A stretch of 64,000 nt of DNA from Spirochaetales bacterium (GTDB lineage: Bacteria > Spirochaetota > Spirochaetia > JABEVK01). This document shows, in pieces, positions 1 through 64,000 of the stretch; the stretch's first letter is position 1; each line of letters starts with the position of its first letter. The DNA lies in assembly GCA_947478845.1 (NCBI GenBank), contig CANJXC010000009.1:62001-126000 (forward strand), in the 5' to 3' direction. Below the pieces are notes generated by a model that saw only the letters and a program-made list of their open reading frames with translations, was not told where the DNA came from and did no database searches. A program made the position numbers and the translations under genes.

Positions 1-543
1 CTGCGAGTCCTCGAACCTCTGAAGGTTCTCTTCGGTTGCCCAGTAGGTATCTCGGACCATTCCCTCGACCCGGAGCTAGTTCCCTTGACAGGCCTTATTG
101 CCGGCGCCTCCCTTCTGGAAAAGCATTTTTGCCTCAGCCACGACGACCCAGGCCTCGACGACAAAAATGCCCTCGACCCAACTCAGTTTGCTACCATGAC
201 CCATTCGATCCGAGAACTCGAGGCTGTGCCTTTAGCGCAGAGGCGCGCCCGTCTGTATGCTCGCTTTGGCGCGGCACGAATTGAAGCGGTTTTGGGAAAC
301 GGCCGGAAACTCCTCGCGGCTTCCGAGAGGGCCAATTATGAGCGCACCAACCGAAGCCTGCACGTCTGGAAGACTCTTCCCGCTGGTCACCGGTTGCAGG
401 ATTCTGACCTCGCCGAGTTGCGCACCGAGAAGGTGTTGAGGCCCGGGCTTTCGCCGGTGTGGCGCTCTACCGTCGTGGGCAAGTTGCTAACGCGCGAGGT
501 TGAACAAGGGCAGGGGTTGGTCTGGGAGGATCTACTTTCGTAG
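1..543 (+). CDS. NeuB-family sialic acid synthase, C-terminal part (5' truncated by window edge)
   Basis: The reading frame is open from base 1 to a TAG at 541-543 and encodes the last 180 residues of a protein whose start lies outside the window. The segment GISDHS (residues 17-22 of the visible part), followed by GASLLEKHF, matches the conserved end of the TIM barrel in N-acetylneuraminate synthase-type enzymes, which condense phosphoenolpyruvate with an N-acetylhexosamine to make nonulosonic acids. The last 60 or so residues resemble the SAF (antifreeze-like) domain normal for the family. The substrate (sialic, legionaminic or pseudaminic acid precursor) cannot be told from this part. Such sugars usually decorate surface glycans or flagellin. 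The 3' end overlaps the convergent gene on the minus strand by 12 bases. Confidence 0.85.
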   Translation: MRVLEPLKVLFGCPVGISDHSLDPELVPLTGLIAGASLLEKHFCLSHDDPGLDDKNALDPTQFATMTHSIRELEAVPLAQRRARLYARFGAARIEAVLGNGRKLLAASERANYERTNRSLHVWKTLPAGHRLQDSDLAELRTEKVLRPGLSPVWRSTVVGKLLTREVEQGQGLVWEDLLS

Positions 544-1878
544 CAGTCGGACGCCAGGAACCGGCGCGTTGGCAGCATCGAGCAACGTGCCATCGCCACC
601 CCAAAGCGTGAATTGAAAAAACGCCGCTAAGTATTCCCTTACAATGGAGTGTAGACGCCCATCCGCCTGCGATTTGAGGCCGAAGAAGGCCAAAAACGGT
701 TTTGAATAGGCCGCGTCGGTCAAATCGGCCCTATGGAGGGAATCCGAGAGCAAGACCCAACGACTTTTGTCGAGTACAGAGTCGGTGGCACTAGCCTGCC
801 CCGTTACCCACAACTCGGGCATCTTGGTCTTCCGGGACCCTTTCGGCTGATCGCCAAGCCACACCATTGAGGCCAAACCATCGGCCTCGCCGACTACCGA
901 CCTACCACTCGGAGCTCCTTTCCACGCCAACGAACCGACACGTTTGAGGTCTATTGCCTCGTAGAGCACGTCACCGGGCTCTTTGACCATGGCTGCGAGC
1001 GCCAGTCGAAGAACAGGGATTTGGCTCTCCTGGCTCGAGGGAGCTAATTCAAGCGACTTTTCGGGCTGTAACCAGAGCTCTGGTTGGAGCAACGGCTCGA
1101 GCAGTTGTCCCTGAACAGTAGCCCAAGTAAACTGCACTAACTGAGGCGGAGCTGGAGTTGAGCGCGCACCCACAACCACGAAGCCCCGGCTGGCTAGATC
1201 AGCGGCCAACCACGAGAAATCGAGAGCCTCGTCGTTGGGTGGTACAGACAACAAGACCGCAGGGTAACGGGTATTGGGTCGGGCCAGTTTCCCCCCCTGA
1301 ACATAACGGGGAGGGCTGTGCTCCAAGTAGGCTTGCCAGTAGACGGGAAGCCCTCCGCGCGAGTAGGTTGCTTCCCACGTAGCGGGGCTCGATTCCGGCC
1401 CCTTGAGCGGAAGCGAGCTGCCGGAGGCGGGATACCAGACCAAGATGTCCTTTGAAGGCTGGCCCGAAGCGGCTGGGAAATGCACGGTCTTGAACCCCAC
1501 CGCAAGACCACCTGTAAGTGGTACCTGAGGCAAGGGAAACAGAATGCAGACTACCGCCGCAGCAACCGCAAGGAGAAACATGCCCGAGGAGATCAGAAAG
1601 CGAAAGCCTCGAGACAAAGCCGAAAGGAATCCTTTGTTTGGCATCTGCCCACGAAGGGTCCGAAGGGTGGGAAAAAGGTAAAGCAGGTCGAGCAACAACA
1701 CCGCTATCGCGGGAATCATCTGCCAGCGAAGGCCCTCGAGGCCCAAGCTTATCCCGAGAGCAATTCCTGCCGCAAAAACAAGATAGTTCAGCGCAAAAAT
1801 TCGCCGGTGCCGGGGGGCCAGCAGGATCGCATGGTAAATCACCAGAAAGCTCAAAAACAGAAGTTCGGCGATCCGCAT
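532..1878 (-). CDS. Membrane-anchored PAF-acetylhydrolase-like alpha/beta protein, probable pseudoenzyme
   Basis: 448 residues. The first 115 contain about four hydrophobic helices, followed by a region resembling platelet-activating-factor acetylhydrolase/dienelactone hydrolase proteins: an early strand with DILVWYPAS, then RYPAVLLSVPPN and a helix plus FVVVGA as in alpha/beta hydrolases. At the place where the nucleophile elbow (usually GHSFGG) is expected, after DLKRVG, the sequence reads SLAWKGAPSG with no GxSxG. A later LHRADLTDAAY could match the usual histidine region. I therefore call the fold but not catalysis. The ATG at 1878 begins a good transmembrane segment (MRIAELLFLSFLVIYH). 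It faces away from the metallohydrolase gene. The alignment is by eye only, and a diverged active enzyme cannot be excluded. Confidence 0.6.
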   Translation of the reverse strand: MRIAELLFLSFLVIYHAILLAPRHRRIFALNYLVFAAGIALGISLGLEGLRWQMIPAIAVLLLDLLYLFPTLRTLRGQMPNKGFLSALSRGFRFLISSGMFLLAVAAAVVCILFPLPQVPLTGGLAVGFKTVHFPAASGQPSKDILVWYPASGSSLPLKGPESSPATWEATYSRGGLPVYWQAYLEHSPPRYVQGGKLARPNTRYPAVLLSVPPNDEALDFSWLAADLASRGFVVVGARSTPAPPQLVQFTWATVQGQLLEPLLQPELWLQPEKSLELAPSSQESQIPVLRLALAAMVKEPGDVLYEAIDLKRVGSLAWKGAPSGRSVVGEADGLASMVWLGDQPKGSRKTKMPELWVTGQASATDSVLDKSRWVLLSDSLHRADLTDAAYSKPFLAFFGLKSQADGRLHSIVREYLAAFFQFTLWGGDGTLLDAANAPVPGVRLLRK

Positions 1879-1994
1879 TGTGGAAACAGTTTACTGGACT
1901 CATCTTCCTTCTGCAAGATAAGATATCTCATGCCGCAGCAGGACTTTCGAGATGCAGCACCTCCGTCAACGTACCCCGATATCGGATCTCCTTG

Positions 1995-2753
1995 GTGAAA
2001 GTGACCTTTCTTGGCACTGGAACCTCAACAGGAGTGCCCATGGTGGGGTGTGATTGCGCGGTGTGCAGGTCATCTGAACCCAACAACCGACGGTTTCGTT
2101 CCTCGGTTCTCCTTGAAGAGGGAGGCCGGTCTTTGCTCGTCGATGCCGGGACCGACTTCCGTTCTCAGGCTCTTCGCCATGGCCTAAGCCGGCTTGACGC
2201 CGTGGTTCTCACCCATGCGCACGCCGATCATGTGCTTGGTCTCGATGATCTACGCCCCTTGAGCTGGCAAAAAGAAATTCCCATTGGAGTCGACGAGCAA
2301 ACCCAGGGGCACGTCAAAAGGATGTTTCCGTACTTCTTCACCGAAACACGCAGCAAGTCCTCTCGGCCACAAGTCACTCTCACCAGGTTAACCCCAGGTG
2401 AAGTCATTACTATGGCTGGGTTTGCGTTGCTTCCAGTTTCAGTTTGGCACGGCGACGATAAGATTCTCGGATTCCGAACCGGCGACTTTGCCTACCTCAC
2501 TGACTGCAATGGAATCCCCGATGAAACGTGGGAATTGCTCGCAGGGCTGGAGGTCCTGGTTCTTGGAGTCCTCAGGTACAAACCTCATGCCACGCATTTT
2601 CATCTCGAACCGGCGCTCGAGGCGATCCGGAGGGTAGGCGCAAAAAGAACGGTGCTCACTCACCTGAGCCATGAGTTCGACCATTTCTCACTGGCGGACG
2701 AACTTCCCGAAGGCGTGGAACCCGGTTATGACGGAATGGTTATCGACCTCTAG
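1995..2753 (+). CDS. PhnP-like metallo-beta-lactamase-fold phosphodiesterase
   Basis: 252 residues from a GTG at 1995 (VKVTFLGTGTSTGVP). The open frame continues upstream, but that part has no family resemblance; a TTG at 1992 is an alternative start. The core is a metallo-beta-lactamase fold: VTFLGTG at the N-terminus, HAHADH at residues 74-79 as the di-metal site, a metal-ligand aspartate in YLTDCNG, and C-terminal LTHLSHEFDH. The GCDCAVC cluster (residues 18-24) matches the extra metal-binding cysteines of PhnP-type 5-phosphoribosyl 1,2-cyclic phosphate phosphodiesterases. No C-P lyase gene is nearby, so the substrate may be another cyclic phosphodiester. The tRNA terminator follows within 25 bases. 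Confidence 0.82.
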   Translation: MKVTFLGTGTSTGVPMVGCDCAVCRSSEPNNRRFRSSVLLEEGGRSLLVDAGTDFRSQALRHGLSRLDAVVLTHAHADHVLGLDDLRPLSWQKEIPIGVDEQTQGHVKRMFPYFFTETRSKSSRPQVTLTRLTPGEVITMAGFALLPVSVWHGDDKILGFRTGDFAYLTDCNGIPDETWELLAGLEVLVLGVLRYKPHATHFHLEPALEAIRRVGAKRTVLTHLSHEFDHFSLADELPEGVEPGYDGMVIDL

Positions 2754-2768
2754 CCGAAACTCAAACGC

Positions 2769-2796
2769 AAAAAAAACCCGGACTGCAGTCCGGGTT
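2769..2796 (-). terminator. Intrinsic terminator of the tRNA transcript
   Basis: A perfect 22-base palindrome (2775-2796, arms AACCCGGACTG/CAGTCCGGGTT) is followed on the minus strand by a run of eight T (2769-2776 read as A on the plus strand). It lies 7 bases beyond the 3' end of tRNA-Asp. No T-run lies on the plus side, so it serves the tRNA transcript and not the metallohydrolase gene. Confidence 0.85.
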
Positions 2797-2803
2797 CAAA
2801 GGT

Positions 2804-2877
<74 letters not shown>

Positions 2878-2897
2878 AAAAACTGGGTTCCACGGGA

Positions 2898-2970
<73 letters not shown>

Positions 2971-2980
2971 AGACAAGGGC

Positions 2981-3009
2981 ACTATAGAAAAAACGATTTG
3001 TCCTGTCAA
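2981..3009 (-). promoter_or_regulatory. Strong sigma-70 type promoter of the tRNA operon
   Basis: On the minus strand TTGACA (3004-3009) and TATAGT (2981-2986) are separated by 17 bases, close to consensus. Transcription would begin near 2975, just before tRNA-Arg. The -35 box overlaps the stop codon of the lipoprotein gene upstream, so the promoter is embedded in that gene's end. Confidence 0.85.
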
Positions 3010-3710
3010 TACACGGCAGTCAGCGTAACGGGAGTTTCCAACGATAGCAGGCGGATCAGCGGCCACCGGGCTACCAGTGTTGAACCACTGACCGATAGTA
3101 CCCCTTCGGTCGACACCGGAGGCGAGGGGAGCTGAAGACGCAACTCTACCATACTTTGGGCCACTAAGGATGTCGTGTCGGATGCGTAGGGCTCCAGGAG
3201 GTAGTTCAAGAGTTGGGCATAGTCGTTCTGCGTCACCGCGGCGGCATCGCTAGGAAGGAGGGTCGCCAGTGCGGGTGAATTTCCCCAAGTTGTTAGCGAC
3301 GCTAAGGCCCTAAGGGTCTTGCGATCGAGGGTCACTAGCACCCGTGTGCGCTGGTCAGTTCTCGTCACCTGGAACCAGGAGGTAGAAATCACTTTTCGGC
3401 TATCGGGCACCGAGAAGGTCAGCGTCGTCGTCTTGCCCTCGGTGGTCACCTTGGGATTCGCAAGTTTCGCCGGAATAGTCTTCGTTTGTGCCTCGAGAGA
3501 GGCACGCAGCACAAGGGGGTCCAGAGGCGAAATTGGAAGTCGTGGGTCGAGCTCAGCAAGGTCTTTCCAGTAGCGCAGGAACTCTGCGCTCGCAGTTATG
3601 CTCGTCGCTACCCTAGCCGAGAGGTCGTCTGCCAGCTCTATACGTGTCACGACGGAGCAGGATCCCAACAAAGAGATCACAATTATCAGTAGGGTGGAGC
3701 CGGGGCGCAT
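3006..3710 (-). CDS. Predicted lipoprotein, unknown function
   Basis: 234 residues beginning MRPGSTLLIIVISLLGSC, a short lipoprotein signal with lipobox LLGSC, so the mature protein should be lipid-anchored. I chose the ATG at 3710 because it opens the signal peptide; an upstream ATG at 3740 would add ten residues ahead of it. The mature part is rich in Ser, Thr, Leu and Ala, with predicted beta character (KTTTLTFSVP, RTRVLVTLD). I recognise no domain. There is no Shine-Dalgarno sequence; a TATAGT box (3717-3722) ends six bases before the start, so the mRNA may be leaderless. It is divergent from galU, and the tRNA promoter lies across its stop codon. Confidence 0.75.
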   Translation of the reverse strand: MRPGSTLLIIVISLLGSCSVVTRIELADDLSARVATSITASAEFLRYWKDLAELDPRLPISPLDPLVLRASLEAQTKTIPAKLANPKVTTEGKTTTLTFSVPDSRKVISTSWFQVTRTDQRTRVLVTLDRKTLRALASLTTWGNSPALATLLPSDAAAVTQNDYAQLLNYLLEPYASDTTSLVAQSMVELRLQLPSPPVSTEGVLSVSGSTLVARWPLIRLLSLETPVTLTAVY

Positions 3711-3757
3711 GGCGCCACTATAGCGCGAAATGTCCTCCACGAGGTAGAATCTTCCTC

Positions 3758-4597
3758 ATGAAAGGTGTCATTGTCGCGGCCGGTTATGGAACCAGATTCC
3801 TTCCGGTTACAAAAACTATTGCCAAGGAAATGTTGCCCTTGTTGAACAAACCGTCTATCGCGTTCGTGATCGAGGAGTTTCTTGCCAGCGGTATCAACGA
3901 CATCATCATCATCACTTCGAGGCGCAAAAGGGCCCTCGAGGATTACCTTGACCGGGAAATGGAACTCGAGGCCTTGTTTGAATCCGAGCATGCCAAGACT
4001 AAGCTCGACCTTATCAGGCCCTATCCGGCACATTTCTCGTTTGTCCGTCAAATGGAGATGAAAGGAACCGGCCACGCCCTGTTGCAGGTGAAGCCCCTGA
4101 TTGCAGGGGAACCCGTCGTGGTTGCCTATCCCGATGACCTGCATTTTGGCACCAAGCCGCTTTCAAAGCAGCTCATAGAGACTTGGGAGACCCACCGCTG
4201 TTCTGTTCTCGCGAGTTTCTTCGATCCCCCTGAGTTGGAGCGCTACGGCGTGCTCGACCTGGCCGACGACGGTCTTCACGTGCGCGACATTGTGGAAAAG
4301 CCCAAACCAGGTACGGCGCCGAGCAAGGAGGCCTCAATGGGACGCTACCTCTATACCCCCGAGTTTTTTGATTACTTGGAAGAGGGCTGGCGATATCACA
4401 CTGGATCTGGTGAATACTTTCATGTGTACGCCTTAAATAAGCTCATGAAGGCTGGAAAAGTCGTCTTTAGACGCATGGAAGGCGAAAGAATGGATACAGG
4501 AAACATTTCAGGATTTCTCCAGGCCACCTTAAGATACGCCAAGCAGTTTCCTGAATTACGGCAGATCATCAAGGATGAAGCTGCAGAACTGCTTTAG
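3758..4597 (+). CDS. galU: UTP--glucose-1-phosphate uridylyltransferase (GalU type)
   Basis: 279 residues starting MKGVIVAAGYGTRFLPVTK. The GxGTRFLPxTK nucleotide-binding loop (residues 8-19), the catalytic-region KEMLPLLNKP, GTGHAL, the metal-binding YPDD, and VEKPKP are typical of bacterial UDP-glucose pyrophosphorylases, which make UDP-glucose for glycolipids, cell envelope glycans and storage sugars. Length matches the family (about 280-300). The ATG at 3758 follows GAGGT at 3741-3745, but that spacing is long; TAGAAT (3745-3750) ends seven bases before the ATG and could be a -10 of a leaderless transcript. The stop codon is one base from the convergent alr stop codon. Confidence 0.92.
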   Translation: MKGVIVAAGYGTRFLPVTKTIAKEMLPLLNKPSIAFVIEEFLASGINDIIIITSRRKRALEDYLDREMELEALFESEHAKTKLDLIRPYPAHFSFVRQMEMKGTGHALLQVKPLIAGEPVVVAYPDDLHFGTKPLSKQLIETWETHRCSVLASFFDPPELERYGVLDLADDGLHVRDIVEKPKPGTAPSKEASMGRYLYTPEFFDYLEEGWRYHTGSGEYFHVYALNKLMKAGKVVFRRMEGERMDTGNISGFLQATLRYAKQFPELRQIIKDEAAELL

Positions 4598-4598
4598 C

Positions 4599-5738
4599 TC
4601 AGTCCACCAGTAGCCGCGGTATCCTTCGGGAAAGTCCGCACAAAACTTCGTAACTAATGGTGCCAGCTAGACGTGCTAAATCGTCCGCCGTAGGCGCCCC
4701 GGCGTCTCCGCCGAGCAGCACCACTTCGTCTCCCACTTTCACGCCGGAGTCGGGCCCCACATCGACCAAGATCTGGTCCATGCAGACCGTTCCCGAGACG
4801 TGATGAGTTTTACCGCCAATCACAACCGGTGCCACGTTACTGAAGCTCCGCCGGTACCCATCAGCGTACCCGATCGGGATGGTGGCCACGTCGGTGGTCT
4901 GCGAGGTGACATACTTCGAACCATACGACAACGGCGTTCCCGGGGGAACCGTTTTCAGGTAGGCAACCTGCGAAACTAGCTTCAAAATTGGCTTGAGTCC
5001 CGCGGGAAGTGGTTGGCCCGCAGGAGCGTAGCCATAGAGACTTATCCCCGGACGCACCAAATTGAAATGGGTCGCGGCGTGTCCGAGCAATGCACCGGAA
5101 TTAGCGGCATGGACAAACCGACCGGCGAAACCGCGGTCGGCAAGCTCGAGTAGGGTTTGCTGGAACAACTCGAATTGTCGGCTCACGCTGACGGGACCGG
5201 GGGCCTCGGAGGAGGCAAAATGGGTGCTGATTCCCTCGAGTTCAAGCCAAGGACTATGAACAATGCTGTGGGCGAGGTCTACCGCATCATCAGGTGCACA
5301 ACCAAGCCGACCCATACCGGTATCCACTTTTAAATGGACCCGGACAACTTTCCCCTTGACACGGGCCGATGCCCCTAGGACTTCAACCTGATGACGGCTG
5401 GAAACGAAAGGTTCGAGGTTGGCCTCAGCCGCTTCGGGCCACTCAGAGTCCTGAAGCGCCCCATAAAGCAATATGGGGACCTCAATCCCCGCCTGCCGTA
5501 GTTCCAGTCCTTCTTCCAAAGTGGCCACGGCCAAGCGCTCAATCCCAGCCTTAACAAGAACTTGCGAAACCAACACGGCCCCGTGGCCGTAGGCATCGGC
5601 CTTTACCGCCGCACAAATCCCCACTCCGGGGTTCAGCTGAGAGCGCAAAAAGGCAAGATTAGCCAGGAGTTGGGCAGAATGGACTAAGGCTCGGGTCGCT
5701 CGGATGCAAAACCTCTTGGAATGTGCTATATTTAGCAC
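4599..5738 (-). CDS. alr: Alanine racemase
   Basis: 379 residues if started at the GTG at 5738. The AVKADAYGHG motif contains the pyridoxal-phosphate lysine (about residue 46); HLKVDTGMGRLG, the PGISLYGYAP stretch and LSYGSKYV (with the likely second catalytic tyrosine) identify a fold-type III alanine racemase that makes D-alanine for peptidoglycan. Homology begins near IRATRALVHS. No ATG, GTG or TTG lies between that point and 5738, so the GTG is the best start, with a weak AGTAGGTG upstream. This places the start only two bases from the start of the divergent lipoprotein gene. An upstream ATG cannot be excluded. Confidence 0.9.
   Translation of the reverse strand: MLNIAHSKRFCIRATRALVHSAQLLANLAFLRSQLNPGVGICAAVKADAYGHGAVLVSQVLVKAGIERLAVATLEEGLELRQAGIEVPILLYGALQDSEWPEAAEANLEPFVSSRHQVEVLGASARVKGKVVRVHLKVDTGMGRLGCAPDDAVDLAHSIVHSPWLELEGISTHFASSEAPGPVSVSRQFELFQQTLLELADRGFAGRFVHAANSGALLGHAATHFNLVRPGISLYGYAPAGQPLPAGLKPILKLVSQVAYLKTVPPGTPLSYGSKYVTSQTTDVATIPIGYADGYRRSFSNVAPVVIGGKTHHVSGTVCMDQILVDVGPDSGVKVGDEVVLLGGDAGAPTADDLARLAGTISYEVLCGLSRRIPRLLVD
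5723..5738. promoter_or_regulatory. Inverted repeat between alr and a divergent lipoprotein gene
   Basis: GTGCTA (5723-5728) and TAGCAC (5733-5738) form a perfect 6-base inverted repeat with a 4-base TATT spacer. It overlaps a -10-like TATATT (5727-5732) for the plus-strand gene starting at 5741 and the probable GTG start of alr. It could be an operator or just an mRNA hairpin for alr. Confidence 0.35.
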
Positions 5739-5740
5739 AG

Positions 5741-7522
5741 ATGAGCACCTACTCTCAAGGCAAGCCGCTCCCATCTGGAGTTTTTTTCTCATTTCTGGCG
5801 TTGATGGCGTTGCTCTACACTGGTTGTTCTGAAGGGCTACTCTTGGGTGAGGGCGATGCCACCGCCAAGTCCCTGAGCACACCGCTCGCCTTGTTCAACG
5901 CCGGTCATGTACAGAAAGCCTCTGAGCGCTTGGAATTGCGTTTGGATGGGATCGAGCGAGGCACCTGGACAGTTTCCGTAATATCATCGTCTCAGGCCAC
6001 ACTGTATTCCACAACCATGGAAGCCACCGCAAAAAATCCCGCTACCCTCAAGCCCGAGATCTGGAAAGAAGTTCTGAAAAACAAGGACGTGACACCCCGT
6101 TTGGTGCTTTCGGGTCAGGTCGTCGTGGCTGGGAAAAAGCCTGTCCTGTTCCGAACAGTATTCTACCTTTTTCGCGACATTCCGCAACTTACGGTGTCCA
6201 CGGTGCCTGTCGAAGTGGAGCCCGAAGCTTGGCTAGGCAGCCAAGCCTATCTCTCCGATCAAGTCGGTGCCGCGCTGCCGGCCAGCGGCTACATCGTGTG
6301 GAAGGTGTCCGGTGTGCCCCTCGCAGAGGGAAACCTTGCCGATCGGTCACTGTTTTGGTGGAAAGCCGATTCCCAACCGGGGACGACGGAAATGACGGCC
6401 GAATGGTATCCTGAGGCGCCTTCGCGCGATCCTCTCGATGGGGCCCCTGCCGCTGTTTCGGTGGTTTCTCGCCCGGTGGTCACCGCAACGCCCAAGCCGC
6501 TATCCGGTGAGTTGGTCCCTGAGGCCTCTTACTCGTCCCTTTGGCATTTCAGGGGAACCTTGGTAGACAGGATCTCTGGGGAACGTTTGTCGAGTACAGG
6601 CAAAACTGAACCCTCGTGGGTCCTCAATAACGGTTCTTTGGCGGCCTGGGTGTCGGCGGAGACGATTCTGTCGGGCCACCAACCTGAGTTTCTTGCAAAA
6701 GGACTCGTTCCCTTCACGATCAACATGAACCTCAGGCCCGGAGAAACCAACCGCAATTCGTTGTTGTGGCAGACTTTGGACGCCAACGCGGCCCCGGTAC
6801 TTCAGCTTTCCCTCAAAGCGGGAAAACGTTTGGTGTTTCGGGTTTACAGTGGTTTGGCCTTCCAGGAATCAGATTCCGGCATTGATCTGCCTAACGAGTT
6901 TTCTTCGGCCAGCCTTTCGGTGTTCCTGTCGAAGAAAGACTGGAATCTTGTATGGTACCGAGATGGTTCGTTTGTCCGCTCCGAACGGCTTCTTGCCTCT
7001 CGAGGCCTTCCAGAACGCCTAGAAGGCCGTAACGTGGCGCTCGGTGGCGAAGTGTGGTGGGAGGAACTAGGTCTTTATACCAAAGCACCCTCGGGTACCG
7101 CTTCAACCGACCCAGAAGTGTTTGCACGTGCCCAAGAAACCCGCTATGGCTCAGATCTCGTACTCGCCCAAGGCTTCGACGGCATCGAGTTGCCGGCCGG
7201 CTGGGCGGTACCCGCGCTAAACAGTGAGCTTGCCGCGCAGCTCCATCCGGGGCAGTCAGTCGCCTCCCCGTTGACGACGATACCCGGTGGCAAGCTTCGT
7301 TTCCCGTTCCGGTCGTCTGATTCGAGCCCCGGGTCATTGACCATTCAAGTCCTGGATTCTGAATCCAAAGTGGTTTGGAAGGGTGTTAATGATGGAAAAA
7401 CACAGGAAATTCTTTGGGATCGCAAGGAACCTCGGGTGTCTTCGGCCCGTATCGAGTGGAAAAACACGGGGGCTTCAGATATTTCCCTTGACGAATTGAC
7501 CATTATTCGGAAGATAGACTAA
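5741..7522 (+). CDS. Large predicted lipoprotein, possible LamG-like domain
   Basis: 593 residues. The signal region (residues 13-29) ends in LYTGC, a plausible lipobox with Cys29. The middle (roughly residues 270-460) has the look of a LamG/concanavalin-type jelly-roll: GLVPFTINMNLRPGE, LLWQTLD, LVFRVYSG, DWNLVWYRDG and LALGGEVWWEELGLY. The C-terminus (from about residue 500) may be a second beta domain. I cannot name a ligand. There is no Shine-Dalgarno sequence; TATATT at 5727-5732 ends eight bases before the ATG. A second lipoprotein gene follows after 21 bases and is probably co-transcribed. The LamG call is by pattern only. Confidence 0.65.
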   Translation: MSTYSQGKPLPSGVFFSFLALMALLYTGCSEGLLLGEGDATAKSLSTPLALFNAGHVQKASERLELRLDGIERGTWTVSVISSSQATLYSTTMEATAKNPATLKPEIWKEVLKNKDVTPRLVLSGQVVVAGKKPVLFRTVFYLFRDIPQLTVSTVPVEVEPEAWLGSQAYLSDQVGAALPASGYIVWKVSGVPLAEGNLADRSLFWWKADSQPGTTEMTAEWYPEAPSRDPLDGAPAAVSVVSRPVVTATPKPLSGELVPEASYSSLWHFRGTLVDRISGERLSSTGKTEPSWVLNNGSLAAWVSAETILSGHQPEFLAKGLVPFTINMNLRPGETNRNSLLWQTLDANAAPVLQLSLKAGKRLVFRVYSGLAFQESDSGIDLPNEFSSASLSVFLSKKDWNLVWYRDGSFVRSERLLASRGLPERLEGRNVALGGEVWWEELGLYTKAPSGTASTDPEVFARAQETRYGSDLVLAQGFDGIELPAGWAVPALNSELAAQLHPGQSVASPLTTIPGGKLRFPFRSSDSSPGSLTIQVLDSESKVVWKGVNDGKTQEILWDRKEPRVSSARIEWKNTGASDISLDELTIIRKID

Positions 7523-7543
7523 TCCTGTGTTCTCTGGAATCTG

Positions 7544-8935
7544 ATGAAAATTGTCAAGTGTATCTGGGCCGTGAGCCTTGGGTTGTTGCTGTTTACCTGC
7601 GCGACGTCTCCAAAGGCCCCGGAATTAGAGCAGGCCAATTCTCCCGCTACCAAACTTACGGAAGCCGAGGTTCTTGCCGAAGAACTTTCTCTTCCCACTT
7701 GGACCTCACAGCACCTCATTGAAGAAGGTGGCAAGAGCTACCTGATTGTCACTGGACCAACCAGCGAGGCCTGGTCGGTACTTCTCAAGGCGGCGGCCTC
7801 AAAGTTGGGGCAAGCTCAGCAGGCTTCGGCGCTATCTCTTTCCAAACCCGTCGCCCCCGATATCGAGCGAAAAGGTCAAGGCTGGTGGAAGGTAGAGTTT
7901 CCCTCCGCTCCCGTTGTTGTTCCAACGGTGCCCATCGATCCGAGTTTGAAAACCGAAAAAGAAGCTGCGGATCAGTTGGTTGCAGGATTGGTAATCACGT
8001 CCGTTGACAGTTACTTGCAGGCCTCCTTGGAAACCCTCAGGTTTGCTCCGGGAAACAAGCTTCGGTCCACCGAGCTTTTTGGCAAGGCCTTCGCTGTCCT
8101 CGGAAACGTCAATTTGAAGGCGTTGCCAGCCACTTACACGACAGTTACAGGTCAACCCTTTGCCCAGCCTTTTCAAGTGAGGGTGGTGTACGCCGTTGAC
8201 GGCAAAGAGACTCCTTTGGGTTCGGCGCCGTTAAGATTTAGTTCGAAGTTGAAAAAGAACGGCCGGATGACCCTTACGGGGCAAACGCTCTTGACTGGTG
8301 TCGATGGGGTTGCCGCCTTTGCGTTCCCGCCTCCAGACTTTTCTGGGCAAGATGAAGTGGTGGTCGTGCTGGACGTGAACTCTTGGCTCGAGAAACTGGT
8401 GGCACTTCCGAGTGAGTTGCAAGACCAAGTCAGACGCCTTGAAAACCTAAGTGCCCAGAAAAAGGTGTCAATGCCTTATCGCATCGACTCTTTGTCCAAG
8501 GGCATCCCGATGTCGATAGCTTTCGCTGACTTCGACGAGAAGGGTGGGCTCCTCAGAAAGGGAGACAGCCTGAACAGCTTGGTGAGCAATTTCTCCAAAA
8601 GCGGCTTCGAAGCATCCGCCAACAACAATATCAACTTAGCTCTGCTCAAAAAGGACGACTCCACGGTGCTTCTCGCTTGGCTCAGCCAAGGAAAGAGGAC
8701 CGGCCGTGCCATCTTCGGCACGAGCACCGTCACAGAAGTGCTCCTCGCCGACAAGAAGTACACCGTCACCGTGAATGGTTCCTTGAAAGTGTACGACCTC
8801 GGGACCAGAAAACTCGTGTATCAGCAGAAGGGTGGAAAGGCCGCGACTGCCGCCGACCGCACTACTGCGATCAGCCAGGCCTTGCAACTGATGGCCGCCG
8901 ATTTCGTCAACGTACTCATCGACGCACTACCGTGA
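7544..8935 (+). CDS. Predicted lipoprotein, unknown function
   Basis: 463 residues starting MKIVKCIWAVSLGLLLFTC, a lipoprotein signal with Cys19 as the likely modified residue. The C-terminal third (from about residue 310) alternates strands and helices (SIAFADFDEKGG, STVLLAWLSQGKRTGRAIFG, YTVTVNGSLKVYDLGTRKLVYQQ), followed by an Ala-rich helix. This recalls periplasmic proteins with FlgT/LPP20-like alpha-beta domains, but I do not claim membership. It lies 21 bases after another lipoprotein gene and is probably in its operon. Its 3' end overlaps the convergent coiled-coil gene by nine bases. Confidence 0.65.
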   Translation: MKIVKCIWAVSLGLLLFTCATSPKAPELEQANSPATKLTEAEVLAEELSLPTWTSQHLIEEGGKSYLIVTGPTSEAWSVLLKAAASKLGQAQQASALSLSKPVAPDIERKGQGWWKVEFPSAPVVVPTVPIDPSLKTEKEAADQLVAGLVITSVDSYLQASLETLRFAPGNKLRSTELFGKAFAVLGNVNLKALPATYTTVTGQPFAQPFQVRVVYAVDGKETPLGSAPLRFSSKLKKNGRMTLTGQTLLTGVDGVAAFAFPPPDFSGQDEVVVVLDVNSWLEKLVALPSELQDQVRRLENLSAQKKVSMPYRIDSLSKGIPMSIAFADFDEKGGLLRKGDSLNSLVSNFSKSGFEASANNNINLALLKKDDSTVLLAWLSQGKRTGRAIFGTSTVTEVLLADKKYTVTVNGSLKVYDLGTRKLVYQQKGGKAATAADRTTAISQALQLMAADFVNVLIDALP

Positions 8936-9415
8936 TTCCAGCTTTTTCTTGAGTTGCTCCAGTGCCTCATCGGCCTCCCATTTTTTGACCGCCGGGGTGA
9001 CGGCGTCGTGGCCACCGATGATCTGTTCCAGCTGCTCCTGAAGGGCTTGAGGGTTCACCGTCCGCTGCGTTGAAGGCAGAACCATCAGATCTTTCTTCAG
9101 CTTGCTGATGCCCTCGCGAAACTCCCAAACCTCCATTTCCAAGCTGAGTTTTTTGCCCTTTAGCTCTTCGACTCGTGAGGAAGCTTGAACTTGGAGTTCT
9201 GGCGTGCCCTTGGAGGTGGCAAGCTCGAGACGCCCTGTCCACAAGAGCAGGTCTACCTCACAGCTCTTCAGGTCAGCTTCTGTCTTTTTGAGGTGCGTGG
9301 CCAAAGAGAAAATATACGATCTTGCGTCCTCGGTGCTCATACCGGAAAGGTCAAAAAGGGGTTGGGCAGGGGGGGCGGGAGTATTAGGGCTTTGCGGGTC
9401 GCTCAACAACGTCAC
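8927..9415 (-). CDS. Small coiled-coil protein, unknown function
   Basis: 162 residues, mostly charged heptad-like helix from residue 30 onward (for example SLATHLKKTEADLKSCEVD and LEMEVWEFREGISKLKKDL). A proline-rich N-terminus (NTPAPPAQP) precedes it. There is no signal peptide or membrane segment, so it is probably cytoplasmic. The GTG at 9415 is used here; TTG codons at 9409 and 9406 are alternatives, the latter better spaced from the GAGGTG stretch. It is divergent from livK and convergent with the preceding lipoprotein gene (nine-base overlap). I do not recognise a family. Confidence 0.65.
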   Translation of the reverse strand: MTLLSDPQSPNTPAPPAQPLFDLSGMSTEDARSYIFSLATHLKKTEADLKSCEVDLLLWTGRLELATSKGTPELQVQASSRVEELKGKKLSLEMEVWEFREGISKLKKDLMVLPSTQRTVNPQALQEQLEQIIGGHDAVTPAVKKWEADEALEQLKKKLESR

Positions 9416-9466
9416 CTCACTAGGGGAGTTCGAATCTGAAATCTTTGTAACATTGAGTGACTTCGC

Positions 9467-9496
9467 TTGACCATACTTTCATCGACCACCTATAGT
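9467..9496 (+). promoter_or_regulatory. Sigma-70 type promoter of livK
   Basis: TTGACC (9467-9472) and TATAGT (9491-9496) are separated by 18 bases. Transcription would start near 9503, leaving a leader of about 47 bases that ends with AAGGAG (9539-9544) before the livK ATG at 9550. Confidence 0.75.
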
Positions 9497-9549
9497 TTTT
9501 TGATCAACAACCGGAGCAGTCGTGTTACCGGATATTTCAAGGAGTCACT

Positions 9550-10677
9550 ATGAAGAAGTTCGCTTCTCTCGCGATGGCGCTCATTGCCCTCACAGGCTTT
9601 GCGTCGGCCCAGACCATTAAAATCGGAACGATTCAGCCGTTAACTGGCGCCATCGCCGTGTACGGCAAGAACGTTACCAACGCCGTACAACTTGCTGTCG
9701 ACGAGGTTAACGCTGCTGGAGGTATCAACGGTAAAAAGGTAGAACTCATCGTCGAGGACGACAGCTTCAAGCCCGACAACACCGTTGCCGCGTTCAAGAA
9801 ACTCGCCACCAAGGACAAGGTGATTGCCATCGTAGGAGCCCTAACCTCCAATTGCACCCTGGCCATCACTTCCCTGGCACAAGGGGCACAGATTCCGCTC
9901 ATTACCCCCACCTCGACCAATGATAAGGTGACCACTGCCGGCAACTACATCTTCCAAGCCTGCTACAAGGACAGCTTTCAGGGCAAAGTTGTAGCTAACT
10001 TCGCCACGTCCACCCTCAAGGCCAAGAACGTAGGTATCCTTTTCGACAACGCCAACGACTACTCAAAGGGCCTGAAAACGAACTTCGAAGCCACCTTCAC
10101 CGCTTCTGGCGGAAAAGTCTCATCTGAGTCCTACGCCACCGGCGACAAAGACTTCAATGCCCAGATTGCCAAGATCAAGGCTTCGAAGCCCGATGCCCTG
10201 TTCCTGCCCGACTACTACAACGCTGTTTCGCTTCTGGCCAAGCAAATCCGCGCTGCCGGCATCACCGTTCCCCTGTTGGGAGCCGACGGCTGGGACGACG
10301 CAGTTGGTACCGACAACGCCGACCTCGTGGGAGCTTATTACTCCAATCACTTTGCTAAGGAATCGGCCAGCTCTGTTGCCAAGTCCTACATGACTGCCTA
10401 CAGCGCTAAGTATGGTTATGAGACTGACGCCTTGGCTGCTCTCGGGTACGACGCTACCAAGATCCTGCTCGGTGCTATCGCTGCCGCCGACAAGGCCGGC
10501 AAGCTGACCTCGCCTGGTGTCCGTGATGCTCTGGCCGCGACCAAGGGTAGCTTCGTTACCGGAAACATCAGCTTTGATGCCAACCGCAACACCGTGAAGT
10601 CTGCCGTAATCGTCCAGATCGGTGCTACCGACGACAAGAAGCTGTTCACCAAGTTCGTTGCAACCGTCAACCCCTAA
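9550..10677 (+). CDS. livK: Branched-chain amino acid ABC transporter, periplasmic binding protein
   Basis: 375 residues. The signal peptide MKKFASLAMALIALTGFASA is followed directly by QTIKIGTIQPLTGAIAVYGKNV, the standard start of LivJ/LivK-type type I periplasmic binding proteins. GGINGKKVELIVEDDSFKPDNTV, PLITPTSTND and ALFLPDYYNA are also characteristic. It captures leucine, isoleucine or valine (or a related ligand) and delivers it to the LivHM channel encoded downstream. It has its own promoter (9467-9496), an AAGGAG ribosome site, and a terminator (10701-10727) that separates it from livH, an arrangement that usually lets the binding protein be made in excess. The family also includes amide and aromatic binders, so the exact ligand is inferred. 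Confidence 0.93.
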   Translation: MKKFASLAMALIALTGFASAQTIKIGTIQPLTGAIAVYGKNVTNAVQLAVDEVNAAGGINGKKVELIVEDDSFKPDNTVAAFKKLATKDKVIAIVGALTSNCTLAITSLAQGAQIPLITPTSTNDKVTTAGNYIFQACYKDSFQGKVVANFATSTLKAKNVGILFDNANDYSKGLKTNFEATFTASGGKVSSESYATGDKDFNAQIAKIKASKPDALFLPDYYNAVSLLAKQIRAAGITVPLLGADGWDDAVGTDNADLVGAYYSNHFAKESASSVAKSYMTAYSAKYGYETDALAALGYDATKILLGAIAAADKAGKLTSPGVRDALAATKGSFVTGNISFDANRNTVKSAVIVQIGATDDKKLFTKFVATVNP

Positions 10678-10700
10678 CCCGGCGCGACCTATCAGCAAGA

Positions 10701-10727
10701 AAAAGGGGCCCACGGGCCCCTTTTTTT
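10701..10727 (+). terminator. Intrinsic terminator after livK
   Basis: GGGGCC (10705-10710) pairs with GGCCCC (10715-10720) around a 4-base loop, followed by seven T (10721-10727) and preceded by A's. It should reduce read-through into livHMGF, which starts 29 bases later. Confidence 0.85.
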
Positions 10728-10755
10728 ATGTTAGACTCTCGGTCGAAGGTAACCG

Positions 10756-11658
10756 ATGGACATTGTCTCCCTGTTTTTTCAGCAGTTGATCAACGGCCTG
10801 TCGAAGGGTGGCATTTACGCCCTCATTGCCCTCGGCTACACCATGGTGTATGGAATTATCAAGCTGATCAACTTTGCCCATGGCGACATCCTCATGGTAG
10901 GCGCCTACATCGCCTACTTTGTGTTTGCGGCGTGGGGGTTTACTCCGGGTTCCATTTTTGTAGCGGTGCTCTTCGCCGTTGCGGGCTCGGTGCTTCTGGG
11001 CATCAGCATCGAAGCCACTTGCTACCGTCCCATGCGCTCAGCCCCACGAATTAACGCACTGATCACGGCCATCGGTGTCAGCATCTTTCTTGAAAACTTC
11101 CCCCGCCTGATTCCTGCTATTGGGCCCAACTACCGTGATCTCACCGTGCCCAAGCTTTTCGAGACGATCCACATAGGCGAGGTGTCGATTGACCCGTTGA
11201 AACTGCTGACCCTTGTTGTCTCGCTGGTTCTGATGACACTTCTGATTCTTATCGTTGACTACAGCAAGGCAGGTAAGGCCATGCGCGCGGTGAGTTTCGA
11301 CATGGGCGCCAGCGCTTTGATGGGCATTTCGGTGAACAGAACTGTCAGCTTCACGTTTGCCTTGGGTTCGGCGCTAGCGGGAATCGGTGGCGTGCTTTAC
11401 ATGCTCAATTTCCCGCTTCTCGACACCTACATGGGCATCATGCCCGGCCTTAAGGCCTTTGTAGCCGCCGTGCTAGGAGGCATAGGCAGCATCCCCGGGG
11501 CCATTCTTGGGGGTCTGATCCTTGGCATTGCCGAGGCTCTCACTGCGGGCTTTATTTCCTCAAAGCTGATGGATATCGTCGTGTTCGGTATTCTCATTCT
11601 GATCCTCTTGCTGAAACCTTCTGGACTTCTCGGCGTGCACCGCAAGGAGAAGGTGTGA
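10756..11658 (+). CDS. livH: Branched-chain amino acid ABC transporter permease LivH
   Basis: 300 residues, strongly hydrophobic, with about eight membrane helices. It begins MDIVSLFFQQLINGLSKGGIYALIALGYTMVYGIIKLINFAHGD, the recognisable LivH N-terminal pattern, and contains the permease loop KAMRAVSFDMGASALMGISVNRTVSFTF where the ATPases dock. It forms the membrane channel with LivM. Start codon ATG at 10756 follows GAAGGT. Its TGA overlaps the livM ATG, indicating translational coupling. A TAGACT a little downstream of the livK terminator might be a secondary -10, but most expression probably comes by read-through from livK. Confidence 0.93.
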   Translation: MDIVSLFFQQLINGLSKGGIYALIALGYTMVYGIIKLINFAHGDILMVGAYIAYFVFAAWGFTPGSIFVAVLFAVAGSVLLGISIEATCYRPMRSAPRINALITAIGVSIFLENFPRLIPAIGPNYRDLTVPKLFETIHIGEVSIDPLKLLTLVVSLVLMTLLILIVDYSKAGKAMRAVSFDMGASALMGISVNRTVSFTFALGSALAGIGGVLYMLNFPLLDTYMGIMPGLKAFVAAVLGGIGSIPGAILGGLILGIAEALTAGFISSKLMDIVVFGILILILLLKPSGLLGVHRKEKV

Positions 11659-12770
11659 TGAAGAATCTTCGCTCAACCCTCCTAATTTTTGTGGTCGCGG
11701 CCTTGGGTTTTGGTGCTCTGCAGGCCCTCATCGTCGCCGAAATCCTCGACGACTATACCTTGCAGATTCTGTGCGTGGCCGGCATAAACGTATTGATGGC
11801 CCTCTCGCTCAACCTGATTTCCGGCTTCACGGGTCAGTTGGCCCTCGGGCACGCCGGCTTTATGGCTGTGGGCGCCTATACCACCGGTGTTTTGCTCGTA
11901 CATGCCCACTGGCTGTTGTTTCCTGCCCTGGTGGCTGGCGGACTCATGACGGCTTTATTCGGGCTGCTCATAGGAATTCCAACGCTTCGGCTGAGGGGAG
12001 ACTATCTCGCCATTGTCACCCTTGGCTTCGGTGAAATCATCCGGGTAGCCATCAACAACTTTGACGAGATTCTGCGCTGGGCTTTCAACAGCCCGGATAT
12101 GGTTGGGTGGACAGGGGGACCGACGGGCCTGAGTGGAATCCCGGGCTACGCCACCAATATCATGGTCAATAACCCGGCGGCTTTCCTCTGGATTTACCCT
12201 ATCGTCGTCTTGTCCGTCGTTTTGGTGATGAACTTGATCCGGTCGTCCCACGGCAGGGCTTTGGTGGCGATTCGGGAGGATGAGATTTCGGCTCAAGCCA
12301 TGGGCATCAACCTTTTCGGCATGAAGCTCACCAGCTTTACCATTTCGGCCTTCCTCGCGGGGCTCGGCGGTGCTCTTTATGCCCCGTTTATCGGCTATTT
12401 GTCGCCACCCGGTTTCGATTTTCTCCGGTCGGTGTTTTTTGTGATAATTGTCGTCCTAGGGGGCATGGGGTCCATCACAGGTACCGTGATTGCGGGAATC
12501 GGGCTCACCTTCCTTCAGGAGTTTTTGCGCACCAGTGCCAAAGATGCCGGAAATGGCCTAGTGGTGTTGATCCAACAAAACCTCTTTCCCTCCACGATTA
12601 GCGCGGGTGCCTGGAGTGTCGACTTGGTTCCGCTCAGCCAGGTCTTGTTCGGTCTGATTTTGATTTTGCTCATGATCTTCCGACCAGGTGGGCTGATGGG
12701 CACTCGGGAACTACCGTTGACGCGCTGGCTGACCACGCCGTGGTGGCGCAAGAAGGAGTTGCTTCCATGA
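11658..12770 (+). CDS. livM: Branched-chain amino acid ABC transporter permease LivM
   Basis: 370 residues, multi-spanning. NLISGFTGQLALGHAGFMAVGAYT, RGDYLAIVTLGFGEIIR and the docking loop GRALVAIREDEISAQAMGIN are diagnostic of LivM permeases. It pairs with LivH. The ATG at 11658 overlaps the livH TGA (ATGA), with GGAGAAGG just upstream. The C-terminus GGLMGTREL followed by a basic cytoplasmic tail overlaps the livG start by the same ATGA arrangement. Confidence 0.93.
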   Translation: MKNLRSTLLIFVVAALGFGALQALIVAEILDDYTLQILCVAGINVLMALSLNLISGFTGQLALGHAGFMAVGAYTTGVLLVHAHWLLFPALVAGGLMTALFGLLIGIPTLRLRGDYLAIVTLGFGEIIRVAINNFDEILRWAFNSPDMVGWTGGPTGLSGIPGYATNIMVNNPAAFLWIYPIVVLSVVLVMNLIRSSHGRALVAIREDEISAQAMGINLFGMKLTSFTISAFLAGLGGALYAPFIGYLSPPGFDFLRSVFFVIIVVLGGMGSITGTVIAGIGLTFLQEFLRTSAKDAGNGLVVLIQQNLFPSTISAGAWSVDLVPLSQVLFGLILILLMIFRPGGLMGTRELPLTRWLTTPWWRKKELLP

Positions 12771-13558
12771 GCACTCTCCTCAGGACCGAGCACCTGGGCA
12801 TGCAGTTTGGTGGCCTGAGAGCAGTGGGAGACTTCAGCCTCGAGTTGGCCGAAGGCGAGCTCGTGGGCCTGATTGGACCCAATGGAGCGGGTAAGACCAC
12901 TGTGTTTAACATGCTCACCGGAGTTTACGCTCCCACTTCGGGAACCATCACTCTTGCCACCAAGACGGGCAATGCAGAGCAAATTGGCGGGTTGCTTCCG
13001 CACCGCATCACCCGCAAGGGCATTGCCCGGACGTTTCAGAACATCCGTCTGTTTAAGAGCATGACAGTTTGGGAAAACGTGTCTATTTCCCGGCATTTTC
13101 AGGTGCCTTATCGGCTCGCACAGGGGGTTTTTCGTCTGCCCCCGTTCCGAAAGGCCGAAGCTGACCTCCGTTCTGAGATTCTCGAGCTACTGGCCATTTT
13201 CAAAATTGACAACAAGGCCGAAATGCAGGCCTCAAACCTGCCATATGGCGAACAACGCAAGCTCGAAATTGTTCGTGCTCTTGCCAGCAAGCCAAGATTG
13301 CTGCTCCTCGATGAACCGGCCGCAGGTATGAATCCGCAAGAGACCCTCGAACTGATGGAGCTCATCCGCTTCATCAAAGAACGCTTCGAATTGACGGTGT
13401 TGCTCATTGAGCACGACATGAACCTCGTGATGGGGATTTGCGAAAGGTTGCTTGTCCTCGACTATGGACTCACAATTGCGCAGGGTCTTCCGGCAGAAAT
13501 CCGAAATAACCCCGTTGTGATCAAGGCCTACCTCGGGGAGGATGCCGTCCATGCTTGA
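12767..13558 (+). CDS. livG: Branched-chain amino acid ABC transporter ATP-binding protein LivG
   Basis: 263 residues. Walker A GPNGAGKT (about residues 37-44), the signature LPYGEQRKLEIVRAL and Walker B LLLLDEPAAGMNP are all present, as is the LivG-type IARTFQNIRLFKSMTVWENV after the Q-loop. ATPase subunit of the high-affinity branched-chain amino acid importer. The ATG at 12767 overlaps the livM stop; AAGGAG lies 9 bases upstream. A slightly longer frame upstream lacks family similarity. The gene overlaps livF by eight bases. Confidence 0.94.
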   Translation: MSTLLRTEHLGMQFGGLRAVGDFSLELAEGELVGLIGPNGAGKTTVFNMLTGVYAPTSGTITLATKTGNAEQIGGLLPHRITRKGIARTFQNIRLFKSMTVWENVSISRHFQVPYRLAQGVFRLPPFRKAEADLRSEILELLAIFKIDNKAEMQASNLPYGEQRKLEIVRALASKPRLLLLDEPAAGMNPQETLELMELIRFIKERFELTVLLIEHDMNLVMGICERLLVLDYGLTIAQGLPAEIRNNPVVIKAYLGEDAVHA

Positions 13559-14255
13559 GGTGACGAATCTTCACGTCTACTATGGCGCCATTCATGCCCT
13601 GCACGGAGTGAACTTTCAGGTGAATGCGGGCGAGATCGTTTCGCTTATTGGCGCCAACGGGGCGGGCAAAACCACCATTTTGCATACTCTATCGGCGCTG
13701 ATCAAACCAAAGGAAGGCAAGATTTCCTTCCTCGGCAGTCCCATTACGGCCAGCAGTCCCGAAAAGATCGTGAAGGCCGGCTTGGTGCAAGTTCCCGAAG
13801 GGCGTCGCGTGTTCGCCAACCTCACCGTCCGCGACAACCTGATTCTGGGGGCCTATACCCGTAAAGACACCGCAGGCGTTGCTCATGACCTCGACAGCGT
13901 GTTTGGCCGTTTTCCGAGGCTGAGAGAGCGATCCCGTCAGGTGGCAGGAACGCTTTCCGGCGGCGAACAGCAGATGCTCGCCATCGGTCGCGCCCTGATG
14001 ACCCGGCCTAAGTTGCTGCTGCTCGATGAGCCTTCCATGGGCCTCGCTCCCTTGCTCGTACGCGAAATTTTCAACATCATCACCGAAATTAACCGCGAGG
14101 GCACCACGGTGTTGCTGGTGGAGCAAAATGCCCACATGGCCCTCGGTATTTCCAACCGTGCCTATGTGTTGGAAACCGGTCGGTTTGTGCTTCAAGGCAA
14201 GGCCGGAGAACTCGCCAAGAGCGACGAAGTGCGCAAAGCCTATCTTGGTGGTTAG
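13551..14255 (+). CDS. livF: Branched-chain amino acid ABC transporter ATP-binding protein LivF
   Basis: 234 residues. MLEVTNLHVYYGAIHALHGVNF, Walker A GANGAGKT, LVQVPEGRRVFANLTVRDNL, signature LSGGEQQ and Walker B LLLLDEPSMGLAP identify LivF, the second ATPase of the transporter. The ATG at 13551 lies inside the end of livG with GGGGAGGA upstream, so translation is probably coupled. It completes a canonical livKHMGF set. The next gene has its own promoter 7 bases after the livF stop codon. Confidence 0.94.
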   Translation: MLEVTNLHVYYGAIHALHGVNFQVNAGEIVSLIGANGAGKTTILHTLSALIKPKEGKISFLGSPITASSPEKIVKAGLVQVPEGRRVFANLTVRDNLILGAYTRKDTAGVAHDLDSVFGRFPRLRERSRQVAGTLSGGEQQMLAIGRALMTRPKLLLLDEPSMGLAPLLVREIFNIITEINREGTTVLLVEQNAHMALGISNRAYVLETGRFVLQGKAGELAKSDEVRKAYLGG

Positions 14256-14261
14256 GAACTG

Positions 14262-14290
14262 TTGAAGCTCCCCGGGTAAGAGATTAGACT
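14262..14290 (+). promoter_or_regulatory. Promoter of the CBS-ACT gene
   Basis: TTGAAG (14262-14267) and TAGACT (14285-14290) with a 17-base spacer. It lies between livF and the CBS-ACT gene, so that gene can be expressed apart from the transporter operon. Confidence 0.5.
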
Positions 14291-14313
14291 AAGAACTGAC
14301 GAGGGAGGCTACC

Positions 14314-14958
14314 ATGATTGTTGGCCAACGGATGACAAAGAATCCCATTATCGTAAAGCCGGAAACCCCGGTGTCTGATGCTCAGTTCATGATGCGCAAA
14401 GAAAAGGTTCACCGTTTCCCAGTGATTGGAAAAGACGGGCGCCTCAAGGGCATGGTCACCGAAAAAGACTTGTTGTACGCGACCCCATCGCCGGCAACCA
14501 CGCTCGACGTCTATGAGATGAATTACTTGCTTTCCAAACTCACCGTGGACGAGGTGATGAGCACCGATGTGATCTCCGTTACGGAAAATACCACCGTGGA
14601 AGAAGCGGCTCGGGTTTTGGTAGACAACAACATCGGTGGCTTACCCGTTTTGAGGGGAGAGCAGCTTGTCGGGATCATTACCGAAAGTGACCTGTTCAAG
14701 GTGTTTCTGGAAATGTTCGCTTCCCGACAAAAGGGCCAGCGCATCACCCTCATCGTTCCGGAAGAAAAAGGCGAGCTGGCCAAGCTCTGTGGAGCGGTAA
14801 GTTCCATCGGCGGCAACATCGTTGCTCTGGGAACCTTTCTCGGAGAGAACTCCTCGCAGACCCTTCTCACGATGAAAGTCCAGGGGTGCACCGAGAAAGC
14901 CCTTCGTGAGGCCGTGACGCCGTTCGTTCAGACTATCGTCGACTGCCGGGAAGTCTAG
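14314..14958 (+). CDS. Tandem CBS domain protein with C-terminal ACT domain (AcuB-like)
   Basis: 214 residues. Two CBS motifs occupy roughly residues 1-62 and 75-133 ([19 protein letters not shown], then [35 protein letters not shown]). The rest (about 143-212, [19 protein letters not shown] and [10 protein letters not shown]) resembles an ACT domain, which commonly binds amino acids; CBS pairs bind adenosyl nucleotides. No catalytic domain is present, so it is probably a sensor or regulator acting through partners. It follows livHMGF by 58 bases, with GGGAGG before the ATG and its own promoter. A link to branched-chain amino acid sensing is an inference from position only. Confidence 0.85.
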
Positions 14959-14993
14959 AAGCTCATTTCCTATCTCTCAACCTCTTGGTTCCC

Positions 14994-15022
14994 TTGCGTA
15001 AGGGCTCCTGTTTACCTATACT
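14994..15022 (+). promoter_or_regulatory. Sigma-70 type promoter of fusA
   Basis: TTGCGT (14994-14999) and TATACT (15017-15022) separated by 17 bases; transcription would start near 15028-15030 and give a leader of about 25 bases with AGAGAGG before the ATG at 15054. Confidence 0.75.
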
Positions 15023-15025
15023 AAC

Positions 15026-15038
15026 GTGCAATTTGCAC
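15026..15038. promoter_or_regulatory. Inverted repeat at the fusA transcription start
   Basis: GTGCAA (15026-15031) and TTGCAC (15033-15038) form a perfect 6-base inverted repeat around one T, immediately after the -10 box. A protein bound here could block fusA initiation. It may also be chance. Confidence 0.35.
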
Positions 15039-15053
15039 AGAGAGGTTTTTTCC

Positions 15054-17144
15054 ATGACTGTTTCTATCGATAAAATGCGGAATATAGGGATTAGCGCCCA
15101 CATCGACTCGGGCAAAACGACTCTGACGGAACGCATCCTGTTCTATTGTGGCCGTATCCACGCTATTCATGAAGTCAAAGGCAAAGACGGCGTCGGTGCC
15201 ACCATGGACTCCATGGACCTCGAACGAGAGCGTGGCATTACCATACAGTCGGCCGCCACCAGCGTGCAGTGGGAAGACAAGTTCATCAACATCATCGACA
15301 CCCCAGGTCACGTTGACTTTACCATCGAAGTGGAACGCTCCCTTCGCGTGCTCGACGGGGCCATCCTCGTGCTGTGTTCGGTTGCAGGCGTCCAGTCGCA
15401 GTCCATCACCGTAGACCGCCAAATGAAGCGCTACGACGTGCCTCGGCTTGCCTTCATCAACAAAGCGGACCGAACCGGCGCCAACCCCTACCGCGTGCGG
15501 GAGCAGTTGCGAGACAAGCTTGGTCACAACGCTGTCTTTGTCACCCTTCCCATCGGCCTAGAAGACAAATTTGAGGGTGTGGTCGACCTAGTCAAGATGA
15601 AAGCGGTGTACTTTGAGGGCGAAGATGGCCTCGACATGGTGGAACGGGATATTCCCGCGGATATGCAAGCCGATGCCGCCAAGTACCACGAAATGATGCT
15701 CGAGGAATTGTCCATGTTCAACGATGATCTCATGGAACTTCACCTCGAGGGCAAGGAAGTGCCCGTTGCCCTCATCAAGGCAGCCATCCGGAAAGGCACC
15801 ATCAGCCGCGACATGACCGCCGTATTCGTGGGGTCCGCCTACAAGAACAAGGGCGTTCAGGTGTTGCTCAACGGCGTCGCCGACTACCTTCCCGCACCCA
15901 ACGAGAAGGAAAACTGGGCCCTCGACCAGAACAAGAACGAGGAGAAGGTGCTTCTGGAAGTCCACGACTCCAAGCCCACCGTGGCTTTGGCCTTCAAACT
16001 CGACGACGGGCAATACGGGCAGCTCACCTACGTGCGTGTGTATCAAGGGGTGATCAAGAAAGGCATGGAACTCAAAAACATGCGCAGTCAGAAGAGGTTC
16101 AAAGTCGGCCGCCTCATCAAAATGCACTCCAATCATATGGAAGACATCGATTTTGCGGGTGCGGGCGACATCGCCGCGTTGTTTGGCATCGAATGTGCCT
16201 CCGGCGACACCTTTTGCGACGACAAGCTCGACGTCACCATGACTTCGATGTTTGTGCCCGCTCCGGTTATTTCCCTCTCCATAGAACCCATAGACAAGAA
16301 GTCGGGCGACAACATGGCCAAGGCCCTCAACCGCTTCACCAAGGAAGACCCAACCTTCCGCACCTTCGTCGATCCCGAATCGAACCAAACCATCGTGCAG
16401 GGTATGGGTGAGTTGCACTTGGAAGTCTACATCGAACGCATGAAGCGCGAGTATAAAGCCGAGGTGAAGACGGGGATGCCGCAGGTAGCCTACCGCGAAG
16501 CGATTAGCGAGAAGGTGGAGTTCACCTACGTGCACAAAAAGCAAACCGGTGGCTCTGGCCAGTACGCGAAAATCGGGGGCTATTTTGAGCCTTACAATGA
16601 AAAGGACTACAACTTCGTCAACATGGTTAAGGGTGGTTCGATTCCCAACGAGTTCATTCCCAGTTGTGACAAGGGCTTTCGCGAGGCCATCAAGAAGGGC
16701 ACCCTCATCGGCTTCCCCGTGGTTGGAGTTCAGGCCATTGTTAACGACGGAGCTTCCCATCCGGTTGACTCCTCCGACATGGCCTTCAGCACCGCCGCTC
16801 TTATGGCCTTCCGTGAAAACTACGCCAAGGCCAAGCCCATCATCCTCGAGCCCATCATGAGAGTCGCGGTGGAAGGGCCAACGGAGTTTCAGGGCAACAT
16901 TTTCGGCTCAATCAACCAGCGCCGCGGTGTCATTATGGGATCTACCGAAGACGGCCAGTTCTGTTCGGTGCAGGCCGAAGTGCCACTCTCAGAAATGTTT
17001 GGCTACTCAACGGTGCTCCGCTCGATGAGCCAGGGCAAAGCCGAGTTCACTATGGAGTTCGAGAAATACTCCAAAGTACCGGAAAGTGTTGCCACGGTGC
17101 TCAAAAAGGATTACGAGGACAAGCGCAAGGCCCAGAACAGGTAA
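15054..17144 (+). CDS. fusA: Translation elongation factor G, spd/mitochondrial-like type
   Basis: 696 residues. The GTPase G1 motif AHIDSGKT (residues 15-22), the switch region [18 protein letters not shown] and NKAD are intact, and the domain II-V sequence (for example [20 protein letters not shown] and [11 protein letters not shown]) is complete. EF-G drives ribosomal translocation. [23 protein letters not shown] and [19 protein letters not shown] resemble mitochondrial EF-G1 and the spirochaete/planctomycete/delta group called spdEFG1, rather than canonical bacterial EF-G. I chose the ATG at 15054 because of AGAGAGG upstream and family homology; the frame continues upstream without similarity. 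The gene ends at a hairpin pair including a bidirectional terminator. Confidence 0.95.
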
Positions 17145-17166
17145 ACCGCGCGACCCCAGCGCGGTT
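17144..17166 (+). other. Hairpin immediately after fusA
   Basis: AACCGCGC (17144-17151) pairs with GCGCGGTT (17159-17166) across a 7-base loop. It begins at the last base of the fusA stop codon and has no T-run, so it is not a terminator by itself; it may protect the mRNA 3' end ahead of the terminator at 17182-17207. Confidence 0.5.
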
Positions 17167-17173
17167 AGTAGGT

Positions 17174-17207
17174 AAAAAAAAACCCTCGGGAAACCGAGGG
17201 TTTTTTT
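17174..17207. terminator. Bidirectional terminator between fusA and carD
   Basis: ACCCTCGG (17182-17189) pairs with CCGAGGGT (17194-17201), flanked by an A-run on the left and a T-run on the right, so it can stop transcripts from both the fusA and carD sides. Confidence 0.88.
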
Positions 17208-17224
17208 ATGCCCCGAGGTGGGGA

Positions 17225-17824
17225 TTATTCTTCGTCGTCCTCTTCCTCAGCCACTTCAACTTCAAATTCCTCTTCGGAATCGGAATCAACGAGGGCAGGA
17301 GATTTGCCCAAAGGCTCGAGTTTCTCATGCACCTGCCGTTCCACCTCAGAAACCGAGATGTTCAACGAGAAGGCAATTTCGTCGATGAGCAACTTCATGG
17401 CACTGTCGTAAAGCTTTCGCTCCAATATTGGCAGTTCCTTGACCTTGCTCCGGTGGTAGAGGTTACGCACCACCAGCGCGATATCTGTAATGGCGCCACT
17501 TTTGAGGTGATCAAGATTCATCTGGTAGCGCATCTTCCAGTCTGCGGTGACTGGTTCAAAGTCACTGGCGATGATTTCGAAGGCCTCGTGGGCTTTTTCG
17601 GCAGGAACTATGGCACGGATTCCGATCTCTACGGCTTTTTCGACGGGAATCATCACCGTCATATCGGTTACAGGAAGGAAAATTTGGTAGTACTGGGTCG
17701 GTTTACCTTTGAAGGCCCTCTCGGTAATGGAAAGAATCTGACCGACGCCCTGAAGGGGATAAACCACCTTCTGATTCAGGATAAAGGGGGCAGATCCCCC
17801 GGTGGCGGACTTCTCTTCAGGCAT
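17225..17824 (-). CDS. CarD/CdnL-family RNA polymerase-binding transcription regulator
   Basis: 199 residues. Residues 15-70 form the RNA polymerase-interacting domain of CarD (FILNQKVVYPLQGVGQI, YYQIFLPVTDMTVMIPVEKA), followed by an all-helical DNA-binding part (WKMRYQMNLDHLKSGAITDIALVVRNLY) and an acidic tail ending EEEDDEE. The family binds the polymerase beta subunit and stabilises open complexes, often at rRNA and other growth-related promoters; it is conserved in spirochaetes. The promoter (17831-17859) places the -10 box six bases before the ATG, with no Shine-Dalgarno sequence, so the mRNA is probably leaderless. It is convergent with fusA across a shared terminator. Confidence 0.9.
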   Translation of the reverse strand: MPEEKSATGGSAPFILNQKVVYPLQGVGQILSITERAFKGKPTQYYQIFLPVTDMTVMIPVEKAVEIGIRAIVPAEKAHEAFEIIASDFEPVTADWKMRYQMNLDHLKSGAITDIALVVRNLYHRSKVKELPILERKLYDSAMKLLIDEIAFSLNISVSEVERQVHEKLEPLGKSPALVDSDSEEEFEVEVAEEEDDEE

Positions 17825-17830
17825 GGCGGG

Positions 17831-17859
17831 ATCATAGCATAAAGGTCAGGGCAGGTCAA
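17831..17859 (-). promoter_or_regulatory. Promoter of carD giving a leaderless transcript
   Basis: On the minus strand TTGACC (17854-17859), 17-base spacer, TATGAT (17831-17836). The -10 ends six bases before the ATG (17822-17824), so transcription would start at or within a base or two of the start codon. Confidence 0.8.
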
Positions 17860-19405
17860 ACCTTACAGTGTTGCGCACCGATGGCTGGGTTTTGAAGTAG
17901 AGATTCTTAAACGGATGCAGATCGAGGGGGTTAGCATACCACCCGCCAATTTGTTGCAAGTCAATCAGGCTGAAGCCGGGAGTATGGCTCAGTGGCACCA
18001 AAAGCCCTTGCTGTAAGAGATACTCCTCAGCTTTCGCTAGGTCCTTGAGGCGGTCTTCCGCTTTGGCCTCCTTGGCCGATTGCACCAAAAGCCCATCGTA
18101 CTCTGCACTTTGGAAGTGGAAAGAGTTGAGAGAACTGCCACCCTTCCAGAGGTACAAGAAGGTGACCGGATCGAGAAAGTCTCCGATCCAGCTGAAATAA
18201 CCTATGGTTGCGTCAAGGTTGGGCAGTTGGTCGTAATAATTGCCCTTCACCTCGGTCAAGTTCACCTCTACACCAATTTCGGCCCAAGCTTTGGTAAAAA
18301 AGTCAGCAAAATAGCTTGCGTCGCCGCCACCAGGCAAAACCAACGTCACCGCTGGGAGGCCCTTGCCGTCGGGGAAGCCGGCTTCTGCCAGCAGGCTCAT
18401 CGCCTTCTCTTTGTCGGTTTCCAGCGAGCTCACCTTGGGGTAGCCTTCGAACCACGGGACAAGGACCGAGGTGGGCTGGAGGTAGTTTTTACGCAGTTCC
18501 TTTAAGGGCAACAACTGTATGAGCGCCTGACGAACCCTTGCGTCGTTCCATGGTTTCTTGTCAGACTCAAAGAAGAAGAAGCTGGTTCCAAACAGCGGAG
18601 TCGCCGACACCAGCCGGTCGTTCAGGGTGGTGGTCATGTCGATGCCGTCGGCCAGCCAGGCGTACTGCCCGTCCTTGAACTCCTTCGTTACCTGCTCCTT
18701 GTCATCTCGAAAGGTAAACTCCATGGAGTCAACCTTAACGCTCGGAGCATCCCAATACCGAGGATTTTTCACCAGTTTCCAGGTTTTCTGGTCTCGAGAG
18801 ACCACTTGGTAGGGGCCGTTTGCCGGCGGGAAAGTGTCGGGGTCCCCTGTTCGCTCCCTCCACGATTTTGCCAGCGGCACAAAGGAATAGTGAGCTAGGA
18901 TAATCGCCATCTGAGGCGCCGGTTCGTGGAACTTCAGGACGATCTGGTCGGTACCGACCACTTGGATTCCCAGTTTTTGGGGGTCGGTCAGATGACCCTC
19001 CCTCCACGCCTGCACCCCTTCAATAGGATCGAGGAGCGAGGCAAAGGGGGCGGCATAAGCCGGGTTGAGCAGGCGCAGCCAGCTTTGAACGAAATCCTCG
19101 GCCGTGAGCGGGGTTCCATCGTCAAAGGTGAGGTTGGGCCGCAAAGTAAAGGTCAGAACCAGGTTGTCGGCAGAAAAGGACCACTTCTGGGCGGCCCCCG
19201 GTGCCGGTTTCAACGTTGCCGCATCATACGTCACCAGTCCCTCGTAGATGGCCGCCAGCACTTGGGCCTCCATGGCCGTCTGGCCACGCGCGGGATCGTT
19301 GGAAACCGCCGAATCGGCAAAGTTCACCCTGAGGGTGGGCCCCTGTTGGGCTGCCAAGGAAAAGGCCAGAATGGCAGTCACCAAAAAGGTAAGAAATCGT
19401 ATCAA
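17846..19405 (-). CDS. Oligopeptide ABC transporter, family 5 substrate-binding protein
   Basis: 519 residues. The signal peptide (residues 1-19, ending SLAAQ) precedes a family 5 extracellular solute-binding protein: SNDPARGQTAMEAQVLAAIYEGLVTYD, LTFTLRPNLTFDDGTPLTAEDFVQSW and ANGPYQVV are characteristic of OppA/DppA proteins. It should bind peptides or similar ligands outside the inner membrane. No permease or ATPase genes lie nearby, so it must work with components encoded elsewhere. The start is TTG at 19405, supported by GGAG nine bases upstream; the TTG overlaps the TGA of the GIDE-domain gene (TTGA), so the two are probably translationally coupled. The 3' end overlaps the carD promoter. 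Confidence 0.88.
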   Translation of the reverse strand: MIRFLTFLVTAILAFSLAAQQGPTLRVNFADSAVSNDPARGQTAMEAQVLAAIYEGLVTYDAATLKPAPGAAQKWSFSADNLVLTFTLRPNLTFDDGTPLTAEDFVQSWLRLLNPAYAAPFASLLDPIEGVQAWREGHLTDPQKLGIQVVGTDQIVLKFHEPAPQMAIILAHYSFVPLAKSWRERTGDPDTFPPANGPYQVVSRDQKTWKLVKNPRYWDAPSVKVDSMEFTFRDDKEQVTKEFKDGQYAWLADGIDMTTTLNDRLVSATPLFGTSFFFFESDKKPWNDARVRQALIQLLPLKELRKNYLQPTSVLVPWFEGYPKVSSLETDKEKAMSLLAEAGFPDGKGLPAVTLVLPGGGDASYFADFFTKAWAEIGVEVNLTEVKGNYYDQLPNLDATIGYFSWIGDFLDPVTFLYLWKGGSSLNSFHFQSAEYDGLLVQSAKEAKAEDRLKDLAKAEEYLLQQGLLVPLSHTPGFSLIDLQQIGGWYANPLDLHPFKNLYFKTQPSVRNTVRFDLP

Positions 19406-20181
19406 CGGATAACTCCTAACATCAGAACAACGGCAGCCAGCAGGGCCACGCCGATGGAACTGCCAAACAATACAACGGCGGACGTCTTTACGCCCTGCGC
19501 TAATTCCTGAAGAGACCGCGGGCTAACAATAAACAGGGCATCTTTGGCTTCCGGCTTTCGCAAAACGAGCGTGCCATCGACGTCAGAGGCTTCAGCAAAC
19601 ACCGAGATTTCGATACCTACCGTAAGGCACGATTCGTCGTACCGATAACCCAAGGTCTCCCCTGCGCTGTGAGGTCCTGTGAGCATCAACTGGCTGAAGG
19701 CTGCTAGCGGGGCAGGCTCAAAGCTAGAGTGGCTCTTGATCAATTCGAGCTTGGCTTTATCGGGAAACACTCGGATACACCCACTGAAATCCTCAAGATC
19801 AAAACTCGTGTGACGCTCGTTGGAGGCCAACTGCTCGCTGCGGCGCTGACGGCTTGAAATCTGATTTCCTTTGTCGTCGGTAGACCAAACAATTTCCTCG
19901 TATTCGCGGGTCACAGAGAAGCGGTAGGCCACACAGGGGGTTTTTGTCAGCTCGGCCACCAAGGGTTGATCACACCGAATCTTACCATGAACCTTCACCG
20001 GTTGCCGAAAGGCACCCGAGCCTAACTCGGCAGCCACCGCCGCCGCTTCCTCTTCCAGTTGTTTCACAGGGAACTCGGGCGTAAAACGCGCCTCCATTGC
20101 CTTGAGGGACTGACGCCGGCTGAGCCACCAGAGACCGAAACTGGCGCCAAAAAGCGCAGCCGACAACAACAGGAACTGCAC
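19402..20181 (-). CDS. Membrane protein with GIDE-type domain (bacterial MUL1-like)
   Basis: 259 residues with a membrane helix at each end (about residues 2-17 and 233-257). The segment between carries features of the GIDE domain found in eukaryotic MUL1/MAPL and in bacterial membrane proteins: VKVHGKIRCDQPLVAELTKTPCVAYRFSV followed by REYEEIVW, and HTSFDLEDFSGCIRVFPDKA. There is no RING finger, so no ubiquitin-ligase activity is implied; function of the bacterial proteins is unknown. The start is GTG at 20181 with GAGGAAGG upstream. It overlaps the following peptide-binding protein gene by four bases, which suggests a joint role at the envelope. The domain call is by eye. Confidence 0.72.
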   Translation of the reverse strand: MQFLLLSAALFGASFGLWWLSRRQSLKAMEARFTPEFPVKQLEEEAAAVAAELGSGAFRQPVKVHGKIRCDQPLVAELTKTPCVAYRFSVTREYEEIVWSTDDKGNQISSRQRRSEQLASNERHTSFDLEDFSGCIRVFPDKAKLELIKSHSSFEPAPLAAFSQLMLTGPHSAGETLGYRYDESCLTVGIEISVFAEASDVDGTLVLRKPEAKDALFIVSPRSLQELAQGVKTSAVVLFGSSIGVALLAAVVLMLGVIR

Positions 20182-20348
20182 GGTGGTTAACCTTCCTCAA
20201 CCCAAGACCTGCCAACATCGTACGTGTCTAGGAGGGACTTGTAAAGTTCTCGGGCACGAGTAAAACCCCGTAATGATCCAACACACGATTGGGGTTGCGA
20301 AATGTTCAAAGACAAGTTATGTTGAGTATGTTGATAGAGGAGGTTATA

Positions 20349-20846
20349 TTGGACGTTCCGATCACCGATCCCCTGCCCTGGTATATCGCGGGGCCCCTAC
20401 TAGGTTTGTTTGTTCCCCTCATGTTGCTTTTAACGGGCAAAGAGCCGGGAGTGTCGAGCTCGTTCCGCCACGCCTGTGCAGCGTTGCTCCCCAAATCGGG
20501 CTTGGATTACTTCAAATACGACTGGCTCAAGACCGGGCTGTGGCAGATCCTGTTCGTCGTCGGTATTTTGCTCGGTGGTACCTTGGTGCAATTCGCCTTG
20601 GGTGGCGCTGGAGTGCCGCTGTTTCTTCCCGAGAACCTCACGGCAGCTGGCTTGGCCGTACTTTTTGGAGGAGGAATCCTCGTTGGCTTTGGCACCCGGT
20701 ACGCTGACGGATGCACCTCGGGGCACACGATCTCTGGAATCTCGAACCTGAGTCTGCCTAGCGTTGTCGCGTCGATCTGCTTTATCCTCGGTGGCACCGC
20801 CGCCAGCTTCGTTCACCGCTTTGCCTTTGGAGGAACCATCCCATGA
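20349..20846 (+). CDS. YeeE/YedE-type sulfur transport protein, N-terminal half
   Basis: 165 residues from a TTG at 20349, chosen because GAGGAGG (20337-20343) lies five bases upstream; an ATG at 20328 in frame would place that site inside the gene. The protein has about four helices and the conserved GFGTRYADGCTSGHTISGIS, in which the cysteine corresponds to a key residue of TsuA/YeeE thiosulfate channels. It is half the usual length; the downstream overlapping gene supplies the other half, as in PmpA/PmpB pairs. Likely role is uptake of thiosulfate or a related sulfur compound. A possible promoter is TTGCGA (20295-20300) and TATGTT (20318-20323). Confidence 0.83.
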   Translation: MDVPITDPLPWYIAGPLLGLFVPLMLLLTGKEPGVSSSFRHACAALLPKSGLDYFKYDWLKTGLWQILFVVGILLGGTLVQFALGGAGVPLFLPENLTAAGLAVLFGGGILVGFGTRYADGCTSGHTISGISNLSLPSVVASICFILGGTAASFVHRFAFGGTIP

Positions 20847-21292
20847 GTGATGTCAAAAAGCCCTCGAACCCTTGGTGGAAGTTTCCACTTTGGTTGCTGC
20901 TCGGCGTCGGTTTTGGCGCCGTTCTTACCTCCGCCCAGGTTATTTCTGTCGTCAGGGTGCGCCGCATGTTCGCATTTGAGGAGCCACACATGTTCTTGGT
21001 CATCGGGGCTGCGGTTGTAACAGGGGTGATCAGCATGTTGCTGGTGAAGGCCCTCCGGAAATCCAAAACCGACCTCTCGGGCGAAGCGATGGAGTTCAAG
21101 GATCGCCCCATGCAACCTGGAATCATCGTTGGCGGTTTGCTGTTTGGAGTTGGCTGGTATTTCACCGCCGCTTGCCCGGGACCCATTTACGCGCTGATCG
21201 GCACGGGAACCTGGACGGCGTTTGCCATTCTCGGCGGCGCCTTGGTAGGGACTTTTTTGTTTGGGGCCGTGAAGAAATATCTGCCGGCCTGA
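20843..21292 (+). CDS. YeeE/YedE-type sulfur transport protein, C-terminal half
   Basis: 149 residues with about four membrane helices. The ATG overlaps the TGA of the preceding gene (ATGA). GIIVGGLLFGVGWYFTAACPGPIYALIGTG contains the ACPGP cysteine motif of the second YeeE repeat. With its partner it should form one pore in the inner membrane. No sulfurtransferase (TusA, rhodanese) gene is next to the pair, although TusA is a frequent neighbour elsewhere. An FKBP gene follows after its own promoter. Confidence 0.83.
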   Translation: MSDVKKPSNPWWKFPLWLLLGVGFGAVLTSAQVISVVRVRRMFAFEEPHMFLVIGAAVVTGVISMLLVKALRKSKTDLSGEAMEFKDRPMQPGIIVGGLLFGVGWYFTAACPGPIYALIGTGTWTAFAILGGALVGTFLFGAVKKYLPA

Positions 21293-21295
21293 CTC

Positions 21296-21324
21296 TTGAG
21301 CTTTTCGCCGTTTCGCTCTAAGGT
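21296..21324 (+). promoter_or_regulatory. Possible promoter of the FKBP gene
   Basis: TTGAGC (21296-21301) and TAAGGT (21319-21324) separated by 17 bases, giving a leader of about 65 bases before the ATG at 21397. Confidence 0.4.
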
Positions 21325-21396
21325 CAGAGTGGTTTCGCGGCGGGGCGGGACTCCTGACCCGCGAATGGGCCGGGCAAACCTCTTTCTGGATGGACT

Positions 21397-22110
21397 ATGA
21401 AAAAGCTCCTTTCGGCCGTGTTCGTCGCGGCCTTGCTCTTGGCCTCGTGCCAACCCAATGCTACCGCCGCTAAAACCGACGGAACCGCCCCGAAAACAGA
21501 CGCAGTGGCCACAAAAGCCGACATCAGCTACGCCTTTGGGGTTCTTATCGGAAATAATTTGAAGACCACCGGTTTGGCACTCGACTACGATGCGGTGACC
21601 AATGGCCTCAAAGATACCCTCGATAAAAACGCCCCCAAAGTAACGTTGGAAGTGGCCAACACGACCGTTCAGGCCGCCGTCACCGACGCGATGAAGAAGA
21701 AAGCCGAAGCTAACGCCGTGAAGGAAAAAGCCTTCTTGGAAAGCAACGGAAAGAAAGCCGGGGTCAAGACGACGGCAAGCGGCCTTGAGTACGAAGTGGT
21801 CACCGAAGGTAAGGGTGCCAAACCGACAGCAACCGACACCGTGAAGGTACATTACGTGGGTACTCTCACCGACGGAACCAAGTTTGACAGCTCCATTGAC
21901 CGCAAAGAACCTGCCGTCTTTCCGCTTTCGGGCGTGATTCCCGGCTGGACCGAAGGCATACAGTTGATGACTGTTGGAAGCAAGTACAAGTTCTCAATTC
22001 CGTCGGCTTTGGCCTACGGAGAGCAAGGCTATGGCACCAACATTCCTGGCAATTCCACCCTCCTGTTTGAAGTTGAGTTGCTCTCCATCGAAGCTCCCGC
22101 CAAGAATTAG
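21397..22110 (+). CDS. FKBP-type peptidyl-prolyl isomerase lipoprotein
   Basis: 237 residues. MKKLLSAVFVAALLLASC is a lipoprotein signal (lipobox LLASC, Cys18). Residues 45-120 form the helical dimerisation region typical of FkpA/Mip proteins (DISYAFGVLIGNNLKTTGLALDY), and residues 125-232 the FKBP domain: KVHYVGTLTDGTKFDSSIDR, FPLSGVIPGWTEGIQLM and IPSALAYGEQGYG. It should catalyse proline isomerisation and act as a chaperone in the periplasm. The SDR gene follows after 14 bases and may be co-transcribed. Confidence 0.92.
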   Translation: MKKLLSAVFVAALLLASCQPNATAAKTDGTAPKTDAVATKADISYAFGVLIGNNLKTTGLALDYDAVTNGLKDTLDKNAPKVTLEVANTTVQAAVTDAMKKKAEANAVKEKAFLESNGKKAGVKTTASGLEYEVVTEGKGAKPTATDTVKVHYVGTLTDGTKFDSSIDRKEPAVFPLSGVIPGWTEGIQLMTVGSKYKFSIPSALAYGEQGYGTNIPGNSTLLFEVELLSIEAPAKN

Positions 22111-22124
22111 CCTCCTCTAGTGCC

Positions 22125-22952
22125 ATGAAGAAGACAATTCTGATTACCGGCAGCGCGACAGGTATCGGTCTTGCGGCGGCCTTCGAGCTTGGTCGCAAGG
22201 GCTGGAAAGTGTACATCCATGCCCGAAGCGAAGCTCGCGGAAAGCCTGCCTTGGAATCGCTGAGGCAAGCCGACCCGGCCGGTGAATACGCCTTGCTAAC
22301 CGCCGACCTGGCGAGTTTCGACGAGGTGCGCCAATTGGCCGCTCGGGTGCGTCGTGAAGTGCCCAAGCTAGAGGTCTTGTGGAACAATGCTGGGCTCATG
22401 GTCAGCGAGCGCCAAAACTCGGCTGATGGCTGGGAACTCCAGATGGCCGTCAACCATTTGGCGCCCTTCCTTCTGACCCGCGAGCTTTTGCCGGTCTTAG
22501 GAACCGGCCGAGTGATCACGACGAGTTCGGCGGCGCACCTGGCCGGTCGTTTCCGCTGGGACGACTGGATGGACGAGGGCAAGAACTACAACGGCCTGTT
22601 TACCTACAGCAAAACCAAGTTGGCCAATGTTTTGTTTACCCGCGAACTCGCAGCCCGGTATGGGTCCAGCGGTTTGGTGGCCCAGTGCTTCCACCCGGGC
22701 TTTGTCCGCACAGAGTTTGGCAAGCCGCGGGAAACGGCGCACAAAAAAACCTTTATGGACTACCTCGCCTTTGCCCAGATTTCCCCGCAGACCGGTTGCG
22801 ACACCGGGGTCTTTTTAGCCGACACCGACCTTTTGCCGGGACCTAACGGCTCGTATTGGTCAGAGCGGAAAGTACGCAAGCTCGGCAACTCGGCTTCCGC
22901 CGAGAATGCGCAGCGTTTGTGGGAACTATCCGAGACCGCTATCGGGAAATGA
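22125..22952 (+). CDS. Short-chain dehydrogenase/reductase
   Basis: 275 residues. The NAD(P)-binding TGSATGIG (residues 8-15), ADLASFDEV, NNAG and the catalytic Ser plus YSKTK are all present. The pattern WELQMAVNHLAPFLLTRELLP and HPGFVRTEF is that of retinol dehydrogenase/WW-domain oxidoreductase-like SDRs, whose bacterial substrates are generally unknown. Length is normal. No Shine-Dalgarno sequence is visible, and the gene starts 14 bases after the FKBP gene, so translation may depend on upstream ribosomes. The 3' end overlaps the convergent gene by 14 bases. Confidence 0.88.
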   Translation: MKKTILITGSATGIGLAAAFELGRKGWKVYIHARSEARGKPALESLRQADPAGEYALLTADLASFDEVRQLAARVRREVPKLEVLWNNAGLMVSERQNSADGWELQMAVNHLAPFLLTRELLPVLGTGRVITTSSAAHLAGRFRWDDWMDEGKNYNGLFTYSKTKLANVLFTRELAARYGSSGLVAQCFHPGFVRTEFGKPRETAHKKTFMDYLAFAQISPQTGCDTGVFLADTDLLPGPNGSYWSERKVRKLGNSASAENAQRLWELSETAIGK

Positions 22953-23715
22953 ACTGGAACATGGCAGTCTTGGGGTTGTCGCCAAAAAAAGCGACGAACT
23001 CCAGCCCCTGAGGCGTCTTACTGTAGGTGATGTAGAAATGATCGGGGAAAAAGAAAGCCCCCACGCCCAAGAGCGACATATCGGCAACCAAGTACTCCCC
23101 GGGCGGTACCGCTTTCCTCAGTTCGTCAGGATACTCGTAGTTGGAGCTTAAGCCCAAAGGGTTGCTTGTTTCGCGGAACAAGATTTGAAAATCGGCCGCC
23201 AGGCTCCCGTCAGGGGAGAGGCTTTTCATCAACAAGCCGTCTCGGATCCCCGCTTTCCAAGCCTGGCTCACCACATTGTTGAGTTCCGCCTGGAGCACAA
23301 ACGACGCTTCCATCCGCGTCGTGAAGTCAGATTGCAGAACACCCTTTTTGGAAATTTTCGTGCGCACCTGCGTGCGCTGGGCATCCACGACCTGCTCGGT
23401 CATCTTGCCTTTGGCGTCTGTCTGCGTGGCGCTGGCCAAGCTACCATCTTTGCGAAACTTCTGAACCACCGACACTTCATCGTTGTTTCCTTTTACGACA
23501 AAGCTTCCGTCGCCTGCGTCAGTCCGTCGCAGCACATATTGCTGCCTCGTCGTGCCATGGGCGCTCTTGGTGAAAGTGACCAGCGGCAAGATGGCTGCCT
23601 GATCCACGCTCTGAGCTCGAATCTGTGAAGCAACTTGGGCAAACTCGGTGAGACCAAAAGCCGGGAGACCATGGAGGGTGAACAGAAGGATACCTCCCGA
23701 AAGCAACTTGAGCAT
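22939..23715 (-). CDS. Secreted protein, unknown function
   Basis: 258 residues. A signal peptide (MLKLLSGGILLFTLHGLPAFG) is followed by a protein that looks like the LolA/outer-membrane lipoprotein-sorting type beta half-barrel: GDGSFVVKGNNDEVSVVQKFRKDGSLASATQ, DFQILFRETSNPLGLSS, and a C-terminal strand pair HFYITYSKTPQGLEFVAFFGDN. I cannot assign it. It is divergent from the DAHP synthase gene and overlaps the SDR gene by 14 bases at its 3' end. The ATG at 23715 is supported by the signal peptide, with an AAGGCGGTG stretch before it. Confidence 0.65.
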   Translation of the reverse strand: MLKLLSGGILLFTLHGLPAFGLTEFAQVASQIRAQSVDQAAILPLVTFTKSAHGTTRQQYVLRRTDAGDGSFVVKGNNDEVSVVQKFRKDGSLASATQTDAKGKMTEQVVDAQRTQVRTKISKKGVLQSDFTTRMEASFVLQAELNNVVSQAWKAGIRDGLLMKSLSPDGSLAADFQILFRETSNPLGLSSNYEYPDELRKAVPPGEYLVADMSLLGVGAFFFPDHFYITYSKTPQGLEFVAFFGDNPKTAMFQFISR

Positions 23716-23770
23716 TCACACCGCCTTGCGCGGTCAAGATACCAACATTTTCCCTTGTTTTGGAGGGGGT

Positions 23771-23791
23771 TTTTGCATTATTGTTGCAAAA
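23771..23791. promoter_or_regulatory. Inverted repeat just upstream of DAHP synthase
   Basis: TTTTGCA (23771-23777) and TGCAAAA (23785-23791) are perfect inverted repeats separated by TTATTGT. The site ends two bases before the ATG at 23794 and overlaps a -10-like CATTAT. It may be an operator for an aromatic amino acid regulator, but no consensus is matched. Confidence 0.4.
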
Positions 23792-23793
23792 CT

Positions 23794-24852
23794 ATGTCCG
23801 TGACTACCGACGACCTGCGCATCGAAGCCCTCAAGCCCCTGCTTCCTCCCGCCATTCTGATGGAGGAGATTCCCGTTTCCGAGGGCTTTCAAAGCTTTGT
23901 CGCGGCTTCGCGAAAGACCACAGAAGCCATCATCGCGGGAAAGGACGACCGGCTGCTTGTTATTGTTGGCCCTTGTTCGATTCATGACGTTAAGGCTGGC
24001 CTCGAATACGCGCAAAAGCTCGCGTTGCTGCGCGAAGAGTTAAAGCCCGACCTTGAACTGGTGATGCGCGTGTATTTTGAAAAGCCACGGTCGCGCGCCG
24101 GGTGGAAAGGGCTGATCAACGACCCGTTTATCGATGGCAGCTTCCAAATCAACAAGGGTCTGCGGGTGGCCCGCCAGTTCTTGGTGGATGTGGTGAACTT
24201 GGGAGTGCCTACCGCTGTGGAATACCTCGATACCATTAGTCCTCAATTTATTGCCGACTGCGTCACCTGGGGGGCGATTGGAGCCCGAACCACCGAAAGC
24301 CAGGTACACCGCGAACTCGCCTCCGGGCTCTCCACACCGGTTGGTTTTAAAAATGGAACCGATGGCAACATCAAAATCGCCATCGACGCGATTCACGCCT
24401 CCCGCAATCCGCACCACTTTTTGTCGGTGACCAAACAGGGCGTGGCGGCCATCGTGGCCACCCGCGGTAACCACATGGGCCACCTGATTCTGCGGGGGGC
24501 CGGCAGCGCCCCTAACTACGACGAGGCCTCGGTGGCTGCGGCCAGCTCGTCCTTGGCCGAGGCTGGTCTTCCCTCCGGCCTGATGGTCGACTGTTCGCAC
24601 GGCAACTCGCAAAAAGACCATCGGAAACAGCCGTTAGCGGCTGCCGAGGTGTGCAGGCAGGTTGGCGCCGGCTCGAGAAGGGTTTTTGGGGTGATGGTGG
24701 AAAGCCATCTGGTGGGCGGGAACCAGAAAGAGGGCCCGCTGGAGACCCTGGTTTACGGACAGTCGATCACCGACGCCTGCCTGAGCTGGGAGGATACCGT
24801 ACCCGTGCTCGAGCAATTGGCAGCAGCCGTCCGCGCCCGACGAAAACACTAG
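23794..24852 (+). CDS. 3-deoxy-7-phosphoheptulonate synthase (DAHP synthase, AroG/F/H type)
   Basis: 352 residues. VIVGPCSIHDVKAGLEYA, MRVYFEKPRSRAGWKGLINDP, GARTTESQVHRELASGLSTPVGFKNGTDG and VDCSHGNSQKDH are diagnostic of type I-alpha DAHP synthases, which condense phosphoenolpyruvate and erythrose 4-phosphate in the first step of aromatic amino acid synthesis. Length matches AroG/AroF/AroH. Which amino acid inhibits it cannot be told. The ATG at 23794 has no Shine-Dalgarno sequence; an inverted repeat lies directly upstream. The frame extends upstream, but only from this point is there family similarity. Confidence 0.93.
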   Translation: MSVTTDDLRIEALKPLLPPAILMEEIPVSEGFQSFVAASRKTTEAIIAGKDDRLLVIVGPCSIHDVKAGLEYAQKLALLREELKPDLELVMRVYFEKPRSRAGWKGLINDPFIDGSFQINKGLRVARQFLVDVVNLGVPTAVEYLDTISPQFIADCVTWGAIGARTTESQVHRELASGLSTPVGFKNGTDGNIKIAIDAIHASRNPHHFLSVTKQGVAAIVATRGNHMGHLILRGAGSAPNYDEASVAAASSSLAEAGLPSGLMVDCSHGNSQKDHRKQPLAAAEVCRQVGAGSRRVFGVMVESHLVGGNQKEGPLETLVYGQSITDACLSWEDTVPVLEQLAAAVRARRKH

Positions 24853-24868
24853 TTTTTTCTCCTCTTCA

Positions 24869-24930
24869 CAGAAAACCTCCCCATCACCCGAAAGGGTGAA
24901 TCGGCGAAAATTCACCCTTTTGGGTGATTC
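24869..24930 (+). repeat. 62-base repeated element, copy 1, with nested hairpins
   Basis: This block recurs at 26488-26549 with one mismatch. Its core is a 19-base inverted repeat (24883-24901 and 24910-24928, one mismatch) around CGGCGAAA. Each arm is itself a hairpin of five G-C/A-T pairs with a GAAA or TTTT loop (CACCC-GAAA-GGGTG). It sits 50 bases before a lipoprotein start codon in both copies. There is no T-run, so it is not a simple terminator for DAHP synthase. Confidence 0.85.
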
Positions 24931-24979
24931 AAAGAACCTGATGCCTCGCGCGAGACTGGAGCCTTACTAAGGAGACTCC

Positions 24980-25897
24980 ATGAAGCGCATATTTTTTGTT
25001 TTGGCAGCCGCAGCACTGTTGCTCGCTGGTTGCGACCTACCGACGGATCCGTCAAAGGGCGGGGCTGGTGGCAACAAGACCTACAGTTGTCCCGATGGAA
25101 CTGGTGGATATGTGGTTCTGACCATTGATTCTGCAGGTACCTTCAGCGTAGAAAATTTATCTCATACGTTAGATTCTGGCACTTGGACGGCTTCCGGGAG
25201 CAACTACTTGCTGCACGGTGGTCAAGACGAAGGACTTTTGACGGTCAGCTCAGGCGGAGCCAAGTACTTCCCCACGGCTAGCATCACCACTTTATACTTT
25301 CAAATGGGCACGGGGGCCACTTCAAACTCTGGTGGGTTAGTTGGCGGAGGCGGTGGCGGAGGTGGTGGCGGAGGTGGTGGCGGCGGCGGCGGAGGCGGCG
25401 GAGCTCCAGCCTCAGCTAGCATTTCCTGGACCGGAGGCGGCACTACCCAATCAGGTTCAACTTATTCTATCAGCAAGATGGTAGGGACAGGGTACAAGAG
25501 ACTTATCCTATCGACTAGCGGGGCCGGCGGGCCGGGTGTGGGGTTCAATATCACCATCAACTTCACCGACGCTGCCTGGACAAAGTTGTGGGACGGTAGC
25601 CCTCACGATTTAGTTTCCTCGGATTTCCAACTCATCGCGGTCAACGCTGTTCTTGGGGGTGCCTACATCGGATGGAGTTATCCCGACACCGGAAGTCCGA
25701 TCACTGGAACACTCTCTGTAAAGGGCTCATTTTCGGGCTCTACCTACACCTTATCGACCTTTAGTACTTCCAATGGCTTCGCCTTCACCTCTGGTACTTA
25801 TGTAAACTATGGTTTCGGTGCAGGTACTAACAACCCCCAAAACACGGGGAGTGCCAACATTGCGATCTCGAACTTTGCCGCAGGTCAGGTCAATTAA
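24980..25897 (+). CDS. Predicted lipoprotein with polyglycine linker (cassette copy 1)
   Basis: 305 residues. MKRIFFVLAAAALLLAGC is a lipoprotein signal (Cys18), preceded by AAGGAGACTCC. The signal and the next 12 or so residues closely resemble those of the lipoprotein gene at 26598. After that the two proteins are unrelated. Residues about 30-115 are a small beta-rich domain (TFSVENLSHTLDSGTWTASG); residues 122-141 are glycine only; residues 146-305 are Ser/Thr/Gly-rich with strands (GFNITINFTD, GTLSVKGSFSGSTYTLSTF). It is likely exposed on the cell surface or in the periplasm. A terminator follows at 25929-25967, then a truncated uppS copy on the other strand. Confidence 0.72.
   Translation: MKRIFFVLAAAALLLAGCDLPTDPSKGGAGGNKTYSCPDGTGGYVVLTIDSAGTFSVENLSHTLDSGTWTASGSNYLLHGGQDEGLLTVSSGGAKYFPTASITTLYFQMGTGATSNSGGLVGGGGGGGGGGGGGGGGGGGGAPASASISWTGGGTTQSGSTYSISKMVGTGYKRLILSTSGAGGPGVGFNITINFTDAAWTKLWDGSPHDLVSSDFQLIAVNAVLGGAYIGWSYPDTGSPITGTLSVKGSFSGSTYTLSTFSTSNGFAFTSGTYVNYGFGAGTNNPQNTGSANIAISNFAAGQVN
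25343..25402 (+). repeat. Five 12-base GGN repeats encoding polyglycine
   Basis: Five in-frame 12-base units, the first three being GGCGGAGGCGGT, GGCGGAGGTGGT and GGCGGAGGTGGT, then two more degenerate ones. They encode 20 glycines (residues 122-141) between the two domains of the lipoprotein. Such tracts can change length by slippage without shifting the frame. Confidence 0.85.
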
Positions 25898-25928
25898 CGC
25901 AGTAGAAGTCAAACGATCTCAGTTTGCT

Positions 25929-25967
25929 CGTGCCAATCCGGAAAGATCTTCCGGGTTGGCACGTTTT
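25929..25967 (+). terminator. Intrinsic terminator after lipoprotein copy 1
   Basis: CGTGCCAA and CCGGAAG on the left pair with CTTCCGG and TTGGCACG on the right (25929-25962), followed by five T (25963-25967). The sequence is unlike the terminator after lipoprotein copy 2, so the terminator belongs to the non-conserved part of the cassette. Confidence 0.88.
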
Positions 25968-25989
25968 TGTGCCCAAACGCGTATATTTC

Positions 25990-26484
25990 CTAGTTCCTCG
26001 AAGGAACTTCCACTTCCACGGCCATCACCTTCCCAAAGTTCCGTTTGCGGCTGGCAAACTCGGCCAAAGCTGCTTCGAGGTCGGCAGCCGTCCAATCGGG
26101 CCACAGTTTGCTGCTAAACACAAACTCGGCGTAGGCGGCCCTCCATAACTGGAAATTGCTCAGCCTCTGTTCGCCCGCGGTGCGGACAACCAAGTCGAGG
26201 TCGGGCACTTCAGGGTGGTCGAGCATCGAAGCCAAGGCCGCCTCGGTGGGCACCTCGCCCGGGTGTCGGGTCTGCCAGCGTGCAAAAGCCCGCACGATTT
26301 CATCGCGGCCGCCGTAGTTGAGTGCTAGGTTGATGGTCATGCCGCTGTGTTCGCGGGTTGCCGACTCCACACGGCGGATAGACTTCTGCACCCCCGCCGG
26401 CAATTGTTCGAGGTCGCCGCTGGCCAACACGCGCAGCTCGAGTTCGTTGTAAAAGTCCATTTCGGCTTCCAGGTGCTTTCCAAT
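25990..26484 (-). pseudogene. Truncated copy of uppS (3' part only)
   Basis: The sequence corresponds to the last 165 or so residues of the intact undecaprenyl diphosphate synthase gene at 28163-28879. Over 156 comparable residues I count about seven differences. Similarity stops abruptly at 26484, four bases before the repeated element at 26488; the corresponding point in the full gene is 28657. The missing part includes the DGNGRW motif with the catalytic aspartate, and no start codon with a ribosome site remains, so it cannot make an active enzyme. An internal ATG at 26460 (MDFYNELELRV) could at most start a 156-residue fragment. Few changes and an open frame suggest that the duplication is recent or that the copy is refreshed by gene conversion. 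Confidence 0.88.
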
Positions 26485-26487
26485 TTG

Positions 26488-26549
26488 CAGAAAACCTCCC
26501 CATCACCCGAAAGGGTGAATCGGCGAAAATTCACCCTTTCGGGTGATTC
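26488..26549 (+). repeat. 62-base repeated element, copy 2
   Basis: Same block as at 24869-24930. Here the 19-base inverted repeat (26502-26520 and 26529-26547, spacer CGGCGAAA) is perfect. It is joined on the left directly to the truncated uppS end and lies 49 bases before the ATG of the second lipoprotein gene. Confidence 0.88.
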
Positions 26550-26597
26550 CGACATCTCTCTGGTCGCGCGAGGATAGTGGATTACGAAGGAGACTCC

Positions 26598-28076
26598 ATG
26601 AAGCTCATACTTTTTATTCTCGCAGCCACGGCACTTTTGCTGGCTAGTTGTGATCAACCGACCGACTCGCCAAAAGCCCCGGCTGGCCCCACGAGTTCGG
26701 TGCCAACCACCTTGGGAGACGCCCCTGGGATTGCCACCGGTTTCGGGACGGGCGGTGTCGCCACTTTTGGTTCCAGCGGAAGTTCTACCTCTATTTTCGG
26801 CGCTAGAGTTGATTCCAGCAATCGGATCCTAGCGATTCAGTACGAGATGTCGCTAGGGCAGGGAGGTTCAATAGCTACAACGAAATTGGTGCGCTACACG
26901 GAAGCGGGAAGCTTGGATACCAGCTTTGGATCCGGGGGCTATTTTGTTCCCCCCACTGTTGCGACAATCGCGACCGCCCTCGGTGTGACTACCTCCGGCA
27001 CACCATCAGTACGTTTTGAGGAATTAGCGGTCGACGCTGACGGATCGGTGTACCTTTGCGGCACTCTCTACTCGGGAGTGTACGGTAGCGCAACCCTGTA
27101 CACATCTTTTCTTGTGAAAGTCACTTCGACCGGCGGCTTGGACACCAGCTTCGGTACAATCGGTACAAATGGGTACCTGAACTTGGGTAATGTGGATGGT
27201 GCGATGGTTCACTCTTTGGCTAGCGGTGTTGTGGTGTCGTTTACATCTGGATCCACCTATGCCACGATTGTAGAGAAAGTCAGTGCTGCCGGGGTCGCAG
27301 GCCCTCAATGCACTGTGGAAGGGGCCACAGGCCTAACCCTTAATGTCGCAGCACCCACGAATGGTCAGACTGGTGAGTACTCCAACCCCGTGAGTTCTCT
27401 TCTTTCGCCGGATGGAAAGTATCTCTATGTACCTGTCTATTTGGTTACTACAGCCAGCAACGTGCTGACGCGGACCCTGAAAGTGGCAAAATTGGACTTG
27501 ACTGGAGATACTCCGGCTCTCGTCTCGGCGTACGGAGCCGGCGGATACGCCAAAACAGATCTTACCCCGTACTCGAGCAGCTATGGGTTCAGCATTTGGG
27601 GGGGGAATGTGGTCGATGGCGATGGCAACGTTATCATATTGGCCCAATCACGCTCGTTGGCCTCCGGTTCTGGGTCACAGACATCAGCAGGATTTCGACT
27701 CGTGCGCTTCACAGCAGGTGGTACTTACGACAACACGGGGTTTGATTCAGCCTATCATTACCCTACCGGTGACGTTAGCGTATGGAGCGCTATTCTTGCC
27801 GGTGGGAAGTTGATTTTTGGGGGCAGTTATCATGCCACCGGGTCAACCACCAGCTCCGGTTGCTTGCTGCGATTCGACAGCACGACCGGTGCGCAGGATA
27901 CGACGTACGGTACGAGCGGTATCCTTAAACCCCTATCGTCTTTGAACGCGCCTAGCTCCTTTATCACGGCTTTGATTCTCGACCGGGGGTCCATTTTGGC
28001 AATAGGCAACACAATGGGTGCCTCGTCGTCTGGGAGCATGTCCAGTATGACCACAGTGATGGTGCGCCTCCAATAG
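26598..28076 (+). CDS. Predicted lipoprotein with delta-60-like repeats (cassette copy 2)
   Basis: 492 residues. MKLILFILAATALLLASC is a lipoprotein signal (Cys18) preceded by the same AAGGAGACTCC leader as the gene at 24980. The mature part contains motifs like GSLDTSFGSGGYF and GGLDTSFGTIGTNGYL, and later TGAQDTTYGTSGIL, which resemble delta-60 repeats, a beta-propeller-like repeat family in large secreted proteins. Between them are strands such as DGSVYLCGTLYSG and DGNVIILAQSRS. This suggests one beta-propeller domain on the outside of the cell or in the periplasm. It shares only the first 30 or so residues with its neighbour. It ends at a bidirectional terminator shared with uppS. Confidence 0.75.
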   Translation: MKLILFILAATALLLASCDQPTDSPKAPAGPTSSVPTTLGDAPGIATGFGTGGVATFGSSGSSTSIFGARVDSSNRILAIQYEMSLGQGGSIATTKLVRYTEAGSLDTSFGSGGYFVPPTVATIATALGVTTSGTPSVRFEELAVDADGSVYLCGTLYSGVYGSATLYTSFLVKVTSTGGLDTSFGTIGTNGYLNLGNVDGAMVHSLASGVVVSFTSGSTYATIVEKVSAAGVAGPQCTVEGATGLTLNVAAPTNGQTGEYSNPVSSLLSPDGKYLYVPVYLVTTASNVLTRTLKVAKLDLTGDTPALVSAYGAGGYAKTDLTPYSSSYGFSIWGGNVVDGDGNVIILAQSRSLASGSGSQTSAGFRLVRFTAGGTYDNTGFDSAYHYPTGDVSVWSAILAGGKLIFGGSYHATGSTTSSGCLLRFDSTTGAQDTTYGTSGILKPLSSLNAPSSFITALILDRGSILAIGNTMGASSSGSMSSMTTVMVRLQ

Positions 28077-28100
28077 CCTTGTTGGTTCTCGTTCTGAGCT

Positions 28101-28132
28101 AGAAAAAAAGGGGCCCTCTGGGGCCCCTTTTT
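28101..28132. terminator. Bidirectional terminator between lipoprotein copy 2 and uppS
   Basis: GGGGCCC (28110-28116) pairs with GGGCCCC (28121-28127) with a TCTG loop, flanked by A7 on the left and T5 on the right, so it can act for both convergent genes. Confidence 0.85.
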
Positions 28133-28162
28133 CTTAAGTCTCAACCTTTTCTTCCCGGAAGT

Positions 28163-28879
28163 TTAGTTCCTCGAAGGTACTTCCACTTCCACGGCCATCA
28201 CCTTCCCAAAGTTCCGTTTGCGACTGGTGAACTCGGCCAGGGCAGCGTCGAGGTCGGCTGCCGTCCAATCGGGCCACAGTTTGCTGCTGAACACAAACTC
28301 GGCGTAGGCGACCCTCCACAACTGGAAATTGCTCAGCCTCTGTTCGCCGGCGGTGCGGACGACCAAATCGAGGTCGGGCACTTCAGGGTGGTCGAGCATC
28401 GAACTCAAGGCCGCCTCGGTGGGCACCTCGCCCGGGTGTCGGGCCTGCCAGCGTGCAAAAGTCCGCACGATTTCATCGCGGCCGCCGTAGTTGAGTGCTA
28501 GGTTGATGGTCATCCCGCTGTGTTCGCGGGTTGCCGACTCCACACGGCGGATAGACTTCTGCACCCCCGCCGGCAATTGTTCGAGGTCGCCGCTGGCCAA
28601 CACGCGCAACTCGAGTTCGTTGTAAAAGTCCATTTCGGCTTCCAGGTGCTTTCCAATGAGGCCCATGAGGAAGTCCACCTCGCGGGTGGGGCGGCCGCTG
28701 TTCTCGGTGGAAAATACATAGAGGGTGAGGAACTTCACGCCAGCTTCGGCGGCGGCCCGGGTGACGCGCCTAGCAGCCTTGAGCCCTTCTAGGTGGCCCT
28801 GCGAGCGGTCTTTTCCTTGGCGCGTGGCCCAGCGTCCGTTTCCGTCCATGATGATGCCAAGGTGTAAGGGGTGTTTCAC
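28163..28879 (-). CDS. uppS: Isoprenyl transferase / undecaprenyl diphosphate synthase
   Basis: 238 residues from a GTG at 28879 with AGGAG seven bases upstream. HLGIIMDGNGRWA (catalytic Asp12), TLYVFSTENSGRP, LNYGGRDEI and DLVVRTAGEQRLSNFQLWRVAYAEF with the downstream W.DW segment are all typical of cis-prenyltransferases, which make the C55 lipid carrier for peptidoglycan and surface glycans. Length is normal, so this is the functional copy; a truncated duplicate of its 3' part lies at 25990-26484. It is divergent from the membrane LuxR gene. The usual partner cdsA is not adjacent. Confidence 0.93.
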   Translation of the reverse strand: MKHPLHLGIIMDGNGRWATRQGKDRSQGHLEGLKAARRVTRAAAEAGVKFLTLYVFSTENSGRPTREVDFLMGLIGKHLEAEMDFYNELELRVLASGDLEQLPAGVQKSIRRVESATREHSGMTINLALNYGGRDEIVRTFARWQARHPGEVPTEAALSSMLDHPEVPDLDLVVRTAGEQRLSNFQLWRVAYAEFVFSSKLWPDWTAADLDAALAEFTSRKRNFGKVMAVEVEVPSRN

Positions 28880-28924
28880 GGTGTACTCCTGCCGAGAGTA
28901 TGCCAGACTCTGTCGGTAATACCC

Positions 28925-28962
28925 ATGAGACGGTCTAGTACTAACGTCTCATATGGTATAGT
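28925..28962 (+). promoter_or_regulatory. Promoter region with inverted repeat before the LuxR-type gene
   Basis: ATGAGACG (28925-28932) and CGTCTCAT (28945-28952) form a perfect 8-base inverted repeat with a 12-base spacer, followed by TATAGT (28957-28962), a likely -10 box that ends five bases before the ATG at 28968. No -35 consensus is visible; the repeat covers its place, as expected for an activator-dependent or autoregulated promoter. Confidence 0.55.
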
Positions 28963-28967
28963 AACCC

Positions 28968-29921
28968 ATGCTTTGGAGTCTTTTGGTGCCCTTGCTGGCC
29001 GTCCTTTCGGGAGTTCCTGCTCTCACCATCGCCTGGCTCGCCGGGCATCAGACCCGAGATCCGGCGCGCCGCTTATTTGCTGGAGGTCTGTCCCTCCTGA
29101 CCGCGATCATCGTGTTGGTGATGGCCGGAGTTTTTGTCGACCTTCGTCCCCTTGCCGATTCGCTGACTTCAGGCCCGGGGCTCAAGTTTGTTTTTTGGAA
29201 TCTCACTTTTCTCGTCGCCTTCGCCAGTCTAATCGTGTTCCGGAGGTTCTCGACGGTGGTGCTCGGGCAGCCTCGTCCCCTTGGGGTGGTCTTCTGGACC
29301 TTTAGTGTGATTTTTTACGCGGGGGCTCTGCTGTTGGGCTTTGTCAGCGACCCGCCTGTTCTCGACTTTCAGGGTAACACCCCTTCTGGGCTGGCAACAG
29401 CCTACTACTTGGTGGGCATTAGCAGTCCGGCTTGGAGGGTGTGGCGAGGACGGAAATCTCTTCCTCGCTGGCTTGAGCCCCTGGTGGGGAAGTTGGCTTG
29501 GATACTTTTGCCGCTAGGTGTTTTGACGCTTTTGTGGGAAACCCTGAGGGGGCTGGGGCTTCTGACTGGCTGGCCCTCGTTGACCCCTTTGGTGTTTCTG
29601 AGTTTCTTTGCCCTGGTTACCTACGAGCTGGTGCGCCGCTTTCCATCACCGGGTATGGCCACCGATGCCCGCACCCAGGCCGAGAGGCTTGTCGAGAAGT
29701 TTCCGTCACAAAAAATCACCCCACGCGAGCAGGAAATCCTGATTCTTCTGCTGGAAGGCCGCAAGAATCAGCAGATCGCCTCGGTGTTGGGAGTTTCAGG
29801 GCACACGGTGAAGAACCACGTATACAACCTGTACCAAAAACTCGGTACCGATAACCGGCTTGAATTGCAGGCGCTCGCCGCGGACAGTAGTCCTATGGGC
29901 TCTTGGCAAACTCCAAAGTGA
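28968..29921 (+). CDS. Membrane protein with C-terminal LuxR-type helix-turn-helix
   Basis: 317 residues. The first 220 hold six or seven hydrophobic helices; the last 70 or so are a LuxR/GerE DNA-binding domain (ITPREQEILILLLEGRKNQQIASVLGVS, then HTVKNHVYNLYQKLGTDNRLEL). There is no receiver domain, so it is probably a one-component regulator that senses a signal in or across the membrane while bound to DNA. The start has no Shine-Dalgarno sequence; TATAGT ends five bases upstream and an 8-base inverted repeat precedes it, so autoregulation is plausible. Its target might be the divergent uppS gene or distant genes. Its 3' end overlaps the GH31-like gene by 29 bases. Confidence 0.82.
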   Translation: MLWSLLVPLLAVLSGVPALTIAWLAGHQTRDPARRLFAGGLSLLTAIIVLVMAGVFVDLRPLADSLTSGPGLKFVFWNLTFLVAFASLIVFRRFSTVVLGQPRPLGVVFWTFSVIFYAGALLLGFVSDPPVLDFQGNTPSGLATAYYLVGISSPAWRVWRGRKSLPRWLEPLVGKLAWILLPLGVLTLLWETLRGLGLLTGWPSLTPLVFLSFFALVTYELVRRFPSPGMATDARTQAERLVEKFPSQKITPREQEILILLLEGRKNQQIASVLGVSGHTVKNHVYNLYQKLGTDNRLELQALAADSSPMGSWQTPK

Positions 29922-32166
29922 TGGTTTGGGGCTTATCGGGGTTGAACAGCTTGATGAGCAGAGAGTTGTCGTTTTCATACCAAGCCGCGCTCCGGTCGGT
30001 CTCGGTCACTCCGAAGGAATCTCCATACTTGGTTATGCCTTTTCCATCAATTTTGACAATTTTCGGGTTATAGACCTTGTGGATGCGCAACAAAAGATAC
30101 GGGTCTGAGTACCTCATGCGGGGGCCAGCTGCTTCTAATTCGCTTTGGATGACCATTTGGCCTCCCGAATAGCCGTAGTTGAACTTGACCGTCGTGATCA
30201 GCCCTCGTTCGTCGTCGTGGCTGAACCCATCGTCTACAGAGTAGTACCCCGACCCAAAGCCTCCGGGGTAAACGTGGAACAAGAAGGGGCTATAGGTGGC
30301 CTTCTCATCAAAGATTTCGGGCTCGCGGACCGGTATGAAGCTCCCCGCCCGCACAAAGAGCACCGGGAAGTCAGGGCGGTTGGTCATGTCATAGCTTTCT
30401 CCGCCGCTGAACTCATCACCGTCGGGGAACTCAAACCAAAGCCCTCCGCCTGGCAAATAAACCTTACGGGTGGGTGAGTCATTGACGGCAGGTGCTACCA
30501 AGATCGAATCGCCTAGCAGGTATTCGTCACGAATCGCTCTGGCCTTCACATCATTTGGATAGGCCCAGAACAGGGGCCTGATAGCCGGCACTCCTGTTTG
30601 AGCCGATTGGCGCAAAATCTCGACCATCGTTGGTTTGAGGCTCGAACGGCGGTCGAGCATCGATTTGAAAAGTTTTTTGTCCTTGTCTGGGAGGTTCGAC
30701 CACCAAGTAGCCGGATCTTGTCCGGCATCCAGAACCAAGTAGGGGTTCATGACGGCCAGCTGCAGTCCCCGCCAGGTGGCAGCCGAATGTTCGGGGTCGG
30801 CCAGGCCGGTGATATCGAGCTTCACCTGTGCCGAGCCAAATCCGGACAGGCCCACGGAAAGCAGCCGATCCAGCAACCCCTGGTCGTCTGCACCGGCAAC
30901 GGCCACCAATTCTGGAGCTCCCCATCGGGCCGAGCCGACGAATCCACTCTGCCAAGTGATCCAAGGACGTGCGGTCGGCAGGGCGGCGCGCTGGGCCTCC
31001 CACGTGCTTTGAGCCAACCAAGCCGGGAAAAGGTTGTTCGCCCGAGCCAACAGGAAGTTTTTTCCGCCTTCGGGATACACTTTGTCCCAACCCGCGGGGG
31101 CAAAAGTTGCCGGCAAGGCTATGCCTCGTCCGGGCACCGGGCGCAAGGGCTCCAGAACGGTAAAGTGCGCCGCTTCCAGAGCCTTGACTTGCCCTTCGGT
31201 GGCCTCACCGAGGAGGGCTCGTCCCACCGACAGCCGAGCGCGACGAAGAAACTCGCCGTTGTTGCCAGGGGGCAAAACAAATCCAGTAGTGGCTCCCGAA
31301 GCGGGAGTTCGGCCCAAACGTCCGGTGACTGCGGTCATTTGACCCACCACCTCGGCCACGGTGCGCTCGGTCCAGAAAATCAGGTCTAGGCCCCCGTTGA
31401 GCGTACCCACAAAGGGAGTAGCGGTAAGATTCACGTAGCTCTGGTAGGAGTTGTCAACCAAGAAACCAAAGGGACTCGGTGCCCCCGAGGCCAGAACAAA
31501 AGGTACCCCCCACGGCCCGCTGCCCTCCTCTCCGGAGGTGGTCCAAAGGCGGACCCATTGGCCAGCTTTATCGAGGCCCGTGCCCGCCGACCCCAAGCCG
31601 GTCCACAAGGGCTGGGCGGCCATGGAGAACTCCTGTTTGAGGCGCTTTTTCCAAAGACTTGGCCCCGACGGCGTCTGAAAAAGCAGGAGTTGTCCTTGCC
31701 GGATTTGCCAGGCAAGACTGGTTTTGTCGAGACTGAGTTCGAGGTCTTTGGAGGTAAGGATGAGCTGGGTCTCGGTCTCCTTGGCGCTCATGTCCAACCG
31801 TGCCGTTGGCCAAGTGCGGGGCAAGGGCGATGCCGGTTCGGCTTCCAAAGTCTGGGGGAACCAGAGGCGCACGCTGCGGCTGGTGAGGAAGGCTACCGAG
31901 GCAGTACGTCCATCTTTCAGCGTCAGCACCACGCCATTACCGACCTTATTCCAGCTGGTCACCGGCGGAAGCGGTTTCCAAGAGCCCTCCAAAAACTGTT
32001 CGCGGCTGACGAGCCGGTGATCATCATCAATTTCGGGCGGCGGAACCGGCGGACGGGGTGGGGTAGGTTCCCCGAGCGATGGTGCCGGGTTCACCGGAGG
32101 TGAAGCGCACTGAGCCAAGATCAAAAGCAGTCCCAGAACGGGAAGAATTAGTCCGCGACGATTCAT
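29893..32166 (-). CDS. Lipoprotein related to glycoside hydrolase family 31
   Basis: 757 residues. The signal ends in LAQC (lipobox), followed by a proline-rich linker (NPAPSLGEPTPPRPPVPPP). The C-terminal half matches family 31: SGFVGSARWGAPELVAVAGADDQ, then GLSGFGSAQVKLDITGL, RPLFWAYPNDVKARAIRDEYLLGDSILVAPA and the C-terminal beta domains. Family members cleave alpha-glucosides or alpha-xylosides, or transfer sugars. The segment that normally carries the catalytic nucleophile (WLDMNEP-like) seems absent or altered, so activity is doubtful. ATG at 32166, no Shine-Dalgarno sequence; GATAAA ends five bases upstream. It overlaps the LuxR gene by 29 bases. Confidence 0.75.
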   Translation of the reverse strand: MNRRGLILPVLGLLLILAQCASPPVNPAPSLGEPTPPRPPVPPPEIDDDHRLVSREQFLEGSWKPLPPVTSWNKVGNGVVLTLKDGRTASVAFLTSRSVRLWFPQTLEAEPASPLPRTWPTARLDMSAKETETQLILTSKDLELSLDKTSLAWQIRQGQLLLFQTPSGPSLWKKRLKQEFSMAAQPLWTGLGSAGTGLDKAGQWVRLWTTSGEEGSGPWGVPFVLASGAPSPFGFLVDNSYQSYVNLTATPFVGTLNGGLDLIFWTERTVAEVVGQMTAVTGRLGRTPASGATTGFVLPPGNNGEFLRRARLSVGRALLGEATEGQVKALEAAHFTVLEPLRPVPGRGIALPATFAPAGWDKVYPEGGKNFLLARANNLFPAWLAQSTWEAQRAALPTARPWITWQSGFVGSARWGAPELVAVAGADDQGLLDRLLSVGLSGFGSAQVKLDITGLADPEHSAATWRGLQLAVMNPYLVLDAGQDPATWWSNLPDKDKKLFKSMLDRRSSLKPTMVEILRQSAQTGVPAIRPLFWAYPNDVKARAIRDEYLLGDSILVAPAVNDSPTRKVYLPGGGLWFEFPDGDEFSGGESYDMTNRPDFPVLFVRAGSFIPVREPEIFDEKATYSPFLFHVYPGGFGSGYYSVDDGFSHDDERGLITTVKFNYGYSGGQMVIQSELEAAGPRMRYSDPYLLLRIHKVYNPKIVKIDGKGITKYGDSFGVTETDRSAAWYENDNSLLIKLFNPDKPQTITLEFAKSP

Positions 32167-32280
32167 AATTCTTTATCGGTGCAAATGAGGGAGGAGAATA
32201 CACCGATTTTCTGCCCGAAAAAGGGCAAAAAAGTGGGAATAACCTTGATTCTTCCGAGAAACTGAGAACAATGAGTTCGT

Positions 32281-32556
32281 ATGCTGCCTATCGAAACGGG
32301 GCGAGAGCTCTGGATTGATGCCATTGCCCAAACATATTCTTTGAATCCCGACCTCGTCCGCCGGTTGGAAGAGGAGTTCCGTGCGTTGAGCTCCCAGACC
32401 CTTGAGGAGTTTGTCACCCGACGGCACGGCGAGTTGCAAAAGCATGGCCTGCGCAACGAGGCCATTTACCGCCAGCTTCAAGCTGAGTCCGAACTACGGC
32501 GCTATCGGTCGCCCGCGCTGAGCCTCCGCCAAGTCCGGCGGATCATTTACGGTTAG
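32281..32556 (+). CDS. Small helical protein upstream of glmS, unknown function
   Basis: 91 residues, all predicted helix and strongly charged (LVRRLEEEFRALSSQTLEEFVTRRHGELQKHG then RYRSPALSLRQVRRIIYG). There is no signal or membrane segment. It ends nine bases before the glmS ATG, with that gene's AGGAGA in between, so the two are co-transcribed. Pattern and position suggest a conserved cytoplasmic protein, but I do not recognise it. The ATG at 32281 has no Shine-Dalgarno sequence; TTGATT (32245-32250) and AACAAT (32267-32272) could be a promoter giving a very short leader. Confidence 0.7.
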   Translation: MLPIETGRELWIDAIAQTYSLNPDLVRRLEEEFRALSSQTLEEFVTRRHGELQKHGLRNEAIYRQLQAESELRRYRSPALSLRQVRRIIYG

Positions 32557-32565
32557 GAGAACCCC

Positions 32566-34404
32566 ATGTGTGGAATCGTCGGTTACGTTGGACCCCGAAA
32601 GGCTGCCGAAGTGTTGCTTCAAGGGCTGAAGATGCTGGAATATCGGGGGTACGACTCTTCTGGTATCGCCTACCTGCATCGCAATGCGATCAAGATTTAT
32701 AAGAAGGAAGGAAAAATCGCCAGCCTCGAATCGGTGCTTCCCGAGCCGGTGGCAGCGCACTGTGGCATCGCGCACACCCGTTGGGCCACCCACGGCAAAG
32801 TCAACGACCTCAACAGTCATCCTCACCTGAGCCAGTCCGGTAAGGTAGCCATCGTTCACAACGGCATCATCGACAACTACAATGCCCTCAAGCACGAGCT
32901 ACAGGCTCAAGGAATTGTTTTTAGAAGTGAGACCGATTCCGAGGTGATTGCCCATCTGGTGGAGCAATATTTGACTGCAACGCCCGGCGAGCCCGAGGAA
33001 GCTGTGCGGAAAACTCTGGCACGGCTAGTGGGCACCTATGGCATTGTCGTGATTTTCACCGATTTTCCCGACCTGTTGATCGGCGCCAAGAATGGCTCGC
33101 CGCTCGTGGTGGGGCAAGGCGACGGTGAGATCTTTCTGGCCAGCGACCCGGCTGCTTTCATCGGCTACACCCGCAATGCGGCCTTCCTCGAGGACCGGGA
33201 GATGGTTGTGATTCGCAAGAACGAGTGGGTGACCAAGACGCTGACCAACGAGGTGATAGCCCGCGAGGCCGAAGCCCTCAACTGGAGCGCGGAAGCTGCC
33301 TCCATGGGCGAGTTTCCCCACTACTTCGTGAAAGAGATTTTTGAGCAGCCCGAAGCTCTTCGGCGGGCCCTTGGCCATGGCGGACGCCTTCTGGCCGATT
33401 TCGGCACCGCAAAGCTGGGAGGGCTCAACCTCGACAGCCGCGATCTGCTGGACGTCAGGCGGGTAGTTTTCATCGGCATGGGGTCTGCTTTGCTTGCCAG
33501 CCAGGTGGGGGCCTACCTTTTGGAAACTTTGGCTCGCCTTCCCGCTCAAGCCGAGGACAGCTCAGAGTTCCGCTACCGAAATCCCATCGTGGAAAAAGAT
33601 ACCCTTTACTTCGCCGTCAGCCAGTCGGGAGAAACAGCCGATACCATTCTTGCCATCCAGGAAATCCAGCAGCGCGGAGGCCGGGTTCTCGGCATCGTGA
33701 ACGCTGTCGGTTCGACCATCGCGCGGATCTGCAAGGGGGGTGTGTACATACACGCTGGTCCTGAAATTTCCGTAACCAGTTCCAAGGCCTTTCTGGCCCA
33801 GATGGCTATCATGAACCTGCTGGCCCTGCTTTTCGCCCGCATGCATATCCTGAGCCTTCCGCGTGGCCGTGAAATTATCGAAAACCTCTCCGCCTTGCCA
33901 GAGCTCATGGAAATAGCGCTGCAGCAGAGCCCCCACATTCAAAATGTAGCTCGCAAGTACATTGCTCACAAAAACTTCCTTTTCATGGGTCGTGGCATTC
34001 AGTTCCCTATCGCCTTGGAAGGTGCCCTGAAACTCAAGGAGATTAGCTACGTGCACGCCGAGGGCTTCAGCTCAGGGGGCCTCAAGCACGGGCCGCTGGC
34101 TTTGGTCGGTCCGGAAACTCCCTGCCTGTTTCTCATCGCCGAGGGAGAGACTTTCGACAAAGTGCTGGGCAACATGCAGGAAGTGAAAGCCCGCCAGGGC
34201 AAGATCATCGCGGTAACCAACAGTAACGACCAAAGAGTGGCTGCCTTGGCCGACGATGTGATCAAAGTGCCCCTCACCGAAGAACTCCTAGCGCCCTTCC
34301 TAACGCTGATTCCGCTTCAATTGTTTGCCTATTACACGGCTGTAGAACTTGGTGTCGATGTCGACAGGCCCCGCAATTTGGCCAAGAGCGTGACCACAGA
34401 GTAG
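32566..34404 (+). CDS. glmS: Glutamine--fructose-6-phosphate aminotransferase (isomerizing)
   Basis: 612 residues. After Met1 the catalytic Cys2 starts MCGIVGYVG, followed by LEYRGYDSSGIAY and THGKVNDLNSHPH of the Ntn-type glutaminase domain (to about residue 240). Two SIS domains follow, with SQSGETADTILA, EISVTSSKAFLAQ and SYVHAEGFSSGGLKHGPLALV. It makes glucosamine 6-phosphate for peptidoglycan and lipid A-type sugars. The C-terminus DVDRPRNLAKSVTTE is the standard end. ATG with AGGAGA upstream. The nine-base gap to the gene before leaves no room for a glmS ribozyme. Confidence 0.96.
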   Translation: MCGIVGYVGPRKAAEVLLQGLKMLEYRGYDSSGIAYLHRNAIKIYKKEGKIASLESVLPEPVAAHCGIAHTRWATHGKVNDLNSHPHLSQSGKVAIVHNGIIDNYNALKHELQAQGIVFRSETDSEVIAHLVEQYLTATPGEPEEAVRKTLARLVGTYGIVVIFTDFPDLLIGAKNGSPLVVGQGDGEIFLASDPAAFIGYTRNAAFLEDREMVVIRKNEWVTKTLTNEVIAREAEALNWSAEAASMGEFPHYFVKEIFEQPEALRRALGHGGRLLADFGTAKLGGLNLDSRDLLDVRRVVFIGMGSALLASQVGAYLLETLARLPAQAEDSSEFRYRNPIVEKDTLYFAVSQSGETADTILAIQEIQQRGGRVLGIVNAVGSTIARICKGGVYIHAGPEISVTSSKAFLAQMAIMNLLALLFARMHILSLPRGREIIENLSALPELMEIALQQSPHIQNVARKYIAHKNFLFMGRGIQFPIALEGALKLKEISYVHAEGFSSGGLKHGPLALVGPETPCLFLIAEGETFDKVLGNMQEVKARQGKIIAVTNSNDQRVAALADDVIKVPLTEELLAPFLTLIPLQLFAYYTAVELGVDVDRPRNLAKSVTTE

Positions 34405-34493
34405 ATTCCACCGCAGCCCCGTCCTGTGCCAAGCTGCCGAGGTTTCTGCCGATTATTAGTAGAACAATCGACGTAGATGCCGATAATATCCTT

Positions 34494-35705
34494 ATGAGCG
34501 TTTCCGCCGAACCCGTTGAGTTGCTGGAAGAGGTCGGTTCCCAACCGCCTGCGCTCGCCCCTGAAAGCAAACCTGGGGAGGTCGCAAGCGGAGAAGTTCG
34601 ACCCACCAATCAAAAAGTCCTTCCTACCTTTCTCATGGGACTCCTGCTTTGTTTGCTCGCCATGACGTGGGACTTCCTGCCCTCCCGAAACTGGTTGCCT
34701 ATGCCGCTCAGTCCGCTGGTCTTCCTCGCTTTCCTCATTGTTCAGTTCCTCGTCATCGAAGGCGGGTTCCGCAAGGCGAATGCACAAAGTGTTGCCCTCG
34801 GACAAAAGCTGACCGAGACCGAACTGGCGTTGCTGGAAGCTGCCGAAGCCTACAGCCGCTTTGTTCCCGAGCAGTTTCTGCGTCACTTGAACCGGAAGTC
34901 GATTTCGCAAGTCAGATTGGGAGACCAGGTAGCCCGTGGAATGACGGTGATGTTTGCGGATATCCGCAACTTTACTTCGATGAGCGAGACAATGTCGCCC
35001 GAAGAAAACTTTCGCATGCTCAACGATTATCTTGGCCACATCGGGCCCATCATCCGAGAGCAATTTGGGTTCATCGACAAGTACATCGGTGACGCCATCA
35101 TGGCGCTTTTTGACGGGCCCGTGGACGAAGCCATTGCCGCCGCTGTGGGCATGCAACTGGCCACAGCTGAGTACAACAGGAATCGCCCTGACGCCCCGTA
35201 CCCCATCACGATTGGCATCGGACTGCACAGCGGCCCGTTGATGCTCGGCGTCATCGGCGAAGTGGACCGGATGGAGAGCACCGTCATTGCCGACTCAGTC
35301 AACCTAGCCAGCCGCATTGAATCGCTCACGAAATACTACGACTGCCGTATTCTGCTCACCAGGTCTACCTTTGAGGCTCAGTCAGATCCTTACCCCTACT
35401 TTACCCGCCCAGTCGACTTGGTTCGGGTCAAAGGGCGCACCGAACCCGTGGACCTTCTTGAAATCATGGACGAACGCTTTGATTCCCACTCCAATTTGAA
35501 AATTGAGCTAGCCGCTCACTTGGCCGAAGCTCTGGTGCTGTATCGACGCGGAGAGTTTCATGAGGCCCGCATCCTTTTCCAGCATTTGGCGTATCAGGAT
35601 CCGAAAGATCTGCTCTACGGAATCTACCGCCGGAGGGTAGAGGAATTGATCAGGTTGGGAGCACCCCCAGGCTGGGACGGGGCCAACGACTTCGCATTCA
35701 AGTAA
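34494..35705 (+). CDS. Membrane-bound class III adenylate/guanylate cyclase
   Basis: 403 residues. A cytoplasmic N-terminal segment precedes two membrane helices (about residues 44-60 and 70-88), a short linker (SRFVPEQFLRHLNRKSISQVRLGDQVARG) and the catalytic domain (about 140-320): VMFADIRNFTSMSE with the metal-binding aspartate, GFIDKYIGDAIMALF with the second, IGIGLHSGPLMLGVIGE, and DSVNLASRIESL. A further 60 residues resemble a TPR-like helix pair. It should make cAMP from ATP. Spirochaetes often carry many such cyclases. No Shine-Dalgarno sequence; GATAAT (34482-34487) ends six bases before the ATG. Confidence 0.9.
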   Translation: MSVSAEPVELLEEVGSQPPALAPESKPGEVASGEVRPTNQKVLPTFLMGLLLCLLAMTWDFLPSRNWLPMPLSPLVFLAFLIVQFLVIEGGFRKANAQSVALGQKLTETELALLEAAEAYSRFVPEQFLRHLNRKSISQVRLGDQVARGMTVMFADIRNFTSMSETMSPEENFRMLNDYLGHIGPIIREQFGFIDKYIGDAIMALFDGPVDEAIAAAVGMQLATAEYNRNRPDAPYPITIGIGLHSGPLMLGVIGEVDRMESTVIADSVNLASRIESLTKYYDCRILLTRSTFEAQSDPYPYFTRPVDLVRVKGRTEPVDLLEIMDERFDSHSNLKIELAAHLAEALVLYRRGEFHEARILFQHLAYQDPKDLLYGIYRRRVEELIRLGAPPGWDGANDFAFK

Positions 35706-35755
35706 GGGCCATTCCAAGGCAAGCGTTTTTCGGCTACAGTGTAGCAGGAGGCGCT

Positions 35756-36397
35756 ATGGAAGGCCACGTCGCCAAGATCGTTTCGGTCACCAAGCTGACT
35801 CACAACATCAAGTCATTCAAGATAGAGAAGCCCGTAGGCTTTGAGTTTGAGCCCGGTCAGGCGGTAGATTTGGCTATCAACCGACCCCGCTGGGAAAGCG
35901 AAGCGCGCCCCTTTTCCTTTACCAACACCCCCTCCGACCATGACCTAGAGTTTGTCATCAAGTCGTACCGTGATCATCCGGGAGTAACCAACCTTTTCGA
36001 TGCGCTCAAGCGCGATGAGACCATCTTCCTGGGGAAAGCCTTTAGCAGCTACTCTTACAAGGGCCCTGGCCTTTTTCTCGCCGGTGGCACTGGAATCACG
36101 CCGTTTCTCTCCATCTTGCGTCAACTGAATCGAAGTGGACGTCCCCTGGGAAACCGCTTGCTTTGGGCAACGGTGACCGAGCACGACACGTTTTACGAGA
36201 AAGAGCTGGGCGACCTGTTAGACTCGGGTTATTCGACAGTGGTGGGCCCTATCAAGCAATCGGCCCTGCGCAAGGTGTTGAAGCCCGACACGGACTGGGT
36301 GTACATCTGTGGCCCTGAAAAGTTTGTCGCGGCCCAAGTCCAGATGGTCACCGAACTTGGTGTTCCGTCGGAAAAGATCCTCGTCGCAGAGGAATAA
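35756..36397 (+). CDS. FAD/NAD(P)-binding ferredoxin reductase-like oxidoreductase
   Basis: 213 residues with the two domains of the ferredoxin-NADP reductase superfamily: FAD-binding barrel with ARPFSFTNTP (about residues 49-58), and nucleotide-binding domain with LFLAGGTGITPFLSILRQL and YICGPEKFVAAQV. No iron-sulfur motif is fused, so an electron partner is needed. The name flavodoxin reductase fits similar short proteins. GGAGG seven bases before the ATG. The stop codon is two bases from that of the convergent methyltransferase gene. Confidence 0.88.
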   Translation: MEGHVAKIVSVTKLTHNIKSFKIEKPVGFEFEPGQAVDLAINRPRWESEARPFSFTNTPSDHDLEFVIKSYRDHPGVTNLFDALKRDETIFLGKAFSSYSYKGPGLFLAGGTGITPFLSILRQLNRSGRPLGNRLLWATVTEHDTFYEKELGDLLDSGYSTVVGPIKQSALRKVLKPDTDWVYICGPEKFVAAQVQMVTELGVPSEKILVAEE

Positions 36398-36399
36398 AC

Positions 36400-37572
36400 T
36401 CACAGAACCCGGAGCAAGACGCCTTTCAGGTATTCTGACTCAGGGAAACTGGTGCGGATGGGGTGGCAAGGGGCCTGGTGCAGCTGGCGGACCACGTCGA
36501 CGCGGCGGCCTGAATCTTTGGCCGCAAAGGCTATCATTTCCCGGAAGGCGTTGTGGTCGACCAACCCGCTACAGCTGAAACTGGCCAGAAAACCGCCGCT
36601 ATCCACCAGTTTAAGGGCCTGCAAGTTCAGGTCCTTGTAGCCTCGAAGAGCCTTTTCGACGTGGTCGCGGCTCGAGGCCAGCTTGGGCGGGTCTAACACA
36701 ATGGCTCCCCAAGTGCGTCCCTGTTTCTTAAGGTCGCGGAGCACTTGGAATGCGTCCCCCTCGAACGCTTCGGCCGGCCCAAATCCGTTGAGAGCTAAGT
36801 TGCTCTGAGCGAGAGCCAACGCGTCGGCGCTGGAATCAAGAAGACTCACCGAGCTGGCACCGGATTTCAGGGCATGTACTGCAAACCCTCCGGTAAAAGT
36901 AAAGGCATCGAGAACCGACCTCCCCGCGAAGAACGGACTCACCAGAGCGCGATTATCACGTTGGTCGGTATAGAATCCTGTCTTTTGTGAACTCAGATCG
37001 AGGGCAAACTTCGCTCCATGTTCCACGATCTCCACACCCGCGGGGGCTTCTCCCCACAGAAGGCCTTTCACCTCAGGTAAACCTTCCATTCTGCGCCCAT
37101 CACCATCGGATTTTTCAACAATACCCTTGAGTCCGGGAACGAGCCGGGAGTAAAGGGCCGTGATGAGTTCCCGCAACCGATCGGCACCGGAGGTAAGAAA
37201 TTGCACCACCAGATAGGGCCCGAACAGGTCGGCAATCAGCCCCGGAATCCCATCCGATTCAGAATAGAACACCCGCATGGCAGAGGTACGAGCAACCAGA
37301 GATTGGCGCAGGGCCCAAGCTTCTTCGAGGCGCTGGCGATACCACAACTCATCCACCTCCGACCCTTGGTTCCACTCCATCAAGCGCAACCGAATTTTGC
37401 TGGTCGCGTTGAACTGGCCATAGGCCACAAACTTGCCCTCTGCCGTCTGCACGGAGACAACTTCCCCGGAAGCGGGCTGGCCTTCGAGGCGCGCAATAGC
37501 TCCCGAAAAGACCCACGGATGGCGGTTGAGCGCCAACTTCTCGCGTCCGGGAAAAAGGGTAATGGTCTTCAT
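36400..37572 (-). CDS. RlmI-like 23S rRNA (cytosine-C5) methyltransferase
   Basis: 390 residues. An N-terminal PUA-like domain (RHPWVFSGAIARLEG, VVSVQTAEGKFVAYGQFN) is followed by a middle domain and a Rossmann methyltransferase with VLDAFTFTGGFAVHALKSGA (SAM-binding motif I), VSLLDSSADALALAQ and the motif IV VLDPPKLASSR. This is the layout of RlmI/YccW proteins that methylate large-subunit rRNA. Length is typical. Start ATG at 37572; GATAAA (37581-37586 on the opposite strand) ends eight bases upstream, so it may be leaderless. It is divergent from the DUF2156 gene. Confidence 0.9.
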   Translation of the reverse strand: MKTITLFPGREKLALNRHPWVFSGAIARLEGQPASGEVVSVQTAEGKFVAYGQFNATSKIRLRLMEWNQGSEVDELWYRQRLEEAWALRQSLVARTSAMRVFYSESDGIPGLIADLFGPYLVVQFLTSGADRLRELITALYSRLVPGLKGIVEKSDGDGRRMEGLPEVKGLLWGEAPAGVEIVEHGAKFALDLSSQKTGFYTDQRDNRALVSPFFAGRSVLDAFTFTGGFAVHALKSGASSVSLLDSSADALALAQSNLALNGFGPAEAFEGDAFQVLRDLKKQGRTWGAIVLDPPKLASSRDHVEKALRGYKDLNLQALKLVDSGGFLASFSCSGLVDHNAFREMIAFAAKDSGRRVDVVRQLHQAPCHPIRTSFPESEYLKGVLLRVL

Positions 37573-37592
37573 TTCTTCAGTTTATCCCGGAT

Positions 37593-37621
37593 TTGCCTTC
37601 GGCCTCAATTCCCGGTAGATT
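37593..37621 (+). promoter_or_regulatory. Promoter of the DUF2156 gene giving a leaderless transcript
   Basis: TTGCCT (37593-37598), 17-base spacer, TAGATT (37616-37621). The -10 box ends seven bases before the ATG at 37629; no Shine-Dalgarno sequence is present. Confidence 0.6.
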
Positions 37622-37628
37622 GATCGCT

Positions 37629-38534
37629 ATGCCAATTCCTCTCTATCCCGAGTTTGCGCCGATTTCGCTCGACATGCGCGCCGAGCTTCATCCGTGGTTT
37701 CTGTCTCTGGAGGCAGGCCTTTCGGAGTTCACCTTTTCCAACATCTACCTCTTCCGCCATAACTACAATTACAAGTTGTCTCGTTTCGCCGAAGGAAAAT
37801 ACCTCATCATCGGCACGAAAAACGGCCGGACTTTCTTTTCGGCTCCTTGGGGTCCGCCCGCCATGCCGGTGGTGCAAGAGCTGCTCGAACAAGTTGACTA
37901 CTACAAGAACCTCAACCAAAGTCAGGCGACGGAGCTCCGGGACACATTTTTGGCTGCTGGGTTGCAGATCGTTGAAGACCGCGACAACTTCGACTACCTC
38001 TACGACAGCACGGAGATGGCAACCCTCGAAGGAAAGCGTTTTCATAAAAAGCGAAACCACATCCATCAGTTCTTTGCGCAGTACCCCACCGGGTTTGAAG
38101 GAAGAATGATGACTTCCTCGCCAAAGGATACCGCCGCCGCTCTCGAGCTTCTCGAGCGCTGGCAATCCACGCGTGAAGACCGCTCCGATTACCTTCCCTC
38201 TCAAGATGCCTTACACCTGAGGGACGAACTCCAGTTGACCGGGCGCATTTGGACCCTCAACGGCCGTACTGTGGGATTTGCCCAAGGGGAGCCCACGCAA
38301 CTCGGGCGGGCCTTCACCATCCATTTTGAAAAAGCTGACGGGCACGAATACAAAGGGGTCTATCAGGCCATTTTTTTTGACTGGGCCGGATACCTCAAAG
38401 ATCAGTATGCGCTAATCAACCGCGAGCAGGACCTCGGGGATCCTGGTCTCAGGCAAGCCAAAGAGACCTACCGGCCCGTTGCTTTTGTGCGCAAGTACCG
38501 GGTAGAAAAGGCTTCGTGGATACAGCAAGCCTGA
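37629..38534 (+). CDS. DUF2156 / phosphatidylglycerol lysyltransferase-like GNAT protein
   Basis: 301 residues. FAPISLDMRAELHPWFL, LSEFTFSNIYLFRHNYNY and FHKKRNHIHQFFAQYP, followed by FTIHFEKADGHEYKGVYQAIFFDWAGYL and LINREQDLGDPGLRQAKETYRP, match the DUF2156 family, two fused GNAT-like domains related to the catalytic end of MprF. MprF enzymes move aminoacyl groups from tRNA to lipids, but this protein has no membrane domain, and the role of soluble members is not settled. The start ATG at 37629 lies seven bases after a -10 box. Confidence 0.87.
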   Translation: MPIPLYPEFAPISLDMRAELHPWFLSLEAGLSEFTFSNIYLFRHNYNYKLSRFAEGKYLIIGTKNGRTFFSAPWGPPAMPVVQELLEQVDYYKNLNQSQATELRDTFLAAGLQIVEDRDNFDYLYDSTEMATLEGKRFHKKRNHIHQFFAQYPTGFEGRMMTSSPKDTAAALELLERWQSTREDRSDYLPSQDALHLRDELQLTGRIWTLNGRTVGFAQGEPTQLGRAFTIHFEKADGHEYKGVYQAIFFDWAGYLKDQYALINREQDLGDPGLRQAKETYRPVAFVRKYRVEKASWIQQA

Positions 38535-38640
38535 CATTTCTGTAGGATCAGGCCACCGCATGGTCAGATTCCGCTTTGGTTTTAGTCCTATCCCCTTGCC
38601 AAAGCTCGCTTTTCCGTTCAGAATTCACGCAATTTCGAGC

Positions 38641-38656
38641 TGGCACGCATCTTGCA
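38641..38656 (+). promoter_or_regulatory. Sigma-54 (-24/-12) promoter of glnN
   Basis: TGGCACG (38641-38647), four bases, TTGCA (38652-38656), preceded by C. This is an exact match to the consensus CTGGCACG-N4-TTGCA, with GG and GC separated by ten bases. Transcription would begin near 38667, 33 bases before the glnN ATG. An imperfectly placed inverted repeat GCTTTGG/CCAAAGC (38572-38578 and 38598-38604) lies about 45-70 bases upstream and could bind an enhancer-binding protein. Confidence 0.85.
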
Positions 38657-38699
38657 GTTAGAATCAGAGTCTCAACGAATAATGTTTAGGAGGACAAAC

Positions 38700-40817
38700 A
38701 TGTCCGATACCCTCGACGCTCAATCCGGCGTACCGGCGCTCTTCGGAAGCAAGACCTTCGGCGATGCGGTTCAACGCCAGCGCCTCCCCAAATCGGTTTA
38801 CAAGGAACTAAAGCAGGTCAAGGAAGGCAAAAAGAAACTGACCCCCGAAGTGGCGGAGGTGGTTGCCAACGCCCTCAAAGACTGGGCCTTGGAACACGGT
38901 GCCACCCATTACACGCATTGGTTCCAACCGCTGACCGGGATAACCGCCGAGAAGCACGACTCGTTCATCAGCCCTGTTGGCGATGGTACGGTCATCATGG
39001 AGTTTTCGGGCAAAGAATTGATTCAGGGCGAACCCGACGCCTCGTCGTTTCCTTCCGGCGGTCTTCGCGCCACCTTTGAAGCCCGAGGGTACACAGCTTG
39101 GGATGCCTCGTCACCCGCTTTCCTGAAAAGCGATGCCAGCGGGGTCACCCTTTGCATTCCCACCGCCTTTGTTGGGTATCACGGGCAGGCTCTCGACAAA
39201 AAGACGGCGCTACTTCGCTCGATGGAAGCCCTGAGCGTGCAGGCCGTGAGGGTTTTGCGCGCCTTGGGCAACACGACCAGCAACCGGGTGACCACCACGG
39301 TTGGTCCCGAGCAGGAATATTTTCTTATCGACGAGGAATACTTTAACGCTCGTCCCGACCTCCTTTTGACCGGTCGCACCGTAGTGGGAGCGCTTCCCGC
39401 CAAGGGGCAGGAACTCGAAGACCATTATTTTGGAGCTATTCCCGACAACGTGGCCGGCTTCATGCGTGAGTTCAACGAGGAACTGTGGAAGCTTGGTATC
39501 ACCGCCAAAACCCAGCACAACGAGGTCGCTCCCCACCAATATGAAATCGCCGTGATTTTCGACACCAGCAACGTTTCTGCCGACCAAAACCAACTGGTCA
39601 TGGAAACTCTGCGCAAAGTGGCCAGTCACCACGGCCTGGCAGGTCTGATCCATGAAAAACCCTTTGCCGGGGTCAATGGTTCAGGGAAGCACAACAACTG
39701 GTCGATGGGCACGGATGACGGAAAAAACCTGCTCGATCCGGGAAAAACTCCCCAAGACAATACCCAGTTCCTGCTGTTCGCCACCGCAGTCATTCAGGCC
39801 GTTGACGACTACGCTTTACTGCTGCGCACGGCTGCCGGTAACCCCGGCAACGACCACCGCCTCGGGGCCAACGAGGCTCCCCCGGCCATCATCTCGATCT
39901 TCTTGGGAAGCCAATTGAGCGAGATTCTCGACGCCATCGCCGATGGCAAGGATCTCAAGGCGAAAGAAGGCACCAAACTAGCTTTGGGCCACAACAGCCT
40001 TCCCGACCTGCCCAAGGACATGACAGACCGAAACCGCACCAGCCCGTTCGCCTTTACTGGCAACAAGTTCGAGTTCCGCATGGTACCTGCAGGCGACTCG
40101 ATCAGCGGACCCAACGTGGTGCTCAACACGGTTGTGGCCGACTCCCTGGGTCAGTTTGCCGACCGTCTGGAAAAAGCAAAGGACAAACTCACCGAGGTGA
40201 AGAAGATCATTGCCGAAAGTTATAAGGCCCACAGAAAGGTGGTGTTCAACGGCAACGGCTACGCCCCCGAATGGCAGGTGGAAGCCGAGAAGCGCGGCTT
40301 GCCCAACGTGAAAGCTTGGGTGGATTGCATCCCTGAGCTGGCCTCGAAGAAGAGCGTGGCGCTGTTTGGCGCGCACAAGGTGTTGAGCTCAGAGGAGTTG
40401 CATAGCCGGGTAGAGATCTACCTCGAGAAGTACGCCAAAACAATCAACATCGAGGCGGGTGTCATGGTGGAAATGGTCAAAAAGAACATCCTCCCCGCTG
40501 CCATCGACTGGCTCACGGGCCTCGCCGGCAGCATTGAAGTGCTCGGTTCGGCCAAGGTTCCCACCTTGGGAGCAGAGGCCCAGTTGAAGGAAGCCGGCGC
40601 CCTTGTCGAGAAGTCGTACAAGGCACTGTCTGCCCTTGAGGCTAAATTGCACAAAACCCGGGCGATCGACGACATTCATAAGAAGGCCTCGTCTTTCCGC
40701 AAGGATGTGTTCGCCGCCATGGGTGAATTGCGTACGGAAGTGGATGCACTTGAGCGCCTGATGCCTTCGGACTACTATCCGTACCCGACTTACGAAGACA
40801 TGCTATTTCGGTTTTAG
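38700..40817 (+). CDS. glnN: Glutamine synthetase type III
   Basis: 705 residues, the size of GSIII enzymes (about 700) rather than GSI (about 470). [69 protein letters not shown] and [11 protein letters not shown] are typical of GlnN. It forms glutamine from glutamate, ammonia and ATP. AGGAGG lies six bases before the ATG at 38700. The sigma-54 promoter upstream indicates nitrogen-controlled expression. A terminator follows at 40864-40892. Confidence 0.95.
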
Positions 40818-40863
40818 TTTTTGGATTCCGGCACCCTGCCAGATTCGCGTTCAGTTGTAGGTC

Positions 40864-40892
40864 AAAGCCGTCCTTCGGGGCGGCTTTTTTTT
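40864..40892 (+). terminator. Intrinsic terminator after glnN
   Basis: AAAGCCGTCC (40864-40873) pairs with GGGCGGCTTT (40878-40887) around a TTCG tetraloop, followed by a T-run to 40892. Confidence 0.9.
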
Positions 40893-40915
40893 GACGGTGA
40901 CCCAGGAGAAGCAAA

Positions 40916-41440
40916 ATGACAGCGTCGAACCCGCCCGCCTTGGCCCATTTTGCGTTTCTGGCCCGCGCCAACACCACCGTTAATCTCCGGTTGGGAGCCA
41001 TCTTGCTTTCCGAGGTATGGGAGCGCCCCTTGGTCGGATACTTCACCAGCATTTCGGCTATTCTGGCCCATGTTCAGGTGGCTGACTCGTACTGGGCCGC
41101 AGACATCGCCTTCACGGCCGCGCTACCGCTTTTTACCACCATGGACGCAACGCACCTGCCAAACTACGGCGAGCTGAAGTACACAGATCTGGAAGATTGG
41201 CGTCAACAACGCTCAAAGCAGGATAGCCTCCTGGAGGAACTGGTCGCGGGTTTGTCGGAACAGCACTTGCCGCTGGCCGTGAGGCAGTTTGAGAATCCGG
41301 AAAACGGTGCGGGTCAATCCATTTGGAAGGCCCTTCTCCACCTTTTTAATCACCAGACCCATCATCGCGGACAAATAAGCGCTACCCTAGAGGTCTTTGG
41401 GGTGGAACATGATTTCTCCAATCTCATCTCGATTGACTAG
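40916..41440 (+). CDS. DinB-like four-helix protein
   Basis: 174 residues of the DinB/YfiT type. LAHFAFLARANTTVNLRLGAIL at the N-terminus, then ISAILAHVQVADSYW with the first histidine, and LLHLFNHQTHHRGQISATL with the HxxxH metal ligands. Some relatives are thiol-dependent S-transferases; most have no known role. AGGAGA sits six bases before the ATG. It lies 23 bases beyond the glnN terminator. Confidence 0.88.
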   Translation: MTASNPPALAHFAFLARANTTVNLRLGAILLSEVWERPLVGYFTSISAILAHVQVADSYWAADIAFTAALPLFTTMDATHLPNYGELKYTDLEDWRQQRSKQDSLLEELVAGLSEQHLPLAVRQFENPENGAGQSIWKALLHLFNHQTHHRGQISATLEVFGVEHDFSNLISID

Positions 41441-41486
41441 GGCAAACCCGAAACCACTGTCGCGAGCTAGCTCATCGAAAGTTGAC

Positions 41487-41714
41487 TCAGACTTTGACGA
41501 TCTTATTCGCTTTAAGGCAAGAAGTGCAGATTTTGATGTGTTGAACGGTTGAATTGAGAATCGTTTTGACTCTCACAATATTGGCCTTGAAGGTCCGCTT
41601 GCTACGAACACCAATGTGCTGCCCAGCACCGCCCTGTTTCTTTGGCTGACCTTTGCGGGGAACATTGTTCCCGGACATGGTGCCCTTTCCGCAAACTTCG
41701 CATTTTCTGGCCAT
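41487..41714 (-). CDS. rpmB: 50S ribosomal protein L28
   Basis: 75 residues starting MARKCEVCGKGTMSGNNV, with CxxC at both the N-terminus and near the C-terminus (KICTSCLKANK), so this is a zinc-binding form. SKRTFKANIVRVKTIL matches L28. The ATG at 41714 is chosen because MARKCEVCGK is the family start; a TTG two codons upstream is possible. AAGGGG lies upstream. A plausible promoter on the minus strand is TTTACA and TATTCC with an 18-base spacer. It is divergent from the sensor kinase gene. Confidence 0.95.
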   Translation of the reverse strand: MARKCEVCGKGTMSGNNVPRKGQPKKQGGAGQHIGVRSKRTFKANIVRVKTILNSTVQHIKICTSCLKANKIVKV

Positions 41715-41815
41715 AAGCAAACCCCTTGTTCAAACTCTAGGCCAGAGGAATACCACAAAACCGGTTGCTGTGTAAAGTCCTGCAAAAGAGCTCTGGATGT
41801 TCTAGACTAAGGTTT

Positions 41816-44254
41816 ATGCTCATCAGGCCTATCGAACGTGCGCTTTTTCTCCGAGGGGTGTACGTGGTCTTTTGCCTCGTGGTTGGCCTGATTCTGGCCA
41901 CAAGTAGGCAGTATGTTCATGACCAAACTTTAGTGCAGCAGGGAGAATGGCTTCAAACTCTAACCCGTGTCATCGACAAGACTGTTTCCAATCAACTGGT
42001 GCTAACGGGTCACGCCCTAGGGGATCTGAGATCGGGTCTTTACTCGAATCCTGGTGACCTTGGGCAATTGGCCGATACGCTTCCCGGGATTAAATCACTG
42101 TTGGTGGCCGATAGGTCGGGCAAAATTGTTACCTCGGACCGTCCTGACTTGGTAGGAAGAACTCTTGCTGAAGGCCAGGACCTCCAGAGGCTCAAGACTT
42201 TCCTCGGGCGCAATAGGTTGAGTATTTCTCTGAAGCCGGAGTTAAACCGTGGAGTCCCTGTGCTCATGGCTGAACAAGCCATTGTCAATCGGCAGGGGGA
42301 GTTTGAAGGCCTTGTACAGGCTAGTTTTGATCCGAAATACTACCAGACTCTCCTCGATTCCGTGCGTCATGGGCCCTTAGCCTGGGCTCGTCTGTATCAG
42401 GGATCTGGTAATGTGTATGTCGAGGTGGCAGAAGGCGCCAATTTTGTCGGATTACGTAGCACTTCCGAGTCTTCAGATATTCGGCAGTTTCTGGCCAAGG
42501 CCGATGAAACCTGGTTGAGGACAGTCTCCAGAGCAGAGGTAGGTGAAATACCCCGGCAGTCGGCCTTTCGTTTGATTCGGCCTACCGGGCTTACACTGGG
42601 CTCTCCTTTGGTGGTGGAGGTTGGCCTCGACCTGCGACCTCGTCTGGCAAGGTGGGGAAGCGAGTTCGTCATTTTAGGCCTTCTATACCTTGGGTGCTCG
42701 GTGTCGGGTTTCGTCCTTCTGTCTTGGTATTTTCGACGGCAAAGGGTTCAGAGTGCCGAAAACCTCGCGAATTCGGAGTTGCTCCATGAGAGCTCGCTTC
42801 GTTTCCAACTTGCCACCGAAGCTGCCCGCCTGGGAGTTTGGGAGTGGCGTGCTGATACTGATAACCTCATTTGGGACCACAAGATGTTTGAACTCTATGG
42901 AATCGAACAAGAAGGTTTTGTTCCTGTGATGGCCAGTTGGGACAACCGGCTGCTCAAGGAGGACCGTCAGAAGGCCGCCGAGCAATTACAAAGTGGCGTC
43001 ACATCCGGCAGCCCGACGGTAAGGCTTTTTCGCATTGCGGTGGGGGTTTCGGTGCGTTGGATACAATGTACCTCTCAATATCTCGACGCCCGGGGCGATA
43101 GGCCTGCGAGGTTCATTGGGTTCAATGAAGAGGTAACACAGCGACTCGAGGGCGCTTTGGCTGTTGCCGAAAGCGAGAGGTTTCTGCGCACTCTCACCGA
43201 GTCGCTTCCTACCCAAGTCGCCTATTACTCGGCCGACTTGGTTTGTGGCTTCGCCAACAGCAAATATGCCAGTAGCCATAATTCCTCGCCCGAACGCATT
43301 ATGGGCAACTCATTCCAGAACCTTCTTGGGTCGGAGCTTTACCAACGGCGCAAGCCGTCTATCGAAGAGGTTCTCGCAGGCAATCCGGTCGAAATTGAGG
43401 ATACCTTCGAAAGCTCGCCAGGTGTGATCAACTACCTATGGATCCACTACATCCCCAACATTCGAAACGGGGTCACCGAGGGCTTCTTTGTTCTAGTTGA
43501 TGACATCCGCGAGCTCAAAGTAACGCAAACCCAACTGGAGGCCCAGCAGGGAAGGTTGATTCTGAACGCGCGGATGGCACAAATGGGAGAAATGCTGAGT
43601 CTTATAGCCCACCAGTGGCGCCAACCGCTCACCGTGGTCAGTGTTCTGGTGGGCAATATCCAGCTTAAATCACAACTCGGTGGCTTAGACGTAGACTACC
43701 TCATGCCGAAGCTGGACAAGATCAATCAGACGGTGCACTCCCTTTCGGGTACCATCGAGTCGTTCCGTTCTTTCTATGCGCCGACGAAAACAAAGGAAGA
43801 CTCGGATTTGTTGGAGGTGACCAGCAAGGCTCTCGAGTTTCTCTCTCCGGTTCTTAGAAAGCAGAGTTTGGAAGTCCGCTCTGACCCGCCCTCGTCGCCC
43901 GTGTTCTCTTGGGTCCTTCGGGCTGAATTGATGCAAGTTATTGTGGAGATCCTGACAAACGCGGTTTTTGCCCTGACCCCCAAGGGAGGCTGGATTTCGC
44001 TGGAATGGACCGTGGGCACCTCCGAAGCGAACCTCGCCATTGCCAACAACGGGGGCGCTATTCCCGAAATGGATCTTCCCAAGATCTTTTTGCCCGATTT
44101 CACGACCAAGACAGATGGGTCGGGGACCGGATTGGGACTCTACATGGCGAGGGTCATCATCGAGAGCCACCACGGGGGCCGCTTGAACGCCGAGGTAGCC
44201 AACGATATCACCACCTTCCGGATTACCCTTCCCTTGGAGGAAACGCGGAAATGA
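41816..44254 (+). CDS. Sensor histidine kinase with extracytoplasmic sensor and PAS domains
   Basis: 812 residues. Membrane helix at about 14-30, extracytoplasmic region at 38-275 (dCACHE-like: IKSLLVADRSGKIVTSDRPDLVGRTLAEG), second helix at about 283-303, PAS domain at about 320-440 (RFQLATEAARLGVWEWRADTDNLIWD), second PAS at about 445-570 (PTQVAYYSADLVCGFANSKYA), and a kinase core with LIAHQWRQPL (phosphorylated His at about 598), then N, G1 and G2 boxes (ILTNAVFAL, TKTDGSGTGLGLYMAR). It autophosphorylates and passes phosphate to a receiver, probably that of the next gene, which it overlaps by four bases. TAGACT (41803-41808) ends seven bases before the ATG. Confidence 0.92.
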   Translation: MLIRPIERALFLRGVYVVFCLVVGLILATSRQYVHDQTLVQQGEWLQTLTRVIDKTVSNQLVLTGHALGDLRSGLYSNPGDLGQLADTLPGIKSLLVADRSGKIVTSDRPDLVGRTLAEGQDLQRLKTFLGRNRLSISLKPELNRGVPVLMAEQAIVNRQGEFEGLVQASFDPKYYQTLLDSVRHGPLAWARLYQGSGNVYVEVAEGANFVGLRSTSESSDIRQFLAKADETWLRTVSRAEVGEIPRQSAFRLIRPTGLTLGSPLVVEVGLDLRPRLARWGSEFVILGLLYLGCSVSGFVLLSWYFRRQRVQSAENLANSELLHESSLRFQLATEAARLGVWEWRADTDNLIWDHKMFELYGIEQEGFVPVMASWDNRLLKEDRQKAAEQLQSGVTSGSPTVRLFRIAVGVSVRWIQCTSQYLDARGDRPARFIGFNEEVTQRLEGALAVAESERFLRTLTESLPTQVAYYSADLVCGFANSKYASSHNSSPERIMGNSFQNLLGSELYQRRKPSIEEVLAGNPVEIEDTFESSPGVINYLWIHYIPNIRNGVTEGFFVLVDDIRELKVTQTQLEAQQGRLILNARMAQMGEMLSLIAHQWRQPLTVVSVLVGNIQLKSQLGGLDVDYLMPKLDKINQTVHSLSGTIESFRSFYAPTKTKEDSDLLEVTSKALEFLSPVLRKQSLEVRSDPPSSPVFSWVLRAELMQVIVEILTNAVFALTPKGGWISLEWTVGTSEANLAIANNGGAIPEMDLPKIFLPDFTTKTDGSGTGLGLYMARVIIESHHGGRLNAEVANDITTFRITLPLEETRK

Positions 44255-45480
44255 TCGCAAATCTGACGAGCCATCAGAATCCTCTCCTCAAACAGATTTT
44301 GTCGTTAGCGGAAGGCGTGAGCGTGCTCTACGTGGAAGACGAGCCGGTAATTCGCGAAGAAATGGCCGAGACTCTCTCCACTCTGTTTCCGGAGGTCGTC
44401 ACAGCGACCAATGGTAAGGAAGGCCTTGCCCTTTTCCAGTCTCGTGAGTTCCTTTTGGTGGTTACCGATATCAATATGCCCCTGATGAACGGCATCGAGC
44501 TGATCCGAGAGATTCGAAAGCTAAGGCCCAGCCAATCGGTGCTCGTCACCTCGGCTTACAGCGATGCGGCCAATCTCATTCCTCTGCTCAATCTTGGAGT
44601 TGGAAGCTTTGTGCTTAAGCCCCTTTCCTGGGAGCAGTTATTGCCAGCGTTTTTCAAGGAGCTTTCAGTGGCCCTGGCTACCCAGCAGGAACAGCGCTAC
44701 CAGAAACGACTCGAACGCGAGGTCAACTTGAGAACCGAAGAGCTGCGTGAGGCTCAGACCCAGTTGCTGAGGCTCAGCGAAGCCAAGGACGGTATGCTAG
44801 CGCTGATTAGTCACGAAATGCGCACACCCCTTAACGCAATCTTGGGCTTTCTGGAACTCGTCCGGCCCTCCTTAGCCCACGACCCCGATGCCTTGGTTTT
44901 CCTCGGTTATGTTGATCAAGCGGCGAACCGGCTCGACCGCTCCACCAAAAAAGCTCTGGAGTTCAGCCACTTCTCCACGGGTAAGAAGTCCCTAAGCCTC
45001 ATGGAGATCCATTTGGAAGTGTTAGTCCAGTCTGTTTGGGATCAGGTGTTGACGTCTTTAGCCCCAGAATCGCGACCCCAATTGACGGCTACAGGTGTTA
45101 AAGAGAAACTGCTGTATTCGGATTCGGAAATGGTGGCCGAGGTGCTCCGAAACCTGTTTGAGAACGGTATTAAATACGGCGTCCCCAACCCCGTCTTGGA
45201 GGTGTCACTTGCCATCAAAGGGATCTGGGCCGAACTGACGGTTCGTGACCACGGACCAGGGTTTAGTGAGCACTCGCTGGCTCAACTATTCGTTCCTTTC
45301 ACCTCAGGAAACATCATGCATCATTCCGAAGGGATGGGACTCGGCCTGGCCCTTGTCGAAGTCATCATGATGACCTTGGGTGGTAAGGCCAGTGGTGGAA
45401 ACCATCAGGAGGGCGGAGCCTGGATCACACTCTCCTTCCCTGTCCAACGGGAGCCTAATCTGAAGGCCACACAGTCCTAA
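44251..45480 (+). CDS. Receiver domain-histidine kinase hybrid
   Basis: 409 residues. A receiver domain comes first (VLYVEDEP, phosphoacceptor Asp73 in VVTDINMPLMNG, Lys in SFVLKPLSW), then a coiled coil (about 135-165), HisKA with LALISHEMRTPLNAILGFLEL, and an ATPase domain with LFENGIKYG, DHGPGFS and GMGLGLALVEV. There is no membrane segment, so it is soluble. The ATG overlaps the stop of the sensor kinase gene (ATGA) with GGAGGAAA upstream. This suggests a phosphorelay in which the first kinase controls the second. No DNA-binding output is encoded nearby. The 3' end overlaps the next minus-strand gene by 26 bases. Confidence 0.92.
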   Translation: MIANLTSHQNPLLKQILSLAEGVSVLYVEDEPVIREEMAETLSTLFPEVVTATNGKEGLALFQSREFLLVVTDINMPLMNGIELIREIRKLRPSQSVLVTSAYSDAANLIPLLNLGVGSFVLKPLSWEQLLPAFFKELSVALATQQEQRYQKRLEREVNLRTEELREAQTQLLRLSEAKDGMLALISHEMRTPLNAILGFLELVRPSLAHDPDALVFLGYVDQAANRLDRSTKKALEFSHFSTGKKSLSLMEIHLEVLVQSVWDQVLTSLAPESRPQLTATGVKEKLLYSDSEMVAEVLRNLFENGIKYGVPNPVLEVSLAIKGIWAELTVRDHGPGFSEHSLAQLFVPFTSGNIMHHSEGMGLGLALVEVIMMTLGGKASGGNHQEGGAWITLSFPVQREPNLKATQS

Positions 45481-46933
45481 GATCGCCAGAAATGACTCCA
45501 AATCGCTCGTGCACAAGCTTCTCTAGGGCCTGCGCCGCAGCCAGCAGTTCGGCCAGAGCCGAGGCCTTTTGCGCTGGGGTGAGGGTGACCTTGTCGAGAA
45601 CACGTCCTGAAAGGTAGGCAGGCCACTCGCTGCGCACCTGTTGCAACAAGTACGACTGGAACTCGTTGATCATCAACGGCAGGTCGGCCGGATCGTACTG
45701 CGAGGCGGCCAAGAAGGCGATGAAGGCCTGCTGAGTGGACCGGGAGAGTTGGTTCCAGAGATCCCGAACCCCACGGCGGAACTCCTGGTCGGTGAAGTAC
45801 AAACCATGAAAGCCCTCGTGGGTGAACAGGAAACCCCGTAACGCGGGGGGGGATTCCATACTGATTCCCAGTACAGCTCCAACTGTGGCTTGCCAGACGC
45901 CTGAGGCCGTTGCTTTCAGCATTCCAGAGTCAGCCAGACGGCCGCGTAGCTCACGTTCGCGGGGGTTCAAGGGAAACCCCTTTTGTGAAGCGAGAGTAAA
46001 AAAACGGGCTAGATCAGTTGCATCGTAGTCATGGGCATTCCACCCGTGTTTGCCGCTCAAGTTTGCGTCCGACACCAGAGTGCCACGCGTCCCGGTTTTC
46101 TCTACAAAGTAGGCCAGCCTCTTGAAGTAATCATCCTGAACGGCGTAGCTTCGGGTCACAAGTATGAGAACATTGTTAGCCGACCACTGAAACCATTCGT
46201 GACTCGGGTTTCGCCATGCCGAGACTGGCCACGCTAGCAGGGTGGCCACATCCACTGGCAAGGGAAGTTTGGGCGCCACTCCCGCCGGATGGAGGCCGAC
46301 CTTGAAACTTTCGTCGCCGGCATCCTGCGGCATCACCGTGACGAGGCGAGGGTTCACGCCCCATGCCACCGGGGAATACGCCCAGCGTTCTACCCCCGCT
46401 GAACCTGTAAAATGGCGGGACTGGTTACCGTCATCAACCTCGACCTGCCAACCCGCCCTTGAAGCAAGGTTGAGCTCAAGTCGAGGACTATAGCCTTCGG
46501 GAAGGGTCCACTCGGGGAACTCGAAACGGTAGCCCCAGCGTTCAGAAACCGAAACCCGCGAAATTAAGAGCCAGTCCAACTGCCTTCGCGCTGGCGACCC
46601 GGCCAAATGCATCACCCGAGAGGTGGGCACCCAAGCTCCGGTGAGGCTGATTCTCAGAGCACCCGGCTCCAGGGGCCAGGACCAGACCGTATTGACCCCT
46701 GCTACCACCGGCAAATCGACCTGCTTTCGAAACCCGTGACCCTCCAGTTGCAACTTCACGGCACCCGCGCCCTTCAAGGGGCCAATGATGAGCCACTGTC
46801 GCTGGTCACGATCTGTGGCATCCAAGGTTATTGAAACCTCGCTGCCCAAAGGGGTACCCAAGCTGGCTGCAGAAAGTGAGCTCGCCAGCCACCAAAGAGC
46901 GAGCGCTCCTCGGTAGTTGCGTTGAAGGTTCAT
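45455..46933 (-). CDS. Secreted protein with HEGFH motif, possible zinc metallopeptidase
   Basis: 492 residues. A signal peptide (RGALALWWLASSLSAAS) precedes a beta-rich N-terminal half (to about residue 240). The C-terminal half is helical and contains FTHEGFHGLYF (HExxH at about residues 370-374) and, 48 residues later, INEFQSYLLQQ, whose glutamate could be the third zinc ligand of a gluzincin. I do not recognise the family, and the two motifs are the only basis for the enzyme call. No Shine-Dalgarno sequence; TAGTAT on the minus strand (46940-46945) ends six bases before the ATG. It is divergent from the gene at 46952. Confidence 0.7.
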   Translation of the reverse strand: MNLQRNYRGALALWWLASSLSAASLGTPLGSEVSITLDATDRDQRQWLIIGPLKGAGAVKLQLEGHGFRKQVDLPVVAGVNTVWSWPLEPGALRISLTGAWVPTSRVMHLAGSPARRQLDWLLISRVSVSERWGYRFEFPEWTLPEGYSPRLELNLASRAGWQVEVDDGNQSRHFTGSAGVERWAYSPVAWGVNPRLVTVMPQDAGDESFKVGLHPAGVAPKLPLPVDVATLLAWPVSAWRNPSHEWFQWSANNVLILVTRSYAVQDDYFKRLAYFVEKTGTRGTLVSDANLSGKHGWNAHDYDATDLARFFTLASQKGFPLNPRERELRGRLADSGMLKATASGVWQATVGAVLGISMESPPALRGFLFTHEGFHGLYFTDQEFRRGVRDLWNQLSRSTQQAFIAFLAASQYDPADLPLMINEFQSYLLQQVRSEWPAYLSGRVLDKVTLTPAQKASALAELLAAAQALEKLVHERFGVISGDLRTVWPSD

Positions 46934-46946
46934 GGCGCCATACTAT
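46917..46946 (+). promoter_or_regulatory. Promoter for the gene at 46952; its -10 overlaps a minus-strand -10
   Basis: TTGCGT (46917-46922), 18-base spacer, TACTAT (46941-46946), ending five bases before the ATG at 46952. The same bases read on the minus strand (46940-46945) give TAGTAT, six bases before the ATG of the divergent gene at 46933. Confidence 0.5.
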
Positions 46947-46951
46947 CATGC

Positions 46952-47413
46952 ATGGAAACCCCAATGAAACAGCGTGTTCTTGTCTGGTTGCCCCCCGACG
47001 GTGATTCCCGGGCCCAAAAGTGGCAAATCAACTACGCTCGGCAAACCCGGCGCTCGGAACTCTTGGGACGCCCAGCTCATGCGCGTGTGGAGCCTCCGGG
47101 TGTCCGCCCCCGCGGCCGACTAAAGACAGGGGTTTGGAGAAGCGATGCCACGGGACTTTATCTATCCTTGACCGATGGCTTGGGTTGGGCCGGAGAGTTG
47201 CGTTTGGGGGAGGCTGCCGAACCGCCCCTTCCTGTACCCCAAGATCTGCCGGACTGGACTTGGCGCCGGGGAAGACTGGCGTGGCTCAATGAAGAGACTT
47301 CAGGGCTTTCTGTGACTTGGCAGTGGGAGCCGGTTTCCGGTTGGAAGGCTTGGGAACCCAAGGAACCAGTGAGTTTGCACGTCCCAAACTTGCGTGTCCC
47401 GAAGCCACAATAA
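46952..47413 (+). CDS. Small arginine/tryptophan-rich protein, unknown function
   Basis: 153 residues starting METPMKQRVLVWLPPDGDSRAQKW; a second ATG at 46964 is an alternative start. It is basic, with many Trp and Pro (DWTWRRGRLAWLNEE), and has no signal or membrane helix. Support for it being real is a promoter at 46917-46946 and a frame open over its full length; against it, the last 128 bases overlap the convergent lipoprotein gene. I recognise no family. Confidence 0.5.
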   Translation: METPMKQRVLVWLPPDGDSRAQKWQINYARQTRRSELLGRPAHARVEPPGVRPRGRLKTGVWRSDATGLYLSLTDGLGWAGELRLGEAAEPPLPVPQDLPDWTWRRGRLAWLNEETSGLSVTWQWEPVSGWKAWEPKEPVSLHVPNLRVPKPQ

Positions 47414-48200
47414 GCCAGGAATTGGCCTTGTCCCGGCACCAAGTGCGGTTTGCGGTGCATCCAACTGGCGTGTGTTCCGTGATTGCCAACTCGGATTGGG
47501 TCTGTTTGGCCAAAGCCTGACCTTCCCCTGCCCGTAGACTCCACACAAACTGATCTGTCGGTGGTGACTCAGGATCGGGTCGAACGCTTAGCACGCCGGC
47601 TACGGCTGAAAGTCCTTTTCCACCTGGCTGAATGTAAACCCTAGTGCCAAGGGCCGAGCCGGCTTTGTACAGAACAATCACGTAGTTACCCTGAGAAACT
47701 TGGACATCGGGAAACACCATTTCCCGCCTTTCGCGGCCCGGGCCCCGGTATTCAAGCGTAATTCCGCCCAAGTTGCCGGCTTCCAGTACCAGCAACTCCA
47801 CCCCGTCGGGCTTTTTTCCCGAACCTGCAAACCTGACTTCGTTCAGCCTGAGCTTGGCGGGGTGCCGATTAGGGCCTAGAACAGTTCCTTGCAAACTCGT
47901 TGGATTCCCCGCTAGGTCGGTGACCGAGACGTTCCATCGGTAGCGCTGACCGGGGTGCAGCGACGATGGCAGGGGAAGCTTTAACTTTGTGTCTTCCACC
48001 TCGAGCGGCAGACCGCCCTCGGCGAACTCTGCTTCCGCTTCCGCCTTGCCTAGATTTTCGTCCCATTCCAACGTAAGAGTCTCTAGCCCTGCCAGGTAGC
48101 TTCGTTTCAACTTCGGCCCTTGCGTATCGGTGGGGCCGGTAAGCCCACAGGCGGAAAGACCGATTACTGAGAGAAAAAGCAGCAGGCAAACTATACGCAT
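47286..48200 (-). CDS. Predicted lipoprotein, unknown function
   Basis: 304 residues. MRIVCLLLFLSVIGLSAC is a lipoprotein signal (Cys18), with AAGGAGG upstream of the ATG. The mature part resembles two beta domains: first an Ig-like unit (YRWNVSVTDLAGNPTSLQGTVLG), then one like the lamin-tail/LTD fold (RLNEVRFAGSGKKPDGVELLVLEAGNLGGITLEY, then QGNYVIVLYKAG). LTD domains occur in secreted bacterial proteins, but I give this only as a likeness. Its last 128 bases overlap the convergent gene at 46952-47413. Confidence 0.75.
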   Translation of the reverse strand: MRIVCLLLFLSVIGLSACGLTGPTDTQGPKLKRSYLAGLETLTLEWDENLGKAEAEAEFAEGGLPLEVEDTKLKLPLPSSLHPGQRYRWNVSVTDLAGNPTSLQGTVLGPNRHPAKLRLNEVRFAGSGKKPDGVELLVLEAGNLGGITLEYRGPGRERREMVFPDVQVSQGNYVIVLYKAGSALGTRVYIQPGGKGLSAVAGVLSVRPDPESPPTDQFVWSLRAGEGQALAKQTQSELAITEHTPVGCTANRTWCRDKANSWLIVASGHASLGRANSLVPWVPKPSNRKPAPTAKSQKALKSLH

Positions 48201-48290
48201 CCTTTGGCCTCCTTGCCTAACACACAGCAGAAGTCGCGACTCTGCTTGAGCGTTGATTGGGAACTGCGCAACGCAAGCCGATAAAGAGGT

Positions 48291-49427
48291 ATGAAAAACC
48301 GCATCCGCTGGGTCTTGTTCTTGTGTTTGTTGGGTCTTTTCGAAGCTTCACTGGCAGCTCAAGACGCTCCCTTGAACCTCACTCCTTCCTCGGTACGGGT
48401 GGAAGCCCGCGAAGATGGGTATCATCTGTTTGTGAAAGCGGTACCTGGCTTGTCGAGCTTGCTGCTTACCGAAGCGTTTGAGACACCCGATCACCATTTG
48501 GCAACTTACGCCCTGCGTTCGTTGGAGCCCACAGCCGTCGGCCGCCTTGAAAAACGTCTTCTTGATGGCAAGTTCCTTACCGAGCCCCACAATTCGATTG
48601 TGAGCTCGAGCCCAACGACAGACGCCCTTCTTGGCCAAGCCTATGAACTGCACCTCCCGCCGGTTATCGAGTATGGAAACCGCTCCAGCCCGAACTCCCG
48701 TTGGGGTCAAGTGAAGGTCAAAGAACTCCTGAGCACCCCTGGCCAGGGTTTTTGGTTTTCCATCAGGGCCTTCGCAAAGCCCTACGCTGACTATTCAGGA
48801 GCCTACCAAGATAATGCCTTTGAGCTAAAAACTCTGCTGGTTCAGACTTCGGTGCCGAGCGGGAGTCGTTACGAGAAGGGTTTGGTTGAAGGATTTTCGA
48901 GGCTCGGCGACGCCTATCAGGCCACTGACATTCGAGATGCCCTCGGTCGAATCGTGCAGTCAATCTCTCGCCCGGGCGATAGTCTCGATTTGGTGCTCGC
49001 CATCGATACCACCAAGAGCATGGTGAAGAATCTGCGTGCCGTAAAAGAAAACCTTCTCGGTCCGATCCGCGAGCAGGCCAAAAAATTCAAGGCGTTCCGT
49101 ATCGGGCTCGTCTTCTATCGGGACTACATGGAAACCTACCTGACGAAGACGGTGGCCTTTCAAACCGACTTCGATGCCGTACAATCGGAACTCGACAAGG
49201 CCGTCGCCGAAGGCGGAGGCGACATACCGGAAGCGGTAGTAGAAGCTCTCTATGCGGGACTTTCGGAGTTGAATTGGTCCGCGGCAAACCGTGTCATCAT
49301 CGCGTTAGGTGATGCTCCGCCACACCCCTCACCACGGGGTTCGGTAACCGAAGCCCAAATGCGTCAGCTCGCTGAGAGCAAGAAGGTTGAAATCCAACTC
49401 ATCCTTTTGCCACAAACAGTTTTCTGA
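48291..49427 (+). CDS. Secreted von Willebrand factor A domain protein
   Basis: 378 residues. A signal peptide ending SLAAQ is followed by a beta-rich segment (to about residue 200) and a VWA domain with the metal-ion site DTTKSM (at about 239-244), later threonine and GDIPEAVVEALYAGL with the downstream aspartate of the MIDAS. It probably mediates metal-dependent protein contacts outside the inner membrane. AAGAGGT directly abuts the ATG, which is too close for normal use; GATAAA (48280-48285) with TTGGGA (48257-48262) could give a leaderless transcript. Its stop codon abuts that of the convergent lipoprotein. Confidence 0.85.
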   Translation: MKNRIRWVLFLCLLGLFEASLAAQDAPLNLTPSSVRVEAREDGYHLFVKAVPGLSSLLLTEAFETPDHHLATYALRSLEPTAVGRLEKRLLDGKFLTEPHNSIVSSSPTTDALLGQAYELHLPPVIEYGNRSSPNSRWGQVKVKELLSTPGQGFWFSIRAFAKPYADYSGAYQDNAFELKTLLVQTSVPSGSRYEKGLVEGFSRLGDAYQATDIRDALGRIVQSISRPGDSLDLVLAIDTTKSMVKNLRAVKENLLGPIREQAKKFKAFRIGLVFYRDYMETYLTKTVAFQTDFDAVQSELDKAVAEGGGDIPEAVVEALYAGLSELNWSAANRVIIALGDAPPHPSPRGSVTEAQMRQLAESKKVEIQLILLPQTVF

Positions 49428-49823
49428 TCAGGTTTTGGGAGCCGGGGATCCCTGAAAGTCCAAGAGTTTTTTCTCGGAAAGAACCTTGATCCAAGCCGGG
49501 TATTTGGCCGATTTGGTCACATCTTGGAACTCAGCAAGGATGCCTTGTAAATCTCGGATGGCACCCGTTGAGTCGCCTTGTTTGCTTCTCAGGAGCGCTA
49601 TCTCAAATCGGGCGCTGAGTTTTTCCTCAACCGTTCCGGCTTCCTGTTGAAGAAACTGCTCAAAGATGGCCTGGGCGACGTCAAAATGGTTCTGGTCGGT
49701 TTCAGCCTGAGCTCTTTGGAAGTAAATTTCCGTGGGCGAGCCATCGGGGATGTCTCGGTTGACAGTCGCACACGAAACCAACACTGTTGAAAGGGCCAAG
49801 GTCACCAGAAGAAGACGCTTCAT
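49428..49823 (-). CDS. Small TPR-like lipoprotein
   Basis: 131 residues. MKRLLLVTLALSTVLVSC is a lipoprotein signal (Cys18). The mature part contains TPR-like helices (PTEIYFQRAQAETDQNHFDVAQAIFEQFLQQ, ARFEIALLRSKQGDSTGAIRDLQGIL), suggesting protein binding in the periplasm, like small members of the YbgF/BamD group. The frame extends upstream, but the signal peptide fixes the start at 49823. TTGACC and TAAGCT lie upstream with an unusually long 19-base spacing, the latter seven bases before the ATG. Confidence 0.78.
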   Translation of the reverse strand: MKRLLLVTLALSTVLVSCATVNRDIPDGSPTEIYFQRAQAETDQNHFDVAQAIFEQFLQQEAGTVEEKLSARFEIALLRSKQGDSTGAIRDLQGILAEFQDVTKSAKYPAWIKVLSEKKLLDFQGSPAPKT

Positions 49824-49880
49824 GGCGACAAGCTTACCACGTGCCCCGGGTCGAGGGTCAATCACGAGAAGGGGTCCACT

Positions 49881-50597
49881 ATGCTCGCCGTTTTCATCAA
49901 TGTCTTTGCTGTTGTTCTTGGGTCGGGCGTCGGACTTTTGCTGGGCCGGAAACCCTCGGAAAAGCTTAAATCGCTGGTCATGGTGAGTGCAGGTCTTGTC
50001 ACCCTGTTGATAGGGATGCAGATGGCCTGGAAAGACCAACGAATCTTGTACCTGGTTCTCTCGGTCCTTGTGGGCGGGCTCATTGGCTCGGCCCTCGATA
50101 TCGAGGGAAAGATTCTGCGGATAGGTGACCGGTTGCAGCGTTTGGTTCCTTTTGAAACCGGCGGAAAAGACTTCGCCCAGGGATTTCTGACCTCCAGCGT
50201 GCTTTTCTGTGTGGGAGCCATGAGTATACTCGGTTCGTTCCAAGCCGGCGCAGAAGGCAAAATGGACATCATTCTGGTCAAATCGGTGATGGACGGCTTC
50301 ATGGCTTTCCTCCTTACAGGCGCCCTTGGTATCGGGGTAGGCTTCTCAGCGCTTTCCATCCTGGTCTACCAGGGATCTCTCACCTTACTGGCGGTCTGGG
50401 TCAAACCATGGGTCGACCTTCACCCCCTCGTGCTGGCTGAAGTCTCCGGCATTGGCGGTATCATGGTGATGATGATTTCACTGAATCTGCTGGAATTGAA
50501 GAAGATCCCGACAGGAAATTTCCTGCCGGGCTTGGTGCTCGCGGTGCTGTTTGTTCTGGCCGACCCGTGGCTGGCTCCCCTGACGGGAAGCCCTTAA
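49881..50597 (+). CDS. DUF554 membrane protein (YdfK-like)
   Basis: 238 residues, seven or so helices. INVFAVVLGSGVGLLLGRK at the N-terminus, LVGGLIGSALDIEGKI, FLTSSVLFCVGAMSILGSFQAG and VKSVMDGFMAFLLTGALGIGVGFS are the hallmarks of DUF554, an inner-membrane family of unknown function thought to be transporters. GAAGGGG lies seven bases before the ATG. It is divergent from the TPR-like lipoprotein gene and nearly abuts the convergent LysM gene. Confidence 0.9.
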   Translation: MLAVFINVFAVVLGSGVGLLLGRKPSEKLKSLVMVSAGLVTLLIGMQMAWKDQRILYLVLSVLVGGLIGSALDIEGKILRIGDRLQRLVPFETGGKDFAQGFLTSSVLFCVGAMSILGSFQAGAEGKMDIILVKSVMDGFMAFLLTGALGIGVGFSALSILVYQGSLTLLAVWVKPWVDLHPLVLAEVSGIGGIMVMMISLNLLELKKIPTGNFLPGLVLAVLFVLADPWLAPLTGSP

Positions 50598-50604
50598 TCC
50601 CCAG

Positions 50605-52182
50605 CTACTGCGGAGGAATAATCAGCTGCCAGCCCGGAAAAATAAGGTCGGGGTTTTGTATCAGTTTTTGGTTGCGTTTCCAGATTTTGGGCCAATCCCA
50701 AGGGCTGGCGTAGATTGCATCGTACTCAGAAATCCGCCAGAGGCTATCCCGGTGGCCCGGAACTAAGCGCACCGTATACACTTTGTCGACGGCGAGGGCC
50801 AGGTAGGTTTGAATGAGGCGCTGGGCTTGCAAAAACTCCTGATTGGCCAGGGGGTAGTCTTCACTATACATCGCTTCAACCCCGCGTCCCCAAGCGTCTT
50901 TGGCCTCATCGAGGTAAGTGATTCGCTGCGTGTCTCCCATCACCACGGTTCCCTGCGACAAAATCGCCGCTACCGGCGGTGCGGCTATCAGAGACTGGGG
51001 TTTTTTCAGGTTTTTCAGTTGTTCGGTCCCACTCCATGGCTTAGGACCGATGATGTTGTCCTGTGGGTCGACCACCGTGGCACCAGAGGCCTTTTCCAGC
51101 TTGCGCATCGTTTCGAGCATCAGTTGTTCTGTCTGTTTACGCGCCAGCTCGCGAATCGCCTTCGCCGTAACCGCCTGGGCTTGGAAGAGGGCCGCAGTAA
51201 AGGCCTCCTCGGCCTTGTCGAGCTGGAACCTTTTCCAGAAACCAGTCCCTGCGAAATAGGTATCGTTGGCCTGTTGAAGCTGATCGGGAACCCAAACAAA
51301 CGCATCGGCGCTGTCGGCTTCGTCAAGGGAAGTCAAAACTGATTTTTGAAGGGCCTGAACCGTAGCCAAGCGCTCAGTAAGGGAGTTGAGCGACGTGGTC
51401 ATGGCTTCGAGGGCTGCCTGCGCTTTGCTTAGCCCTGTTTCATAGTCGTCCGTGAGGGCTATTTCGGCCTCCTGACGCTGGGAGTCGAGAGCTGCCCACT
51501 CCGTGGGTTGCCACTTGTCGGCTTTTTGAGCTTTCAGGAGCTCTGAGGCCTTGGCTAGTTTGACGACAATGGCCTGAAGGCGAAGGGCCAAAGAAGCCTC
51601 CAAGGCCTCGCGGGCAGTCCCAGCAGCGGTCTTCAGCAGCTCGCGGGCCGCATCGGGGTCACTTTCAGCTTTATTCTTTGCCTCTTCGAGGGCTGCCCGG
51701 GCAGAAGCCATGAGCTCGGGGCTGTAGGTGTCCGCCTCTGCGGCTTCGGCTGCGGCAATGGCAGTGTTGGCTTCTTCCAGCTCCGAGGGGTCCAGTGGCG
51801 CTGCGGGAGGGGGAAGCTCAGCAATCTCCCCCGGTTCAACCCCCGCCTCTGGCTCTGGTTCCTTTGAGGCAACTTCTTCGGACACTGGCTGGTCAGCAGG
51901 CGCCTCATCCGGCACGGTTGCCACTTCGGGCTCGGCTTGAGCCACAGCTTCGGGAACTGGTTCAACTGGGGTGTCAGCCGCAGTAACAGCTTCCGTAACC
52001 GTTTCGGGAACCGGCTCGGAAACCGCCACAGTTGGGGTTACAGTCGCAGCGGTTGAAACCGCGGGTTTCACCGCTTCGGTAACTTTGGCGGGCGCAGAAG
52101 CACAACCGACCACAGTGGCCAAACCCAAAGCCAACACGAACACAATAACCAACAACCGCGTCAGATTCTGGGCAAATGGCAT
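50605..52182 (-). CDS. Lipoprotein with long Ala/Glu-rich region and C-terminal LysM domain
   Basis: 525 residues from the ATG at 52182 (GGGAGG upstream; the frame extends a little further up). The signal ends VVGC (Cys27). Residues 40-160 are rich in Pro, Ala, Val and Glu; residues 160-380 are helical, probably coiled coil (PDAARELLKTAAGTAREALEA). The C-terminal 60 residues carry a LysM peptidoglycan-binding domain (YTVRLVPGHRDSLWRISEYDAIY, then PDLIFPGWQLIIPPQ). It should link membrane lipid to the cell wall. It is divergent from the FecR-like gene. Confidence 0.85.
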   Translation of the reverse strand: MPFAQNLTRLLVIVFVLALGLATVVGCASAPAKVTEAVKPAVSTAATVTPTVAVSEPVPETVTEAVTAADTPVEPVPEAVAQAEPEVATVPDEAPADQPVSEEVASKEPEPEAGVEPGEIAELPPPAAPLDPSELEEANTAIAAAEAAEADTYSPELMASARAALEEAKNKAESDPDAARELLKTAAGTAREALEASLALRLQAIVVKLAKASELLKAQKADKWQPTEWAALDSQRQEAEIALTDDYETGLSKAQAALEAMTTSLNSLTERLATVQALQKSVLTSLDEADSADAFVWVPDQLQQANDTYFAGTGFWKRFQLDKAEEAFTAALFQAQAVTAKAIRELARKQTEQLMLETMRKLEKASGATVVDPQDNIIGPKPWSGTEQLKNLKKPQSLIAAPPVAAILSQGTVVMGDTQRITYLDEAKDAWGRGVEAMYSEDYPLANQEFLQAQRLIQTYLALAVDKVYTVRLVPGHRDSLWRISEYDAIYASPWDWPKIWKRNQKLIQNPDLIFPGWQLIIPPQ

Positions 52183-52280
52183 GAAAGGAACCTCCCAAGT
52201 TGGCACAGTACCACTGTCAATGTACCGAAGACCGCAGGAAAAATCTAGAAAAAAGGCACCCTAGAGACTATGATGACCAA

Positions 52281-53387
52281 ATGCTTCGCGTGATTTTGCC
52301 AGCGCTGATGACTATTGTCGCGGTTAGTGGGTTATTTGCGGTTTCGTTGGGTCGCGTAACGGCTCTCGAGGGCGAGCTCTCCGTAACCCGGGCTGGCAAG
52401 CTCCTCGAGGCTGCGCGGCTCAAAGAGGGTCTCGAGCTCGAAACCGACGATCTGCTGGCGACCGGCACCTTGGGCCGCCTTGAGTTCACGATCAATGCAG
52501 GCGGAGTTGCGGCCACGTGTAAGCTGGGCAGTGACTCGTCTTTGGCCCTCGATTTGTCGTCTCTCAAGAAGGAACAAACAACTGCCCTTGAGCTGATTGG
52601 GGGGAGCCTGACCCTCAAGTTGACTTCGGTATCAGGTAACTCCCACCTAGAAATCCGCACCACCGAGGCAATTTTTAGCTCTCGGGCGGGAGCCTTCAGC
52701 TTGGTTTGCTCGCTTGGGGGCGAATGGGCCGTTTCGGCTTCCACAGGAAAAGTACAATGCCAAGTGGGCAACCTGGCTTATCAGGCGGAACCCGGCGTAG
52801 TGGTGGTGGTAAGTCCAAACCCACCCGAAGCGAGAAGTTTCCTCGTCAATGTGAACACCATCGAATCTTGGAACCAGAGTTGGACAACCGCCATGGCTTC
52901 CGACATACGCAACAGGGCGTTGGCCAGTTTCCGCTTTTTTGCCTCCCGCTACCTACAGACCTCTGGTCAGTTTCAACGGGCTTGGAACCGCTGGGAGCGC
53001 GAGGGACGTGATCTTTGGGGCCTTTGGGCGTTGCAGGACACGACAGGGACCCAAAGTTCGGCTTCTTTGGTTGTTGAGACCAAAACGATGGCTGGCCTGC
53101 TGGTTCCCCTGCGACGTTTGGGAACCAGTCTGGAGAGAGATAGTTTTCGCTTGAGTCAACTTCGCACCCTTGTCCAGCAAGGGGTGCTTTCGGAAGGTTT
53201 GGAGGTTTCCGAGGGCTACACCCTGAAGGAGTTCTACCGACAACTTGACCGAGATCTGCCTGAGGCTTTCAAACGTCAGGCCATGGTCCGCTGGATGCAT
53301 AAGTCGTATTTACAAAGGACCGGAGGCGAGTTCCCGGCACCGGTTTTGGTTCCAGGTATCAGCCGGGATTCCCCGTTCTTCCACTGA
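52281..53387 (+). CDS. FecR-domain secreted protein
   Basis: 368 residues. An N-terminal hydrophobic segment (ILPALMTIVAVSGLFAVSL) acts as signal or anchor. Next comes a FecR-like domain (about 25-190): GRVTALEGELSVTRAG, LETDDLLATGTLGRLEFTI and TAIFSSRAGAFSLVCSLGGEWAVSASTGKVQCQ, patterns of bacterial FecR-type beta domains outside iron regulation. The C-terminal 170 residues are helical and unassigned. No Shine-Dalgarno sequence; TATGAT (52269-52274) ends six bases before the ATG. Pairing with a LysM protein suggests an envelope role. Confidence 0.82.
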   Translation: MLRVILPALMTIVAVSGLFAVSLGRVTALEGELSVTRAGKLLEAARLKEGLELETDDLLATGTLGRLEFTINAGGVAATCKLGSDSSLALDLSSLKKEQTTALELIGGSLTLKLTSVSGNSHLEIRTTEAIFSSRAGAFSLVCSLGGEWAVSASTGKVQCQVGNLAYQAEPGVVVVVSPNPPEARSFLVNVNTIESWNQSWTTAMASDIRNRALASFRFFASRYLQTSGQFQRAWNRWEREGRDLWGLWALQDTTGTQSSASLVVETKTMAGLLVPLRRLGTSLERDSFRLSQLRTLVQQGVLSEGLEVSEGYTLKEFYRQLDRDLPEAFKRQAMVRWMHKSYLQRTGGEFPAPVLVPGISRDSPFFH

Positions 53388-54066
53388 GTCTAAGCAATCG
53401 GGAGCGGCCGGAGACTCCAACATCCTCCAGCAACCCCAGTTTCTTGTAGCAATTGGTCAGGCTTTGTGCTTGGTTCACCCGGAGGCCCAGCAACTGTGCC
53501 AGTTCCTTGTTGGTCGATGGACCCAACCAGCCTTCAGGGAGCAACTCAAGCCAGTCTCGCGGGGCGCGAAACTTCTTCAATTCCACGAGCGAGACCAGTT
53601 CGCGGTCCACCTTAGAGACTCCTTTTCGGCGCCAGCTTCCTAGGCCATCCTCGCATCGGTGCTCCCGTTCCTCGATCAGGCAGAACCAGAGGGTAAACCC
53701 TGGGTGGAGTAGAAACTCAGCCAGCGCACCGACCTCTCGGAAAAGCGTCTCGATGCGCCCCTTGGCCGGGGAACGGCGCTCCCTAACAATAGACGTCTGA
53801 TCAGCATTCCAAGTGACAACGGATTTCTTTAGTGCCACCGGATGGATTACCGTAACAAGGGTGTGGGCCAAGAAATCCCTCAACCTGGGACGCAACTTGC
53901 TGAGGCTTGAGGTCTGGATTTCAATGATCCCCTGTGAAGGAGACCAGATGTCGGCAATCCAGCGACCGAAAGCAACCTCTTGTACCCCGTCCGCTGGAAG
54001 GAAGTGGCTCTTCAACTGCCGGTGGAGCGTGCGTTCCCGAAGTTCACCGAAACGGAACTCGTTCAT
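53359..54066 (-). CDS. Conserved hypothetical protein, DUF8091-like with winged-helix end
   Basis: 235 residues, cytoplasmic. RERTLHRQLKSHFLPADGVQEVAFGRWIADIWSPSQGIIEIQTSSLSKL, VIHPVALKKSVVTW and RRSPAKGRIETLFREVGAL form a pattern I associate with a family of unknown role (DUF8091 type), whose first part looks like a nuclease-like alpha-beta domain. The last 70 residues (STNKELAQLLGLRVNQAQSLTNCYKKLGLLEDVG) look like a winged helix. It lies downstream of the MsmK-type gene but behind a terminator. The 3' end overlaps the FecR gene by 29 bases. Confidence 0.65.
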   Translation of the reverse strand: MNEFRFGELRERTLHRQLKSHFLPADGVQEVAFGRWIADIWSPSQGIIEIQTSSLSKLRPRLRDFLAHTLVTVIHPVALKKSVVTWNADQTSIVRERRSPAKGRIETLFREVGALAEFLLHPGFTLWFCLIEEREHRCEDGLGSWRRKGVSKVDRELVSLVELKKFRAPRDWLELLPEGWLGPSTNKELAQLLGLRVNQAQSLTNCYKKLGLLEDVGVSGRSRLLRLSGRTGNPG

Positions 54067-54091
54067 AGACTCTCAGTGTAGCCTCCGGGGG

Positions 54092-54129
54092 AAAAATGAA
54101 GAAGGCCGCCCCGGGGGACGGCCTTCTTC
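54092..54129 (-). terminator. Intrinsic terminator after the MsmK/UgpC-type ATPase gene
   Basis: GAAGAAGGCCG (54098-54108) and CGGCCTTCTTC (54119-54129) form an 11-base stem; on the minus strand it is followed by ATTTTTC. It separates the ATPase gene from the downstream DUF8091-like gene. Confidence 0.82.
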
Positions 54130-54160
54130 TCAAAAAGTTCTAGGGCACGAGGGGTGCGGC

Positions 54161-55282
54161 CTAGAGGGTGCGGGAGGCTTCTTCGTTGAACAGAATTGCT
54201 TTTTCGGTTTCGCCGTCAAAGAAACACACCTTGTGCATGTCGGGAACGAAGTGCACCTCGTCGCCCACGTGGAAGGTATGGTTGGGTTCGACGCTCGCGA
54301 TCAATTGATGATTGGCAGTACCAACGTAGAGGTGAATCTCGGCACCGAGAGGTTCAACGACCTCAACGGTGGCCGTCATGTTGTTCTTTGATTCCGAGTT
54401 GACCTGAAGCTTCAGGTCTTCCGGGCGCACACCGAACAGGAGGGTCTTGCCTACGTAGGCCTTGAGGGCATCGCCCTGAACCCCGTCGACGGGCAAAGTG
54501 AACGAGCCCTCGTTGATCACAATCTTACCGCCATGCTCTTCGACCTTCACCGACATGATATTCATGGGCGGAGAACCGATAAAGCCAGCAACGAAGCGGT
54601 TGATAGGGTGGTTGTACAAGCCCAAAGGAGTACCAATCTGCTGAATGAGTCCGTCTTTGAGGACAACGATTTTGTCAGCCATGGTCATGGCTTCAACTTG
54701 GTCGTGAGTAACGTAGATCATGGTCGATTGCAGCCTGGTATGAAGGGCCGAGATTTCTGCGCGCATCTGCACACGCAACTTGGCATCCAAGTTCGACAGG
54801 GGTTCGTCGAAAAGGAACACCTTTGGTTTGCGCACAATGGCGCGACCGACAGCGACTCGCTGCCGTTGACCACCGGAGAGGGCCTTGGGCTTGCGCTCGA
54901 GCAGGGCTTCGATATCGAGGATGGCGGCGGCCTCCTTGACCCGATTCTGGATTTCAGCCTGAGGATACTTGCGAATGCGCAGACCGAAAGCCATGTTCTC
55001 AAAAACGCTCATGTGGGGGTACAGGGCGTAGTTCTGGAACACCATCGCGATATCGCGATCCTTTGGGGCCACGTCGTTGACGAGCTTGCCGTCAATGAGC
55101 AGTTCACCACCCGAAATATCCTCTAGACCGGCAATCATACGAAGCGTGGTGGATTTGCCACAACCCGATGGGCCTACGAACACACAGAACTCTTTATCGT
55201 TGATGTGAATATTCACATTGTCAACGGCCTTGACATCACCATCATACACTTTCGTGATGTTTTTCAGCACAACCTCAGCCAT
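54161..55282 (-). CDS. Sugar ABC transporter ATP-binding protein (MsmK/UgpC type)
   Basis: 373 residues. MAEVVLKNITKVYDGDVKAVDNV, Walker A GPSGCGKST (38-46), YALYPHMSVFENMAFGL, signature LSGGQRQRVAVGRAIVRKP and Walker B FLFDEPLSNLD are complete, and the C-terminal regulatory OB fold (VRPEDLKLQV, EVVEPLGAEIHLY) is that of MalK/MsmK/UgpC proteins. It powers carbohydrate or glycerol-3-phosphate importers; one such ATPase can serve several. No permeases are adjacent. GGAGG lies six bases before the ATG. Confidence 0.93.
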   Translation of the reverse strand: MAEVVLKNITKVYDGDVKAVDNVNIHINDKEFCVFVGPSGCGKSTTLRMIAGLEDISGGELLIDGKLVNDVAPKDRDIAMVFQNYALYPHMSVFENMAFGLRIRKYPQAEIQNRVKEAAAILDIEALLERKPKALSGGQRQRVAVGRAIVRKPKVFLFDEPLSNLDAKLRVQMRAEISALHTRLQSTMIYVTHDQVEAMTMADKIVVLKDGLIQQIGTPLGLYNHPINRFVAGFIGSPPMNIMSVKVEEHGGKIVINEGSFTLPVDGVQGDALKAYVGKTLLFGVRPEDLKLQVNSESKNNMTATVEVVEPLGAEIHLYVGTANHQLIASVEPNHTFHVGDEVHFVPDMHKVCFFDGETEKAILFNEEASRTL

Positions 55283-55313
55283 AGCGACCTCCGAGAAACT
55301 AGATTATGCGTGA

Positions 55314-55342
55314 AGTATGGAACCACATGCATGAGGTGTCAA
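55314..55342 (-). promoter_or_regulatory. Sigma-70 type promoter of the MsmK/UgpC-type gene
   Basis: On the minus strand TTGACA (55337-55342), 17-base spacer, CATACT (55314-55319). The -35 overlaps the stop codon of the upstream solute-binding protein gene, so the ATPase can be expressed apart from it, with a leader of about 25 bases. Confidence 0.75.
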
Positions 55343-56580
55343 GGAGTTTTGGACCCTGTGACCGAGGGCTTGCCGTAGTTATTCACAGCGTTGAGCAAGT
55401 CTTCTGACTTGCCGATCAGGGGGCCCTTCGCCATCCAAGGCACAATCACCTGATCACGCAAATTGACCCAGTCCGAAGGCAAGGAATGCCAGAATCGCAA
55501 CTGTGACTCCGGGGGCAACTTGTGCAACAGCTCTGGATATAACGTTGGAAGATATGAGTTTGTCGCGATGACCGAGGAGAGTCCACCACCAAGCCCGAAC
55601 GGCCGGAACTCGTTTTTGAGTGTCCATTGAGCCAGACTCTTCTGCCGCGCCGGTCCTAGGTAATCAATAAGAAACTGCTGGGCAGCGTCGGGTGAGGCCG
55701 AAGCAAGCGGAGTACCTGCCCAAAGCACGGAATCTGTGGCTGTGATTTTGCCGTCTACTTCGAGGTAACGGAAATCCAAACCCCTCCGCTCATCGTAGGG
55801 AGCGGTGAGGAACTCCGAGAGGGTAGAGGGATAAAACAAGACGACCCCGTGTTGCAAAAGTGGCATGGCGCTGGTTGAAAGGTACTTGGAGGTGAACTCA
55901 TTTTGGGTTTTCCAGCCTTGCGCCTCCGCAGAGGTCCAGTCGGCCAATTCCAGTAAACCCGTCTGCAAAGCCGTGGTATCCCACGATAGTTGGCCCCGGA
56001 AGTCTTCGGTGAAGTTCGCACCCCGAGCATTGACCAGATCGAGGGCGAACCTTCCCCAAAGGGGAGAAAAGGCCAGTTGAAAGCCTTTGTTGCGCACGGA
56101 GGCCTGAAACTTGGCCGACAGGGAACGGACGCGTTCTACTTTGAGTGAAAGGGGCTCGATCTCGGGAAGTTGCTCGGTGGAGTAGACCAGAATCGGCAGG
56201 TCAAAGGAAAGGGGAAGCAACCGTACGGAGTCACTCGAACCTATTTCGAGGAGGTTGCGGTAGAAAGAATCCCGCGCCACCTCGCCATGGTCGAAAACGA
56301 AATCGGGGGCGCTCATCTGATTGCGCACCGAGGCAAGATTCAACGACCGGCCGATGAGCAGATCGGGAGAGGAGGTTTGGCCTGCAACCGCCGAATTGAA
56401 GTCGCCGGGCAAGTCGGAGTGATATTCCAACAACAAGTGCCAAGTCTGCTGCTCGGAGTTGAAGCGCTCGACTGCACCTACGATTTCGGGCGCATCGGTC
56501 CACAGAACCGAAGTGCGGCGGTCGGGGTGGCTGCAAGCAGACAGGACCAGCAGAAGGGTGTATGCGACAAACAGGCGCAC
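55339..56580 (-). CDS. Extracellular solute-binding lipoprotein (sugar-type)
   Basis: 413 residues from a GTG at 56580. MRLFVAYTLLLVLSAC is a lipoprotein signal (Cys16). The rest resembles family 1 solute-binding proteins: SVLWTDAPEIVGAVERFNSEQQ, LLPLSFDLPILVYSTEQLP, VLFYPSTLSEF and WAGTPLASASPDAAQQFLIDYL. It follows the aminotransferase gene by three bases and precedes the ATPase gene, yet no permease genes are present. It is more divergent than usual (for example FLLEYHSDLPGDF in place of typical motifs), so ligand and even transport role remain open. Confidence 0.75.
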   Translation of the reverse strand: MRLFVAYTLLLVLSACSHPDRRTSVLWTDAPEIVGAVERFNSEQQTWHLLLEYHSDLPGDFNSAVAGQTSSPDLLIGRSLNLASVRNQMSAPDFVFDHGEVARDSFYRNLLEIGSSDSVRLLPLSFDLPILVYSTEQLPEIEPLSLKVERVRSLSAKFQASVRNKGFQLAFSPLWGRFALDLVNARGANFTEDFRGQLSWDTTALQTGLLELADWTSAEAQGWKTQNEFTSKYLSTSAMPLLQHGVVLFYPSTLSEFLTAPYDERRGLDFRYLEVDGKITATDSVLWAGTPLASASPDAAQQFLIDYLGPARQKSLAQWTLKNEFRPFGLGGGLSSVIATNSYLPTLYPELLHKLPPESQLRFWHSLPSDWVNLRDQVIVPWMAKGPLIGKSEDLLNAVNNYGKPSVTGSKTP

Positions 56581-56583
56581 TGG

Positions 56584-57882
56584 TCACTGCTCCGCAAGCA
56601 CGTCGGCGGCCTGAAAAACCGCAGCGAACAGGGCCTTGAGGTCTCGGTTGTCCACCGACGAGTAGGCTAGCCGCAGATAACGGTCTTGCAGGGAAATAGT
56701 GCCAATTCCCTCGTTTTTGAGTAAGTGACGGCGCAGGTCCTCGCTAGAACCCTTGGAGAGCTCGAAGGTCATAAAGTAGCCCGAATTGAACGGAAGAGCT
56801 TTGAGAGTTTTACCAGTCTCGCGCGTTTCGAGGATCTTTTTGACCGTCTTAAAGCGCTCTTCGAGGACCCTGGCATACTTGCCCTTGATCCCGTGGTACA
56901 CCAAGCTGGAAAGTTCCTTGTAAAGAAGGGTTTGGCCTACTCGGCTCGAGCTCGAAATGGTGGTGCGAATGGCCCCCAAAACCTTCTGGTTGAGGGCCTC
57001 GAAGTGCGATTCCTGCAAGCCGAAGGCGCCAAAGGTCAGGAAGCCGACACGGAAGCCCCACACGTAGTCCTCCTTGGTTGCACCGTCGATTTTGATGGCC
57101 AGCAGGTTTTCGTGAGCGTTGTGTAGCAAGGCGAAGATGGACTGCCGGTAAACTTCTTCCTCATAGAAAAGACCAAAGTAGGCGTCGTCACAAAGAACAA
57201 CCAAGTTGAGTCCTTCCTCGGCAAGCGAAACCAGTGCGGAAGCCAGCGCTTCAGCCTCCTGTTTGGTGGGCGCGTAACCGGTAGGATTATGCGGAAAATT
57301 GAGAACCAGTACGGCCTTATTGTTGCGGGCATTGGTGCGCAGCGTGAGGGCGATTGCGTCAATGTTCAGGCCGCCTTGCTTGGTAAACACCGGGTGGGTG
57401 AAACAACGGGCTTGCGCCCTGGTTTCGAAGATCAGCGGGTAGTTATCCCAACAGAGTTCTGAGAACACAACGGTGTCGCCCTCGTCGACAAACAAATCGG
57501 CAGAAAGCGAGATACCAGCGGTGATTCCAGGCACCACGGCCGGCACAGAAACCTTGCTGTCGACGAGGCCGGGATTTTTGCGCAACATCTCTTCTTTCCA
57601 AAGGGCTCGCAGGCGGTTGTCACCACCCGGAGGAGCATAGTCGATGGCTTCGGCGGGCGACAACCGGGGCAGGTTGTCCTGAATGGTGGGTAGGATCATC
57701 GGCTCTCCGTCGGCAAGCGCAATCCCCACCGTTGCATTGAAGGTGGTGGCGGACTTTTTCGCCTCTGTGGCCTGAGCAACTATGCCTTTTGGAAAATAAA
57801 TCCTTTTGCCGAAAAGGGAAAGAGTACGTGCTACCACGGTGTTGGCGAGTTGGGAGTTGAGGGCCTCGGCAATCGGATTCAT
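56584..57882 (-). CDS. PLP-dependent class I/II aminotransferase
   Basis: 432 residues. NFPHNPTGYAPT, CDDAYFGLFYEEEVY and the cofactor lysine in KIDGATKEDYVWGFRVGF are typical of fold-type I aminotransferases. The N-terminus (FFPKGIVAQ-like FPKGIVAQATEAKKSATTFNATVGIA) and the long substrate region place it in a subgroup known in spirochaetes and Firmicutes, with unknown substrate. Catalyses transfer of an amino group to a keto acid. Start ATG at 57882, with a TTGACA in the shared intergenic palindrome (57912-57917) and a weak CACGCT -10. The lipoprotein gene follows after three bases. Confidence 0.88.
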   Translation of the reverse strand: MNPIAEALNSQLANTVVARTLSLFGKRIYFPKGIVAQATEAKKSATTFNATVGIALADGEPMILPTIQDNLPRLSPAEAIDYAPPGGDNRLRALWKEEMLRKNPGLVDSKVSVPAVVPGITAGISLSADLFVDEGDTVVFSELCWDNYPLIFETRAQARCFTHPVFTKQGGLNIDAIALTLRTNARNNKAVLVLNFPHNPTGYAPTKQEAEALASALVSLAEEGLNLVVLCDDAYFGLFYEEEVYRQSIFALLHNAHENLLAIKIDGATKEDYVWGFRVGFLTFGAFGLQESHFEALNQKVLGAIRTTISSSSRVGQTLLYKELSSLVYHGIKGKYARVLEERFKTVKKILETRETGKTLKALPFNSGYFMTFELSKGSSEDLRRHLLKNEGIGTISLQDRYLRLAYSSVDNRDLKALFAAVFQAADVLAEQ

Positions 57883-57911
57883 GCTTAAAGCGTGCCGGTT
57901 TCGGCTGGTCT

Positions 57912-57946
57912 TGTCAATTGACAGGGTTGGGGGCGTTCATCATAAT
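57912..57946 (+). promoter_or_regulatory. Divergent promoter pair sharing a TGTCAATTGACA palindrome
   Basis: The 12-base palindrome TGTCAATTGACA (57912-57923) holds two consensus -35 boxes back to back. On the plus strand TTGACA (57918-57923) is followed after 17 bases by CATAAT (57941-57946), for the operon starting at 57963. On the minus strand TTGACA (57912-57917) has a weaker CACGCT (57889-57894) 17 bases on, for the aminotransferase. Confidence 0.7.
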
Positions 57947-57962
57947 CCTCGCAGAGGAACCG

Positions 57963-59555
57963 ATGGCTAAAACCGCACAGAAACCGTCTTCGGGCAGTTC
58001 CAAAAGAAGTCCTGATTCGGGGCAGTCCTTGAGTTTCTTCAACCGGTTTCTTTCGATTCTGGGCATGGAACCCGACCCTGATCGCGAGAGAAAAACCCTT
58101 CTTAAAGAAATCAAGCTCAACCTGAAGAGGTCGCGCGACAAACTCTATCAGGCCAATGGTGACCTTGTTGATGTTGGTTTGGCGAAAGCTCTCCACGAGA
58201 TTTATGTGGTGGTTGGTCCGGTAAACAACCTGATGCAAAATGCTGTCGCATCCAACGCCCTGAAGGGAATATTCATCGAACATTTCCTGAGTGAGCCGCA
58301 GAAGGCGTTGCAGATTCAACTCACCGAGGATGCCATCCACGCTGCCTCGGCGAGCATTCCTCCCGAACAGCTAACTACCATGTTCAAGGACACGCTCAAT
58401 GAGTTTTCCGGTGCCCTAGAAGCCGACATACAGAGGAAAATCGATACCCTCTACAACCTTTTTCTCGTCTTTGTCGACTTTATCAGTTTCAACTACTATT
58501 TCATGCTCAGGAAGTTCGACTCAGGACTACCAGAAGGCGACTTCAGTTACAAGCCAAGGTTTGAAGCCCTCAATGGCGAGTATGTGCTCGAGGACCTGAA
58601 GGATTTCCTGACGGCTGCTGGGCCGATAAACCCTGCCGCTGATTGGGAGAGTCTGTTTGACGTGCTGAAGACCTACAAGGGGATGGATGTGGTGTCGCGG
58701 GCCAACTGGAAGAAGATGATAACCAGCTTTGGGGCACTCAAAAACTCTGGCCAGCTCCTCTTTCTCACCCAAGTTCTGGCCGATGACCCCTTCTACAAAG
58801 TGCGGGCGGTTGCTGTGAGCGAGAGAGTCGTGGAACCCTACCTGTCCCAGCTTCGCACTCAAGTTGAGTCGACCCTCCAAAAGATCACCCAAGATAAGCG
58901 CAACGACAAACTCAGTAGCCTAGTTCAGCAAATATTCAACACTACGGTTATCAGCCGTACTAAGGGCTATACCGAAAAGTCGAATATCGCCTACCAGAAG
59001 AAGCGTATGGTGGGGTTCACCCTGGTTGAACCGGTCAACTACCTCAAAGCTTTCATGCTCGACTGTTTCAAGCGGGACATCCGCGAACTGGTGAACCTGC
59101 TTTTGGTGAAAGGCCAGTGGGTGTCAAATGCGATAGCCCAACCCTTGTCGGATTCGTTCCATCATCTCATGGAGCTATCCGACCAGCTCACGGCCTTTGA
59201 TGATGCTCTGGCGGAGGATACCGAGAAGGGCAAGAAGCTCGGAGTGCTGCTAGCAAAATCTGACAAGGACCCGAACTCGGCGGCAGCTATTAAACAGCAG
59301 CTCAAGGAAGTGAACGCCGGTGCGCGGGCTTTCATTCTCGAGGGTGCCAACCACTTGATTGTCGTCGGCAAACACCTCAAAATGGCCATAGACGACTATG
59401 CGAAAGCCAAGCCGGAACTCTTGCTCAATTGGAAGCAGATCGAAGGTAGTACCCAGAAGATTCTGCGTGAGTGGATGCCCACCACCTACAAGCAGATCTA
59501 CAACTTTGTCCAGTTGATGCAGTTCTTTGTGAAGGAAAACGCCCCCAAGGACTAA
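57963..59555 (+). CDS. DUF5312-like spirochaete protein
   Basis: 530 residues, first gene of a four-gene operon. A low-complexity basic start (AKTAQKPSSGSSKRSPDSG) leads into a mostly helical cytoplasmic protein (LSFFNRFLSILGMEPDPDRERKTLLKEIKLNLKRSRDKLYQ, VHEIYVVVGPVNNLMQN-like KALHEIYVVVGPVNNLM, and RRKMVGFTLVEPVNYLKAFMLD-like KKRMVGFTLVEPVNYLKAF). It matches my memory of DUF5312, a family seen in spirochaetes only; the function is unknown. The ATG at 57963 has GAGGA upstream; the frame extends a few codons further but without ribosome site. Confidence 0.78.
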   Translation: MAKTAQKPSSGSSKRSPDSGQSLSFFNRFLSILGMEPDPDRERKTLLKEIKLNLKRSRDKLYQANGDLVDVGLAKALHEIYVVVGPVNNLMQNAVASNALKGIFIEHFLSEPQKALQIQLTEDAIHAASASIPPEQLTTMFKDTLNEFSGALEADIQRKIDTLYNLFLVFVDFISFNYYFMLRKFDSGLPEGDFSYKPRFEALNGEYVLEDLKDFLTAAGPINPAADWESLFDVLKTYKGMDVVSRANWKKMITSFGALKNSGQLLFLTQVLADDPFYKVRAVAVSERVVEPYLSQLRTQVESTLQKITQDKRNDKLSSLVQQIFNTTVISRTKGYTEKSNIAYQKKRMVGFTLVEPVNYLKAFMLDCFKRDIRELVNLLLVKGQWVSNAIAQPLSDSFHHLMELSDQLTAFDDALAEDTEKGKKLGVLLAKSDKDPNSAAAIKQQLKEVNAGARAFILEGANHLIVVGKHLKMAIDDYAKAKPELLLNWKQIEGSTQKILREWMPTTYKQIYNFVQLMQFFVKENAPKD

Positions 59556-59562
59556 AAACTCT

Positions 59563-60756
59563 ATGCCAATTCTCTTTATCGGTAGCGGTGCACACAACCT
59601 TACAGCCCTCACTTTCCTGCTTCACGGAAGGCCTGATCTCAAACCCGAAGTGAAAGTTTTTGACCCTTCGGGAGCTTGGCTCACGCGCTGGAACCGCCAG
59701 ATGGAGGCCCAGGAGATCGTTCATTTGCGCTCGAGTTCGGTGCACCATCCTGATCCTGACCCTCTGGCATTGAGGCGTTTTGCCAAAGGCCGCTACGACG
59801 AGCTGTACCCGCCCTACTTTCTGCCGGGTACTTCGCTGTTCAGCGAGTTTTGCGCGAAAGTGGTCGAAAAGTTCGGTGTTCAAGACTTGGTAGAAGCCCG
59901 CAAAGTGGTTCGACTTGAAAGCCAGGCAGGCACGCTCGTGGCGCACCTTGACGACGGCACCGAACTGAGGCCTCGCCACGTGGTGGCCTCACTCGGCGGG
60001 GGCGAAAGGGTTTTCCCTGGATTTTACCAGGCCTGGAGAACACCGGAACAAAGGGCCGGAGCCCCACCCTTGCTGCATTCTGAGGAGGTCGACCTTCGCA
60101 CGCTCGGCCCGGGCGAGGGCCGGAGCTTACTTCTCATTGGAGCCGGGTTGACGGCTGGGCATTTGGCTTTGGGTGCCCTCAAACGGGGTTGGAAGGTGAC
60201 GCTTCTGGCACGCCGGAAGGTGACCTACAAGCTCTTTGATTCGGCCCCGGGTTGGATAGGTCCCAAATATCTGAACGGTTTCCACAAGGAGACCCGTTGG
60301 TTGCAACGGCGAAAATTGATTGCTACTGCCCGTGGTGGGGGCGCGATGACCGAAGAAATGCGTGAACTCCTGGCGCCCTTCCGCAAATCTGGTCAGCTCG
60401 AGCTGAAAGTGCGTTGCGAAGTGAGCCATCTTGAGGTGAGTGGGGGCCGCTGGAAGGCCGACTACGGGTGGTCACGAAGCGTTGTGGCCGACCAGGTTTG
60501 GATGTGCACAGGCAACAAGCTCGATTTGCGAACCCATCCGTTGTTTCGGGATTTATGGGCCAAGCACCCGCTGCAAATGCTCGATGGCCTTCCGGTTCTC
60601 GACGAGAGCTGCCAGTGGCCGGGGTTGCCGCTGTATTTGATGGGCCTGCCGGCCGGGCTCAGGGTGGGGCCTACGGCGCGCAACTTTCCTGGTGCCCGTA
60701 AAGCTGCCAGTTTGGTTTCGCAGGCAATCGGCGGCGTGCACGTCAGTCCTACATGA
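59563..60756 (+). CDS. FAD/NAD(P)-binding monooxygenase-like protein
   Basis: 397 residues. ILFIGSGAHNLTALTFLL is a flavin-type GxGxxN Rossmann motif, and SLLLIGAGLTAGHLALGALKRGW a second nucleotide-binding motif, as in flavin-dependent N-hydroxylases (SidA/IucD) and OSGIN-like proteins. EIVHLRSSSVHHPDPDPLALRRFA and MCTGNKLDLRTHPLFRDL support that wide group. No siderophore genes are near, so I assign no substrate. It starts seven bases after the DUF5312-like gene and overlaps the RluA gene by four bases. Confidence 0.8.
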   Translation: MPILFIGSGAHNLTALTFLLHGRPDLKPEVKVFDPSGAWLTRWNRQMEAQEIVHLRSSSVHHPDPDPLALRRFAKGRYDELYPPYFLPGTSLFSEFCAKVVEKFGVQDLVEARKVVRLESQAGTLVAHLDDGTELRPRHVVASLGGGERVFPGFYQAWRTPEQRAGAPPLLHSEEVDLRTLGPGEGRSLLLIGAGLTAGHLALGALKRGWKVTLLARRKVTYKLFDSAPGWIGPKYLNGFHKETRWLQRRKLIATARGGGAMTEEMRELLAPFRKSGQLELKVRCEVSHLEVSGGRWKADYGWSRSVVADQVWMCTGNKLDLRTHPLFRDLWAKHPLQMLDGLPVLDESCQWPGLPLYLMGLPAGLRVGPTARNFPGARKAASLVSQAIGGVHVSPT

Positions 60757-61577
60757 AACGTCTGGTGCTGGCGGCCGACCCAGCCCGTTCGGTGGTTTCA
60801 CAAGTGGAGGAGCCTCTCGGTGAGCTACTCGGGCGTGCGGTGCTCCCGGGCGAAGTGCTTCGTATCGCCGCTCAAGGGGCTCTCTATGTCAACAAGGCCC
60901 GATTTCATGACGCCTTGGACCTTCCGCCCCGAGGACTCCTAGAAGTCTTTTACCCTGAGCTTCCCATGACGCAATTTGTGCTCGAACCCGCGAGCATTGT
61001 GTTTGAGGACGAGCACCTCATCGCGGTCGACAAACCGGCCGGGGTCAATACCTCGCCGTCACCGTTCTGCGATCAGGACTGCCTCACCTGGGGAGTCCAA
61101 AACTACCTTGCCAGCGGTTTCGCCGTGCACGCCGTTCATCGACTCGACCGGGACACCCGCGGGTTGGTTCTCGTGCCCAAACATAAAGAGGCCGAAAAAG
61201 GTCTTCACACCCTGTTCCGCGAACGCCGAATCAAAAAAGTTTACCGAGCCCTCACGCCAAAATGGGGCCCTTCGCCCGACCGACCCCTGCGAGTTGTCTA
61301 CCGCATCCGCGACGAGCTGGACTGGCGGGGTAAGGCGCAGAAGTGTGCTACCACCGTGCTCTGGGAAGGAAAAACCGCTGACCTGTGGAGTTGGCTGGTG
61401 CTGCCCCACACAGGGCGGACACACCAGATTCGCAAGCACTTCGCTCGGTATTTGGTTCCCTTGGATGGCGACGTGGTGTACTCTCCTACCCCGGGAAACA
61501 ATAGCTTGGGACTGTGCTGCATTCAGCTTCGCTTCCTCCACCCGATGACTGGCAACCTCTTGGAGCTCAAACTTTGA
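60753..61577 (+). CDS. RluA-family pseudouridine synthase
   Basis: 274 residues. VHAVHRLDRDTRGLVLVPKHKEAEKGL contains the catalytic aspartate in HRLDRDT, and PHTGRTHQIRKHFARYLVPLDGD the second conserved motif. There is no clear S4 domain, although the first 90 residues may be a degenerate one (GRAVLPGEVLRIAAQGALYVNKARF). It should convert specific uridines of rRNA or tRNA. The ATG overlaps the stop of the FAD gene, and its TGA overlaps the TTG start of the next. Confidence 0.92.
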   Translation: MKRLVLAADPARSVVSQVEEPLGELLGRAVLPGEVLRIAAQGALYVNKARFHDALDLPPRGLLEVFYPELPMTQFVLEPASIVFEDEHLIAVDKPAGVNTSPSPFCDQDCLTWGVQNYLASGFAVHAVHRLDRDTRGLVLVPKHKEAEKGLHTLFRERRIKKVYRALTPKWGPSPDRPLRVVYRIRDELDWRGKAQKCATTVLWEGKTADLWSWLVLPHTGRTHQIRKHFARYLVPLDGDVVYSPTPGNNSLGLCCIQLRFLHPMTGNLLELKL

Positions 61578-62611
61578 ATCCGATCAAACCACCTTTGCTG
61601 TCCCCTGGCGCTTTACTGGCCTTGCTGAGTCCTTCTTGGGGAGGCCCGGCCGCTTACCCGCCGGTTTTTGAGGCTGGGAAGGCTATGCTTGCCGAAAACT
61701 TCGGCTTCCGCTTCGTCGAATATCCCACCACTCGATGGACCGCCGAGCAGCTCGACCAGGATCCGCAAGCCCGGGCGAGGGATTTCAACCAAGCGTTCGC
61801 CGACCCGAAAGTGGAGGGTCTTTTGGCCACGATTGGTGGCAACGACGCCATACGTATTCTCCCGTTTCTCGACTTGGATTTAATTCGTCGTAACCCGAAA
61901 CTGGTGATGGGCTACTCCGATGCTACGGCCTACCTGACGTGGCTCAGCCAGAATGGTGTGGTGAGCTACTATGGCAACACCGTGATGTCGGGCTGGCCAC
62001 AGATGGCCAGTTTTCCGCCGGCTCTGGACTGGCACCGCCAGTTTTTCCAAGGTGAAGTTCCTGCGCTGGAACCGTTTCCCTTTTGGACGCAGGGTTACCG
62101 CAACTGGAACACCAGTGCCAATCAAGTTCTTGAGCCTCAGCCGAACTCTGGTTTTACTTGGCTTGGTGGTGACGGTACGACCCGCGGAAGGCTTTGGGGC
62201 GGGTGCTTCGAGGTGCTGGAAATGCTCAAGGGGACTCGTTTTTGGCCCTCCCGCGACTTTTGGAATCATCGGGTGCTTTTCCTCGAAACCAGCGAGGAGA
62301 AGCCATTGCCCCGACAAGTAACCTATTGGCTGCGAAATTATGGGGCTATGGGAGTCTTCGGCCAGCTTTCTGCGTTGTGGATAGGCCGACCAAAAGACTA
62401 CACCGACGCCGAAAAAGCTGAATTGCGCCGCGTGGTGAAAGGGGTGGTAGGGGAAGAATGGGGCGCAGTAGGGCTACCCATCGTGATGGACCTAGACTTT
62501 GGGCACACCGACCCTCGCTGGGTGTTGCCCTTGGGAATTGAAGTGGAGACCGACCCCCAAAACCGTCGTTTGAGCTTTACGGAGCCGCTGTTTTCCGGTC
62601 TAAGTCCATGA
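61574..62611 (+). CDS. LD-carboxypeptidase family S66 (MccF/LdcA)
   Basis: 345 residues from a TTG at 61574, which overlaps the RluA-type stop codon (TTGA). LSPGALLALLSPSWGGPA, the nucleophile-containing VMGYSDATAYLTWL (Ser at about 115) and GGCFEVLEMLKGTRFWPS with FLETSEEKP fit the S66 family. Members remove D-amino acids from tetrapeptides in cell-wall recycling or destroy microcin-type compounds. The distinctive insert length and NWNTSANQVLEPQPNSGFTWLGG are nearer to the MccF-like branch. It ends the operon and overlaps the lipase-like gene by 35 bases. Confidence 0.88.
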   Translation: MNPIKPPLLSPGALLALLSPSWGGPAAYPPVFEAGKAMLAENFGFRFVEYPTTRWTAEQLDQDPQARARDFNQAFADPKVEGLLATIGGNDAIRILPFLDLDLIRRNPKLVMGYSDATAYLTWLSQNGVVSYYGNTVMSGWPQMASFPPALDWHRQFFQGEVPALEPFPFWTQGYRNWNTSANQVLEPQPNSGFTWLGGDGTTRGRLWGGCFEVLEMLKGTRFWPSRDFWNHRVLFLETSEEKPLPRQVTYWLRNYGAMGVFGQLSALWIGRPKDYTDAEKAELRRVVKGVVGEEWGAVGLPIVMDLDFGHTDPRWVLPLGIEVETDPQNRRLSFTEPLFSGLSP

Positions 62612-63914
62612 CGGCGAAGAACAAGGCTTCCTCGCCAGCTTGAACGTGGGTTGGAGAGGCCAAGTTGATCAACCGCGGAGCAACCGCGGGGTGGGCTGCT
62701 TCTAGGCTTGCAAGAGACACCCGGCTGTTGTCGGGAGGGACAAGTTGGTCGGTCGGACTAGCGGCCAGAGTGACGGCGACAGTGCCCGGTGGCACAAAGG
62801 TATCGAGTCTGGCTTCTTGGCGAATCGTGAGGTAGGGCTCTAAACCGGGGTCCGTCTTGAGCCGGGCTAGGAACTGTGGCAGGTAGAGGTCGGCAACGGT
62901 GATCGACCCCACGGGTTTGTGCCTGAGTTCGGCAACCGCCTTGTGAATCCGTTCGTCGCTGTGTTCCCCATCCACCATCGGCACTATCAATTCCATGATA
63001 TCGGCCTGCAGGATGTCCTTCGGGACGATGAGCTCCGGATAAGCTCTCGCCCAGCCCAAAACGAGCAGAATTGTGTAGTGCGGGTGTGTGACCACAAGCC
63101 TACCGTCGAGTCCCAGTTGGTAGTTCTTGGTCAGATCCAGAGGTGCCCCCATGGGGTAGGCGTCGCAGAGGTCCAAACCCGAAGCCAGTTCCGGTTTTTC
63201 GCTCCAAAGCTTTACTGTTGCCATGGTTGCCAAGCCACCTTCCGAATAACCCATCACGCGTAACCTTCCATTTTCTACCCTGCCCTCGGCCTGAGTCTGC
63301 CAGGTTCTTGCTGCGGCCAATCCATAAAGGGCGGAGGCGGCGAGGCTACCAGGAACACAATAGTGCTGCTGCCCTGGGCTATCGCCGGTTCCACCGTAGT
63401 CGGGCATCCAGACCGCGTGACCCAAACTGGCCAGAAGCCAAGCCAAGTCGATTTCGTAGTTGGCTAGCCGGGAGGGCACCGCTGCCCGAAGCATTTCACT
63501 GCCACGGTTGTAAATCACCCAGTCGAGTTTCGAGGGTGCTTTGGAGCCTTCGGGAAGCAGGAGCAGACCGGACTGAAGGTCGGGGTCTCCCTGCGGTGTT
63601 TGACCCACGAACCTCAGGCGTACGGCCTGGGCTGCATTGCGATTTGCCATCCTTGAGGCCCGCCAAGCGTCGAAACCTTGCGACGCGAGCATAGAAGTGT
63701 TGATTTGAAGCCCCAAGGTGAAGGTGGAGGCAACTTCGAGAATGGACCCAGCATCTTTGGGCAAGCGATGCGCCAGCACCTGGGCTTCCAGTAAGTCCCC
63801 AGGGCGCGCTGTGGGCGGAAGAGGGGAAGGGGGCGACCAAAGGACCGCGGGTGCCGTAGCGCAGGAACCGAGGGTTAGTGAAGCCAGTAAAAGTGGTATG
63901 GGCGTCAATTTCAT
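62577..63914 (-). CDS. Secretory-lipase-like alpha/beta hydrolase lipoprotein
   Basis: 445 residues from the ATG at 63914 (frame extends four codons). MKLTPIPLLLASLTLGSC is a lipoprotein signal (Cys18). The hydrolase part has the nucleophile elbow RVMGYSEGGLATMA (GYSEG at about residue 217), the early WVIYNRG and VWMPDYGGTGDSPGQQHYC, and ASPTDQLVPPDNSRV for the acid. This is the layout of fungal and bacterial LIP-type secretory lipases. It probably cleaves esters at the cell envelope. TATGTT ends seven bases before the ATG. It is divergent from the gene at 63954. Confidence 0.84.
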   Translation of the reverse strand: MKLTPIPLLLASLTLGSCATAPAVLWSPPSPLPPTARPGDLLEAQVLAHRLPKDAGSILEVASTFTLGLQINTSMLASQGFDAWRASRMANRNAAQAVRLRFVGQTPQGDPDLQSGLLLLPEGSKAPSKLDWVIYNRGSEMLRAAVPSRLANYEIDLAWLLASLGHAVWMPDYGGTGDSPGQQHYCVPGSLAASALYGLAAARTWQTQAEGRVENGRLRVMGYSEGGLATMATVKLWSEKPELASGLDLCDAYPMGAPLDLTKNYQLGLDGRLVVTHPHYTILLVLGWARAYPELIVPKDILQADIMELIVPMVDGEHSDERIHKAVAELRHKPVGSITVADLYLPQFLARLKTDPGLEPYLTIRQEARLDTFVPPGTVAVTLAASPTDQLVPPDNSRVSLASLEAAHPAVAPRLINLASPTHVQAGEEALFFAVMDLDRKTAAP

Positions 63915-63953
63915 GTTTTCCAACATACCGCTAAAGCGTACACTGAGGCCACA

Positions 63954-64000
63954 ATGCAGGAAGTAAAATACGATACCGAAGACCGCATCGCGGCGCTCGC
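63954..64000 (+). CDS. Start of a gene, possibly mnmE (truncated by window end)
   Basis: ATG at 63954 with GAGG eight bases upstream and TACACT (63939-63944) as a possible -10. The visible protein is MQEVKYDTEDRIAAL, open to the end of the window. The DRIAALA pattern in the first 16 residues resembles the start of the tRNA-modifying GTPase MnmE (D-x-IAALATP), which helps form 5-carboxymethylaminomethyl-uridine at the tRNA wobble position. Only 15 residues are available, so this is a suggestion. Confidence 0.5.
   Translation, partial: MQEVKYDTEDRIAAL

Follow-up and report, generated by a model that had tools for sequence, protein, structure and literature searches.

Results

Two lipoprotein genes lie in tandem between aroF and uppS

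The window, meaning the whole stretch of 64,000 nucleotides analysed here, contains two adjacent units in tandem next to aroF, with unit 1 at 24869-26484 and unit 2 at 26488-28657 (Table 1). Both carry a 62-nt palindromic element, a ribosome-binding site, a related signal peptide and the 3' end of uppS, and these shared segments are the sole self-matches in the window at E<=1e-8. Between the shared parts the mature lipoproteins and the terminators are unrelated. A first-pass annotation had described this arrangement as a duplicated lipoprotein cassette with exchanged mature domains, and the observation itself is partly confirmed, with some corrections. The 62-base element is repeated in both units with a single T/C mismatch (61/62 identical), and the shared leader sequence AAGGAGACTCCATGAAG is found exactly at 24969 and 26587, whereas as many matches were reached in 0/100 shuffles of the window. 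Likewise, the uppS 3' ends are about 96% identical (473/494 nt, 25991-26484 vs 28164-28657), and the right-hand homology between the units stops at the uppS stop codon. The signal peptides had been called near-identical and are in fact only related (20/31 residues, 65%). Leader and gene start together are identical at 95 of 123 nt, and the leader stretch from the element to the ribosome-binding site shows only ~55% identity, so that identity first drops sharply where the palindrome ends on the right.

Table 1. Coordinates of the features at the aroF-uppS locus (positions in the window).
Feature	Position	Strand	Remarks
aroF, DAHP synthase	23794..24852	+	left flank of tandem; Pfam DAHP_synth_1 E=2.7e-85
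62-nt element, copy 1	24869..24930		fold z=-4.05
Ribosome-binding leader AAGGAGACTCC, copy 1	24969..24979	+	
Lipoprotein A	24980..25897	+	lipobox LAGC; no known family
Terminator of lipoprotein A	25929..25963	+	15-bp stem, T run
Truncated uppS, pseudogene	25990..26484	-	C-terminal 164 residues; Pfam Prenyltransf profile 80-219 only
Novel joint of tandem duplication	26485..26488		mid-uppS to element copy 2, ~3 nt filler, no long shared sequence
62-nt element, copy 2	26488..26549		fold z=-4.45
Ribosome-binding leader AAGGAGACTCC, copy 2	26587..26597	+	
Lipoprotein B	26598..28076	+	lipobox LASC; delta-60/DUF5122 repeats in the mature region
Terminator-like hairpin of lipoprotein B	28102..28135	+	GGGGCCC...GGGCCCC then T run; read from sequence
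Full-length uppS	28163..28879	-	Pfam Prenyltransf E=1e-70

According to a search of its own genome, the uppS gene at the right end is the only complete one and a third uppS is absent, while the copy in unit 1 is 5'-truncated and lacks the N-terminus. A membrane gene of LuxR type is the neighbour at 28968. The sequence across the joint is TTCCAAT-TTG-CAGAAAACC. The truncated uppS is joined directly to element copy 2 (26484/26488), so that the structure is a tandem duplication with its own new junction and not the product of two independent insertions. A tandem merodiploid formed by recombination should show a novel joint of unit end to unit start together with a truncated duplicate gene, and both are present here. 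The underlying genome assembly is a draft of 22 contigs with 99.75% completeness.

The two lipoproteins have unrelated mature parts

Lipoproteins A (305 residues) and B (492 residues) both start with a signal peptide and a lipobox that can be read directly (LLLAGC in A, LLLASC in B, Cys at about residue 18), and the Pfam profile LPAM_1 matches A only, under its cutoff (14 bits vs 20). Lipoprotein A contains two presumed beta-rich stretches, and the polyglycine linker that had been noted between them is a run of ~23 Gly (GGN tract at 25342-25401). The relation of B to delta-60 repeats, which had also been proposed, is real but weak, as the match to TIGR02608 (E=8e-15, 54.4 bits) stays below the cutoff of 76.5, and Pfam DUF5122 (PF17164) is reached with 31.3 bits at a cutoff of 27. 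The mature part of B is presumably a beta-propeller. A comparison of A and B by BLASTP yielded a best E of 0.68 and the hairpin behind B is unrelated to the terminator of A, in agreement with the claimed dissimilarity of mature proteins and terminators. Single-sequence structure models (pLDDT 36, for A, and 44) did not reach the quality that a search by fold requires.

The GC3 of A (0.54) and B (0.57) is lower than that of the adjoining housekeeping genes (0.66-0.77), which would fit accessory genes. As unrelated lipoproteins of this genome show similarly low values (0.58 for 47286-48200, 0.56 for the third lipoprotein mentioned below), the low GC3 is no proof of import.

Searches with both full proteins showed that neither A nor B has a paralogue in this genome, and among ~60 related genomes no full-length relative was found, only short, weak, low-complexity or repeat matches. 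Therefore, both look like strain-variable accessory genes. Nothing in plasmids matched B or the N-terminal part of A, and B had no match in the PDB. PDB matches to A were confined to glycine-linker constructs such as scFvs and were discarded as an artefact. Orthologues of aroF with 68-74% identity are present in the same family. In the nearest relatives examined, UppS is 55-56% identical, uppS is located within frr-uppS-cdsA-rseP and different genes follow aroF; a single-allele form of the locus was not found among the relatives examined, whose nearest have this other synteny.

A palindrome precedes three unrelated lipoproteins at a fixed distance

Copy 1 of the 62-nt element contains a pair of 18-nt palindromes, one at 24883-24900 and the other at 24911-24928, in inverted arrangement, and read as RNA it gives a 19-bp hairpin. 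A genome-wide search for more copies, as suggested by the first-pass annotation, returned only these two full elements, and in addition a single half-element on another contig, which precedes a third lipoprotein by 51 nt and thus has the same spacing as at A and B. The annotation had counted an element confined to this locus against its own reading, and this holds by half: the full copy occurs only here, a half-copy elsewhere. In front of three lipoproteins that have no other relation to each other, the palindrome lies at a distance of 50-51 nt, and because the half-copy precedes the third of them at equal spacing, the element is probably regulatory. In other genomes a palindrome search allowing one mismatch gave scattered matches (0-4 per genome) and never the paired arrangement, hence the element seems to be peculiar to this genome. 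An Rfam search returned no match near the gathering score of any family.

This genome was also searched with a profile of the signal peptide and with the pattern of the ribosome-binding site, and this analysis revealed no cassette reservoir and one weak signal-peptide relative. In 98 relatives the profile detected generic lipoprotein signal peptides, the best of which (E=6e-6) stands before an apparent solute-binding lipoprotein without palindrome.

Divergence increases toward the cassette

The identity of the uppS copies is uneven, with 2/194 nt differing beside the joint and 19/300 nt beside the lipoprotein (Fisher p=0.005). Taking element and distal uppS together (62 nt + 194 nt), the outer ends of the units show 3 differences in 256 nt (~1%). 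Further inward the divergence rises to 6.3% in the uppS flank beside the cassette and to 23% in leader and signal peptide (28 differences in 123 nt), and the cassettes themselves are unalignable. The outer ends differ from all inner flanks with p=2e-7 and from the inner uppS alone with p=0.002. Shared flanks that diverge increasingly toward the cassette are what an allelic locus would display, and a climb of this kind toward a non-homologous cassette is the trace that exchange between diverged strains would leave.

Of the 21 differences that separate the uppS copies, 14 are synonymous and 7 non-synonymous (dN/dS ~0.15), whereas drift of a pseudogene after plain duplication should have produced 12-14 non-synonymous changes out of 21 (P=0.002-0.025 depending on the assumptions). 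This excess, based on 21 changes, indicates that most of the divergence accrued while both copies were functional. An attempt to polarise the six amino-acid differences in uppS against relatives had a mixed outcome and favoured neither cassette as the newcomer. Gene conversion between the uppS copies could imitate part of this pattern.

Discussion

The first-pass annotation had preferred replacement of the cassette over duplication followed by drift, and this is supported by the sandwich-like divergence, the mainly synonymous uppS differences and the cassettes without similarity. With a little better than even probability, we assume that a single lipoprotein locus existed as two alleles in different strains, and that incoming DNA brought both into tandem by recombination. 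The interval between aroF and uppS would be the site of an exchangeable lipoprotein gene, whose alleles A and B differ completely in mature protein and terminator and have the upstream element, leader and signal peptide and the adjoining uppS in common. DNA with the other allele would have entered the cell and recombined by homologous pairing on one side and by an illegitimate joint from mid-uppS to the element start on the other side, so that both alleles were retained in tandem, separated by a dead uppS fragment. The same result would follow from a tandem duplication in which one cassette was later replaced by homologous exchange through the left-hand element and the right-hand uppS. As the right homology ends at the uppS stop codon, the donor cassette should also have adjoined a uppS 3' end, and since a third uppS is missing in the genome, the donor was external or an ancestral copy. 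Both lipoproteins are probably expressed, each with a separate palindromic element as its regulator, and would be lipid-anchored in the envelope. As no single-allele genome was found, another strain as donor is something that we infer, together with polymorphism at the locus as source, expression of both genes and the regulatory role of the element.

An old tandem duplication within one lineage, with uppS ends homogenised by gene conversion and the lipoprotein gene or genes separately replaced or rebuilt from unrelated DNA, is unlikely. Gene conversion also leads to few non-synonymous changes and to an identity gradient, and the near-identical outer ends fit, but an additional, unspecified source is needed for a lipoprotein whose leader and signal peptide nevertheless stayed the same, and the donor is absent from the genome. 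It is rather doubtful that this is a chromosomal exchange locus at which the palindromic element acted as regulator and left crossover site at the same time, so that strains of this apparently uncharacterised spirochaete could swap wholly different lipoproteins while the leader and the signal peptide stayed common to all. We consider it quite improbable that the assembler concatenated two haplotypes from different strains of a mixed population; strain mixtures do give alleles with ~1-6% diverged flanks and the assembly is a draft in 22 contigs, but the joint has no long sequence common to both sides through which an assembler could walk. Even in the case of such a chimera, both alleles would exist in the population. 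There is also only a small chance that a plain tandem duplication was followed by very fast divergence of initially identical lipoproteins: the tandem joint is real and the signal peptides are still related, but A and B have no detectable similarity and differ in length and family, and the terminators are unrelated as well while the linked, neutral uppS fragment is still 96% identical. Slightly smaller is the chance that a small mobile or site-specific element, recognised at the 62-nt palindrome, carries the cassette. Identity indeed drops from 61/62 to ~55% exactly at the right end of the palindrome, but neither an integrase nor a transposase lies between the units, the right homology ends within uppS without a second palindrome, and the third half-copy, 51 nt from a start codon, rather suggests regulation.

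Programmed antigenic variation of the vls or tprK kind, where gene conversion from a store of cassettes exchanges the mature domain, is highly improbable here, even if the first-pass annotation had noted a resemblance to surface-antigen variation, the host is a spirochaete and a variable lipoprotein lies between a conserved 5' end and flank: with the full element present only twice, no A/B paralogue and one weak signal-peptide relative there is no reservoir of donors, and the 99.75% complete assembly could conceal only a small missing piece. The conserved ends enclosing a variable part are a feature shared with vls of Borrelia, where VlsE is a lipoprotein too, and with tprK of Treponema, but in those systems silent cassettes feed segmental conversion into one frame with interspersed conserved segments (PMC4534519), whereas A and B look complete, differ in length and have non-homologous mature parts without a common frame. 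Most likely the locus is a fossil of ordinary gene exchange and not a working antigen-switching machine, and it does not demonstrate a new switching mechanism.

The joining of two alleles after DNA uptake has a precedent, since transformation is known to produce such tandem merodiploids in Streptococcus pneumoniae (PMC3784515). These merodiploids and binary-capsule strains likewise contain alternative alleles in tandem, a novel joint and duplicated neighbours, but they span ~100-900 kb, are unstable and arise between repeats, whereas the tandem described here comprises ~2 kb, is apparently stabilised and has its joint at no long repeat (PMC3784515). Modular lipoproteins with unrelated C-terminal parts are also known from the SitA toxins of myxobacteria, but these share an escort domain of ~375 residues and come with an immunity gene (PMC8546572); here only the signal peptide is common, no toxin family was matched, and instead of a partner gene each lipoprotein gene is followed by uppS or its fragment. 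Membership in the delta-60 repeat/DUF5122 proteins concerns only B, weakly and under the NCBIfam cutoff, and not A.

The alleles of OspC are homologous to each other and vary a single fold, whereas A and B are not homologous, and the locus analysed here is known from one genome. In other respects the lipoprotein loci ospC and dbpA of Lyme Borrelia are similar, as they are spots of inter-strain recombination in conserved surroundings (PMC11389397). If the proposed exchange is true, one genome records two unrelated alleles of one locus plus the recombination that joined them, and strains of what appears to be a little-studied spirochaete lineage would exchange their envelope lipoproteins whole, like capsule or O-antigen loci. 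Exchange between strains predicts that single-allele forms of the locus exist. Furthermore, the three lipoproteins with a palindrome at fixed distance point to a small, undescribed lipoprotein regulon.

Divergence Between the Tandem Units

The two tandem units, whose shared stretches are, at E<=1e-8, the only places where the 64-kb window matches itself, had been described in the first-pass annotation as carrying swapped mature domains, an observation that is essentially right and is corrected here in its details. The 62-nt element at the start of each unit differs at 1 position. Over the leader and first codons the units disagree in 28 of 123 nt; from the element to the ribosome-binding site the leader shows about 55% identity by a count on the alignment, and the ribosome-binding sequence AAGGAGACTCCATGAAG is exact in both. 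The signal peptides of lipoproteins A and B agree by 65% over 31 residues, and pairwise comparison of the mature proteins gave no alignable similarity (E=0.68). Homology resumes with the stop codon of uppS, which is TAG in one copy and TAA in the other, and within uppS there are 19 differences in the 300 nt nearest the cassette against 2 in the 194 nt nearest the joint (p=0.005). Divergence of the outer ends differs from that of all inner flanks with p=2e-7 and from that of the inner uppS part alone with p=0.002. The outer ends of the unit thus reach about 99% identity, its inner flanks are far less similar, and the centre is exchanged.

Features of the tandem locus (window coordinates) and of the third lipoprotein locus (L154, excerpt of the same genome, G000; C17, contig)
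Feature	Position	Remarks
aroF (DAHP synthase)	23794-24852	left neighbour of the two tandem units
Element, unit 1	24869-24930	
Lipoprotein A gene	24980-25897	terminator behind gene
uppS 3' fragment, unit 1	25990-26484	minus strand
Element, unit 2	26488-26549	
Lipoprotein B gene	26598-28076	second terminator behind gene
Complete uppS, unit 2	28163-28879	
LuxR-type gene	28968-29921	membrane-type regulator, directly beyond uppS
Third lipoprotein gene	L154:3075-3689	204 residues, lipobox LGGC
Palindrome and third lipoprotein gene	L154:3007-3689 (G000:C17:8505-9188)	

Origin of the Second Cassette

The unit-1 uppS must be dead, since about 74 N-terminal residues including the conserved DGNGRW motif are missing; the unit-2 copy is the only complete uppS in the genome (2.99 Mb, 22 contigs searched), which holds no third one. 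Between the copies there are 14 synonymous and 7 non-synonymous changes (dN/dS ~0.15). Had the fragment drifted as a pseudogene ever since a plain duplication, about 12-14 of the 21 changes should be non-synonymous; a count no higher than 7 has a probability of 0.002 to 0.025, according to the transition bias and constraint assumed. Therefore, most of the divergence was gathered while both copies worked, presumably in two strains, or it was shaped by gene conversion. The divergence pattern, the synonymous excess and the unalignable cassettes support the earlier proposal of replacement between conserved flanks.

The donor cassette must have adjoined a uppS 3' end, because homology starts at the stop codon, and the genome lacks a third uppS; the same locus of another strain is the simplest donor. 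Our best reading, which we give about an even chance, is that two strain alleles of one lipoprotein gene were captured in tandem, gene conversion being a chief uncertainty. The newcomer may be A or B, with neither favoured. Tandem merodiploids after DNA uptake are documented in S. pneumoniae (PMC3784515). Plain duplication and drift was rejected: lipoprotein A, which has 305 residues and belongs to no known family, and lipoprotein B, which has 492 residues and delta-60-like repeats, cannot have drifted one from the other while a neutral neighbour kept 96% identity. The suggested resemblance to antigenic variation is not borne out, because the genome has no cassette reservoir; it contains no paralogues of A or B, and 60 related genomes gave only short, weak matches.

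A Palindrome Upstream of Three Lipoprotein Genes

The element consists of two 18-nt palindromes, ATCACCC(N4)GGGTGA(A/T), in inverted arrangement, and as RNA forms a 19-bp hairpin (fold z=-4.05 and -4.45 for the two copies). Allowing at most 1 mismatch, the whole genome has five such palindromes, two in each element and the fifth at C17:8505. This last one more likely belongs to the third lipoprotein gene, since the preceding gene has a strong hairpin of its own behind it (read from the sequence). The palindrome lies 51 nt (A), 50 nt (B) and exactly 51 nt (third gene) before the start, which argues against a mobile element and for a putative regulatory site, either an operator or a 5' hairpin, serving a small set of lipoproteins, possibly a small regulon of three. 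The membrane-type LuxR regulator beside the locus may act on the palindrome.

The third mature protein showed no relation to A by direct comparison. Spirochaete lipoproteins unrelated to it have counterparts of its motif after the cysteine, CDxxTxPS, so a similar signal peptide by itself says little about kinship, and the signal peptide loses weight as the cassette border proposed earlier.

Genomic Surroundings

The relatives are Spirochaetia, the named near matches being metagenome-assembled Treponema sp. and Spirochaetia genomes, and the lipoprotein locus occurs in none of those examined. In the three best-preserved relatives examined uppS lies within frr-uppS-cdsA-rseP; here it lies outside this cluster, with aroF as a near neighbour on the other strand. 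Since one relative has a SulP transporter in the interval from aroF to a glycosidase-like gene and glmS, this interval is variable at the family level, compatible with an insertion-tolerant site. The genome has a second, different DAHP synthase (G000:C20:5970-6971), 49% identical to aroF. Two adjacent small membrane proteins at 20289-21292 resemble, by eye only, YeeE/YedE-type sulfur transporter halves. Within the lipoprotein A gene, an in-frame GGN tract (25342-25401, period 12/3) encodes about 23 glycines and is prone to change in length without frameshift.
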